Source of the DNA: Candidatus Mediterraneibacter stercoripullorum
GTDB lineage: Bacteria; Bacillota; Clostridia; Lachnospirales; Lachnospiraceae
Direction of reading: 5' to 3'
Assembly (NCBI GenBank): GCA_019115765.1
Contig: DXCZ01000105.1
Location: 62,001-126,000, forward strand
Length of the DNA: 64,000 nt
The translations under genes were made by a program, and so were the position numbers. Below the pieces are notes generated by a model. That model was given only the letters and a program-made list of their open reading frames with translations. It was not told where the DNA came from and did not search any database. This document shows, piece after piece, positions 1 to 64,000 of this stretch. Every line of letters starts with the position of its first letter. Position 1 is the first letter of the stretch.

Positions 1-9547: not shown

Positions 9548-11635
9548 TTACTCTGCTACGTCTCTCATGCTGAAGCTGAATCTTCCCATCTTGTCCTTGC
9601 CCAGGCATACTACCTTGACAACATCGCCGATGGCGAGCACATCCTCAACCTTATCGATCCGCTTCTTGGAGATCTTGGAGATATGCACCATACCTTCCTT
9701 GCCCGGAGCAAACTCGAGGAACGCTCCGAATTCTTTGATGCTTACTACCTTTCCTTCGAATACCTGTCCGGCCTCGAAATCAGTTACGATCGTGTGGATC
9801 AGTTTTGCAGCCTTGTCCATATTCTCCTGGTCTGTTCCACAGATTGATACGGAGCCGTCATCTTCAATATCAATCTTAACCCCGGTCTGCTCGATGATCG
9901 CATTGATGGTCTTTCCTCTCTGTCCGACCACATCGCCGATCTTCTGGGGATCGATCTGCATCTGGATGATCTTCGGAGCATACGGACCTACCTGCGGTCT
10001 CGGCTCTGCGATTGCCTTGTTCATTACCTCGTCGATAATATAAGTCCTTGCCTTCTTCGTTGCAGCAATAGCCTCCTCGATGATCGGTCTTGTCAGTCCG
10101 TGGATCTTGATATCCATCTGGATCGCTGTGATTCCCTTATGAGTACCTGCAACCTTGAAGTCCATGTCTCCGAAGAAATCCTCCAGCCCCTGGATATCCG
10201 TCAGGACAATATAGTCATCGTCTGTATCTCCAGTCACCAGACCTGCAGAGATACCGGCAACGGCAGACGTGATCGGCACACCTGCAGCCATCAGCGACAT
10301 ACTGGATGCACATACGCTTGCCTGGGAAGTGGAGCCGTTGGACTCAAATGTCTCGGACACGGTACGGATCGCATATGGGAATTCCGCCTCGCTGGGAAGT
10401 ACCGGGATCAATGCCCTCTCAGCCAGAGCTCCGTGACCGATCTCACGGCGTCCCGGACCTCTGGATGGCTTCGTCTCACCTACAGAGTAAGACGGGAAAT
10501 TATAGTGATGCATATATCTCTTGGATGTCTCAGCCTCATCCAGTCCATCCAGCCTCTGCGCCTCAGAAAGAGGAGCGAGAGTGGTGATATTGCAGATCTG
10601 TGTCTGTCCCCTTGTAAACATGGCAGAGCCATGTACTCTCGGGATCAGATCTACTTCCGCTGCCAGAGGACGGATCTGATCGATGGCACGTCCGTCGGGA
10701 CGCTTGTGGTCTTTCAGGATCATCTTCCTGACTGTCTTCTTCTGATACTGATATACAGCCTCGCCGAGACCAGCAAGCCATTCCTCATTGTCAGCGAAAG
10801 CTTCTTCCAGCTTTTCTGTGATCACGCGGATATTTTCTTCTCTTGTCTGCTTGTCATCAGTGAAGACTGCCTCTTCCATCTCTGCCGGGGGAACAATCTC
10901 TTTGATCGCGTCAAACAATTCCTCGGGAACAGAGAAATGTTCGTAATCATGCTTCGGCTTTCCGCACTCTGCCACAATGGTCTCGATAAATGCGATCACT
11001 TTCTGATTCAGCTCATGAGCGGCAAAAATTGCGTTGATCATCTGAGCCTCCGGCACTTCATTGGCACCAGCCTCGATCATGATGACCTTCTCCTTTGTAG
11101 AAGCCACTGTCAGAGCAAGATCGGACACCTCTCTCTGATCCGCTGTCGGATTAAATACAAATTCACCGTCCACAAGGCCTACCTGTGTAGTAGAGATGGG
11201 ACCATCGAAAGGAATATCTGAGATGCATGTCGCAATGGCTGCTCCCAGCATAGCTGTCAGTTCCGGACTGCAGTCCTGATCAACAGAAAGCACCAGATTC
11301 TCCAGTGTCACGTCATTCCTGTAATCCTTCGGGAAGAGAGGACGCATAGGACGGTCGATGACTCGGTCTGTCAGAATCGCGTTCTCTGAAGCCTTTCCCT
11401 CTCTCTTGTTAAATCCTCCGGGGATCTTGCCAACCGCATACATTCTCTCGTTGTACTCTACACTTAAAGGGAAGAAATCAATCCCTTCTCTCGGCTTCTC
11501 AGACGCTGTAGCCGTACAGAGTACTGTTGTGTCGCCGTAATGCATGAGCACTGCGCCGTTAGCCTGCTTGGCAACTCTGTCTACATCAACACGCAGCGTT
11601 CTGCCTGCCAGTTCCATTTCATATTTCTTATACAT
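9548..11635 (-). CDS. pnp: Polyribonucleotide nucleotidyltransferase
   Basis: Full-length PNPase with RNase PH repeats, KH and S1 domains; start MYKKYEMELAGR. Confidence 0.97.
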   Translation of the reverse strand: MYKKYEMELAGRTLRVDVDRVAKQANGAVLMHYGDTTVLCTATASEKPREGIDFFPLSVEYNERMYAVGKIPGGFNKREGKASENAILTDRVIDRPMRPLFPKDYRNDVTLENLVLSVDQDCSPELTAMLGAAIATCISDIPFDGPISTTQVGLVDGEFVFNPTADQREVSDLALTVASTKEKVIMIEAGANEVPEAQMINAIFAAHELNQKVIAFIETIVAECGKPKHDYEHFSVPEELFDAIKEIVPPAEMEEAVFTDDKQTREENIRVITEKLEEAFADNEEWLAGLGEAVYQYQKKTVRKMILKDHKRPDGRAIDQIRPLAAEVDLIPRVHGSAMFTRGQTQICNITTLAPLSEAQRLDGLDEAETSKRYMHHYNFPSYSVGETKPSRGPGRREIGHGALAERALIPVLPSEAEFPYAIRTVSETFESNGSTSQASVCASSMSLMAAGVPITSAVAGISAGLVTGDTDDDYIVLTDIQGLEDFFGDMDFKVAGTHKGITAIQMDIKIHGLTRPIIEEAIAATKKARTYIIDEVMNKAIAEPRPQVGPYAPKIIQMQIDPQKIGDVVGQRGKTINAIIEQTGVKIDIEDDGSVSICGTDQENMDKAAKLIHTIVTDFEAGQVFEGKVVSIKEFGAFLEFAPGKEGMVHISKISKKRIDKVEDVLAIGDVVKVVCLGKDKMGRFSFSMRDVAE

Positions 11636-11868
11636 GTTGTTCTCCTTTATATAATATATTTCATGTTGGCAGGCATCGCCGAAACTACTGAAAAACATAC
11701 CGCTATTTTCCCTTAAAATGCAGGATAAAACAGAAAGAACATCCGCTGAAGAAATACAGTATTAAAAATGATATGCTTTTCAGTGGTCTCGGGCACATAC
11801 ATCTGCCCACAATCTTTAATATTATAGCATATGGTACTGAGATAAGCAAACATTTTCATCATAAAGCA

Positions 11869-11903
11869 TAAAAGAAAAGCGGGACAGTTTTCTGCCCCGC
11901 CGG
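11869..11903 (-). terminator. Rho-independent terminator downstream of rpsO
   Basis: GCGGGGCAGAAAACTGTCCCGCTTTTCTTTT on reverse strand. Confidence 0.75.
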
Positions 11904-11913
11904 TAATACGATA

Positions 11914-12180
11914 TTATTTTCTCAGACCAAGTCTCTCGATCAGTGTACGATATCTCTCGATATCAACTTTCTTCAGGTATGCAAGAAGTCCTCTTCTCTG
12001 ACCTACCATCTTCAGAAGTCCTCTTCTGGAGTGATGATCCTTCGGATTCGTCTTAAAGTGCTCTGTCAGCTCGTTAATCCGTGCTGTCAGGATAGCAATC
12101 TGTACCTCCGGAGATCCTGTATCTCCTTCGCTTCTTCCATACTCTTTGATGATAGCCTGTTTCTTGTCTTTTGCGATCAT
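11914..12180 (-). CDS. rpsO: 30S ribosomal protein S15
   Basis: 88 aa, S15 sequence. Confidence 0.98.
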
Positions 12181-12317
12181 TTTTGTATCCTCCTTAAAAA
12201 ACTTTTATAAACCGCCGGATATTAAGTAAAGGTAGGAGTAAATCCTGTTACCGAACATCGGCTGATTTCATACTTGGACAGTATATCATACGGATTTCCT
12301 GATGTAAAGGGGAAATT

Positions 12318-13220
12318 TTACCGTTTTTCCCCGGATTCGAAATACATTTCCCCGAACCTCATATCCCGCATGACCTGTTCTTTCAGTTCTTCTACTGATC
12401 CGAATTTTGTCTCAGGGCGTTCGAACTCCAGGAACTGCGCAGTGATCTCCTGTCCGTAGGCATCGCCTTCATAGCCGTATACGAAGACCTCAAGAAGTCT
12501 TTTGTGCTCGTCCGTCACGGTCGGTTTGATCCCTGCATTTCCAATCCCGTCATACCATTTTCCGCCTATCTTTACTCTGCATGCGTAAACGCCGAAACGG
12601 GGCATGATCTTCCCGGGAGCCGGTTCAATATTCATCGTGGGGAATCCCAGCGTCCGGCCCAGACGCCTTCCATGCTCCACGATTCCGGTCATCTCATAAG
12701 GATATCCAAGGAGATTTCCCGCCAGTTTCACATCTCCCTGAGACAGTGCCTCCCTGACATAACTGCTGCTGATAACTCGGCCCTGATATCTCTTCTTCTC
12801 GATCACGTCCAGAGTATATCCGCACTGATCTGAAAATTTCCTGAGCATTGCGGCGTCCCCTCTCTTCTGGTAGCCAAAGGAGAAATCCGTACCTACAACA
12901 ATATGAGAGGCATGTAATGTATCTTTCAGGATCTTCTGTATGAATTCCTCCGCCTGCATTTCCCGGAGTTCATCTGTAAACGGATATTCCACAAGAAAAT
13001 CGATCTGTCCCTCCAGATGACGTCTGCGCTCATCTTTCGTCATCAGACAGTCTCTCTGCATATCAAACGCACACAGAACACTCTCACAGCCATTTGCGCC
13101 ATATTCTCTGATTTTGTCCACCAGCATCTGATGCCCGAGGTGTAGCCCGTCAAATTTTCCCAACGTTACTGCTGTGCTTTTTCCCCACTGATATGAGGAG
13201 ATTCCCTTAATGTAGCGCAT
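12318..13220 (-). CDS. ribF: Bifunctional riboflavin kinase/FAD synthetase
   Basis: GKFDGLHLGHQMLV and riboflavin kinase domain. Confidence 0.95.
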   Translation of the reverse strand: MRYIKGISSYQWGKSTAVTLGKFDGLHLGHQMLVDKIREYGANGCESVLCAFDMQRDCLMTKDERRRHLEGQIDFLVEYPFTDELREMQAEEFIQKILKDTLHASHIVVGTDFSFGYQKRGDAAMLRKFSDQCGYTLDVIEKKRYQGRVISSSYVREALSQGDVKLAGNLLGYPYEMTGIVEHGRRLGRTLGFPTMNIEPAPGKIMPRFGVYACRVKIGGKWYDGIGNAGIKPTVTDEHKRLLEVFVYGYEGDAYGQEITAQFLEFERPETKFGSVEELKEQVMRDMRFGEMYFESGEKR

Positions 13221-13223
13221 CTA

Positions 13224-14159
13224 TTATTCAGCCCTTTCTCCCTGTATCTTAAGTTCATCCAGATCCAGAAACATCTTTTCCAGGTGATAGCGTCCGTTTC
13301 CCCTGTACTGATATACACCTATGAAACGTCCTTTGCTGTCATACAGACGACACCGGCTGCCCGCCATTTTCCCCGGACTCTCCTGCAGGTTTTTCTCGAA
13401 AACCGGATTGCCGTTATAAGCCAGAGACGCATAACGGTCCGCGATCACTGCCCGGTCCAGATCGGCAAAGACAGCGTCCAGCGGGATCAGGATCTCATTC
13501 AGGCAGCCGCTGTTAACCTTCTCCTCCACTTCATCCAGACAGACACTGTCGCTGATGTCAAAGCAGCCGACACGTGTTCTCAGCAGTGTTTTCATACAGC
13601 CGCCCACCCCCAGCCTGTCACCGATATCCTGGCAGAGTGTCCGGATATAGGTTCCCTTTGAACAGCTTACTTCCATTGAGATCTCCGGAATATTTATATC
13701 GTTGATCTGTATATCATAAATCTTGACACGGCGGCTCTTCCGCTCTACTGTCTTTCCCTCCCGGGCAAGTTCATACAGCTTTCTTCCATTTATCTTCAAA
13801 GCCGAATACATAGGCGGGATCTGATCGTATTCTCCGACAAATTCCCTGATGCATTTCTCTGCTTCTTCCGGTGTCACATGTGATGCATTATGCTCTTCCA
13901 GTACCTTTCCGGAAATGTCCTGAGTATCTGTAGAGCGTCCGAGCAGAAGAACGGTCCGGTAGGTCTTGTCATGGTCGGTCAGCATGTCGCAGAGCCGGGT
14001 GGCCCTTCCCAGACAGACCGGCAGAACCCCTTCCGCATCCGGATCCAGCGTTCCGGTATGTCCGATCTTCTTCTGGCCTACGATCTTCCTCAGCCGGGCC
14101 ACCACATCATGGGAAGTATACCCTTTTTCCTTGTATATATTCAATATCCCGTTTATCAT
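13224..14159 (-). CDS. truB: tRNA pseudouridine(55) synthase
   Basis: GILNIYKEKGYTSHDVVARLR...HTGTLDPDAEGVLPVCLG. Confidence 0.96.
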   Translation of the reverse strand: MINGILNIYKEKGYTSHDVVARLRKIVGQKKIGHTGTLDPDAEGVLPVCLGRATRLCDMLTDHDKTYRTVLLLGRSTDTQDISGKVLEEHNASHVTPEEAEKCIREFVGEYDQIPPMYSALKINGRKLYELAREGKTVERKSRRVKIYDIQINDINIPEISMEVSCSKGTYIRTLCQDIGDRLGVGGCMKTLLRTRVGCFDISDSVCLDEVEEKVNSGCLNEILIPLDAVFADLDRAVIADRYASLAYNGNPVFEKNLQESPGKMAGSRCRLYDSKGRFIGVYQYRGNGRYHLEKMFLDLDELKIQGERAE

Positions 14160-14162
14160 GGG

Positions 14163-15158
14163 CTATGCTTCTTTCCCGGCTTCTTTTTTATCAAGCTGGC
14201 GTACCAGCTGTCCTGTAATATTATTGATCACATCGTGGCTGGACCCCTTCATGGTTACACCGGCTGCACGGGCATGGCCGCCTCCGCCGAAATATTTTGC
14301 CACCACACTTACATCCACATGTCCCTTGGACCGCAGGCTTACCTTGAACTGCTGAGGCGCTGTCTCGTGAAGGAACATGGCCACCTCAACGCCTTTTGTC
14401 TGTCTCAGCTGACTGACGATCCCCTCCAGGTCCGCCGGAACAGCCTGAAAGAATTCCATCTCCTTTTGTCTTACAACAGATACAATACACCTTTTGTCAA
14501 GAATGAGCATGCTCTCAAGGAGAGCTCTTCCCAGGATCTGATTCTGTATGTAAGTCTTCTCATAATAGGTCTTGTCAATGATTTCCGGTCCGTTGATTCC
14601 CCTGCGCATCAGATCAGCCGCTATCTCCATCGTCTCAGGGGATGTACAGGAATACTGAAATACTCCCGTGTCATGGGCAATTCCCATGTAAAGTGCCTCT
14701 GCCGTTCCTGTGCTGATCTTCTCTTTATCAAGAAGCGTGTATACAAGCTCAGAGGTGGAACTGGCATCAGGTACGATATAATTGGTATCAGCAAACGAAT
14801 CATTACTGATGTGATGATCGATACACAGCGTCTCCTTCGCACTCTCAAAAAGAGGTCTGGAGAAACCAAGTCTGTCTGCGTCTCCACAGTCCAGACAGAT
14901 AAACAGATCATAGGTCTTACCTTCCGGAATCTGCTGCTTTGCGTCTGCCGTCCCCTGGATCATGGTATAAGCATCCGGAATCGTTTCCAGATATGCGTCC
15001 ACGGTAAGGCCGGCATGATTTTCTCTCAGATAATTATACAGTCCCATACAGGAACCGATACAGTCCCCGTCAGGGCGGACATGACCGCCAAGCGCAATGC
15101 ACTGCTTTCCATTCAAAATATCTTCTAATACAATTTTCATTTTATTCATCAGCCTCAT
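14163..15158 (-). CDS. DHH/DHHA1 phosphoesterase (NrnA-like oligoribonuclease/pAp phosphatase)
   Basis: GHVRPDGDCIGS, DHHISN, GGGGHARAAG motifs. Confidence 0.9.
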   Translation of the reverse strand: MRLMNKMKIVLEDILNGKQCIALGGHVRPDGDCIGSCMGLYNYLRENHAGLTVDAYLETIPDAYTMIQGTADAKQQIPEGKTYDLFICLDCGDADRLGFSRPLFESAKETLCIDHHISNDSFADTNYIVPDASSTSELVYTLLDKEKISTGTAEALYMGIAHDTGVFQYSCTSPETMEIAADLMRRGINGPEIIDKTYYEKTYIQNQILGRALLESMLILDKRCIVSVVRQKEMEFFQAVPADLEGIVSQLRQTKGVEVAMFLHETAPQQFKVSLRSKGHVDVSVVAKYFGGGGHARAAGVTMKGSSHDVINNITGQLVRQLDKKEAGKEA

Positions 15159-15516
15159 CTTTCAAATCTCTGGTCACTTCATCAATCTTTCTGCTGATAT
15201 TTACGCCATATTCAATGGACTGGTCCACAATAAAGCGGATTTCGGGTGTATTTCTCAGGTTTACTCTGTGGGCCAGTTCCCGGCGGATATAACCTTCCGC
15301 GCTCTGCAGCCCCCTGATCGTGTCCTTCTGAGCCTTTTCATCTCCCAGGACACTGATATAAGCCTTACATGTTTTCAGGTCCGGAGCCACTTCGACAGCT
15401 ACTACGGAAGTCATGGGCGCTACACGGGGATCCTTGATCCCATCCCGGAGGATGTTGCACAGTTCCCTCTGAACTTCAGCGTTAACCCTTGTATTCTTGA
15501 TACTGTTCTTTCTCAT
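15142..15516 (-). CDS. rbfA: 30S ribosome-binding factor A
   Basis: RbfA-like; start MRKNSIKNTRVNAEV. Confidence 0.92.
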   Translation of the reverse strand: MRKNSIKNTRVNAEVQRELCNILRDGIKDPRVAPMTSVVAVEVAPDLKTCKAYISVLGDEKAQKDTIRGLQSAEGYIRRELAHRVNLRNTPEIRFIVDQSIEYGVNISRKIDEVTRDLKDEADE

Positions 15517-15598
15517 AACTGCTCCTTCTTTACCGCCGTCTTTTCCGAGGGCTCTGCAATACTGTGACATGCAGGGTCCTCGTTCATTCCGGCATGTT

Positions 15599-18472
15599 TT
15601 ATTTTCTTTCGACCTCGACCATCTTATAGGCCTCTACCTGGTCGCCTTCTTTTACATCATTATAGTTCTGGAATACAAATCCACATTCATATCCCGCTCT
15701 TACTTCTTTTACATCGTCCTTGAATCTCTTCAGAGATGCAAGAGGACCGTCAAACATAACGATACCGTCACGGATCAGACGGGTTGAGCAGTTTCTCTCA
15801 AATATACCGTCCTGTACGTACGCACCTGCGATCGTACCCACGCCGGAAGCCTTGAATGTCTGGCGTACTTCTGCATGACCCAGGATCTGCTCTTCAAATA
15901 CCGGATCAAGCATTCCTTTCATAGCAGCCTCTACATCTTCGATTGCATTGTAAATAACTCTGTAAAGTCTCAGATCCACGCCTTCCCGCTCTGCAATATC
16001 TTTTGCAGTTGCATCCGGACGCACGTTAAATCCGATGATGATCGCATTGGACGCGGATGCCAGGATCACGTCAGATTCATTGATCGCGCCAACGCCGCCA
16101 TGGATGATCTTGACCACTACTTCATCATTGCTCAGCTTGAGCAGACTCTGCTTAATAGCTTCTACCGAGCCCTGTACATCTGCCTTGACGACGATATTGA
16201 GTTCCTTGAGGTTTCCTTCCTGGATCTGATTGAACAGGTCATCAAGAGACATCTTGGACTTCGTCTCTTCCAGCAGCTTCACTTTGTTCTGTGCGATAAA
16301 TGTCTCGGCAAAGTGTCTTGCCTCTTTTTCATTCTCACATCCGACAAAGACTTCACCTGCATTTGGCACATCGTTCAGTCCGAGGATCTCTACCGGCTGT
16401 GAGGGGCCTGCTTCTTTTACTCTTCTTCCCCGGTCATCCATCATGGCTCTTACACGTCCGTGTGCGCTTCCCGCCGCAATGGCATCTCCCACATGCAGCG
16501 TTCCCTTCTGTACCAGTACAGTAGCCACGGAACCTTTTCCTTTATCAAGCTGAGCCTCGATCACAAGACCACGAGCCGCACGATTCGGATTAGCCTTCAG
16601 TTCCATCACCTCTGCTGTCAGAAGGATCATTTCCAGCAGTTCCGGAATTCCCTCTTTCGTGTGAGCGGACACCGGAACGAATACTGTGCTTCCGCCCCAG
16701 TCTTCCGGAATCAGTTCATACTCGGTCAGTTCCTGTTTTACCCGCTCTACGTTGGCGCCCGGCTTATCGATCTTGTTAATGGCAACAATGATCTCAACGC
16801 CTGCCGCCTTCGCGTGATTGATCGCCTCAACCGTCTGGGGCATAACACCATCGTCTGCCGCTACTACAAGGATCGCGATATCCGTGGAATTCGCACCTCT
16901 CATACGCATTGCGGTAAATGCTTCGTGTCCCGGCGTATCAAGGAATGTAATCTTCTCGCCGTTAGCCTCTACTACATATGCGCCGATATGCTGGGTGATT
17001 CCGCCGGCCTCACGGTCGGTCACATTAGAGTGTCTGATCGCGTCAAGAAGAGAGGTCTTACCATGGTCAACATGACCCATTACGCAGACAACCGGGGGAC
17101 GCTTCACCATCAGGCTTTCGTCTTCCTCATCCTCTTTCAGAAGCTCTTCAATCACGTCTACGACTTCCTCTTTCTCACAGAGAACGTCAAACTCCATTGC
17201 GATCTCTTCGGCTGTATCATAGTCGATCTCCTGGTTCACAGTCACGATCTTGCCCTGAAGGAAAAGCTTCTTCACAATCACAGACGGAACCACTTTCATC
17301 TTGTCAGCCAGTTCCTTGATCGTAAGAACCTCAGGAATCACAATCTGTTTGATCTGCTCCTCTTTCTTCTCCTGCTTCGGCTGAGGTTTCTTCACTTCTA
17401 CAGCAGGTTTCTGCTTCTTGCCCTTCTTCGCAGCTTTTCCCTCGAAAGCCTCGTCTCTATATTCTTTCTTCTTATTATCTCTCTCTTTATCTTTCGCCTT
17501 GTTTCTCTGGCTCTTCTGCTGTTCCATTACAGTGGATCCAAGAGACTCTCTGTCATCCCTGCGGGAATCCTGACGGCGGTCGCCTCTCTGTCCGCCCGGT
17601 CTCTGATCCCGTCCGCCGAAGCGCTGATCGCGGTCACGTCCGCCTCTCTCGCCTCTTTCTCCTCTGTTATCAGAACGGGACGGTCTGCCTTCACCGGAAC
17701 GGTTCTCCCCAAAGGAACGTCCTCCCTGGCGCTCACGATCCGGACGTGCCGGACGGCCTTCTCTGCCTTCTCCTGAAGGACGGCTGCCTCTCTCCGCTCT
17801 TGCGGGACGGCCTTCCCCGCCGTTTCTTCTCTCTCCGGACGGTCTGCCGCTCTGTGCATTCCGGTCAGAGCGGGTCTGTCTTCCTTCTGCAGGACGGTTT
17901 TCTCCGGTTCCCTTCTCCTGACGTGGAGAGCGGCTCTCTCCGCCGTTTCTCTCCGGATAAGCCGGACGGTTTTCCGTCTGGCGTGCTTCTCCGGCTGCTC
18001 TTTCCGGACGCACCGGACGGTTTTCAGAAGCACTTTTCTCCGCACGTACCGGACGGCTTTCGCCAGCCACTCGCTCCGCACGTGCCGGACGGCCTTCGCC
18101 GGACGGTCTCTCCGGGCGGGATGATTTTCCTTCCGCCGGGCGGGCGCTGCCGGCTCTGGCAGGCTTTTGTCCCTGACGGCTGCCCTGGATCCGGCTGCTG
18201 TTTCTGGAATTCTGGGGACGGATCACAAAGGCAAGGTTTTTCTTCTTCGGCGCCGCACCTTCTTTTCCATCCTGCTTTTCCTCTGTATTCTTTCCGGCAG
18301 CATCTGCATTCTTCCCGGATCCGTACTGTCTGCGGATCTCATCTGCAACACTATCCTCTATCATACCTGTACTGTTTTTGACATCAGCATCCTTTTTCTG
18401 CACAATGTCAAGAAGTTCTTTATTGTCCATGCCAAGCTCTTTCGCGAGCTCCTGCACCCTCACTTTCGTCAT
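15599..18472 (-). CDS. infB: Translation initiation factor IF-2
   Basis: [23 protein letters not shown]-domain; long low-complexity N-terminus. Confidence 0.97.
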
Positions 18473-18494
18473 ATCAACTACCTCCTTTATGCAA

Positions 18495-18800
18495 TCAACG
18501 TTTCATTTCTCTCTGAATTCCTTCTGCAAATCCTTCGTCCAATATCGCCAGAGATGCACGGAATTCCTTTCCCATTGCATGCCCTAAGGTATCTTTATCT
18601 CCGTAAAAGCAAATTGGAACCTGGTAAAATTTACACATATCCCGAAACTTTTTCTTTGTATTTTCTGATGCGTCCGAAGCGACGATCACAAGCTTCGCCC
18701 TGCCGGACTTCGTCTCGCTCTCTGTCATCGCCTCTCCGCTGGCGCATCTTCCTGCTTTTGTCGCAAGCCCGATCAGAGATAAGACTTTATCATGTTTCAA
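18495..18800 (-). CDS. L7Ae-family ribosomal protein (YlxQ-like), TTG start likely
   Basis: [22 protein letters not shown]; nusA-infB operon position. Confidence 0.8.
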
Positions 18801-19074
18801 TTCCGTCCATCTCCTTTTCCAGCTTTTCATATACCTCCGGAGGTATTGCCTGTTTAAAAGATCTCTCAAGTCCTTTATTTTTCACAGCCATCCGGAAACA
18901 TTCTGTGGAGCGGCACAGATAAGCGCCGCGTCCGTTTTTCTTTCCGGTGGCATCCACAACAAATTCATTTTCTTCCGTTCTCAGTATACGCATCAGCTCT
19001 TTTTTCGGTTTCATTTCGCCGCACCCCACGCATTTCCGCATGGGGATCTTCTTCTTTACCGCCAAATATTTCAC
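18790..19074 (-). CDS. ylxR: YlxR family protein (RNase P modulator RnpM family)
   Basis: RKCVGCGEMKPKKELMRI...DATGKKNGRGAYLCRS. Confidence 0.93.
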   Translation of the reverse strand: MKYLAVKKKIPMRKCVGCGEMKPKKELMRILRTEENEFVVDATGKKNGRGAYLCRSTECFRMAVKNKGLERSFKQAIPPEVYEKLEKEMDGIET

Positions 19075-19086
19075 TCCTTCAGCTGT

Positions 19087-20370
19087 TTACTCTTTATCCG
19101 TCTCAATGAATTCTATCTCTTCAGCGTCATCCTGCGCCGGATCCTCTCCGGCCTCTCCATCCGTGTAGGAATCTTCTCCGTATGCGCCGTTGTCATAAGC
19201 ATCGTCTTCGTATGTCTCATTGTCGTAAGCGTCGTCGTATCCTTCCTCGTCATAGGACTCATCAAAGTCGCCTGTATAGCCTTCCTCCTCAGTCAGCCCC
19301 ATCTGCTCCATATAATTCTCCGGAAGATCGCCGGACTCAATGGCCTGTGTTTCGCTCTTGATGTCAATCTTGTAACCTGTAAGACGGGCTGCAAGTCTTG
19401 CGTTCTGTCCTTCCTTTCCAATGGCAAGGGAGAGCTGGTAATCCGGCACGATCACATTAGCGATCTTCTCCTCCGGATCAGCCATAACAGAGATCACCTT
19501 CGCCGGGCTGAGGGCGTTCTCGATCAGGAGCGCCGGGTTCTCATCCCAGTTGATGATATCAATCTTCTCTCCGCGAAGCTCATTGACTACCGCATTGACT
19601 CTTGCTCCATTCATTCCCACACATGCTCCTACCGGATCCACGTTGGGATCATTGGACCAGACAGCCATCTTCGTTCTGGAACCTGCCTCGCGGGCAATGC
19701 TCTTGATCTCTACCGTGCCATCCCTGACTTCTGCCACTTCCGCCTCAAACAGACGCTTTACAAGCTCCGGATGGGTACGTGACACAAGGATCTTCGGTCC
19801 CTTCGGAGTATTCTTCACTTCCACAACGTACAGTTTGATTCGCTCCGTCGGTTTGAACACTTCACCTTTTACCTGCTCGTTTTCAGTCAGCATCGCATCT
19901 GCCCTGCCCAGGTTGATGCTGATATTCTTGCCTACATAACGCTGTACGATACCTGTGACAATGTCCTTTTCCTTCTCAAAGTACTGATCGAAGACTACTT
20001 TTCTCTCTTCTTCTCTTATCTTCTGCAGAATCAGGTTCTTCGCATTCTGGGTCGCGATACGCCCGAACTCCTTGGAATGTACCGGCACCTGTGCGATATC
20101 TCCCAGATGAAGAGAAGAGTCCAGTTTTTCAGCATCTTCCAGACTGATCTCCAGAGCCGGATCCATCACTTCCTCGACAACTTCCTTCTCTGCGTAGACG
20201 GCATAATCGCATGTCTCGCGGTCCATGATCACCTTGATATTCTCTGCAGTACCGAAATGGTTCTTACATGCGCTGAGAAGAGAATTTTCAATGGCATCCA
20301 TCATGACATCCTTGCTTATATTCTTTTCTTTTTCAAGAATGGTCAGCGCTTCCATTAATTCTGTATTCAT
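19087..20370 (-). CDS. nusA: Transcription termination/antitermination factor NusA with acidic C-terminal tail
   Basis: NusA N-terminal, S1 and KH domains; Asp/Glu/Tyr-rich tail. Confidence 0.97.
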   Translation of the reverse strand: MNTELMEALTILEKEKNISKDVMMDAIENSLLSACKNHFGTAENIKVIMDRETCDYAVYAEKEVVEEVMDPALEISLEDAEKLDSSLHLGDIAQVPVHSKEFGRIATQNAKNLILQKIREEERKVVFDQYFEKEKDIVTGIVQRYVGKNISINLGRADAMLTENEQVKGEVFKPTERIKLYVVEVKNTPKGPKILVSRTHPELVKRLFEAEVAEVRDGTVEIKSIAREAGSRTKMAVWSNDPNVDPVGACVGMNGARVNAVVNELRGEKIDIINWDENPALLIENALSPAKVISVMADPEEKIANVIVPDYQLSLAIGKEGQNARLAARLTGYKIDIKSETQAIESGDLPENYMEQMGLTEEEGYTGDFDESYDEEGYDDAYDNETYEDDAYDNGAYGEDSYTDGEAGEDPAQDDAEEIEFIETDKE

Positions 20371-20440
20371 TATTATTTCCTCCTAAATAAAATATAAATC
20401 GTGATTCTTCTTTTCGAAAATCGCAGCAGCTCAGCTATTT

Positions 20441-20908
20441 CTAAAAATCAAGAGCCAGACGGATCAGGGCGATATCTTCCAGACTAAAGGTCTGCTTCTC
20501 CCCATCCTCATACGCGATCGTCACCGAAGTGCCGTCGTAGCTGTCCAGGATACCGGTAAATTCCTTCTGTCTGTCAATGGCACGGTATGTCCGAATCTCT
20601 ACTTCTTCTCCCATGCTCCGTCTGAAGTCTTTCTCCTTCTTCAGAGGCCTGCCAAGTCCGGGCGAACTCACTTCGAATACATAGGAATCTTCAATATAGT
20701 CTTTCTCATCAAGAATATCTGAGAACCGTCTGCTGACCGCCTCGCAGTCGTCTACAGTGATCCCGCCGGGTTTATCAATATAAGCCCGCAGATACCAGGT
20801 GCCGCCTTCTTTTACATATTCCACATCTACAAGCTCGAAACCGTACTCTGTTACGATCGGCTCAAGAAGCTCTTCCGTTTTCTTTTCATATTCTTCTCTT
20901 CTGGACAC
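20441..20908 (-). CDS. rimP: Ribosome maturation factor RimP
   Basis: GFELVDVEYVKEGGTWYLRAYIDKPGGITVDDC. Confidence 0.95.
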   Translation of the reverse strand: MSRREEYEKKTEELLEPIVTEYGFELVDVEYVKEGGTWYLRAYIDKPGGITVDDCEAVSRRFSDILDEKDYIEDSYVFEVSSPGLGRPLKKEKDFRRSMGEEVEIRTYRAIDRQKEFTGILDSYDGTSVTIAYEDGEKQTFSLEDIALIRLALDF

Positions 20909-21082
20909 GCTAAACTCCCTTTCTGTATCTGATTCTTCTCATAAGGATATTCCTCATTCAACAAAGAAGAGTGAACTTTCGTCCACTCTTCTGCCGGAAA
21001 CCTTATGTAACTAAAAAAACTTTAACACCTTTTTCCATAGAAATCAAGACCTTTTTTGTTAAAAATCCGTCGTCGTCCTGTT

Positions 21083-23323
21083 TCAGCGGTTTTTCGTTCC
21101 TGTTCCATCCCTTTTCGCTGACTTCAGTCTGTTCAAGGTCACTTCTTTCTCGCCAAACTGAACTTTTGTCTCCGTTCCTTCTTCGAACAGCCATACATTT
21201 TCAAGCTCGTCTTTCTTCTGCAGGCGGATGCCCCGCACCCCTACAGCTGCCTTTTTCTTGACCGGGACCTCTGAAGACGGAAATCTGAGGAAGTATCCGT
21301 TTCGTGTCTGAAGGACCACATTCTGATTCTCATTGATCACTTTCACGCTGACCAGGTGATCCTCCTCCTGCAGTTTCGTCGCCGCGATGGTCCGCTTCGC
21401 CACCTGGAACTCTGATCCATCCACTTTCTTCAACATACCCTGTGCTGTAGCGAAAAGCAGCCGTGCGAACCGCATCTGCTCCGAGTCGAAGACCATGATG
21501 ATCTGCTCCTCACTCGTGGAGTAATTGCTTACATTATCAATAGGCGTCCCCTTGTCCCGGAACCTTCCATAAGGAAGATCCATTACTTTTACCTGATGCA
21601 TCCGGCCGGTATCTGTAAAGAGGCAGAGCCTGCCTGTATTCATACAGTGGACAACATACCGGTTCTCGCTGTCTGCCGCTTCCCTGTTCCTCTCGTAGAC
21701 GGAAGGATCCACGGTCTTGGCATAGCCGAACCGGTCCATCAGGAAGACAACTTCCTGTTCCTCTACCTTCTTCTCTTCAAACACAGCCGCTTCTGCATTT
21801 TCAATAACAGTCCTCCGCTTTCTCGCATATTCCTTTTTAATGGCATCCAGATCATCCACGATCACTCCTGCCATGGAATCATAGTTATTCAGAATATCTT
21901 CATAACGGGCGATATTTTTTAACGTCTGCTCGTGTTCCTTCTGAAGAGCTTCGATTTCCAGTCCGATGAGGCGGTACAGCCGCATCTCAAGGATTGCCGT
22001 AGCCTGGCGTTCCGTGAACCGGAGCATGGTTGCCATCTTCTTCGAGATAGAAGATTTGAACCTGATATTATCGGTAATACCGTTTACAAGACAGGCCCTT
22101 GCATCCTTTACTGACTGGCTTCCTCTCAGGATCTCGATGATCAGATCGATCACGTCGCATGCCTTGATCAGACCCTCCTGGATCTCGCTTTTTTCCTTCT
22201 CCTTTTCCAGAAGCGTCGTATACTTCCTTGTAGCCAGTTCAAACTGGAAGTCCACATGGTGCTCGATGATCTTCTTGAGCCCAAGAGTCTCCGGACGGCC
22301 GTCCGCTACTGCCAGCATGTTCACACCGAAGGTATCCTCCAGGCGCGTCTTCTTATAGAGCATATTCTTCAGATTTTCGGCGTCTGCTCCTCTCTTCAGC
22401 TCCAGTACGATCCGGATACCCTCTTTGGAGGACTGGTTGGAAATGTCAACGATATCCGTTGTCTTCTTGGACTCCACCAGACCAGCCACATCGTTCAGGA
22501 ACTTTCCGATACCGGATCCGATCATAGTGTAGGGGATCTCGGTGATCACAAGCTGTTTCTTGCCGCCTTTGAGTTCCTCTACTTCCACTTTTCCACGGAT
22601 CTTGATCTTGCCCTGCCCGGTCTCATAGATCTCCGGCAGATCATCTTTATTTACTACGATCCCGCCGGTCGGGAAGTCTGGGCCTTTCACGTATTTCATC
22701 AGCTGCTTTGTAGTGATGTCATTGTTTTTCATGTAGGCCTTGACCGCATCGATCACTTCGCCCAGATTGTGGGTGGGGATGCTCGTAGCCATTCCTACTG
22801 CGATACCTTCTGCTCCGTTTACAAGAAGATTCGGCACACGCATGGGAAGGACCTGTGGTTCCTTCTCCGTCTCATCAAAGTTTGGGCCGAAATCGATGAC
22901 ATTCTTGTCAAGATCTGCCAGGCACACCTCCTGGGTGAATTTGGTAAGCCTTGCCTCCGTATAACGCATGGCCGCGGCGCCGTCACCCTCGATGGATCCG
23001 AAGTTTCCGTGGCCGTCCACCAGCACCATTCCCTTTTTGAAATCCTGCGCCATGACGACCAGCGCTTCATAGATGGAACTGTCGCCATGAGGATGATATT
23101 TACCCATGGTATCACCCACGATACGGGCGCATTTCCTGTATGGTCTGTCATAGCGGATCCCCAGTTCATACATATCATACAGGGTACGTCTCTGAACCGG
23201 CTTGAGCCCGTCCCTCACATCAGGAAGGGCTCTGGAAATGATAACGCTCATGGCGTAATCGATATATGATTTCTTCATAAGATCTGAATACTCGGTCCTT
23301 ATGATCTGTGATTCTCCGTTCAT
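21083..23323 (-). CDS. Type IIA DNA topoisomerase subunit A (GyrA/ParC family; ParC-like, no obvious GyrA box)
   Basis: [28 protein letters not shown]; start [12 protein letters not shown]; no QRRGGKG-type GyrA box seen in the C-terminal domain. Confidence 0.9.
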
Positions 23324-23401
23324 TCTTTCCTCTTTCTGACGCACTTGCTGCGTCAATAATGGTAGATGTGAAAGTTTACTTTCACACTTCACTCTCCTCT
23401 A

Positions 23402-25324
23402 TCATACGTCAAGCTCTGCTTCTCTTGCATTTTCATAGATAAATGCCCTTCTCGGCGGGACTTCCGTGCCCATCAGCATCTCCGTCACACCGGAAGCCAT
23501 CCTGGCATCTTCGATCTCCACCAGCTTAAGAAGCCGCCGCTCGGGATCCAGAGTCGTCTCCCAGAGCTGTTCCGCATCCATCTCCCCCAGACCCTTATAG
23601 CGCTGAAGTGTAAATGGGCTTTTATGAGTCTTCCGGTATGCCTCCAGAGCCTTGTCATCGTACAGATATTCCTCCTCGCCGTTCTTCGGCATGGCCTTGT
23701 ACAGAGGCGGCATGGCAATGTAGACATGTCCCTCGTAGATCAGCTCCGGCATGAACCGGTAGAACAGCGTCAGCAGCAATGTAGAGATATGCGCTCCATC
23801 CACGTCCGCATCGGCCATTATGATGATCTTGTCATAGCGCAGCTTGCTGATATCAAAGTCGTTGCCGTATCCCTCGGAAAAACCGCAGCCGAAGGCATTG
23901 ATCATAGTCTTGATCTCCGCATTGGCCAGGATCTTGTCAATACTCGCCTTCTCCACGTTCAGGATCTTTCCGCGGATGGGCAGGATTGCCTGGTAGTTCC
24001 GGTTTCTGGCCGTCTTTGCTGAGCCGCCGGCGGAGTCTCCCTCCACGATGAATATCTCGCATTTCTTTGGATCTCTGCTTTCGCAGTTGGCCAGCTTGCC
24101 GTTACTGTCGAAGGAGTACTTCTGTTTCGTGAGCAGGTTTGTCTTCGCCTTCTCCTCTGTCTTCCGGATCTTGGCCGCCTTCTCCGCGCTGGAGAGCACC
24201 GTCTTCAGAGTATCCAGATTCCGGTCAAAATAACGGACTATTTCCTCTCCCGTCACTTTTCCCACTGCCTTGGAGGCGTCCGGGTTGTCCAGCTTTGTCT
24301 TGGTCTGTCCCTCAAACCGCGGATCCGGATGCTTGATGGAAATAATGGCAGTCATGCCGTTCCGGATGTCCGCTCCTGTGAAGTTGGCATCCTTCTCCTT
24401 CAGGATCCCCAGTTCTCTGGCGTACTGGTTCATCACCGTAGTAAATGTAGTCTTAAAGCCAGTCAGATGGGTGCCGCCCTCCGCATTATATATATTGTTG
24501 CAGAAGCCCAGCACATTCTCATGAAATTCATTTACATACTGAAATGCCGCTTCCACCTCTATGCCATCGGATTCTCCCTTAAAATACACCGGCTCGTGGA
24601 GAACTTCTTTCTTCTTGTTCAGGTCACGGATAAAGCCGATAATGCCTTCCGGTTCATGGTACTCGATATGCTCCGGGGATTCCGGTCTCTTATCGTCAAA
24701 AATAATTGTAAGATCCGGGTTCAGATAGGCCGTCTCATGAAGTCTGCTCTTGACCTCCTCTGCCCGGAACCGTGTTTTCTCGAAAATGGTATCGTCAGGA
24801 AGGAAATTCACCGTTGTTCCTGTCTTCCTTGTCTTCCCGATCTTCGGCAGAAGCCCGTTCTCCAGCTCGATCACCGGAACTCCCTTCTCATAACGGTCAT
24901 GGTGAATGTATCCGTCCCGGCTGATCTTCACATCCATATAAGTAGAAAGTGCGTTCACGACAGAGGAACCGACTCCGTGGAGACCGCCGCTGGTCTTATA
25001 CGCAGAATCATCAAACTTTCCTCCCGCGTGAAGGGTGGTGAATACCAGTCTGGCCGCTGAAACGCCTTTTTGGTGCATGTCCACCGGGATTCCTCTTCCG
25101 TTATCAGAAACTGTAGCGGAACCATCCTTTTCCAGTGTGACATGGATCTCCGTGCAGTAACCGGCCAGATGCTCGTCCACGGAGTTGTCCACGATCTCGT
25201 AGATCAGATGGTTCAGTCCTTTTGTAGAGACACTGCCGATATACATACCGGGCCGTTTCCGGACTGCCTCCAGTCCCTCCAGTACAGCGATGCTCCCGGC
25301 ATCATATGTATTTTTTTCTGCCAT
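23402..25324 (-). CDS. Type IIA DNA topoisomerase subunit B (GyrB/ParE family)
   Basis: EGLEAVRKRPGMYIGS, EGDSAGGSAK, ADADVDGAHI. Confidence 0.95.
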   Translation of the reverse strand: MAEKNTYDAGSIAVLEGLEAVRKRPGMYIGSVSTKGLNHLIYEIVDNSVDEHLAGYCTEIHVTLEKDGSATVSDNGRGIPVDMHQKGVSAARLVFTTLHAGGKFDDSAYKTSGGLHGVGSSVVNALSTYMDVKISRDGYIHHDRYEKGVPVIELENGLLPKIGKTRKTGTTVNFLPDDTIFEKTRFRAEEVKSRLHETAYLNPDLTIIFDDKRPESPEHIEYHEPEGIIGFIRDLNKKKEVLHEPVYFKGESDGIEVEAAFQYVNEFHENVLGFCNNIYNAEGGTHLTGFKTTFTTVMNQYARELGILKEKDANFTGADIRNGMTAIISIKHPDPRFEGQTKTKLDNPDASKAVGKVTGEEIVRYFDRNLDTLKTVLSSAEKAAKIRKTEEKAKTNLLTKQKYSFDSNGKLANCESRDPKKCEIFIVEGDSAGGSAKTARNRNYQAILPIRGKILNVEKASIDKILANAEIKTMINAFGCGFSEGYGNDFDISKLRYDKIIIMADADVDGAHISTLLLTLFYRFMPELIYEGHVYIAMPPLYKAMPKNGEEEYLYDDKALEAYRKTHKSPFTLQRYKGLGEMDAEQLWETTLDPERRLLKLVEIEDARMASGVTEMLMGTEVPPRRAFIYENAREAELDV

Positions 25325-25455
25325 TTACATTCTCCCTTTCAGTCTGCGGACAGGCCTTGCGGCACGCCCGCAGATACTATTTCGTCCTCTATCCTGCGCT
25401 GGCGCAGAACAATCCAGTAAATACTATATCACCAGTCTTTGGGATTTTCAATGGA

Positions 25456-25692
25456 GTTTTTGGTCTCGGGTTGTAACAGTTCAGCCATCTGATATCAGGA
25501 GACGGATTTATGCTCGCATAAAAATCCGGCGACTGATATTCAGATGAGCTGAGCGCCCGTCAATGAGTAAAACAGCGGCGACTGCCGCAACAAGCACGAA
25601 GTGCGGTTTTACGAATGGCGCGGGCTGAACTGTTACCTCGGGTTTCCGCCATACCGGACCGGTATGGCTGGGGTATCGAGACGCGCATGAAC
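25456..25692 (-). repeat. Repeat family B, core-less mini copy interrupted by the MITE-like element
   Basis: GTCTCG...GCCATACCGG A CCGGTATGGC...CGAGAC...TGAAC; same right flank layout as 58194-58239. Confidence 0.65.
25465..25644. mobile_element. MITE-like element A (164 bp, 25473-25636) flanked by 8-bp direct repeats
   Basis: TIR GTAACAGTTCAGCC (25473-25486) / GGCTGAACTGTTAC (25623-25636); CTCGGGTT at 25465-25472 and 25637-25644. Confidence 0.75.
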
Positions 25693-25709
25693 AAGTAGTA
25701 CTTTTTCGG

Positions 25710-26915
25710 TTATTCTCCTCCGAGGAGGACTGTATATAATGTATCAGAGAGTACTTCCATGGCGTTCATCATCTCTTCAACAGTATTTGTTTGGGCGCCG
25801 GCTTCTACAAGCAGGGACTTGGGGAGGAGATGCAGGTTATAGCGGTAGGCTCTCAGGTAAATGTGTCTGGTAAAGCCGGGGAATCTTGCTTCGGAAGCGA
25901 GCTGCATCTGAAGGGAGAAGGCGAGATTATCCTGGATGTAGGGATTGTAGAGGTATTCAATATCTCCGTTGGTCCTGGAGCGGCTCAATCCGTTGAAATA
26001 CATGATCTTGGCGGTAGGTTTCCCGTTGATCTCTGTTACCAGATGAGTCCCCGACGCCACTCCGTCCCGATGAAGGTCGATGGCAACTTCTATGGTCGGA
26101 TTCTCCTCCAGTATTTTCTCTACGGCTTCTCCCGCATATTCATAGGCTTTGCTCCTGTCCAGTTTCCCGTTGATCTTGTCATAGACTCCGGTGTCGTGGA
26201 TGGTCTCGATTCCTTTTTCATTCAGCAGCTGAACAAGATATGTACCCACTCCCACAATACTGGTTGCGGGATCCCCCGGCGTTGAATCCGCGAATTCTTC
26301 CTGGGAATGGGTGTGATAAACAAGGACTTTCGGCCCATTTGAAGCAGTATCAATGGTCATATCTTTTCCAAGGAGTTCGTCTGCGTTCAGCTCATCCCTG
26401 TTTATCATAGTAGAACTGTCTACTGTATAAAAATTGCTGAGCAGGTAATCAAAATCTCTCAGTTTTTCGATGGACATATCAATTGTGGAAGATGGACGAA
26501 CTGTCTCCTGATCTTCATCCGCCGGCTCCGATTCATCCGGCTCTCCGATCAGCTCTCCGTTTTCATCTACCGCATTTTCATCGTTTGCCTGACTTTCCAG
26601 TATCCTTGCAATGGTCTCTTCGTCTTCCATAACTGTTTCATTCACACTGTGATCTTCTACATAACTGATGAGAGGAAGCCATGCCAGCACTTTTTCTCTG
26701 ATCCATCCCGCCATATCATCTGATGGTTTCCGGTTCATATATACAAGCCCCGGCATGTACATTTCTTCCGCACTCTGGAATATTCTGTGCTGCAGCTCAT
26801 ATTTCCATTCCCCTGCCGCGCCCTGGAATGCCGTCCAGATCAGCCCTGCCGATGCCAGCATGACGGCTGCCGCAGTTCCTGTACGCTTCAGCCATTTTGT
26901 TCCTGTCCTTTTCAT
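25710..26915 (-). CDS. spoIIP: Stage II sporulation protein P
   Basis: VLVYHTHSQEEFADS...GTYLVQLLNEKGIETIHDTGVYD...LHRDG. Confidence 0.94.
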   Translation of the reverse strand: MKRTGTKWLKRTGTAAAVMLASAGLIWTAFQGAAGEWKYELQHRIFQSAEEMYMPGLVYMNRKPSDDMAGWIREKVLAWLPLISYVEDHSVNETVMEDEETIARILESQANDENAVDENGELIGEPDESEPADEDQETVRPSSTIDMSIEKLRDFDYLLSNFYTVDSSTMINRDELNADELLGKDMTIDTASNGPKVLVYHTHSQEEFADSTPGDPATSIVGVGTYLVQLLNEKGIETIHDTGVYDKINGKLDRSKAYEYAGEAVEKILEENPTIEVAIDLHRDGVASGTHLVTEINGKPTAKIMYFNGLSRSRTNGDIEYLYNPYIQDNLAFSLQMQLASEARFPGFTRHIYLRAYRYNLHLLPKSLLVEAGAQTNTVEEMMNAMEVLSDTLYTVLLGGE

Positions 26916-26974
26916 TTTCCGGCAGTCTTCCCTTTCCTGTATTCTCCTGCCATTTTATGATGATTCCGGTCAGC

Positions 26975-27949
26975 TTATTCCCCTTTTGTAAAAAGCATGT
27001 TGAGTGCTTCTGAAATGGTATGGCTGATATGGTGGACCATTTCATCCACATCCTTGGGAGTAACGAACATTCCGTTCAGGTGAGGAGCAATAAGCTCCTT
27101 TACAAACGCCATCTTTTCTCCGGGACTGTAGGACCGCAGCGTCTCCCCTACTCCTTTCAGAGACTCGGAGCCTTCCAGGGCACGGATAAAGTTCTCCATT
27201 GTATCATTTACGATCGTTGCAGCATCCACTACGGTCGGGACTCCGATGCCGATCACAGGCACTCCGAGAGATTCCCGTGTCATACCGCACCTGTGGTTCC
27301 CCACGCCGGAGCCAGGGTGGATCCCTGTATCTGCAATCTGCACCGTCCGGTTCAGCCTCCTGCTGTTTCTCGCCGCCAGGGCGTCTACTGCGATCACGAT
27401 ATCCGGATGAGTCTCATTTACAATACCCCTCACGATCTCCGCCGACTCCATCCCGGTCTGGCCTGTCACCCCGGGCACAACAGCACTTACCAGATTTGCA
27501 TGTTCCATTCCCATGGCATACTTCCCGTATTCTTTAACGATATGACGTGTTACATGCAGATGATCTGCCACGTACGGTCCCAGTGCGTCCGGAGTCACCT
27601 CCCGGTTTCCCAGACCTGCCACCAGGATGGCGAGCTCCTCTTTTCTATCTGATACATTCTTCTCCACCAGTTCCCGGATGCAGCGGCACAGCTCCTCCGC
27701 CACAGCCATCTGACTTTCCTCGTCAGGCATGGCGAGTCCCGGCGCTTCCAGAGTCAGGTAAGTGCCCACAGGCTTCCCCATGGCTTTCGCTCCGTTCTCT
27801 GTCTCGATCTGTACTCTGGTTACACGGATCTCCATTTCCTCATCATAATGTTCCTCCAGAACGACACCGGATATTTCTACGTTATCTGCCTCAAAACGTT
27901 CCTTCTCTTCCAAAGCAAGATCCGTTCTTACACTATAATTCCTCAACAT
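26975..27949 (-). CDS. gpr: GPR endopeptidase (germination protease)
   Basis: VRTDLALEE...VAGLGNREVTPDALGP. Confidence 0.96.
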   Translation of the reverse strand: MLRNYSVRTDLALEEKERFEADNVEISGVVLEEHYDEEMEIRVTRVQIETENGAKAMGKPVGTYLTLEAPGLAMPDEESQMAVAEELCRCIRELVEKNVSDRKEELAILVAGLGNREVTPDALGPYVADHLHVTRHIVKEYGKYAMGMEHANLVSAVVPGVTGQTGMESAEIVRGIVNETHPDIVIAVDALAARNSRRLNRTVQIADTGIHPGSGVGNHRCGMTRESLGVPVIGIGVPTVVDAATIVNDTMENFIRALEGSESLKGVGETLRSYSPGEKMAFVKELIAPHLNGMFVTPKDVDEMVHHISHTISEALNMLFTKGE

Positions 27950-28012
27950 ATCTCATCCTCTCTTTTTCTTACAGGATGACAGTATTTTTTGTAATATTTC
28001 TTAAAATATGTA

Positions 28013-28041
28013 TTGACATCTATTTCCTGTTGGCATAAAAT
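28013..28041 (+). promoter_or_regulatory. rpsT promoter (TTGACA-17-TAAAAT)
   Basis: -35 at 28013-28018, -10 at 28036-28041. Confidence 0.75.
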
Positions 28042-28136
28042 GAATGAGTATGTTTCAGAGGGATCGTCCGTGTCCGGGACCGCTGAGACAGGATTTCACA
28101 TTTGTAAATTTTGAGTATATTTTGGAGGTGTACAGA

Positions 28137-28400
28137 TTGGCTAACATTAAGTCTGCTAAAAAGAGAATTTTAGTAAACGAGACAAAGGCTGCAAGAAATA
28201 AAGCGATCAAGTCCAAAGTGAAAACAGCTGTTAAAAAAGTAGAGGCTGCAGTTGCACAGAAGGATGTTGAAGCTGCTAAGGCTGCTCTTCACACAGCGAT
28301 CGTTGAGGTTTCCAAAGCAGGAAGCAAGGGTGTTTATCACAAGAAGACTGTTTCCAGAAAGATCTCACGTTTATCTAAGGCTGTAGATTCTATCGCTTAA
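28137..28400 (+). CDS. rpsT: 30S ribosomal protein S20 (TTG start)
   Basis: LANIKSAKKRILVNETKAARNKAIKSK; GGAGG upstream of TTG. Confidence 0.95.
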   Translation: MANIKSAKKRILVNETKAARNKAIKSKVKTAVKKVEAAVAQKDVEAAKAALHTAIVEVSKAGSKGVYHKKTVSRKISRLSKAVDSIA

Positions 28401-28440
28401 TCCTATTGCTTAAATATATAGAACATAGAACGAAGTAAAA

Positions 28441-28480
28441 AGAGATGTCCGTTACCGTCAGACGGACATCTCTTTTTTAC
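28441..28480 (+). terminator. Rho-independent terminator after rpsT
   Basis: AGAGATGTCCGT...ACGGACATCTCTTTTTT. Confidence 0.9.
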
Positions 28481-28483
28481 ATT

Positions 28484-29125
28484 TCAGAGCCTGACATATC
28501 CGAAGCTGTTGACCAGTCCGTCCAGTTTTCTCCCCTCTCTGCACATCTGACACTCATGAGCATTATACACATGATAGTCCGGAAGATCAGAAGCTGTAAA
28601 GATGGACTTCACTTCCATACCGGCCACTTTGGAAATAGCGCTGAACACCGCACAGATCCCGCATACCCTGCCGCCGTAATAGATCACCGACTCAATGGCC
28701 TGCATGGTCAGCGTACCTGTTGCCATAGAGTCTGTAAGGATCAGCACCTGCTTTCCCTGGATCATTCTCTGATTATTATCCCGAAAAAGGATCTGTCCTG
28801 AAGAATCGAATTCCGGAGTCACGACAGAGATATTGTTCCCGGCGCTCATGGAGATGTTGGAACTGTCTGCCAGCTCCTGAGCCATGAAAGCGGCGATCAC
28901 TTCCGTATTCTTCATACATACGATGGTATCGACCATTGTATTGGTCATGTATTCCGCCGCCAGTGTCTTCCCGGTCTCTCTTGCATTATTGTGTCTGGTC
29001 TTCACCGTGGACATATCGATATATGTATTCACGTGTGAGTTTTTCGTTGCAAAATGACCGCTCAGCATCTTGATACGCGCCTTCGGATTCTTCGTTGACC
29101 GAAGATTTACAAATCTTTCATCCAT
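28484..29125 (-). CDS. Orotate-phosphoribosyltransferase-like protein
   Basis: PRTase-like; VLILTDSMATGTLTMQAI resembles a PRPP loop. Confidence 0.75.
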   Translation of the reverse strand: MDERFVNLRSTKNPKARIKMLSGHFATKNSHVNTYIDMSTVKTRHNNARETGKTLAAEYMTNTMVDTIVCMKNTEVIAAFMAQELADSSNISMSAGNNISVVTPEFDSSGQILFRDNNQRMIQGKQVLILTDSMATGTLTMQAIESVIYYGGRVCGICAVFSAISKVAGMEVKSIFTASDLPDYHVYNAHECQMCREGRKLDGLVNSFGYVRL

Positions 29126-29266
29126 ATTCTTCTCTCCTTTCCATTCATCTGTCCGCTCAGGATCAGCCTGGTCAGAACACGGCACTCTTCTCCGCTCCGG
29201 AGTCTTCCGTCCGCCATGTTCCTTTTACAGTTATTTTATCACACAGAGAGAAAAATTACAGCAAAT

Positions 29267-30679
29267 TTATTTATCCTCTTTCAGCGAAGGCCACACCGTG
29301 ATAAGCATGGTCACGAAGCTTGCAGTTCCCCCGATCACATTGGAGACAGGCTCCGCCAGAAAGACGCCGTTTGTTCCCAGACCTCCGATATAGGGGAGCA
29401 GGATCGTCAGCGGAACGACAATGATCACCTTGCGGAACAGCGAGAAGAATACAGCCTGTTTCGGACGGTTCAGCGCCGTATAGGTAGACTGTCCGGCAAA
29501 CTGCAGCGCCATCATGAAGATACCGCAGAAATAGATCCGCATAGCCGGAATCCCTTTCTCGATCAGATCAGCCTCCTGGGTAAACAGCCTCATGAAGAAT
29601 GCAGGCTCCAGAGTGATCACAGCCCACATCACCCCTGTAAAGATGATACATCCTATGGTCATGAACTTAATAGCAGACTTCACTCTCTTATAACACCCTG
29701 CACCATAGTTGTAACTGATCACCGGCTGAGATCCGGACGTCAGACCGGTAACAGGCATGGTGATGATCTCTCGCACAGAATTTACTACCGTCATGATGCC
29801 CACATAGATATCGCCTCCGTGCCTTGCAAGGACTGCATTGCAAACAATCTGTACAATGCCGTTTGTCACCGACATGACAAAGCCGGACGTTCCCAGCAGC
29901 GTGATCTCACGGACCAGGCCCAGATTCAGATACATGGACTTCCGGGTCAGTTTCAGCAGTACTTTCTTCCCCGTCAGGAACTTCAGCACCCACACTGCAG
30001 AAGCGCACTGAGATATTACCGTAGCGATAGCCGCACCTCTTACTCCCATGTTAAATCCGAAGATAAGTACAGGATCCAGGATAATATTGAGCACGGCACC
30101 AAGAAGTACCGTCAGCATACCCATTTTGCCGAATCCCTGGGCATTGATGAAGTTATTCATTCCCAGACTGGTCATGACAAACAGGGTCCCGCACAGATAT
30201 ATGGATATATACTGATCCGCATAGGGATATGTGGCGTCACTGGCGCCGAAAAGATATAGGATCGGCCGGCGGAAAGCCAGACAGAGTATCATAAGGATCA
30301 CGCCGACAGCTAACAGCATGGTAAATGAATTTCCCATGACTTTCTGAGCTCTTTCTTCCTCATGGCCGCCCCGGGCAATGGAACACAGCGGCGCTCCTCC
30401 CATACCAAACAGATTGGAAAAAGCTGTGATCACCGTAATGATCGGCAGGGCAAGCCCCACGCCGGTCAGTGCGTCAGCCGATACATGCGGGATATGTCCG
30501 ATATAAATCCTGTCCACCACACTGTAGAGGACATTGATCAGCTGGGCAAGGGTCATTGGAAGGGCAAGGCTTAAAATATTCCTGGCAATACTGCCCTTGC
30601 TGAAATCATTGTCTGATGTTTTGGCTGCAGAGTTCTGCAAAAAACCACCCCTTCCTGTTTTATATTTGCTATACCGCAC
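29267..30679 (-). CDS. MATE family efflux transporter
   Basis: 12-TM, LALPMTLAQLINVLYSVVDRIYIGH. Confidence 0.93.
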   Translation of the reverse strand: MRYSKYKTGRGGFLQNSAAKTSDNDFSKGSIARNILSLALPMTLAQLINVLYSVVDRIYIGHIPHVSADALTGVGLALPIITVITAFSNLFGMGGAPLCSIARGGHEEERAQKVMGNSFTMLLAVGVILMILCLAFRRPILYLFGASDATYPYADQYISIYLCGTLFVMTSLGMNNFINAQGFGKMGMLTVLLGAVLNIILDPVLIFGFNMGVRGAAIATVISQCASAVWVLKFLTGKKVLLKLTRKSMYLNLGLVREITLLGTSGFVMSVTNGIVQIVCNAVLARHGGDIYVGIMTVVNSVREIITMPVTGLTSGSQPVISYNYGAGCYKRVKSAIKFMTIGCIIFTGVMWAVITLEPAFFMRLFTQEADLIEKGIPAMRIYFCGIFMMALQFAGQSTYTALNRPKQAVFFSLFRKVIIVVPLTILLPYIGGLGTNGVFLAEPVSNVIGGTASFVTMLITVWPSLKEDK

Positions 30680-30777
30680 AGCTCACGTAGTTTGCCGTAC
30701 CGATCAGCCCAGGACTGCGTCACTCGCTGTCTCCGCTTCGGTCCATGCTAAAAGCGTGCCTCCGGGCGTATTGTGCA

Positions 30778-30818
30778 AAAAGAATACACATCCATCAAAA
30801 ATGGCTGTGTATTCTTTC
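30778..30818 (-). terminator. Rho-independent terminator after ilvC
   Basis: AAAGAATACACA...TGTGTATTCTTTTT on reverse strand. Confidence 0.8.
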
Positions 30819-30860
30819 CAGTTCGTATTTCTTAACGAAAATACATTTTTACGCCGATGT

Positions 30861-31952
<1,092 letters not shown>

Positions 31953-32040
31953 TTACTAACAAATAAGTCTATGACACCGATACAAGCATGTCCGCCTGGC
32001 TCGCTGCCTGCGGGAATAAAGTCTCAAAACGTTACAGACA

Positions 32041-32538
32041 TTAAAGATATGTAACATCCTTGCTTCCCCTGGAAAGCCCTGTGATACCCGTGCGGGCCAG
32101 TTCCAGGATCTCATATCCCTTCAGCAGGTTCAGGAAGGCGTCCAGCTTGCTCTGTGTTCCCGTCAGCTCGATGATCAGAGAATCCTCCTCCACATCGACG
32201 ATCTTCGCTCTGAAAATATCTGCCACTGATATGACCTCGCCTCTCTGGGCTGCATTTGCTCTCAGCTTGACCATGATAAGCTCTCTGTAAACAGACTCAT
32301 CATCCTTAAGCAGCTTGATATCAACTACATCCTCCAGCTTGCGCACCTGCTTCTCAATCTGTGAGAGGATCAGCTCGTCACCGGATGATACTACCGTGAT
32401 CCTGGTATACCTGGGATCTGCAGTCATACCGGCAGTGATACTGTCGATACTGTATCCTCTGCGGCTGAACAGACCGGCGATGCGGCTCAATACACCGGGA
32501 TTATTATCTACCAGCAGTGAATATACCTGTCTTCTCAT
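32041..32538 (-). CDS. ilvN: Acetolactate synthase small subunit
   Basis: ACT-domain NNPGVLSRIAGLFSRRGYSIDSITAG. Confidence 0.95.
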   Translation of the reverse strand: MRRQVYSLLVDNNPGVLSRIAGLFSRRGYSIDSITAGMTADPRYTRITVVSSGDELILSQIEKQVRKLEDVVDIKLLKDDESVYRELIMVKLRANAAQRGEVISVADIFRAKIVDVEEDSLIIELTGTQSKLDAFLNLLKGYEILELARTGITGLSRGSKDVTYL

Positions 32539-32647
32539 TTTTCTCCTCTTTCTTCTTTACTGTCTCTCTCTGTCTTTTCTGTATTTCAGTCTTTCCTGTA
32601 CTTCAGACTATTTTTCAGAAAAAACAGAGTGCGTTCTGTTTTCTATA

Positions 32648-32676
32648 ATATTATCAACTATCCCGACCTTTGTCAA
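32648..32676 (-). promoter_or_regulatory. ilvN promoter (TTGACA-17-TAATAT)
   Basis: -35 at 32671-32676, -10 at 32648-32653 on reverse strand. Confidence 0.75.
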
Positions 32677-32704
32677 GACCAACTTCTCTGTTCTTTTACA
32701 CTTT

Positions 32705-34561
32705 TTATCCTATGTCAGTCCTTTTTTCATTCTGAGCTTCGATCTGTTCTGCAAGATCATTGAGATAGATCCATCGTTCTGTTTTCTCTTCCATAAGGGC
32801 TTCCGTCTGTTCCTGCTCTGCCATCAGTTCCCGTAGCTTTACAGAATTGGTGGCATTTGCCTCGATCTGACGCTGGATACTGCTGATCTTTTCCTCCAGA
32901 GCAGCGATATCATCGTCAATCGTCTCATACTCCCTCTGTTCTTTATAAGTGAACTTCAGCTTCTCCGTCCGGTTCTGCTTCCAGGTCCTGCGGGAGTCCG
33001 TCTTTGCTCCGGTATCCTGCTCATCAGCTGCCCCAGCCTGCGACCGGCTGTCTCTGACTTTCGTATCATTGTCCTCTCTGTTTACGGCTGCCCGGCGTTT
33101 CTTCGCCTCCAGATAATCCGTATATCCCCCCTCATACTGGACGGCATGGCCTTTCCCGTCCAGCTCGAAGATCCTGTCAGCTATATTATCGAGGAAATAT
33201 CTGTCATGAGATACGGCAATGACAATGCCTGAAAAAGAGTTCAGATAATCCTCCAATATGGTCAGAGTAGGGATGTCAAGATTGTTGCCCGGCTCATCAA
33301 AAAGGAGTACGTTGGCATTCTCCGCCAGCACTCCCAACAGGTACAGCCTGCGCTTCTCTCCACCGGAGAGCTTCCCGATGGGAGCGTACTGCATATCCGG
33401 CGTAAAGAGGAAACGCTCCAGCAGCTGAGAGGCACTGATCCTCCCGTCTTTCGTAGTGATATACTCGGCGATATCCTTCACATAATCGATCACTCGCTGC
33501 TTCTCATCCATGCCCTGCTCTTCCTGAGCGAAGTAGCCGATCTTAACAGTCTCGCCGATCTGGATCTCGCCGGAATCCGGCTGCACCAGCCCGGCGATCA
33601 TCTTGATGAGAGTAGACTTGCCGCAGCCGTTTGCTCCGATGATTCCCAGACGCTGATTCTTCAGAACGATATAGCTGAAATCCTCCAGGATCTTTTTCTC
33701 TCCATAGCTTTTGCTGACGTGATGGAACTCTATGGTTTTCTTTCCCATCCTCGCCTCCACAGAATCCAGCTCCACAGTCTGATCCCGCACCGGAGCCTTC
33801 CCGTTCTTCAGCGCCTCCAGACGCTCCAGACGTGCCTTCTGTTTCGTGGAACGGGCCCTGCAGCCCCGTTTTGCCCATTCCAGCTCCATCCGCAGCACGC
33901 TCTGCCGCTTCCGCTCAGAGGCAAGCTCCATCTCCTCCCTGGCGGCTTTCAGTTCCAGGAATCCGGAATAGTCCGAGTCATATCCGTACATCTTCCCATG
34001 GCTGATCTCCAGGATCCGGCTGGACACCCGGTCCAGGAAATACCGGTCATGGGTCACCATGACAAGAGTTCCCCTGTATGCCCTCAGGTATTCCTCCAGC
34101 CAGATGATCATCTCTCCGTCCAGATGATTGGTAGGCTCGTCCATAAGAAGAACGTCAAAATCCGCTGCCAGCACTTTTGCCAGCACTACTCTCCTTTTCT
34201 GTCCGCCGGAGAGGTGCCCGATCTTCTCATCAAAATCTGTAATTCCAAGCTCCGTCAGATTGCTCTCCACCTGCCACGCTTCCACGTCGTTTCCGTCAAA
34301 TGCCCAGGAACGGATGTCCTTCTCCTCCGGGAGCTCCGGGTTCTGGGGCATATATGCCAGCTTCAGCCCGTTCTGCCGGATGATCTGTCCGCTGTCCGGT
34401 ACCTCCTCCCCGGCGATCATCCTGAGGACTGTAGACTTTCCGACGCCGTTGATTCCCACGATTCCGATCTTGTCCCCCTGTTGAATGCCAAAGGAGGCGT
34501 CGTCAAAGACTGTCTTCTCCCCGAAAATCTTTCTGATATGTTCGATATTGATTATATTCAT
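32705..34561 (-). CDS. ABC-F family ATP-binding cassette protein
   Basis: Two ABC domains (GINGVGKST, GANGCGKST; LSGGQKRR, LSGGEKRR), no TM; start MNIINIEHIRKIFG. Confidence 0.94.
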   Translation of the reverse strand: MNIINIEHIRKIFGEKTVFDDASFGIQQGDKIGIVGINGVGKSTVLRMIAGEEVPDSGQIIRQNGLKLAYMPQNPELPEEKDIRSWAFDGNDVEAWQVESNLTELGITDFDEKIGHLSGGQKRRVVLAKVLAADFDVLLMDEPTNHLDGEMIIWLEEYLRAYRGTLVMVTHDRYFLDRVSSRILEISHGKMYGYDSDYSGFLELKAAREEMELASERKRQSVLRMELEWAKRGCRARSTKQKARLERLEALKNGKAPVRDQTVELDSVEARMGKKTIEFHHVSKSYGEKKILEDFSYIVLKNQRLGIIGANGCGKSTLIKMIAGLVQPDSGEIQIGETVKIGYFAQEEQGMDEKQRVIDYVKDIAEYITTKDGRISASQLLERFLFTPDMQYAPIGKLSGGEKRRLYLLGVLAENANVLLFDEPGNNLDIPTLTILEDYLNSFSGIVIAVSHDRYFLDNIADRIFELDGKGHAVQYEGGYTDYLEAKKRRAAVNREDNDTKVRDSRSQAGAADEQDTGAKTDSRRTWKQNRTEKLKFTYKEQREYETIDDDIAALEEKISSIQRQIEANATNSVKLRELMAEQEQTEALMEEKTERWIYLNDLAEQIEAQNEKRTDIG

Positions 34562-34686
34562 CTGAAAAACTCCTGCTTTCCTATAAATGTCCGCCAATAT
34601 GAATGACAACCGACTGACCGGCCAGATCCCGGTACAGCGAAACCAGTTTAACATTTATTCCGGACATTAACAAGATGGCGTCAAAA

Positions 34687-34732
34687 AAATCCCGGAGCTT
34701 TTCAGGGAACTCTCCTGAAGATCCGGGATTCT
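34687..34732 (-). terminator. Rho-independent terminator after the flippase-like gene
   Basis: AATCCCGGATCTTCAGG...CCTGAAAAGCTCCGGGATTTTTTT on reverse strand. Confidence 0.85.
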
Positions 34733-34762
34733 TATGTTTATTATACTAATCATTCTGACGTC

Positions 34763-35815
34763 TTATCTGCTCTCTGCATGCACAGCCATCCTTTTCCTCC
34801 TCCGGTCAAATACAAACCGGTTCACCAGCACCACACCAAGACTTACGATGAGCAGGAAATAGAAGTTCAGTCCGCGGCTCACCAGCATAGACGGGATCAG
34901 ATACGCCCCTGTAAACACCTGGGCAAACACGGCCTGATACATCAGCTCCGTGATCCCCTGAGCGCCCGGCAGCGGGAGCATATCCACTGCGATATAGACT
35001 GCCGCCTGAAGCAGGATCACCTTCATTGCCCCGGTCCCTTCCAGGCCGAATCCAAGATAGACCATATAGGTCAGTACAAAGAGGCTGCATCTCTGAAAAA
35101 ATGTAACGACCACCACCCCGGCCAGCCTTCCCTTATGTCTCACGAGCCATGAGACTGCCTGTTGATAGCTGTCGATAAATCCAAGTATCTTCTCTTCCCG
35201 CTTCTCTGCTGACTTCCATATCTTCATCCGGATAAGGAGTCCCTCGAAAAAGCGGGTGATATTCAGGATCACTTTCGGGAAGAGCATGACTCCAAGGATC
35301 AGGATCACCAGGACAACATTCAGAAACAATCCCAGGATATAGAGAGGAAAATAATGATTCAGCTCCGCCCTCAGAGGTCCTTTCCAGAAGATCAAGATAC
35401 TGAATCCCAGTACAACGAGGACAAATTTGTATACCACCGCCACTGTCATCAGCACAACTGTACTGTCCGATACTCTATTGCCGTCCTTGTTCATATAATA
35501 CAGCTGTACCGGCTGTCCGCCCGTGGCTGAAGGCGTTATCCCGGAATAGAAAAAACCGATAAATGAATACTGAAAACAACGCATAAGACTGTTCTTTCTT
35601 TCCCTCATGGCATTAAGCAGATACCAGATCATGAATCCCTCTGCGCATACATAGAAAACCGCAAGGAGCACTGATGGGATCAGATACAGAGGTGACATCC
35701 TTCCAACTGCATGCATGATTTCTCCCAGATCACGTCCGCTGAACAGCGCATAAAATGTCAGGAACATGATAAGAAGGAACAGAGCTATCTGCAGGACTCT
35801 TTTCTTAACGCTCAT
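34763..35815 (-). CDS. Lysylphosphatidylglycerol synthase TM-like (flippase-like) membrane protein
   Basis: Multi-TM; YSFIGFFYSGITPSATGGQPVQLYYMNKDG. Confidence 0.88.
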   Translation of the reverse strand: MSVKKRVLQIALFLLIMFLTFYALFSGRDLGEIMHAVGRMSPLYLIPSVLLAVFYVCAEGFMIWYLLNAMRERKNSLMRCFQYSFIGFFYSGITPSATGGQPVQLYYMNKDGNRVSDSTVVLMTVAVVYKFVLVVLGFSILIFWKGPLRAELNHYFPLYILGLFLNVVLVILILGVMLFPKVILNITRFFEGLLIRMKIWKSAEKREEKILGFIDSYQQAVSWLVRHKGRLAGVVVVTFFQRCSLFVLTYMVYLGFGLEGTGAMKVILLQAAVYIAVDMLPLPGAQGITELMYQAVFAQVFTGAYLIPSMLVSRGLNFYFLLIVSLGVVLVNRFVFDRRRKRMAVHAESR

Positions 35816-36509
35816 AATTTACACCTCTGTACATTCCGTTATTTCTGTAAGCAGCAGGTACTGCTCCATATACAGCGCCTGTTTTCATATAACCTGCCTG
35901 CATAGGCCGGTACGGATTTCCTGCATAGGCCGGACGTGCAAGAGAAAATGCCGGAACAGGTCCGTAAACATATCCTCTTTCATCGGTCTCAACCAGATCT
36001 CTTAAGCTTCCCTCAAACAAGATCCGCTTTCCATCGTATTCCATAAAATCCTTCGGAGTCACAAGGGAGAAGTGTTTCCCCCAGGAGCAGACTCCGGCCT
36101 CCTCCAGCAGCCGTGCAGCAAAGGATGAGCATGTATAATGATTCTTCTGATAAAATGGAATATTCATAAGCAGAAAGGGCAGACCCAAGATCGTATAGTG
36201 ATATCGGAATCTCTTTTTCATAGTCTCTCTCAACCTTTCCCGGATATATTCTTTCTGCTCTTCCGTACATTCTATACTTGCTACCATATAGTCTGCTTCC
36301 GGGAAGGCACGCAGGATCTTTCTCTTGTCCTCCTTCTCAAATCCTGCGATGAGTGGAATGGAAGGATGTCTCCGGCCGATGCTGTATGTCTCCTCCAGTC
36401 CGGGATCCATAGACACTGCCACATGAATGTATTTCTGCTTCAGGACCAGCCGTATAAGACTGGCGAACAGTCCCGGCGTATCCGCAAAAGCTATGTATAT
36501 CTGTGCCAT
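35805..36509 (-). CDS. Putative permuted papain-like (YiiX/NlpC-P60-type) protein
   Basis: KYIHVAVSMDPGLEETYSIGR (His) and NHYTCSSFAARLLEEAG (Cys); start MAQIYIAF. Confidence 0.6.
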   Translation of the reverse strand: MAQIYIAFADTPGLFASLIRLVLKQKYIHVAVSMDPGLEETYSIGRRHPSIPLIAGFEKEDKRKILRAFPEADYMVASIECTEEQKEYIRERLRETMKKRFRYHYTILGLPFLLMNIPFYQKNHYTCSSFAARLLEEAGVCSWGKHFSLVTPKDFMEYDGKRILFEGSLRDLVETDERGYVYGPVPAFSLARPAYAGNPYRPMQAGYMKTGAVYGAVPAAYRNNGMYRGVNYER

Positions 36510-36538
36510 TCTCGTAACCTCCATCTTGTGTGCATTTT

Positions 36539-37576
36539 CTACTGGAACTGATATATCCGCTTTGCGAAACGGTATCCGCCCACGGTGATCCTGCCGCCCA
36601 GACGTCCGGGAAGGTAGGTCAGACCACTGAGTGTGGAGCAGCGGAGCCTGTAATACAGCCCTTTATCGTACTCCCTGATACGGTCCCACATATCCTTTCT
36701 CTTTCGAACTGCCTCTGCAGTCTGGATCAGCAGCAGATGGATCGAAGAAATTGAAAGCATAATAGAAATATTCCTTGTCATATATGCCGCCAGTTTCGGG
36801 TAATGCTTCTTTACTTCATGCAGATCCACACTCCTGGCCACCATATCTGTCACACGAATCTGCTGATCGATCCGTTTCATAAGAACTTTCTCATTTACAG
36901 ACTGATCATCCCTTCCAAGATAGTAATGATAGAGATCGATATCCATATAATACAGACGCTCCGCAAATGGCAGAGGCTGATAAGAAAACAGGTTGTCCAC
37001 ATAGAAGGTATGTTCCGGGAGCCGCACCCCGGACTTTCTGAGCACCTCTGTCCGGAACATCAGTGAGTGCATGATCAGATACTGGGAAGGATGAAACCGT
37101 CCGATTGTGTTCCAGTCGCACATCTCTCGGTCCGGAAAAACATTTCTGTAATCCATGACCCTGCTCCTTCCTTCATCCAGATGGTCATATACATAGTTGC
37201 AGATAAACAGATCCGGCACTTCTTCAAAATCATTTCTTCCTGCCCCGAAGAACTCTTTGATCTTATTCAGGAGCATAAGATAAGCGTCTTTATCAAGCCA
37301 GTCATCAGAATCCACAACCTTGTAATAGATACCTCTCGCCAGTTCCAGCCCTTTATTTACTCCGGAGCCATGCCCGCCGTTCTTCTTGTGAACTACCCGG
37401 ACAATATCCGGATAGGTCAGCTCATAAGAGTCAGCGATAGCGGCTGTTCCATCTGTCGAGCCGTCGTTGATCAGGATGATCTCCACGTCCTTACCTCCCG
37501 CCAGCAGAGAATCCACACAACGCCTCATATAGCTTTCCGAATTATAGCAGGGTACTGCAAATGTAATATATTTCAT
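36539..37576 (-). CDS. Glycosyltransferase family 2
   Basis: VPCYNSESYMRRCVDSLL...ILINDGSTDGT...VDSDDW. Confidence 0.93.
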   Translation of the reverse strand: MKYITFAVPCYNSESYMRRCVDSLLAGGKDVEIILINDGSTDGTAAIADSYELTYPDIVRVVHKKNGGHGSGVNKGLELARGIYYKVVDSDDWLDKDAYLMLLNKIKEFFGAGRNDFEEVPDLFICNYVYDHLDEGRSRVMDYRNVFPDREMCDWNTIGRFHPSQYLIMHSLMFRTEVLRKSGVRLPEHTFYVDNLFSYQPLPFAERLYYMDIDLYHYYLGRDDQSVNEKVLMKRIDQQIRVTDMVARSVDLHEVKKHYPKLAAYMTRNISIMLSISSIHLLLIQTAEAVRKRKDMWDRIREYDKGLYYRLRCSTLSGLTYLPGRLGGRITVGGYRFAKRIYQFQ

Positions 37577-37724
37577 ATTTAACTTCCTCTCTTTTCTCTT
37601 CCTGTACACGTCTCAAATGAATAATTCGTTTTTTTCATTGTATCTGTCTGTTCTTAAGAATACAGGAATAGATTTCTTAAGAAATTACAAAGAATTGTTA
37701 ATAAACAGATAAAAGTATCCTCCG

Positions 37725-37916
37725 TCATATGCCGTTGATCCGGGAAAGGATTCTGTCTGCCGCTGACCATATCCCGGACAGAAAAAGCATTACACCTCCG
37801 ACAGGTATCGCGATCAGGACGATCAATATCAGTGCTGCCCATCCTGCAGGCGTACCGAATCTCCTTTTTCGTTTCTTCCCTTTTTTCTCTGTTTTCTTTA
37901 TTTCATTTCGTTCCAC
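37725..37916 (-). CDS. Small single-TM protein with basic N-terminus
   Basis: 63 aa; KKTEKKGKKRKRRF then TM. Confidence 0.5.
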   Translation of the reverse strand: MERNEIKKTEKKGKKRKRRFGTPAGWAALILIVLIAIPVGGVMLFLSGIWSAADRILSRINGI

Positions 37917-38165
37917 TGTCTGACCTCCTGTGAAAAATAATAAACCTCTTGCTCATCTGCCTCTGTGACGATTATATTCTAACATTCGTCTGAAATATGC
38001 CGCCATTCATCCAACTTACATTTTCCACTGCGGTTCTTACAGTTTTGTAATATCCAACGGACAGTTTTATTTTAATTTTTCGTTAAAAATCGTAGTTTCA
38101 CTTGAGAATATAAAAAAAAAGTTGTAACATAAGGAAATATTTATATCAGAAAGCAGGTGATCCAT

Positions 38166-39035
38166 ATGGATTCAAAAAAAGATTTTTCCGACATATTCGA
38201 TGAGAACTTTGAAGTGACATATGAAGAGACACCGGACTTTTCGCCGGATACCTCCGGCGATACCATCAGGATACCGGATACGAAGCAGAACCGTGCTGCA
38301 GATGACTCTGCTCTTTATTACGAAGACGAAGATGATCTTTATGATGAAGATGATGATTATGGCGATATTGATATCGACCAGGATGAATACGATGATGATT
38401 ATGACGATGATTATGATGACAGCAGCAGAAAAAGACGACAGGGCAGAAATGATCCTGACGACTACGACAGCACTTCTGAACGCCGCTCATCCAGGAACAG
38501 CAAAAGCAGAAATCGCCGCGGCGGTGTCCCCCTTGCCGCTCCGATCCAGAAGGGCGGAAAAGCCGTATCCCGACTGACTGGTTTTCTAGTCCGGCAGCTG
38601 ACACTGATTCTTATAATCGCCACGGTCATATATGTCACTTACACATTCTGGCGGGCAAGCCCGCCATATGGAGATATTGTAGAATCATTTCAGCAAAGGA
38701 CCATAACTCAGACACTTGCGGCATACCTCAGCTGCGTAGCCATTTTCCTCCTGTTCGAGTTCATATCCCTCCTCTGGGCTATGACAAGGACCCGGGTCCG
38801 TAATGGCCTGGACAGCTGGAAAGAAGATTCCGGAAGAGGACTGACCTCTTTTATCATAGTATTCGCAGCCTCATACGTCTGTTTCCTTTTCAGCGGATTC
38901 ATCCCTGAAAGCCCGGAAGCTGTATACGGCATAAAAGGAGCCATGGAAGTCTACGGTTCCATGCACAACGTGCTGCTGGGGCTGTGCGCGGCAGGTGTCA
39001 TCTCGTGCCTGGTACGGAAATATAAACCATATTGA
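38166..39035 (+). CDS. Membrane protein with Asp/Tyr-rich acidic, then Arg/Ser-rich, disordered N-terminus
   Basis: AGGTGA RBS; YYEDEDDLYDEDDDYGDIDIDQDEYDDDYDDDYDD then about four TM segments. Confidence 0.8.
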   Translation: MDSKKDFSDIFDENFEVTYEETPDFSPDTSGDTIRIPDTKQNRAADDSALYYEDEDDLYDEDDDYGDIDIDQDEYDDDYDDDYDDSSRKRRQGRNDPDDYDSTSERRSSRNSKSRNRRGGVPLAAPIQKGGKAVSRLTGFLVRQLTLILIIATVIYVTYTFWRASPPYGDIVESFQQRTITQTLAAYLSCVAIFLLFEFISLLWAMTRTRVRNGLDSWKEDSGRGLTSFIIVFAASYVCFLFSGFIPESPEAVYGIKGAMEVYGSMHNVLLGLCAAGVISCLVRKYKPY

Positions 39036-39040
39036 TGTCT

Positions 39041-39103
39041 GAAAATTCAGAAAACGGAGGAAAAAAGTGACAGGTACTTTTTTCCTCCGTTTTCTGAATT
39101 TTC
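39041..39103. terminator. Bidirectional terminator, 28-bp perfect stem
   Basis: GAAAATTCAGAAAACGGAGGAAAAAAGT / ACTTTTTTCCTCCGTTTTCTGAATTTTC between convergent genes. Confidence 0.85.
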
Positions 39104-39109
39104 TGTAAA

Positions 39110-40006
39110 TTACGGTTTCTCAATCTTCATTTTCACAAGATCTTCTGCGTGTTTTCTCAGATTTCCGCGATAACTGATCCCTTTATATCGTTTAATCTGC
39201 CGTTCGGTTCTTCCCATCTGTTCTGCCACCTGCTCCGGTCCGGCTCCATATGCAAACAGATTGAACGCACAGCTGTTTCTGATGCTCTCGGCGCTGTAAT
39301 TCTGAATTCCGGCTTTCCTACAGTATTTTTTCATCATACGGCTGATATACATGGCATTTAGCGGTCTCCCGCTGCGGTTGTAAAACAGACTGGAATGTAT
39401 ATCACGCTGTTCCATATATGCCGTCAGAATCTGCCAGGCGTCCTCCGGGATCCTGCAGAGTTCTCTTCTCCCCTTTACAACTGCGTAGATTCCATCGTCG
39501 TATCTTATGAAATCCGCTTCCCCGTCCAGATTTATTATCTCAGTAGAGGAAAGTCCTGCACGGTACATAAGCGTAAGGATGGCATATGACATCAGGTTTC
39601 CGGAAACCGCCTGCAGCAATGCATCCATATCTTCTACCGGAATGGAGCGTGCCAGCCTTCTTTCCTTTGCCATTTGCTTGAGATACGGCTGGAAATAATC
39701 TTCTGAACTTTTTTGATCATCTGCTTCCTCCGAACCGGCACAAAACATGGCAAATGAATGGAGCTCCCGGAATTTTTTCGTCATGGTCAGCGGACTGATT
39801 TTCCCCTGTTCCGTTCGATCAGACAGATATTCATAATACCTCACCACATCTCCTGTGTCTGTATCTGAAAAAGCTTTTCCCGTAAAACGGCAGAATTCCT
39901 GAATATCCGACCAATATGAAGCTTCTGTTGTACTGCTTTTGAACCGGCTTCGGAATAAATTCCATAATCGACTGTTGACAAATTCCTGTTCAGTGTTTTG
40001 ACTCAT
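39110..40006 (-). CDS. Tyrosine recombinase/integrase-like protein, possibly catalytically degenerate
   Basis: N-terminal SAM-like core-binding domain; YRAGLSSTEIINL, VKGRRELCRI, ESIRNSCAFNLFAYG, MGRTERQIKRYKG. Confidence 0.8.
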   Translation of the reverse strand: MSQNTEQEFVNSRLWNLFRSRFKSSTTEASYWSDIQEFCRFTGKAFSDTDTGDVVRYYEYLSDRTEQGKISPLTMTKKFRELHSFAMFCAGSEEADDQKSSEDYFQPYLKQMAKERRLARSIPVEDMDALLQAVSGNLMSYAILTLMYRAGLSSTEIINLDGEADFIRYDDGIYAVVKGRRELCRIPEDAWQILTAYMEQRDIHSSLFYNRSGRPLNAMYISRMMKKYCRKAGIQNYSAESIRNSCAFNLFAYGAGPEQVAEQMGRTERQIKRYKGISYRGNLRKHAEDLVKMKIEKP

Positions 40007-40151
40007 CAGTTGGCCCTCCTCCTGTTGTTCGATTCAATAGCATAAATGTTATTAGTATTACTCATACTATAACATTTTGTTTGAAATAAGACAAGAGCGA
40101 GATATCAGGTAATTCCCGCCCTTGTAATCTCTTTGTATTTTCTCCAAGGAA

Positions 40152-41285
40152 TTACATTCCAAGCTTCTCAGCAAAATCTGCCATTGCCTCGGAAATCTTA
40201 ATCTGCTGCGGACAGACAGCCTCACAGCTTCGGCATCCGATACATGCACTGGGCTTCTTATCATCCGGATAAGAGGATAACGCCATTGGAGCAATAAATC
40301 CGCCTTCAGTAAAGCAGTGCTCATTATACAGACTAAGCAGCTCAGGAATGTCAAGACCCTGCGGACAATGGCTTACACAGTAATGACATGCTGTACAGGG
40401 AAGCGTCTTTCTGCCGAGCATGCTGTCAGCAATCCCCAAAAGCGCCTTCATCTCTTCTTCATTTAACGGTCTGTCCTCTTCATATGTACGGATATTTTCC
40501 TTCAGCTGTTCCATATTGGACATCCCGGAAAGGACCATTTTCACCTCTGGTATGGACTGAAGGAAACGGAACGCCCATGCGGGAACAGTCTCATCCGGAC
40601 GGAGAGCTTTCAGTTTTGCTTCATTTTCTTCAGAGAGAGATGCAAGTTTTCCTCCTCTGAGAGGCTCCATTACCCATACCGGGATATTGTACTCTTTTAA
40701 AAGTTCAACTTTCTTCTTGCCATCCTGGAAAGTCCAGTCCAGATAATTCAGCTGCAGCTGACAGAACTCCATGTCCTTTCCATATGCCTCAAGGAAACGC
40801 TTGATCACATCATAGCTTCCGTGTGCAGAGAATCCAAGATGACGGATCCGCCCGTTTTTCTTCTGCTCCATGAGATAATCATAAATCCCGTATTTCTCAT
40901 CCAGATATGCGTCAATGTTCATCTCGCATACATTATGGAACAGATAAAAATCAAAGTAATCCACCTTACATTTCTTCAGCTGTTCTTCAAATATCTCTTC
41001 CACTTTATCCATATTTGACAGATCATATCCCGGAAATTTAGTAGTAAGATAAAAACTATCTCGCGGATATGCCGACAGCGCATTTCCCATAACGATCTCT
41101 GACTGGCCGCCGTGATATCCCCATGCCGTGTCATAATAATTGATTCCGTGTTCCATTGCACAGGCAACCATCTCTTCTGCCGCCTTCACATCAATTCTGG
41201 AATCGTCACCGTCAATAACAGGAAGTCTCATAGCTCCCATTCCGAGGCCGGAAAGTTTCAGGCCCTGAAAATCTCTGTAAATCAT
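40152..41285 (-). CDS. Aldo/keto reductase with C-terminal 4Fe-4S ferredoxin domain
   Basis: AKR fold; CTACHYCVSHCPQGLDIP and CIGCRSCEAVCPQ. Confidence 0.93.
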   Translation of the reverse strand: MIYRDFQGLKLSGLGMGAMRLPVIDGDDSRIDVKAAEEMVACAMEHGINYYDTAWGYHGGQSEIVMGNALSAYPRDSFYLTTKFPGYDLSNMDKVEEIFEEQLKKCKVDYFDFYLFHNVCEMNIDAYLDEKYGIYDYLMEQKKNGRIRHLGFSAHGSYDVIKRFLEAYGKDMEFCQLQLNYLDWTFQDGKKKVELLKEYNIPVWVMEPLRGGKLASLSEENEAKLKALRPDETVPAWAFRFLQSIPEVKMVLSGMSNMEQLKENIRTYEEDRPLNEEEMKALLGIADSMLGRKTLPCTACHYCVSHCPQGLDIPELLSLYNEHCFTEGGFIAPMALSSYPDDKKPSACIGCRSCEAVCPQQIKISEAMADFAEKLGM

Positions 41286-41516
41286 ATCAAGTACTCCTTT
41301 CATCGTATTTTTCCATACATCTGCATCTCAGACAGTGGACAGTGGACATTAACTCCCGAAAATATTATATCTGTATCAGCAGGATATGTCCAATACCTGT
41401 CATTTATGCCGTGGTATTCCTTTTTTCTATAGTACGATATAAAACCTGTTATATAGGCTGTGTCAAGTCATTTGAAAAGCCCCTATAAATTTCTGTATAT
41501 CCTCGTGAAACGTATA

Positions 41517-41717
41517 TCAGATATCGAGTTCCGGCGGCTCATCCAGATGCTCCGGAACATATTTCCCGTTTTTCTTTCTCTGTCTCACGCACTCTGTCAG
41601 CAGATATTCAATCTGCCCGTTAACAGAGCGAAAGTCGTCCTCTGCCCAGGCTGCTATGGCATCGTACAGCTTTGCTGAGAGTCTGAGCGGGATCTGCTTC
41701 TTCTTATCAGCCATCAA
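41517..41717 (-). CDS. Ribbon-helix-helix (Arc-like) DNA-binding protein
   Basis: [39 protein letters not shown]; overlaps the SPFH gene stop. Confidence 0.8.
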
Positions 41718-42748
41718 TACAGACTGCCCGAGTTTACAACCGGCTGGGCATCTCTGTTTCCGCAGAGTACAACAAGCAGATTGGATACCATGGCAGCCTT
41801 TCTTTCTTCATCCAGTTCCACAACACCCTTTTCATTCAGACGTTCCAATGCCATCTCTACCATGCCTACCGCGCCGTCTACAATAGTTTTCCGTGCATCC
41901 ACCACTGCTGACGCCTGCTGTCTCTGAAGCATGACTGCTGCAATCTCCGGTGCATATGCAAGATAAGTGATACGTGCCTCGATAATCTCCAGACCAGCCT
42001 CTTCCACTCTCTCCTGAATCTCGTTCCGGATCCGTTCAGCTACGATTTCACTGGATCCTCTCAGGCTGCCTTCATCTGCAATGCCGTCGCCCGTGGTGTC
42101 CACATCCGGTGCTGTGTCATAAGGATAGATCCTGACAATATTTCTCAGCGCCGCATCACACTGCAGAGAAAGATATTCCTTATAATTGTTCACATTGAAC
42201 ACTGCTTTAGCCGTGTCTGTCACACGCCACATCACTGCGATCCCGATCTCCACCGGATTGCCGAGGCAGTCATTGATCTTCTGACGGTTATTGTTCAGAG
42301 TCATGATCTTAAGGGATATCTTCTTCCCTGAAACTCCAGTCTCCGCCTTTGCCGCATTCAGCGCCGCCGAGGAAGCCAGTGCCTTCGAAAAACCGTTGTC
42401 TACATCTCCGCTCTGATTCAGATATGTACCCGCTGCAGGGTTTACACTGGTAGAAAAAGGATTTACAAAATAGAATCCCTCATTCTTTAATGTCCCCGTG
42501 TATTTTCCAAAGAGCGTCAGCACAAGCGCCTCCTGGGGCTTTAATACTTTCAGCCCGCAGAAAGGGATCCAGCCGATGAACAGCCAGATAATGCTGACCG
42601 CCAGTATCACCGGTGTTCCTCCTTCATCCGCCGAAATCGCCCCGAAAACACATCCGGCTATTGCCGCCACATACAGTAATGTAGTAAGGATCAGCACCAA
42701 CATACCTTTATTCTTGTTCAGCAGTAACTTTTCCTCCATCTTATTCAT
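41714..42748 (-). CDS. SPFH (band 7/stomatin-like) membrane protein
   Basis: N-terminal TM pair, [35 protein letters not shown] core. Confidence 0.9.
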
Positions 42749-42774
42749 CCTCCTTATCCAACAATATTTCTTTT

Positions 42775-42793
42775 TGATATCATTATGATATCA
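42775..42793. promoter_or_regulatory. 19-bp perfect palindrome, candidate operator of the SPFH-RHH operon
   Basis: TGATATCATTATGATATCA, overlapping a predicted -10 (TATCAT) 17 bp from TTTACA at 42808-42813. Confidence 0.65.
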
Positions 42794-42837
42794 TTCTTTA
42801 TGCAAAATGTAAAGCAGAATTATGTGTAAAGACAAAG

Positions 42838-42868
42838 GCGCCGCAGTCCCTAAAACTGCGGCGCTTTT
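42838..42868 (-). terminator. Rho-independent terminator after GGGtGRT gene
   Basis: GCGCCGCAG...CTGCGGCGC with flanking A/T tracts. Confidence 0.8.
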
Positions 42869-42902
42869 CAGTGTTTGACATATTGACTGGAAAAGGTATA
42901 CT

Positions 42903-43913
42903 TTAGAACTTGCCAGCCTTAGCAGCTTCTTCTACAGCAACTGCAACAGCAACTGTCATACCAACCATCGGGTTATTTCCCGCTCCGATCAGACCCATCA
43001 TCTCTACGTGAGCCGGCACGGAAGAGGATCCTGCAAACTGAGCGTCAGAGTGCATACGTCCCATTGTATCTGTCATACCATAGGAAGCCGGACCTGCTGC
43101 CATATTGTCCGGGTGAAGGGTACGTCCTGTACCACCGCCGGAAGCAACAGAGAAGTATTTCTTTCCTGCCTCTACGCACTCCTTCTTGTATGTTCCTGCA
43201 ACCGGATGCTGGAAACGTGTCGGGTTTGTGGAGTTACCTGTGATGGAGACATCAACGCCCTCTTTCCACATGATGGCAACACCCTCGCGCACATCGTTAG
43301 CGCCATAGCAGTTAACTTTGGAACGAAGTCCGTCAGAGTAAGCTGTTCTGGATACTTCTTTCAGTTCTCCTGTAAAGTAATCATACTCTGTCTGAACATA
43401 TGTAAATCCGTTGATCCTGGAAATGATCTTTGCAGCATCTTTTCCAAGTCCGTTCAGGATAACACGGAGAGGTTTCTTACGAACCTTGTTAGCCTTCTCT
43501 GCAATACCGATAGCACCCTCTGCTGCTGCGAAGGACTCATGTCCTGCCAGGAAGCAGAAGCAGTCTGTAGACTCTTCCAGAAGCATCTTTCCGAGATTTC
43601 CATGTCCAAGACCTACTTTACGCTGATCTGCAACAGAGCCCGGGATACAGAAAGCCTGAAGTCCTTCTCCGATCGCTGCAGCTGCATCTGCTGCTCTTGT
43701 GCAGCCTTTTTTGATGGCAATCGCCGCACCTGTGATATAAGCCCAGCATGCGTTCTCGAAACAGATCGGCTGAATGCCTTTGATCTGATTGTAAACGTCC
43801 AGTCCGGCATCTTTCGTGATCTTTTCAGCTTCTTCTAATGAAGCGATGCCGTAGCTGTTCAAAACTTCATTGATTTTATCAATTCTTCTTTCATATGATT
43901 CAAATAAAGCCAT
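42903..43913 (-). CDS. GGGtGRT family protein
   Basis: SGGGTGRTLHPDNMAAGPASYGMTDTMGRMHSDAQFAGSSSVPAHVEMMG. Confidence 0.9.
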   Translation of the reverse strand: MALFESYERRIDKINEVLNSYGIASLEEAEKITKDAGLDVYNQIKGIQPICFENACWAYITGAAIAIKKGCTRAADAAAAIGEGLQAFCIPGSVADQRKVGLGHGNLGKMLLEESTDCFCFLAGHESFAAAEGAIGIAEKANKVRKKPLRVILNGLGKDAAKIISRINGFTYVQTEYDYFTGELKEVSRTAYSDGLRSKVNCYGANDVREGVAIMWKEGVDVSITGNSTNPTRFQHPVAGTYKKECVEAGKKYFSVASGGGTGRTLHPDNMAAGPASYGMTDTMGRMHSDAQFAGSSSVPAHVEMMGLIGAGNNPMVGMTVAVAVAVEEAAKAGKF

Positions 43914-43980
43914 TTATATTTCCTCCTGATTTATTACCTTTAATGAGATTGCCTCGTTCTGAACTGATCATCTGGTATGA

Positions 43981-44673
43981 TCACTCTTTACGGGGATCGA
44001 TGATCTTCACCGCATCAGCAACACGGCCATACTGTCCTTTTGCCTTCTCCCATGCCTCGTTCGGAGTATCGCCTGCTTTGATAAAGTCTGTGAATTTTCC
44101 AAGGCTTACGAACTGGTACCCGATGATCTCATCGTTCTCATCAAGAGCGATACCTGTTACATAACCCTCTGCCATCTCAAGGTAACGGGGACCTTTCGCC
44201 AGAGTACCATACATTGTACCAACCTGTGAACGAAGTCCTTTTCCAAGGTCTTCCAGACCTGCGCCGATAGCAAGTCCATCCTCTGAAAATGCACTCTGTG
44301 TTCTTCCGTATACGATCTGGAGGAACAGCTCTCTCATTGCCGTATTGATCGCATCACATACAAGGTCTGTGTTCAATGCTTCCAGGATCGTCTTGCCCGG
44401 AAGGATCTCAGATGCCATAGCTGCGGAATGTGTCATTCCGGAGCATCCGATCGTCTCAACCAGTGCTTCCTGGATCACGCCGTCCTTTACATTCAGGGTC
44501 AGTTTACATGCTCCCTGCTGAGGCGCACACCAGCCGATGCCGTGTGTAAAACCGGAAATATCTTTGATTTCCTTCGCTTTTACCCATTTTGCCTCTTCCG
44601 GGATCGGAGCCGGTCCGTGATTCGCTCCCTGAGCCACCGGACACATCATTTCTACTTCATGTGAATAAATCAT
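43981..44673 (-). CDS. NifU/IscU-like iron-sulfur scaffold-like protein
   Basis: GWCAPQQGACKLTLNVKDGVIQEALVETIGCSGMTHSAAMASEILPGKTI; NifU_N-like. Confidence 0.8.
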   Translation of the reverse strand: MIYSHEVEMMCPVAQGANHGPAPIPEEAKWVKAKEIKDISGFTHGIGWCAPQQGACKLTLNVKDGVIQEALVETIGCSGMTHSAAMASEILPGKTILEALNTDLVCDAINTAMRELFLQIVYGRTQSAFSEDGLAIGAGLEDLGKGLRSQVGTMYGTLAKGPRYLEMAEGYVTGIALDENDEIIGYQFVSLGKFTDFIKAGDTPNEAWEKAKGQYGRVADAVKIIDPRKE

Positions 44674-44827
44674 GTTAAAACTCCTTTCAATATGTATGAT
44701 TTTCTTCGCATATGAAACATCCGTACCCGCTGCCTGATGCGGAGCTCCCGGGATGCCTCATATATGAAATATTCTCTCATAATTTCTTGCATTCGTCAAT
44801 TCCTACTTTGACAAAAAAATACCAAAT

Positions 44828-45340
44828 CTACCCGTTCAGCATCTCTATGAGCAGTTCGAGAGCAGCCTCCACCGTATGGAGACGGTTCTCCATCCTGCTG
44901 CCATGGAATCTGCATTCCTTTACCGCTGTTTTCCCGTTCACATAGCAGCCAACATAGACAAGTCCAACCGGCTTTTCCATTGTTCCTCCTCCTGGTCCTG
45001 CCACTCCGGTTGAACTCAAAGCCGCATCAGCTCCGGCCGCCCGAGCCGCTCCGGCCGCCATCTCTCTGGCTGTCTTTTCGCTGACTGCGCCATACCGTCT
45101 CAGTGTCTCCGGATTTACATTTACCAGACGTTCCTTCGCCTCATTGGAGTATGTGACATAGCTCTCGTTTAGAACTTCCGATGCTCCCGGCACATTTATT
45201 AGAGTACCGGCGATCAATCCTCCTGTACAGGACTCAGCCGTCACAACAGTCATGTCTCTTTCCGCCAGCATCTCCACAACCATCTCTTCCAGACTTCTTC
45301 CGGACGCATCCTTTTCTCTCATATACCATTCAAGAACCAT
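44828..45340 (-). CDS. CinA C-terminal-type amidohydrolase (PncC-like)
   Basis: VVTAESCTGGLIAGTLINVPGASEVL...STGVAGPGGG. Confidence 0.92.
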   Translation of the reverse strand: MVLEWYMREKDASGRSLEEMVVEMLAERDMTVVTAESCTGGLIAGTLINVPGASEVLNESYVTYSNEAKERLVNVNPETLRRYGAVSEKTAREMAAGAARAAGADAALSSTGVAGPGGGTMEKPVGLVYVGCYVNGKTAVKECRFHGSRMENRLHTVEAALELLIEMLNG

Positions 45341-45342
45341 CT

Positions 45343-45885
45343 TTACATTCCTCCCTGTGTAAGTACCTGTCGGTTTTTCCACAGATAGTCGATCAGGGAA
45401 ATGATCGTCAAAGCTGTTGCGATCCAGATCAGAACCGTTCCGATCGAATCAAATACTCCTCCAAGATCAGCGATCAGCACGATCACCATGGCCATCTGGA
45501 ATACCGTCTTGAACTTTCCCCAGTAACTCGCCGCGATAACAACGCCGCTGTCAGATGCCACCAGGCGGAACCCGCTGATGATAAATTCCCGTGCGATGAT
45601 CACGATCACGACAGCCGTATGAAGTTTTCCTGAAGGGATCAGACAGATCATTGCAGAGCAGACCAGAAGTTTATCTGCAAGAGGATCCATAAACTTTCCA
45701 AAATTAGTAACCAGATTATACTTTCTGGCTATTTTCCCATCCAGCATATCAGTCAGGCTTGCAGCGATAAAAATCACCAGTGCGATCCATTTATTTGCTG
45801 CGCCTCCCACATCCGTCAACATAAAAAACACGAAAAAAGGTACCATGATCACCCGAAGTATTGTCAGTTTATTTGGCAGATTCAT
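45343..45885 (-). CDS. pgsA: CDP-diacylglycerol-glycerol-3-phosphate 3-phosphatidyltransferase
   Basis: DMLDGKIARKYNLVTNFGKFMDPLADK. Confidence 0.95.
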   Translation of the reverse strand: MNLPNKLTILRVIMVPFFVFFMLTDVGGAANKWIALVIFIAASLTDMLDGKIARKYNLVTNFGKFMDPLADKLLVCSAMICLIPSGKLHTAVVIVIIAREFIISGFRLVASDSGVVIAASYWGKFKTVFQMAMVIVLIADLGGVFDSIGTVLIWIATALTIISLIDYLWKNRQVLTQGGM

Positions 45886-47210
45886 AATAACTCTCCTATC
45901 AAATCATAATCAAGAGCCCCTGTTACCTTTACTCGCGCAAAGTCTCCTGACAGCAGCTCTTCATCTGTGTTAATGAATATCAGTCCGTCTACATTTGGGG
46001 CGTCCCTGTATGTCCGGCCCACGAAGGCGTTTTCATCCGCAACCTTTCCTTCGATCATCACCAGGATCTCACGGCCTACCATCTGTTCCGCCTTATCAAA
46101 TGCAATCTCCTGCTGAAGTTCCATCAGCTCAGCCTGGCGCTCAAGCTTGACCTCCTCATCAATCTGATCCGACATTTCTGCAGCAGGAGTTCCCTCTTCC
46201 GGTGAATAAGTGAACACACCGAGCCGGTCGAATTCCATCTCATCGACAAAATCCATCAGTTCCTCATGCTGTTCTTCTGTCTCTCCGGGAAAACCGGTGA
46301 TCAATGTGGTCCTCAGGCAGATATCCGGTATCTCTTTTCTCAGCTTTGTGATGATATCGATCAATTCCTGTTTTGACGTCCTGCGCCCCATCCGCTTCAG
46401 GATCCCGTCACTTGCATGCTGTATCGGAAGATCAAGATAATGACAGACCTTCTTCTCTTCTTTCATGGTCTGGATCAGTTCATCCGTGATTTCCTCCGGA
46501 TAGCAGTACAGGATCCGGATCCAGCGCAGTCCGCTGATCTGGCAGAGCCTGCGGATCAGCTCCGGAAGCTTCTTCTCCCCGTAGATGTCTCTGCCATAGA
46601 CTGTAGTCTCCTGAGCTACAATAATCAGTTCTCTCACTCCCTGTGAAGCCAGATCCTCGGCCTCCTGGATCAGACGTTCCATCGGAATGCTCCTGTAACT
46701 TCCTCTGATCTTCGGGATGATACAGTAGGTACAGTGTTTGTCACATCCTTCTGCGATCTTGAGATATGCGAAATGGCCTCCTGTCGTCACAAGACGCCTT
46801 GTATCGGGCAGCGGAAGAGCATCCACATCAGAAAGCATCACGGACCTTTCTCCTGCAAGTGCCCGGTCCACTGCATCCAGGATCCGGTCAAATGCGCTGG
46901 CCCCAAGCACTTCATCTACCTCCGGAATCTCATCCAGAATCTCCTGACGGTAGCGTTCTGCCAGACATCCTGTCACGATAAGTGCTTTTACCTTTCCTTG
47001 TTTTCTGTATTCTGCCATTTCAAGTATGTTCTGAATGCTCTCCTCCTTGGCATCATGGATGAAGCAGCAGGTATTGATCACAATGACATCCGCCTCTGTC
47101 TCATCGTCCGTCATCTGATATCCCCTGGAAGCAAGCAGTCCCAGCATGACTTCTGTATCTACCAGGTTCTTGTCACACCCAAGAGAGATAAACAGTATTT
47201 TCATCTTCAA
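45882..47210 (-). CDS. rimO: Ribosomal protein S12 methylthiotransferase
   Basis: ISLGCDKNLVDTEVMLG; radical-SAM CDKHCTYCIIP; TRAM domain. Confidence 0.96.
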   Translation of the reverse strand: MKMKILFISLGCDKNLVDTEVMLGLLASRGYQMTDDETEADVIVINTCCFIHDAKEESIQNILEMAEYRKQGKVKALIVTGCLAERYRQEILDEIPEVDEVLGASAFDRILDAVDRALAGERSVMLSDVDALPLPDTRRLVTTGGHFAYLKIAEGCDKHCTYCIIPKIRGSYRSIPMERLIQEAEDLASQGVRELIIVAQETTVYGRDIYGEKKLPELIRRLCQISGLRWIRILYCYPEEITDELIQTMKEEKKVCHYLDLPIQHASDGILKRMGRRTSKQELIDIITKLRKEIPDICLRTTLITGFPGETEEQHEELMDFVDEMEFDRLGVFTYSPEEGTPAAEMSDQIDEEVKLERQAELMELQQEIAFDKAEQMVGREILVMIEGKVADENAFVGRTYRDAPNVDGLIFINTDEELLSGDFARVKVTGALDYDLIGELL

Positions 47211-47274
47211 CCTCCGAATATGTTTTTCCGTATCAGCAAAAGAGCAGATACCACTTGTGCATCTGCCCCGTCTC

Positions 47275-47529
47275 TTACTCTTCTTCGTCTGCGTTCTCAG
47301 CCAGAATCTTCAATTTACCCTGATTCAGTTCATCAATTGCAATAGACAGCGGCTTCTCACCGTCCTTGATGTTTACCAGCGGGATCTCTCCTGCGATAAG
47401 CTGTCTCGCTCTTTTAGATGTGGCCATCACGATCGAATAACGGCTGTTGACGATCTTGGAATCGCCCTCCTCCACATCTTTATTTACTACTTTCATCAAA
47501 TCTGTATAAGATGGATGCAGCATGTTCAA
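47275..47529 (-). CDS. rpoZ: RNA polymerase omega subunit
   Basis: SRYSIVMATSKRARQLIAGE; precedes gmk. Confidence 0.9.
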   Translation of the reverse strand: MNMLHPSYTDLMKVVNKDVEEGDSKIVNSRYSIVMATSKRARQLIAGEIPLVNIKDGEKPLSIAIDELNQGKLKILAENADEEE

Positions 47530-47589
47530 TCTTCTCCTTTCCTTTATTCCGCCATGCTTTCACGGCTCCTGTACACCTTTCCGGGTGTT

Positions 47590-48228
47590 TCATTGTTTCA
47601 GTCTTTCCAGATCTTCTCTTATCTCTTCTATAAATCTGCTGTTGCGGGAACTTCTGTGGTGCTCTCCCCGGATAATGCTGTGCATCTCCTCCACGCACTG
47701 CTCCAGGTCATCATTCACGATCAGATAATCATAACGGTCCATTCCCATTGCTTCCTCACAGGCACGGTTCATCCTGGATTCAATAACATCCATGGTCTCC
47801 GTTCCCCGTCCAACAAGACGGGCCTTCAGTTCTGACGCAGTGGGCGGCGTAACGAACAGAAGCAGAGTGTCAGGGAAAGCTTCCTTCACCTTCAGTGCTC
47901 CCTGGATCTCGATCTCAAGGATCACATCCAGCCCTTCCGCAAGCTTCTCTTCCACATAATTTCTGGGCGTCCCGTAATAATTTTCCACGTATTTAGCATA
48001 CTCTATCAATTCTTCTTTGGCAATCATTTTTTCAAATTCTTCCTTTGTTTTGAAAAAATACTCTCTGCCGTCCTGCTCTCCTTCCCTGGGCGCACGGGTA
48101 GTTGCCGAGATTGAGAGCGCGTAGCTGTCCGGATATTTTGCAAGCAGTGCTTTCATCAGTGTTCCCTTTCCGGACCCGGAAAATCCGGAAACAACGATCA
48201 GGATTCCTTTTTTATCCATTTCTGTCAC
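47590..48228 (-). CDS. gmk: Guanylate kinase
   Basis: VVSGFSGSGKGTLMKALL. Confidence 0.97.
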   Translation of the reverse strand: MTEMDKKGILIVVSGFSGSGKGTLMKALLAKYPDSYALSISATTRAPREGEQDGREYFFKTKEEFEKMIAKEELIEYAKYVENYYGTPRNYVEEKLAEGLDVILEIEIQGALKVKEAFPDTLLLFVTPPTASELKARLVGRGTETMDVIESRMNRACEEAMGMDRYDYLIVNDDLEQCVEEMHSIIRGEHHRSSRNSRFIEEIREDLERLKQ

Positions 48229-48230
48229 CT

Positions 48231-49109
48231 CTACTCTATATTCTGGATCTGCTCACGGATTTTTTCGATCTCTGTCTTCAGGCTGATCGCATGGTCTGAG
48301 ACACTGATATCATTTGCCTTTGACAGGATCGTATTCGCCTCCCGGTTCATTTCCTGAGCTATAAAATCAAGCTTCCGGCCAATCCCCTCATCCTCTTCCA
48401 GCGTGTTTCTCATATGAGTAATATGACTTTTCAGCCGGACAACCTCTTCATCGGTACAGATCTTATCCGCAAAAAGAATAACTTCCGCTGCGATCCTGCT
48501 CTCCTCCATCTGCGTATCTGCCAGAAGTTCCCGTACCTTGTCTTCCAGCTTGGTACGGTATTCTGCCACGATCTGGGGTGAACGCTCCTCGATATATCCG
48601 ACCAGTTCCTCCAGAAGATCCAGCTTATCCAGGATATCTTTCTTCAGATTCTGTCCTTCTGCGGTCCTTGTCTCTACGAACTGCTCGAAAGCTCCCTCCA
48701 GAGCCTCTTTCAGCCCATTCCACAACTCTTCTTCATCCACAGACTGCTCTTCCATAGTAAATACTTCCGGGAATCTGGCCAGTGTGGAGACCCGGACATC
48801 GTTTTCCAGACCGAACTCCTCTTCCATCTGCTTCAAATACTTCAGATATTCTCCTGCGAGAACAGAATTATATTTCACTGAGACCTGTGCCTGGGAAGTA
48901 TCCTCATAGGTAATGAAAATATCCACCTTACCCCTGGTTGCATAAGATTTCAGGAGCGTCCTGATTCCTGACTCAAAGAAATTCAGTTTCTTCGGCATCC
49001 TGATATTGACGTCAAGATACCTGTGGTTCACACCCTTCATCTCTACCGTAAACTTTCTGGAGTCTTTCTGCACCTCGCATCTGCCGAAGCCGGTCATACT
49101 TTTTATCAT
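48231..49109 (-). CDS. YicC/YloC family endoribonuclease
   Basis: MIKSMTGFGRCEVQ...GIGRKLDFIAQEMNREANTILSK. Confidence 0.95.
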   Translation of the reverse strand: MIKSMTGFGRCEVQKDSRKFTVEMKGVNHRYLDVNIRMPKKLNFFESGIRTLLKSYATRGKVDIFITYEDTSQAQVSVKYNSVLAGEYLKYLKQMEEEFGLENDVRVSTLARFPEVFTMEEQSVDEEELWNGLKEALEGAFEQFVETRTAEGQNLKKDILDKLDLLEELVGYIEERSPQIVAEYRTKLEDKVRELLADTQMEESRIAAEVILFADKICTDEEVVRLKSHITHMRNTLEEDEGIGRKLDFIAQEMNREANTILSKANDISVSDHAISLKTEIEKIREQIQNIE

Positions 49110-49377
49110 ATCTATTCATCCTCTGCAATAATTGTATTCACAGTTCTGGCAAATCGGGGTCAGACTGCGACAATCATTATACCTCTTTCCATAGGAAGGG
49201 GTCAACAGGATTTTTTAACGGGTATTCCACGAAGCACAAAAGCGTGATATAATTAAGAACGTTCCGCGGCGCAAGGTATCTGGACATATTGCGTGGAACG
49301 AAATACGCAGGACTTACAACTGACTCTTAAAAGGAACGAAGACTTAATCTTAAAAAATAGAAACGAGGATTTTATTT

Positions 49378-51120
49378 ATGGCTTTTGACGGAATTGTCGT
49401 GGCAGATCTTGTCCACGATTTGAAAACACAGCTGAAAGACGGAAGGATTGCCAAGATCGCCCAGCCGGAAAACGATGAACTGCTCCTGACAGTCAAGACA
49501 CCGTCCGGACAGAAGCGTCTCTCGATTTCGGCGGATGCATCTCTTCCTCTGATTTATCTTACAGACAGGAACAAACCAAGCCCGATCACTGCACCTAATT
49601 TCTGCATGCTTCTGCGCAAGCATATCAGCAATGGCAGGATCGTGGATGTATGGCAGCCGAAACTGGAGCGTATTATTCATTTTACCATAGAGCATCTGGA
49701 TGAACTGGGAGATCTGTGCCGGAAGGATCTGATCGTTGAGATCATGGGCAAGCACAGCAATATTATTTTCTGCACAGAGGACGGACGTATCATAGACAGC
49801 ATCAAGCATGTATCCGCACAGATGAGTTCTGTCCGGGAGGTACTGCCAGGCAGAGAGTACTTTATACCGGATACCATGCACAAGGCAGATCCCCTGAATG
49901 TATCTGAGGAGGAATTTTCTTCTCTGATCACAGAGAAGCCTGTGCCCCTTGCGAAAGCGATCTATACCAGCTTCACAGGGATCAGTCCAGTAACCGCAGA
50001 GGAGATCTGTTATCTGGCCGGAATGGACTCCTCCATCCCTGCCAAAGAATATCAGGAGGATGTGCTGCTTCATCTGTACAATCAGTTTCAGATCTATCTC
50101 TCCGATGTTAAAGAAGCAAAGTTCTCCCCGGCCATCTATTATGACGGCAGGGAGCCGAAAGAATTTTCCGCACTGCCGCTGAGTCATTTCTCCGGTTATA
50201 CAAGGAAAGAATACAGCTCCATATCCGAAGTTCTGGAAACCTATTATTCCACACGGAGCCGGATCACCCGCATCCGTCAGAAATCCGCAGACCTGCGTCA
50301 TGTTGTCCAGACCGCCCTGGAGCGTAACCGGAAGAAATATGACCTTCAGCTGCGCCAGCTGCGGGATACGGAAAACCGGGACAAATATAAGATATACGGA
50401 GAACTGATCAACGCCTACGGCTACGGCGTGGAGGAAGGAGCGAAAAAACTGGACGCCCTGAATTATTACACGAACGAGATGGTCAGTATTCCTCTGGATC
50501 CTGCCAAGACGCCACAGGAAAATGCGCAGCGCTATTTTGCGAAATATAACAAACAGAAACGTACCTTTGAAGCTCTCTCGGAGCTCTCGGAAGAGACCAA
50601 AGAGGAGATCACCTACCTGGAATCGGTCCAGACTGCTCTTGACATTGCCCTGACAGAGGACGATCTGTCCGGCATAAAAGAAGAGCTGACAGAGGCAGGT
50701 TATATTAAGAGGAAATTTACACGCAAAAAGGCAAAGATAAAAAATACACCACTCCACTATATTTCCAGTGACGGATATCATATTTATGTAGGGAAAAACA
50801 ACCTGCAGAACGATGAACTGACCTTTAGCTTCGCCTCCGGCAGCGACTGGTGGTTCCACGCCAAACAGGCGCCCGGCTCCCATGTCATTGTAAAGACCAA
50901 CGGGGAGGAACTTCCGGACCGTACTTTCGAGGAGGCAGGAAAGCTTGCAGCCTATTATTCAAGCATGCGTGGCAGCGACAAGGTAGAGATCGACTATGTA
51001 GAAAAGAAACACGTGAAGAAGCCAAAAGGAGCCAAACCCGGTTTCGTGGTCTACTATACGAACTACTCTCTGGTGATCGACAGTGACATCACCGGGATCC
51101 GTGAGACAGATGCACAGTAA
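49378..51120 (+). CDS. rqcH: Rqc2/RqcH homolog (NFACT family)
   Basis: MAFDGIVVADLVHDLKTQLKDGRIAKIAQPENDELLL; NFACT-R domain GSDWWFHAKQAPGSHVI. Confidence 0.95.
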   Translation: MAFDGIVVADLVHDLKTQLKDGRIAKIAQPENDELLLTVKTPSGQKRLSISADASLPLIYLTDRNKPSPITAPNFCMLLRKHISNGRIVDVWQPKLERIIHFTIEHLDELGDLCRKDLIVEIMGKHSNIIFCTEDGRIIDSIKHVSAQMSSVREVLPGREYFIPDTMHKADPLNVSEEEFSSLITEKPVPLAKAIYTSFTGISPVTAEEICYLAGMDSSIPAKEYQEDVLLHLYNQFQIYLSDVKEAKFSPAIYYDGREPKEFSALPLSHFSGYTRKEYSSISEVLETYYSTRSRITRIRQKSADLRHVVQTALERNRKKYDLQLRQLRDTENRDKYKIYGELINAYGYGVEEGAKKLDALNYYTNEMVSIPLDPAKTPQENAQRYFAKYNKQKRTFEALSELSEETKEEITYLESVQTALDIALTEDDLSGIKEELTEAGYIKRKFTRKKAKIKNTPLHYISSDGYHIYVGKNNLQNDELTFSFASGSDWWFHAKQAPGSHVIVKTNGEELPDRTFEEAGKLAAYYSSMRGSDKVEIDYVEKKHVKKPKGAKPGFVVYYTNYSLVIDSDITGIRETDAQ

Positions 51121-51251
51121 AGACAGATTTACGGGAAATATGTAAGAATGGCGCTGATATACAGGAACAGGCCGGAAGAAACTGCAGAGTGCAGTTTCTT
51201 CCGGCCTGCTTATTTTCAGACCAGCATGAATTCTGTTCCCTAACGGCAATA

Positions 51252-52553
51252 TTAGTCTGTCTTCTGTCCCAGGAGATAATCGATAAACTGCTGAGCTGTT
51301 CTTCCCGACAGTCCGCCATGAGACAGCTCCCATTTATTCGCCTCCAGAAGCAGCTCCTCCTCCGGCATCTGTATGCCGTCTCGCTGAGCCAGCACACGTA
51401 CGATCTCCTGAAATGCCTTCTTATCCGGTGAGCCGAAATAGATCGTCACGCCGAATCTTGCAACCAGAGACAGCTTCTCCTGCACCGTATCGTTGGTATG
51501 GAGCTCCTCGTCCCGGTCCGCCTTGTCCCGGAATGTCTCCCGGATCAGGTGGCGTCTGTTGGAAGTAGCGTAGATCAGCACATTCTCCGGCTTCTTCTCC
51601 AGGCCGCCCTCGATCACCGCCTTCAGATATTTATATTCAATCTCAAACTCTTCGAAAGACAGATCATCCATGTAGATGATAAACTTGTAATTACGGTTCT
51701 TGATCTGGGCAATCACATCGTTCAGATCCTGGAACTGATGCTTGTACACTTCGATCATCCTGAGTCCCTGATCATAATACTGGTTCAGGATGGCTTTGAT
51801 TGAGGATGACTTCCCGGTGCCGGCGTCACCGAACAGCAGGCAGTTGTTGGCCTTCCTTCCGGCAACAAACGCCTCTGTATTGTCGATCAGCTTCTTTTTC
51901 GCGATCTCATAGCCCACCAGATCATCCAGATGTACGTGCGCAATATTGGTAATGGGAACGATCTCCGCATCTCCTCCTTCCGGATGTTCCACCCGGAATG
52001 CCTTGTGAAGTCCCATACGCCCTACACCGAACTCCTTGTAGAACTGGGTTACCTTTCTCTTGAAATCTTCCGCGTCCTGTGCGCTCCCCAGGATACGGGA
52101 CAAATCGCAGATCCGGTCTCTGACTCTGTGATTGTAGACCTTTCCGCCGCCTTCCACGTTCTGATAATCCATAAGTATCTCCAGACAGCCGGCTTCCAGA
52201 GCGTTCTCCATTTCTGAGAAATCATAGTCAAAAAGCTCTTTAAAGATCTCGAAGTCGTGCAGTGCCACAGCGTTAATGCTGCCCTTCACCTCTCCCACGA
52301 TCTCACAGGCAGTGCTGTAGGCATTCTCATCATTTGCCAGCAGATACGTCAGATAGGCATGCCACAGATTTCCCGCAAACCCATGGCTCTCCGACAGTTC
52401 CAGAAGCTGGTTGACACATTCGAAAAGAAGTCCTCTCAGATCTTCCTTATTGTAATAGCTGTTCCCGTAGTTTTCCATCAGGAATGTCATGTCCTGGAGC
52501 AGCTCGCCTCCGTCCATGTTTTTATACAGCATCAGTTCATTGGTACGCATCAT
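51252..52553 (-). CDS. DUF815-type AAA ATPase
   Basis: NCLLFGDAGTGKSSSIKAIL...FIIYMDDLSFEEFE...VLIYATSNRRHLI. Confidence 0.9.
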   Translation of the reverse strand: MMRTNELMLYKNMDGGELLQDMTFLMENYGNSYYNKEDLRGLLFECVNQLLELSESHGFAGNLWHAYLTYLLANDENAYSTACEIVGEVKGSINAVALHDFEIFKELFDYDFSEMENALEAGCLEILMDYQNVEGGGKVYNHRVRDRICDLSRILGSAQDAEDFKRKVTQFYKEFGVGRMGLHKAFRVEHPEGGDAEIVPITNIAHVHLDDLVGYEIAKKKLIDNTEAFVAGRKANNCLLFGDAGTGKSSSIKAILNQYYDQGLRMIEVYKHQFQDLNDVIAQIKNRNYKFIIYMDDLSFEEFEIEYKYLKAVIEGGLEKKPENVLIYATSNRRHLIRETFRDKADRDEELHTNDTVQEKLSLVARFGVTIYFGSPDKKAFQEIVRVLAQRDGIQMPEEELLLEANKWELSHGGLSGRTAQQFIDYLLGQKTD

Positions 52554-52570
52554 ATTCCTCCTTGTGCAAG

Positions 52571-52670
52571 GGCCTGGTACACAGTTATTCCCGCGAGCAA
52601 CGAGCCAAGGGGACATGCTGGCATGTCCATTTGGCGACTGCCGCGAGGGTCAAAGAGTGTACTAATAGTT
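52571..52670. repeat. Structured intergenic repeat C (extended hairpin)
   Basis: GTACAC/GTGTAC outer, CCGCG/CGCG(A)GG middle, GCCAA/TTGGC and GGACATGC-TG-GCATGTCC apical. Confidence 0.65.
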
Positions 52671-53792
52671 GCCCAGTATCTTCAGATTAGTTGTCTCTTC
52701 ACGCAGTCCCCGGATGGCATTCTTCACCGCAGCATCCTCCATGTTTCCGTCAAAGTCCACGAAGAACATGTACTCCCATTTTCTTCCTTCTATGGGTCTG
52801 GACTCGATCTTGGTCATGTTCAGGTCATTATAGATAAAATGGGACAGAATCCGGTAAAGGGATCCGCTGGTGTGGGGCACTTCAAAACGGATACTCATCT
52901 TGGAAGCATTTTTCAGGAAGATCTTCTGGTTTGTCACAACAATAAACCGGGTGGAATTATCCGGATCATCGTTGATCCGATCCGCAAGCACGGACAGTCC
53001 GTAGACTTTCGCCGCGTATGCGCTGCACACTGCCGCCTGAGTACGATCCTGTTCCTCAAGCACCTTTTTCGCCGCAATCGCGGTATTCCCCACACTGATC
53101 CTCTGCCAGTCCCCATGGGCGTCCAGGAACCGTGTCGTCTGCATCAGTGCCTCTGCCTTAGAGTAGACCCGCTTTACTTCTGAAAGTTTTGTTCCGGGCA
53201 GGCCGGAAAGCGTATTGACAATGGGCAGGATTGTCTCCGCCACGATATAATTTTCAAATTCATCCAGGAGATCGTACATCTCATTGACCGGTCCGGCGGA
53301 AGAATTCTCAATAGGCAGCACCGCATAATCCGCGGAACCCTCCTCGATGGCTTCCATGGCCTCCCGGAACGTACGCACATGGAAACTGTTCACATCTTCT
53401 CCGAAATACTGTTTCATAGCGGCCTGCCCATAGGCGCCTTCCGTCCCCTGGAACACCACTCTTGCATTCTTCTTGTCCAGTTCATCCACCCGGATAAAAG
53501 GCAGTCTCCCCAGAGCGCCGGCCTCGACCAGCTGCTGATACTGAAGCTTCCGGCTCATGGACATGAGCTGCTGGTAGAGTTCCTGGATCCCCTTCTTGTT
53601 AAAATCTCCTTCTACTCTGGACGCCACATCCGCCAGCTTCTCATTTTCCCGCTGCCGGTCAAACACCTTGCGTCCGTTTTTTACTTTATATTCTCCGACC
53701 TCTTTACAGACTTCCATCCTTCTCTGGAAAAGCTCTGTGATCTGGTCGTCAATCTCATCCAACTGTACTCTCAGTTCTTCCAATGCGGCCAT
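52662..53792 (-). CDS. pheA: Bifunctional chorismate mutase/prephenate dehydratase
   Basis: N-terminal chorismate mutase; FQGTEGAYGQAAMKQYFGE; ACT domain. Confidence 0.95.
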   Translation of the reverse strand: MAALEELRVQLDEIDDQITELFQRRMEVCKEVGEYKVKNGRKVFDRQRENEKLADVASRVEGDFNKKGIQELYQQLMSMSRKLQYQQLVEAGALGRLPFIRVDELDKKNARVVFQGTEGAYGQAAMKQYFGEDVNSFHVRTFREAMEAIEEGSADYAVLPIENSSAGPVNEMYDLLDEFENYIVAETILPIVNTLSGLPGTKLSEVKRVYSKAEALMQTTRFLDAHGDWQRISVGNTAIAAKKVLEEQDRTQAAVCSAYAAKVYGLSVLADRINDDPDNSTRFIVVTNQKIFLKNASKMSIRFEVPHTSGSLYRILSHFIYNDLNMTKIESRPIEGRKWEYMFFVDFDGNMEDAAVKNAIRGLREETTNLKILGNY

Positions 53793-53890
53793 CTGTTTTC
53801 TCCTTTCGCTGTCCGCTCCTTTTACTGCAGACTTATGTATTATAATACAATTTCCGTATAAAATCTACGTTTCCGCTCCATACTTTTTCT

Positions 53891-54277
53891 ATGATGAAGA
53901 ACAAGTTTATTTTATGCGGCACCCTTGGCTGGTGCATGGAGATCATTTTTACCGGACTGGGCTCACTGAAAAACCATGAGAACCGTCTGACAGCACGTAC
54001 GTCCATCTGGATGTTCCCGATTTACGGCATGGCCTGCTTCCTCACCCCACTCTGCCGGCTGCTGAAAAACAGGAGTCTGCTGACCCGGGGAATCCTCTAT
54101 ACATGTTGTATATTCGCAGCGGAATACCTGTGCGGCAGTCTGCTGAAACGGCATGGCGCCTGCCCCTGGGACTACAGCCATGCCAGGTTCAATATCGATG
54201 GCGTGATCCGCCTCGACTACGCGCCCTTCTGGTTCGGAGCCGGGCTGATCTTCGAGAAACTCCTCAGAGAAAAGTAA
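53891..54277 (+). CDS. Small membrane protein of the CmpB-like 'putative ABC transporter permease' family
   Basis: GWCMEIIFTGLG...SIWMFPIYGMACFLTP...CPWDYS. Confidence 0.75.
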   Translation: MMKNKFILCGTLGWCMEIIFTGLGSLKNHENRLTARTSIWMFPIYGMACFLTPLCRLLKNRSLLTRGILYTCCIFAAEYLCGSLLKRHGACPWDYSHARFNIDGVIRLDYAPFWFGAGLIFEKLLREK

Positions 54278-54348
54278 TACATGTCCGCTTTACAAACTAC
54301 AGGTTTTAGTATATGATGAGATGGATAAAAAAGAATGGGAGGTATACA

Positions 54349-54885
54349 ATGAACGTGACAGACTGCATCAGAACCCGCAGAAGTATCCGCAGATACAGGC
54401 CGGATCCGGTAGATCATTCTCTCATTGATCATATCGTATCCGCAGCTTCTTATTCCCCTTCATGGAAAAACACTCAGATCACCCGGTACACAGCCATCGA
54501 GGATCCTTCACTCTTAAGTGAGATCGCTGACCGATTCACCCCTGATTACAATTCAAATATTATCCGTCAGGCACCTGTACTTATGGCTGTTACGCTGGTC
54601 AGAGGCCGCAGCGGCTTTGAACGTGACGGTTCCTTTTCAACGAAAAAAGGAGACCGCTGGCAGATGTTTGATGTGGGCGCCGCCTGCCAGACCTTCTGTC
54701 TGGCTGCATGGGAGCAGGGACTTGGCACGGTGATCATGGGGATTTTTGATGAAGACGGCATATCAGAGCTCCTGCAGATTCCAGAGGAGCAGGAACTGGC
54801 GGCGCTGATCGCTCTTGGATGGCCTGATATCAAACCGGAAGCCCCAAAGCGAAAAACTGTGGAGCAGCTGCTCCGTTACATATAA
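54349..54885 (+). CDS. Nitroreductase family protein
   Basis: [28 protein letters not shown]. Confidence 0.9.
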
Positions 54886-54898
54886 AAGGAGGTTACTT

Positions 54899-55819
54899 AT
54901 GAGACATTTGATGAGTCCGCTGGATTTTTCAGTGGAAGAACTTGACAAACTGCTGGATCTGGCACAGGACATTGAGGCACATCCGGCAAAATACGCTCAC
55001 GCATGCGAAGGAAAGAAGCTGGCTACCCTTTTCTATGAGCCCAGCACCCGTACCCGTTTAAGCCATGAAGCGGCAATGCTGAACCTGGGAGGCAGCGTCA
55101 TGGGATTTTCTTCCGCTGATTCCAGTTCCGCGGCAAAGGGAGAAAGCGTATCAGACACGATCCGCACCATTTCCTGTTACGCAGATATCTGCGCCATGCG
55201 CCACCCTAAGGAAGGAGCGCCCATGGTAGCGTGCCAGCACTCTTCCATACCGGTGATCAATGCCGGAGACGGCGGGCATCAGCATCCGACACAGACACTG
55301 ACAGACCTGCTCACTATCCGCAACCTGAAGGGGCGCCTGAGCAACATGACTATCGGACTGTGCGGAGACCTGAAATTCGGGCGTACCGTACACTCTCTGA
55401 TCAACGCTCTTGTCAGATATGAAGGGATCCGCTTCATCATGATCTCTCCGGAAGAGCTGAGACTGCCGGAATACATACGGCATGATGTACTGGACCGCAA
55501 CAATGTTCCCTACGAGGAAGTCGTCCGTCTGGAAGACGCCCTGCCCAATCTGGACATTCTCTACATGACTCGTGTCCAGAAGGAACGTTTCTTCAATGAA
55601 GAAGACTATGTCCGCATGAAAGACTTCTATATTCTGGACCGGGCGAAAATGAAGCTTGCTCCTAAAGACATGTACGTCCTTCATCCGCTTCCGAGAGTCA
55701 ATGAGATCTCCGTTGAGGTGGACGATGATCCAAGAGCCGCATATTTCCGTCAAGTTCAGTACGGCGTATATGTCCGTATGGCTCTGATCCTGACACTGCT
55801 GGATATTCATGTAGACTGA
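54899..55819 (+). CDS. pyrB: Aspartate carbamoyltransferase catalytic subunit
   Basis: [33 protein letters not shown]. Confidence 0.97.
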
Positions 55820-55850
55820 TAATTTCGCACAGAAAAATGGAGGAAGAAAA

Positions 55851-56294
55851 ATGGTAAAAAACACATTGAACGTAGGACGCATCTCCGAAGGATTTGTTCT
55901 CGACCATATCGAGGCCGGGAAAAGCATGGATATCTATAAATACCTGCACCTGGACAAACTGGACTGCTGTGTCGCCATTATCAAAAATGCAAAAAGCAGC
56001 AAAATGGGAAAGAAAGACATCATGAAGATCGAATGCCCCATAGACTTTATGGACCTTGACATTCTCGGATTTATCGACCACAACATTACGGTCAATATCA
56101 TTGAGAACGAGAAGATCGTAGAGAAGAAGCAGCTGACACTGCCTAAAGAGATCCGTAATGTGATCAAATGCAAAAACCCGAGATGCATCACTTCCATCGA
56201 ACAGGAATTGGATCACGTATTCGTTCTGACCGATGAGGAGAATCAGATCTACCGCTGCAAATACTGCGAAGAAAAATACCGCAGAAGAAGATGA
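55851..56294 (+). CDS. pyrI: Aspartate carbamoyltransferase regulatory subunit
   Basis: PyrI with zinc cysteines CKNPRC...CKYCEEKY. Confidence 0.97.
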   Translation: MVKNTLNVGRISEGFVLDHIEAGKSMDIYKYLHLDKLDCCVAIIKNAKSSKMGKKDIMKIECPIDFMDLDILGFIDHNITVNIIENEKIVEKKQLTLPKEIRNVIKCKNPRCITSIEQELDHVFVLTDEENQIYRCKYCEEKYRRRR

Positions 56295-56515
56295 TGCTGA
56301 AAAAACTGTCTTTGACACAGGGAAACAGCTCTGATATGGATTGAAAATTATAATCGACTGTACTGACACATGAGAACAGGTGTTACTTCCGGCTCAAGAC
56401 GTTTTGCTCTAATTCGCCGTCCGCAACACCTGTTCTCATACTGTGTGTACAGATTGGTGATTTTCCATCTATATCGGAGTTTTTCTCTGTGTCAAAGACT
56501 GATTTTTCAGCATTC
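56294..56515. repeat. ~220-bp imperfect fold-back between convergent pyrI and the DAHP synthase gene
   Basis: ATGCTGAAAAA..GTCTTTGACACAG...TGAGAACAGGTGTT mirrored by AACACCTGTTCTCA...CTGTGTCAAAGAC..TTTTTCAGCAT. Confidence 0.85.
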
Positions 56516-57538
56516 CTCTGCTATTTTGTAGATTAGTCTTTCTGTATCATCCCAGCCAAGGCATGGATCGGTAATGGATTTTCCGTATATTCTGTGTTCG
56601 TCGATCTTCTGGCAGCCTTCTTCCAGATAACTCTCAATCATGACTCCTTTGATCAGCTGCTTCAGTTCCGTGTTGTATCTCCGGCTGTGGAGCACCTCGC
56701 TTACAATGCGGATCTGTTCCCTGAACTGCTTATTGGAGTTGGAGTGGTTGGCATCTACGATGGCAGCCGGATTCTTCAGGTCTCTCTGACGGTACATGTC
56801 AAGCAGCCGTACCAGGTCCTCATAGTGATAGTTGGGGATACATGTACCGTATTTGTCCACGCCACCTCGGAGGATCACATGGGCCAGCTCGTTTCCATCA
56901 GTGGTCACATCCATTCCTCTGTAAATGAAGTTGTGAGAACTCTGAGCTGCTACTACAGAGTTCAGCATAACAGAGAAGTCTCCGCTGGTAGGATTCTTCA
57001 TTCCAACCGGTATGTCCATGCTGCTGGCTGTCAGGCGGTGCTGCTGATTTTCTACAGAACGGGCTCCGATTGCCTCATAAGAAAGGATATCATCCAGGTA
57101 GCTTCTGTTCTCCGGATAGAGCATCTCATCCGCCGCTGTCAGGCCGCTTTCGCTGATAGCCCTGGTATGAAGTTTACGGATGGCAATGATCCCTGCCAGA
57201 AGGTCCGGTGCCTGGTCTGGCTCAGGCTGATGGAGCATTCCCTTATATCCCTCTCCGGTTGTACGGGGTTTATTTGTATAGATCCGCGGAATGATCATCA
57301 GACGGTCAGAAACTTTGTCATTGATCTTTGCCAGACGGCTGACGTACTCACACACCGAATCTTCATTATCGGCAGAACAGGGCCCTACGATAACAACGAA
57401 ACGATCTGAATTCCCTGTAAAGATATCACGAATCTCTCTGTCCCTTTCCTTCTTGATCTTAAGTATTTCGTCAGAAAGCGGATACTCTGCCTTCAATTCT
57501 GCCGGCAGAGGCAGCTCAGCGTTTATATTCATTCCCAT
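56507..57538 (-). CDS. 3-deoxy-7-phosphoheptulonate synthase (type I, AroF/G/H-like)
   Basis: VIVGPCSADNED...RTTGEGYKGMLHQP...VDANHSNSNKQFREQ. Confidence 0.95.
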   Translation of the reverse strand: MGMNINAELPLPAELKAEYPLSDEILKIKKERDREIRDIFTGNSDRFVVIVGPCSADNEDSVCEYVSRLAKINDKVSDRLMIIPRIYTNKPRTTGEGYKGMLHQPEPDQAPDLLAGIIAIRKLHTRAISESGLTAADEMLYPENRSYLDDILSYEAIGARSVENQQHRLTASSMDIPVGMKNPTSGDFSVMLNSVVAAQSSHNFIYRGMDVTTDGNELAHVILRGGVDKYGTCIPNYHYEDLVRLLDMYRQRDLKNPAAIVDANHSNSNKQFREQIRIVSEVLHSRRYNTELKQLIKGVMIESYLEEGCQKIDEHRIYGKSITDPCLGWDDTERLIYKIAEEC

Positions 57539-57595
57539 TGTTCGTTCTCTCCTGTCTCGTAGTTTTTGTATCTCGTGTACTGCTCACAAAAAAAC

Positions 57596-57985
57596 TGTGT
57601 CAAGCAAGACGATAAGCCGGGTTATGTCATTGGACAATCATCTGTCTAGGCACGGCGTTACCGCCGTGCTCGAGCGACCTACCTGAAGCGTGACGGGCCG
57701 CCACATTGCTTACGTTTCGGTCTTGCTTCGGATGGGGTTTACATGTGCCCTCTCTGTTACCAGCGAGGCGGTAGTCTCTTACACTGCCTTTCCACCCTTA
57801 CCGCACGGAAATGCGTTCCGGCTGATGCCTTCCCGTTTTCCATTGCGGCGGTTTATTTCTGTTGCACTGGCCTTGGAGTCACCTCCACCGGACGTTATCC
57901 GGCATCCTGCCCTGCGAAGCCCGGACTTTCCTCGTCTGCGGCCTTTCGGCACCTGCAGCCGCGATTGTCTGTCTTACTTGACACA
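57596..57985 (-). ncRNA. rnpB: RNase P RNA, bacterial type A
   Basis: Reverse strand has GAGGAAAGTCCGGGCTTCGCAGGGCAGG, GCAACAGAAATAAACCGCCG, GGTAAGGGTGGAAAGGC, AACCCGGCTTATC; P1 from GTGTCAAGTAAGAC/GTCTTGCTTGACAC. Confidence 0.95.
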
Positions 57986-58053
57986 GTATTTGATTATACA
58001 GAATTTCGAAAAGGATGTCCACACCCTTTTCACTTAATTTCCAGCCTTATTTT

Positions 58054-58239
58054 GTTCATTTGTTCTCAGAGTTCCGCCATAACGGAGCTGTGTTGTCCCG
58101 GCGGCCGCGCTTTCGCTCGGAGCATAGCGCAGCGGACACGTAAGGCCGCAAATGACGCGGCCTAAATGCCGGCGCTCTGCTACGGGCCTTCGTGACAACA
58201 CAGCTCCGTTATGGCTGGTATACTGAGACACGTCTGAAC
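58054..58239 (-). repeat. Repeat family B, full copy 2 (186 bp) with 22-bp perfect stem
   Basis: GCCATAACGGAGCTGTGTTGTC (58076-58097) / GACAACACAGCTCCGTTATGGC (58194-58215); reverse strand aligns to 4522-4706. Confidence 0.88.
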
Positions 58240-58247
58240 ATTAACGG

Positions 58248-58721
58248 TCAGAGTCCTTCGTCTGTGATCAGGCTGTCGCCGTCTGCGGCTGTAGTTGCCA
58301 GCTCATCGCAGCGTTCGTTCTGGGGATGCCCGGCATGGCCCTTTACCCAGTGGAATGTTACTTTGTGTTTCTCCTTTGCAGCGAGGAGTCGTTTCCACAG
58401 GTCCACATTTTTCACAGGCTCGTTCTTGCCGCGTTTCCAGTCTTTTTTCAGCCAGCCGTCCACCCAGTGCTGATTGAATGCATTTACAACATACTGGGAA
58501 TCTGAGTATACTTCAACCGTACAGGGCCGGTTCAGCGCCTCCAGGCCGGCAATGACCGCCATCAGCTCCATCCTGTTGTTGGTTGTCCGCACATACCCCT
58601 GGGACAGTTCCTTTACATGGAGCTGCCCCTTCGTATCCACATATTCCAGGACAGATCCGTAGCCTCCCGGGCCGTCTGGATTGCCTCTGGCAGCTCCATC
58701 GGTATATATCTTAACAAGCAT
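58248..58721 (-). CDS. rnhA: Ribonuclease HI
   Basis: [18 protein letters not shown]...[13 protein letters not shown]...[10 protein letters not shown]...[18 protein letters not shown]. Confidence 0.96.
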
Positions 58722-58723
58722 AT

Positions 58724-59413
58724 CTATTCCTCCAGCAGGAAGCTCTGGCCTTCCCGCTCTATCCTGACAATTCTGTCTATATACTGCGCTGCATCCTTCT
58801 CAAGGGCAAGCCGGTCGAAGATCTCATAATTATCCCAGAAATGCATGGGAAATGCTTTCTTTGTATCAATCCGTTTCATAAAGCAGTCAATCCCCCAGTA
58901 GTACTGTTCGCCAAGCCGGGGATCCACCGGTATAAAAGCTACGTCTATCTTTTCCTTCTGAAGCTTGTTTATCTCGCCCTGATATGCACGGCGCATAGCC
59001 GTATTATAAGCCCTCGGCTCTCCCTCCCAGTGCCACCAGTTCAGGTCGCCTGCATGATAAATATTCTTTCCTTTATAGTGGATAAAGAAAGCCACACCTT
59101 CATCCGTGGAACGAAGAGTCCGGATCCCGCATCTTCTGATCAGCTTCTCTTCATTAGGCCGGATAAATACAGTATCCTCATTTTCTTCCGCCTGGATATC
59201 CGATGAGAGAATAAAATGAATATCATGGAACCGGTCTCTCAGTTCAAAAATACCATTCTGAAAATGATCATAATGTGCGTGACTGGCAAAAACCATCATT
59301 CCCTTCTCCGGATCTGTCTCCGGCAGCTGTCCTTTATAATAATCAAATAAGAAATATGTGTCCTCCAGTTCAACCAGAAAACCACTGTGTCCCAGATATG
59401 TTACTTTCATCAT
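58724..59413 (-). CDS. Metallo-beta-lactamase fold hydrolase
   Basis: [31 protein letters not shown]. Confidence 0.85.
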
Positions 59414-59874
59414 AAATTCAGAATATCTACCGTCTGTACTACTTCCGGCAGAATATACTCCATATCCTCCTTTGCCATCTTTGCGCTTTCCGGCAGATTA
59501 ATGATCAGGGTCTTTTTGCGGATTCCTGCTGCCGAACGGTCCAGTATGATCTTTTTCGTGTGGCGGATATTATAAGCACGGAGAGCCTCCGGAATACCGG
59601 GCAAAAGCTTGTCCGCCACATCGCAGAGAGCGTCCGGCGCACAGTCGCTATCCATATATCCTACAGCTCCTGTAGTCAGGATCAGTCCGACTGCATTGGA
59701 ATCTGCCAGTTTCCGGATGACCGACGCCACCACTTCTCTGTTCTGCGGAAGGATCCCTGCTGCCCTCACTTCAAATCCCACCTGCTCAAGCATCCGCTTC
59801 AATGCTGATGCCGCCGCACTCTCGGCTCTCGCCTTATATGCACCTGTATCTAAAGTAAAAATTGCTGCTTTCAT
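59410..59874 (-). CDS. MogA/MoaB-type molybdopterin-binding-domain protein
   Basis: Size and fold-like motifs ILTTGAVGYMDSDCAPDAL, TLIINLPESAKMAKEDMEYILP. Confidence 0.8.
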   Translation of the reverse strand: MKAAIFTLDTGAYKARAESAAASALKRMLEQVGFEVRAAGILPQNREVVASVIRKLADSNAVGLILTTGAVGYMDSDCAPDALCDVADKLLPGIPEALRAYNIRHTKKIILDRSAAGIRKKTLIINLPESAKMAKEDMEYILPEVVQTVDILNL

Positions 59875-60082
59875 CCTATGTACCCCTTTCTTAATTCTGT
59901 CCCTTTCCGCTGTTCAGAAAACTGATATACTGCAGGACGAAACTGTCCCTCTCATCCTGACATGCGGAAAGCTCTGTAAATACACTCCCGGCGCCGTGTA
60001 ACCGGCATCCTCTTCTATTATACGGGTCCGATGAACTTAAAGCAACCTTTTAGCCCTTAGGATTTTATGAACTTATCAGAAC

Positions 60083-61369
60083 TTACCCGAGGATCCTGCG
60101 TGCAGACTCATTCGACTTTCTGTAAATCTCCTCCGGAGTATTGTCCAGATGGAAGTTTCCATCCCGGTATAATACTTTTCCGCCTATCATCGTCATTTTC
60201 ACATTCTGCTTGCTTCCACTGTAGACGATATTTTTTTCAATATTCTGGAGAGGCTGCATATTCGGCTGGTTCAGATCGATCATGATCAGATCCGCTTTCT
60301 TGCCCGCCTGCAGAGTGTCGCAGTCAGATAGTCCCATCGCATGGGCGCCTGTGACAATCGCCATCTTCAGAACATCCATAGCCGGTACCGCCTCCGGATC
60401 ATCGCAAACCACTTTCTGAAGTCCTGTGACAAGGAACATCTCCCGGAACATATCCAGACAGTTATTGCTTGCCGGCCCGTCTGTACCGATCGCCACCGGG
60501 ATATCCATATCCAGATAACGCTTCACAGGCGCGATCCCGCTGGCAAGCTTCAGATTGGAAGCCGGGTTGGTGACAACGTAAAGACCTCTCTTCTTAATAA
60601 TATCGAAGTCCGAATCATCCATATGAACTCCGTGGAAGAGTCCGCCCCCGAACCGGAACAGTCCCAGAGAATCCATATAAGCTACCGGAGACATGCCAGT
60701 CCTGGTCCGGCAGTCTTCCACTTCTTTTTTCGTCTCAGAGCAGTGTACATAGACCGGAGCCTGATATTTTTCCGCCAGCCTCGCGATGCCTTCCATCATC
60801 TCCCGGCTGGTAGTGTACTCTGCATGAAAACCGAGCTGATATGTGACCAGCCTGTCCGGATCTGTATTGTAGGTATGATAATCTGCCTCGACTTCTTCCA
60901 GGGTGCCGCCGAAATCATTGATACTCTCGCAGAATACATTCCGGAATCCGCAGTCCTTTACCGCCTGCGCTCCGGCAGGGCGTTTCATATACATATCGAA
61001 AATAGAAGTAATACCGCTTGTAAGATATTCCATCACAGCAAGCTTCGTCAGCCAGTACACATCATCCGGAGTCAGTTTTGCCTCTGCCGGGAACACCCTG
61101 GTATTCAGCCATTCATCCAGCTTCATGTCATCTGCATGTGAACGCAGGAATGTCATGGCAGAATGTGTATGAGCGTCCTTGAAACCAGGCATGATCAGGT
61201 TTTTCTGTGCATCGATCTGCTGATCCCAGCTGTTCCGGGACTGCGCCCCGTTTTCCTCTGCTTTACCTACATATGTGATCGTATCTCCGTCAATCCATAC
61301 CTCTCCTTCAAAAATCCCCTTATTTTCTTCCATAGTCAGTATTCTTGCATTGTATATCCTTGTCTTCAT
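60083..61369 (-). CDS. Amidohydrolase, SAH/MTA/adenosine-deaminase-like
   Basis: LIMPGFKDAHTHSAMTFLRS; TDGPASNNCLDMFREM; start MKTRIYNARILTM. Confidence 0.88.
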   Translation of the reverse strand: MKTRIYNARILTMEENKGIFEGEVWIDGDTITYVGKAEENGAQSRNSWDQQIDAQKNLIMPGFKDAHTHSAMTFLRSHADDMKLDEWLNTRVFPAEAKLTPDDVYWLTKLAVMEYLTSGITSIFDMYMKRPAGAQAVKDCGFRNVFCESINDFGGTLEEVEADYHTYNTDPDRLVTYQLGFHAEYTTSREMMEGIARLAEKYQAPVYVHCSETKKEVEDCRTRTGMSPVAYMDSLGLFRFGGGLFHGVHMDDSDFDIIKKRGLYVVTNPASNLKLASGIAPVKRYLDMDIPVAIGTDGPASNNCLDMFREMFLVTGLQKVVCDDPEAVPAMDVLKMAIVTGAHAMGLSDCDTLQAGKKADLIMIDLNQPNMQPLQNIEKNIVYSGSKQNVKMTMIGGKVLYRDGNFHLDNTPEEIYRKSNESARRILG

Positions 61370-61419
61370 ATGTCTCTCCTTTTTCGTAATATAGTTCCCC
61401 GTCACTGACCGGATAATTG

Positions 61420-62244
61420 TCACATCTTCTCAATGATCCTGGTCACAAGCCTCTGGAATTCTCCGGATCTCTGATCCGCTACCGCCTGTACGTCCAGATG
61501 GCTCAGTTCCTCATCTGAAAGGCCGCTGGCCATGTTGGAAATGCAGGAAATCCCACAGACACGGATCCCGGCATGTCTCGCAGCGATGGCCTCACAGGCA
61601 GTACTCATTCCTACTGCATCTGCACCGCAGACAGCGTACATCCGGATCTCGGCCGGACTTTCAAAATTCGGTCCTGTCGTCTGCAGATATACTCCCTCTC
61701 GGATCGGAATATCTTCTTCCTGTGCGGTCGTCCGGATCAGATCCTGAAGTTCTATGTCATAAATATGTGTCATGTCAGGGAAACGCTCTCCCAATTCTGA
61801 TACATTCTCCCCGATCAGCGGCGAAGGCGCAAAGCTGGAGATCTGATCCGTGATCATCATAAAATCGCCCACATGAAACGCTCTGTTGATTCCCCCTGAG
61901 GCATTCGTCAGAAAGAGGATATCGATCCCCATCATCTTCATCAGACGCACCGGGAGGACAACCTGTTCCATAGAATATCCTTCATAATAGTGTACCCGCC
62001 CCTTCATGGCCACTACAGGGACTTGTCCGATATATCCCAGAAGGAACCTGCCGTCATGGCCCTGAACAGTAGAAACAGGAAATCCGGGAATATCCCCGTA
62101 GGGGATCTCCGTTTCCACTTTCATCTGATCCGCATATCCGCCAAGTCCCGATCCGAGGATCAGTCCGACCCGCGGGACAAAATCCGTGACCGATCTGTAA
62201 TATTCATAACATTTCCGGAGTATTTCATACTGTGCACTCATCAT
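61420..62244 (-). CDS. Purine-nucleoside phosphorylase (PNP/MTAP family)
   Basis: GLILGSGLGGYADQM...VHYYEGYSMEQVVLPVRLM...GADAVGMSTACEAIAARH. Confidence 0.94.
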   Translation of the reverse strand: MMSAQYEILRKCYEYYRSVTDFVPRVGLILGSGLGGYADQMKVETEIPYGDIPGFPVSTVQGHDGRFLLGYIGQVPVVAMKGRVHYYEGYSMEQVVLPVRLMKMMGIDILFLTNASGGINRAFHVGDFMMITDQISSFAPSPLIGENVSELGERFPDMTHIYDIELQDLIRTTAQEEDIPIREGVYLQTTGPNFESPAEIRMYAVCGADAVGMSTACEAIAARHAGIRVCGISCISNMASGLSDEELSHLDVQAVADQRSGEFQRLVTRIIEKM

Positions 62245-62266
62245 ATTCTCCTTTTCATCATAATTA

Positions 62267-62314
62267 ACAGGCGCTTCTGTCCAAACTTCCGAAGCGCCTG
62301 TATCTTTTCTTATT
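62267..62314. terminator. Perfect 11-bp inverted repeat, possible terminator
   Basis: ACAGGCGCTTC/GAAGCGCCTGT followed on + strand by ATCTTTTCTTATTTT. Confidence 0.45.
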
Positions 62315-62466
62315 TTCTGCTCATATGCAACAATTCAGCCCCCACCATTCGCAAAGCCACTGTTACATTTGCAGGACCGGAATCTCCTCGCCGGGTTCCG
62401 GTCAGCTAACTGTATACTAGACTATTTTCCTCTTCTTGTCAAGAAACGCCGCAGCCGTCAGATTCC

Positions 62467-62552
62467 GTGGCCGCTGCGCTATGCTCCGAGCGCAAGCGTG
62501 GCCGCCGGGACAATACAGTTCCGTTATGGCGGACATCTGAGAACATGCAAAC
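62467..62552 (+). repeat. Repeat family B, truncated right half (copy 3)
   Basis: GGCCGCTGCGCTATGCTCCGAGCGCAAGCGTGGCCGCCGGGACAATACAGTTCCGTTATGGCGGACATCTGAGAACA matches copies 1 and 2; left stem partner not found. Confidence 0.8.
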
Positions 62553-62561
62553 AGCACACGG

Positions 62562-64000
62562 TCAGATGATAATGCACACAAGCCCTCCGTTAGAATCATT
62601 AACAATCTTCTGCATAGTATCCTGGAGCTTTACCTGGCTTTCATCATTGATCATGGCAATCTTGCTTCTCATTCCATCCATGACAAGTTCTTCCACAGAT
62701 TTTCCAAAAATATTAGTTCCCCAGACTCCTTCGGGCGTCTCACTTTCCTTTTTAATATACTGGACCAGGTCCTCCGCCTGCTGTTCACTGCCCACGATAG
62801 GCGCGATCTCTGTCTCTATATTGGCCCGGATCATATGAATGGAAGGAGCCGATGACCGGATACGGACGCCGAACTTGCTGCCCTGCTTGATGATGGCAGG
62901 CTCATCAAGAGTGATCTCATCTTTGTTCGGATTGACCACCCCGTATCCCTTCATTTTCACATCCGTAAATGCATCCCGGATCTGACTGAACTCCTCTTTC
63001 ATGGCGGAAAGTTCCTTCAATGTTGAGATCAGACCGTATTCGCCCCGGATCTGAGTTCCTGTCAGCTCACTGAGCACCTCATAATAGCAGCCCTGTCTAA
63101 ATCCTACGGAAATCTTCACTTTCCCGGTATCCATCTCTACCTTGTCTATCGAAATTCTGTCTATGTACGGGCTCTCTGTCTCCATGTTTCTTGAGACCGC
63201 ACTCCGTATATCATCCAGATCTGCCATGACACGTTTCACATATTCCAGAAGCTCCTGCTTGATCCGGTGTTCCCTCGAAAGCATTTCCACCCATTTCGGA
63301 AGATAAAATTCCACCTCCGTAAGCGGAAATTCATAGAGGACCTGCTGCATCATATTGTGTATATCTTCTGTCTTCAGTTGTTCGCAGTTTACCGGCATGA
63401 CAGATGCCGAATATTTCTGTTCCAGCTCTTCTTTCAGCTGCCTTGCTTCATCACTATAGGGCTTGCTGCAGTTCAGCAGGATCAGAAACGGTTTCCCGAT
63501 GGACTGCAGTTCACGGACGGTCTTTTCCTCTGCATCTACATAATTATCTCTGGGAAGATCTGTCACACTGCCGTCCGTTGTCACTACAAATCCTATGGTG
63601 GCATGGTCATGGATCACTTTCCTTGTTCCGATCTCCGCTGCCTTTGTAAATGGGATCTCGTACTCAAACCATGGGGTCTTTACCTGCCTTTCCGCACCGT
63701 TTTCCGTATGACCGGAAGCCCCCTCCACCATATACCCCACACAGTCGATCAGCCGTATCTTCACCTCCACATCATCCGACAGCTTCACCATAGCCGCATC
63801 TTTTGGAACAAACTTTGGTTCTGTAGTCATGATCGTCGTTCCAGATGCGGACTGCGGCAGCTCATCCTTCGTCCTCTCTCTGGCATGCCGGTCCGTCATA
63901 TTGGGAAGCACGAGAAGGTCCATAAACCGCTTGATAAAGGTTGACTTGCCTGTCCTCACCGGCCCCACCACTCCTATGTATATCTCTCCGTTTGTACGTA
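62562..64000 (-). CDS. spoIVA: Stage IV sporulation protein A (5' end outside window)
   Basis: TNGEIYIGVVGPVRTGKSTFIKRFMDLLVLP; SpoIVA-like over 470+ aa, open at window edge. Confidence 0.95.
   Translation of the reverse strand, partial: RTNGEIYIGVVGPVRTGKSTFIKRFMDLLVLPNMTDRHARERTKDELPQSASGTTIMTTEPKFVPKDAAMVKLSDDVEVKIRLIDCVGYMVEGASGHTENGAERQVKTPWFEYEIPFTKAAEIGTRKVIHDHATIGFVVTTDGSVTDLPRDNYVDAEEKTVRELQSIGKPFLILLNCSKPYSDEARQLKEELEQKYSASVMPVNCEQLKTEDIHNMMQQVLYEFPLTEVEFYLPKWVEMLSREHRIKQELLEYVKRVMADLDDIRSAVSRNMETESPYIDRISIDKVEMDTGKVKISVGFRQGCYYEVLSELTGTQIRGEYGLISTLKELSAMKEEFSQIRDAFTDVKMKGYGVVNPNKDEITLDEPAIIKQGSKFGVRIRSSAPSIHMIRANIETEIAPIVGSEQQAEDLVQYIKKESETPEGVWGTNIFGKSVEELVMDGMRSKIAMINDESQVKLQDTMQKIVNDSNGGLVCIII

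Follow-up and report, generated by a model that had tools for sequence, protein, structure and literature searches.

A MITE with IS66-type ends and a conserved fold, nested in a core-less palindromic repeat of Mediterraneibacter

In the window analyzed here, a 64,000-nucleotide stretch of a draft genome of Mediterraneibacter (Lachnospiraceae), a 164-bp palindromic segment, referred to as element A, is flanked by spoIIP and a gyrB/parE-type gene and interrupts another palindromic repeat. The genus assignment agrees with the closest named relatives of the SpoIIP protein, which are Mediterraneibacter records. The locus raises three questions: (i) whether element A is a transposed element, (ii) which transposase could have moved it, and (iii) what its strongly folded interior represents. 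The features of the locus are collected in Table 1.

Table 1. Features of the element A locus and of the repeat copy used for comparison
Feature	Position in window	Strand	Evidence or remark
Element A, 164-bp MITE, non-coding	25473..25636	+	TIRs and TSD, further copies, empty site
Left TIR, GTAACAGTTCAGCC	25473..25486	+	Shared with L179, an IS66-family element, and with its relatives
Right TIR, GGCTGAACTGTTAC, equal to GTAACAGTTCAGCC on the - strand	25623..25636	-	Exact
8-bp TSD, copy 1, CTCGGGTT	25465..25472	.	Single copy in sister L085
8-bp TSD, copy 2, CTCGGGTT	25637..25644	.	Exact repeat of copy 1
Interior hairpin 1, loop GCTYGC	25487..25545	+	Stem kept by compensatory changes
Interior hairpin 2, two sub-hairpins and internal loop	25553..25621	+	Alignment; common to RF01699
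Host site, core-less family B palindromic repeat	25462..25692	-	Element A interrupts its outer end
spoIIP, upstream of element A in transcription order	25710..26915	-	Pfam PF07454
gyrB/parE-type topoisomerase subunit gene, downstream of element A	23402..25324	-	Pfam PF00204/PF00986
Full-length family B copy, for comparison	58054..58242	.	Ends matched to those of the host site

An earlier note on this DNA had described perfect 14-bp terminal inverted repeats (TIRs) flanked by 8-bp direct repeats, and had read this layout as a transposed element with a target duplication (TSD). Both pairs of repeats are exact and lie where the note had placed them; beyond the TIR pair, the window contains no exact or one-mismatch copy of the 14-mer, and no ORF of at least 80 aa is contained in element A. 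The reading as a transposed element is backed by an empty site and by the different 8-bp repeats found at other copies. The empty site, for which a search in sister strains had been proposed, was found on the contig CALWLJ010000002.1 (L085), where SpoIIP is 91% identical. This sister lacks element A and carries the target 8-mer once, as AACCCGAG (the reverse complement of CTCGGGTT), within 20 bases that are identical across the target site, CGGAAACCCGAGACCAAAAA; the identity was placed by eye, and automatic global alignment scatters the sister bases over the gap.

The note had also proposed that element A is nested in a family B repeat devoid of its core, and this holds: once joined, the flanks, TTTCCGCCAT / ATACCCCAGCCAT, reproduce both of the asymmetric family B ends, corresponding to GTTCCGCCAT / TATACCAGCCAT in the full-length copy at 58054, and the core-less site has the arms CCGCCATACCGG (25646-25657) and CCGGTATGGCTGG (25659-25671), spaced by one base. 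Family B is found at about 40 places in full length in the same genome, and at least three places, the host site of element A included, have the core-less form, which is a short palindrome with B-type ends. The ends of the family are TGTTCA...TGAACA, and its stems vary between copies yet stay complementary. When 22 copies were tested for duplications at their ends, none of the offsets examined showed direct repeats of at least 5 bp, and thus no mechanism is claimed for family B. The copy at 58054 adjoins the class A RNase P RNA (57597-57980, - strand). Of the B copy, the sister keeps the outer end on the right and lacks the arms, and it has no MITE, which supports the proposed order of nesting. 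We read element A as the younger repeat and the B copy as the older one, of which the sister would have lost a part.

Further copies, which the note had suggested looking for and whose absence would have refuted its reading, are numerous. The same genome has seven more copies or fragments of element A, and matches were found in 47 of the 58 genomes of the genus and in 36 of the 397 genomes sampled across the family. Flanks could be compared for 64 copies: the 8-bp repeats are exact in 16 and agree in at least 7 of 8 positions in 25 (controls, 0/1595). At the ninth base the agreement drops sharply, to 3 of these 25 copies. The note had stated that a single 8-mer common to all copies would assign the repeats to the element; instead, the 25 copies have 24 distinct repeats, and the repeats therefore belong to the target. 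Core-deleted copies that retain little beyond both ends (31-53 bp) were observed in 21 of the 58 genus genomes, in which the reversed end pattern gave zero matches; exact 8-bp repeats flank 3 of the 24 core-deleted copies examined. Six congeners (L237, L240, L242, L245, L246, and L265) have copies with identical flanks, CATTAAAT / AATGCATC, and these represent an old shared insertion.

Element A is short, lacks a transposase gene, has TIRs and a TSD, is dispersed in many copies, and has an empty site; moreover, its ends are common to a candidate autonomous element, described below, and to relatives of the latter. On these sequence features, the designation "MITE-like" of the earlier note can be hardened to MITE, and past mobility is suggested.

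A search of the genus with PF03050 led to a full-length transposon with matching ends, for which the note had suggested searching, and this candidate partner (L179:149-1968, in a congener) is an 1820-bp IS66-family element. Its TIRs match at 21 of 23 bp, a length within the 20-30 bp of IS66 inverted repeats; the left end starts with GTAACAGTTCAGCC, the right end has one mismatch within those 14 bases, and an exact 8-bp duplication, CGAAAAAA, is present on both sides. The single long ORF of 485 aa matches PF03050 with 75.5 bits (cut-off 23.1) and the NCBIfam IS66 model over 103-479 with a score of 145.6, under the cut-off of 180. Many IS66 members have the accessory genes tnpA and tnpB, which are absent from L179; however, TnpC-only IS66 elements are known, so this absence does not exclude it from the family. 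A copy of element A (L179:1-148) directly abuts L179, and CGAAAAAA overlaps the last base of this copy.

The same end sequence accompanies the relatives of this transposase. Exact GTAACAGTTCAGCC ends were found with transposases at 66-83% amino acid identity to that of L179, and in other genera (L195/L210, L198, L201, and L207) exactly GTAACAGTTCAGCC is present at whichever end is on the contig, whereas such ends are absent beside distant, ~30%-identical IS66 proteins. L179 is the only intact IS found with both ends; the other relatives have one end, mostly because of contig breaks. No IS66 transposase was detected in the draft genome that contains the window (89% complete), and therefore present-day mobility there is doubtful; the transposase is also missing from several copy-rich congeners. 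In plasmid and phage collections, the search gave nothing but two partial matches in phage records and IS66 proteins that were all distant. L179 and element A have the terminal repeat in common and not the interior; thus, element A did not arise simply by deletion from L179. We infer that it was moved by the transposase subfamily of L179.

L179 was rejected as the source of the interior, with no similarity above that of shuffled sequences. In the element A fold, which comprises 51 pairs, the TIRs pair to give the terminal stem; inside it are two hairpins, of which the second is branched. Across 60 distinct copies, 97.8% of the pair cells are standard, and changes on both sides, i.e. compensatory ones, occur at 17 of the 51 pairs; the 83 double-change cells compare with a mean of 22.5 in shuffles that ignore relatedness among copies. 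Substitutions amount to 5.2% in stems versus 14.6% at unpaired positions. In an alignment of 17 sequences, the internal loop of the second hairpin, ATGAG (25563-25567) / CGAAT (25612-25616), is invariant and is predicted to form tandem G.A pairs. The interior is a separate two-hairpin sequence with maintained pairing that does not derive from L179.

A search of 25300-25800 against Rfam gave a sole match, to RF01699 (Clostridiales-1), covering model positions 1-166 of 166 with 26.7 bits (E 7.5e-4), under the gathering score of 48. The other copies of element A score 25-39 bits (best, 39.1), all under the same threshold, and the match is weak, since it was not listed at E 0.05 when the whole window was searched with stricter filters and larger E-values. 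Conversely, a model of element A built from 17 copies (R1) finds the RF01699 copies in L351 (E 1.7e-4), L359 (1.2e-3), and, weakly, L355 (0.22), and gave no match to those of the remaining loci searched. It is likely, though short of proof, that the two cores are related, probably distantly. The earlier note had contained neither this resemblance nor the assignment of the transposase to IS66. Elsewhere in the window, a near-perfect hairpin (39041-39103) gave a presumably fortuitous match to a microRNA precursor model and is probably a transcription terminator or a small palindromic repeat.

The RF01699 motif was graded in 2010 as "probably" RNA and not cis-regulatory (PMC2864571). Above cut-off, it was found in 177 of the 397 genomes drawn from the family, the genome analyzed here (L346) among them, and a single genome commonly has several copies; the 14 control genomes have none. 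At the loci inspected (L336-L365), the copies lie inside elements of ~185-210 bp. At 22 of the 28 loci tested, the outer end was recognizable as CCCCAACATC and one further base, or as something close to this, and exact direct repeats are present at ten (5-bp) and four (6-bp) of these 22 loci, compared with controls of 0.27% for 5-bp and 0/2200 for 6-bp repeats. Judged by these end repeats and duplications, RF01699 probably forms the interior of a different MITE; in the literature searched, nothing was found that describes Clostridiales-1 as a mobile element. With more doubt than belief, we raise the possibility that, in Lachnospiraceae, mobile elements of two or more unrelated kinds carry a related two-hairpin core: one kind has IS66-type ends and duplicates 8 bp, and another, listed in Rfam as the Clostridiales-1 sRNA, has TGATG ends and duplicates 5-6 bp. 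If true, the core would be a selfish RNA or DNA structure that is functional and has been swapped between transposon ends.

The Rfam match end to end, the compensatory changes and the invariant internal-loop bases would also suit a structured ncRNA gene related to Clostridiales-1 that is repeated incidentally, its end repeats being a terminal RNA stem; in the same direction, single stem changes read on the + strand are more often G-T (53) than A-C (28). We nevertheless consider this explanation very improbable, given the 8-bp target duplications, the empty site, the mobile core-less copies with ends alone, and the mobile-element hallmarks of RF01699 itself. Element A, moreover, opposes its neighbours in 16 of the 20 copies located between two co-directional genes, some of which are shared old insertions. 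This bias runs against transcription of the + strand, and gene-relative orientation was dropped as evidence for a transcript. The interior is most likely a structured passenger of the element and not a gene serving the host.

Two other scenarios concern the way of spreading. A DDE transposase of a different family that also makes 8-bp duplications could have moved element A, the end match to L179 being convergent or captured; the lack of an IS66 transposase in the same genome would fit, yet the exact 14-base match with L179 and its relatives in several genera, and not with distant IS66 proteins, makes this very improbable. Spread without any transposase, by homologous recombination or by REP-like, hairpin-driven template switching, would agree with the palindromic build and with the many old copies at sites common to several species, such as the six genomes noted above. 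We regard it as extremely improbable, since recombination does not make differing 8-bp target duplications and a clean empty site is likewise not expected from it.

Very probably, therefore, element A is a non-autonomous transposon, a MITE, which an IS66-family transposase recognizing GTAACAGTTCAGCC moved in trans into a core-less B copy. In this mechanism, the DDE transposase would bind the GTAACAGTTCAGCC ends and move the element, transposition would duplicate 8 bp of the target, and the insertion would fall in the outer end of the older B copy in the spoIIP-gyrB/parE-type interval. The donor IS may subsequently have been lost, or it may be missing from the draft genome. As a MITE, element A is ordinary in kind; the case is unusually complete and bears usefully on an Rfam family. 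A widespread gut-bacterial repeat gains a mechanism: its ends are of IS66 type, a candidate transposase can be named, and an empty site exists. Clostridiales-1, a catalogued structured RNA, is probably the interior of a mobile element, in which case its copies and their "conservation" would have to be read differently.

Comparison with known systems places element A as follows. IS66 elements are described as having inverted repeats that start with GTAA and 8-bp duplications (PMC11946415); element A and L179 are alike in both respects, and L179 has the DDE_Tnp_IS66 domain (PF03050), although its repeats start with GTAACAG and not with the more specific GTAAGCG reported in the same source. L179 resembles the single-ORF, TnpC-only type of the family, whereas element A carries no gene. 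No IS66-linked MITE was found for Lachnospiraceae in the literature searched. Other bacterial MITEs, e.g. MITEPsy1 (PMC3189936), are likewise short and non-coding, with TIRs, a target duplication and IS-like ends; element A differs from them in its conserved branched fold. With Clostridiales-1 it shares the two-hairpin plan, the GCTYGC loop, the ATGAG/CGAAT internal loop and the host family, whereas the ends of the latter are TGATG...CATCA and its duplications are 5-6 bp long.
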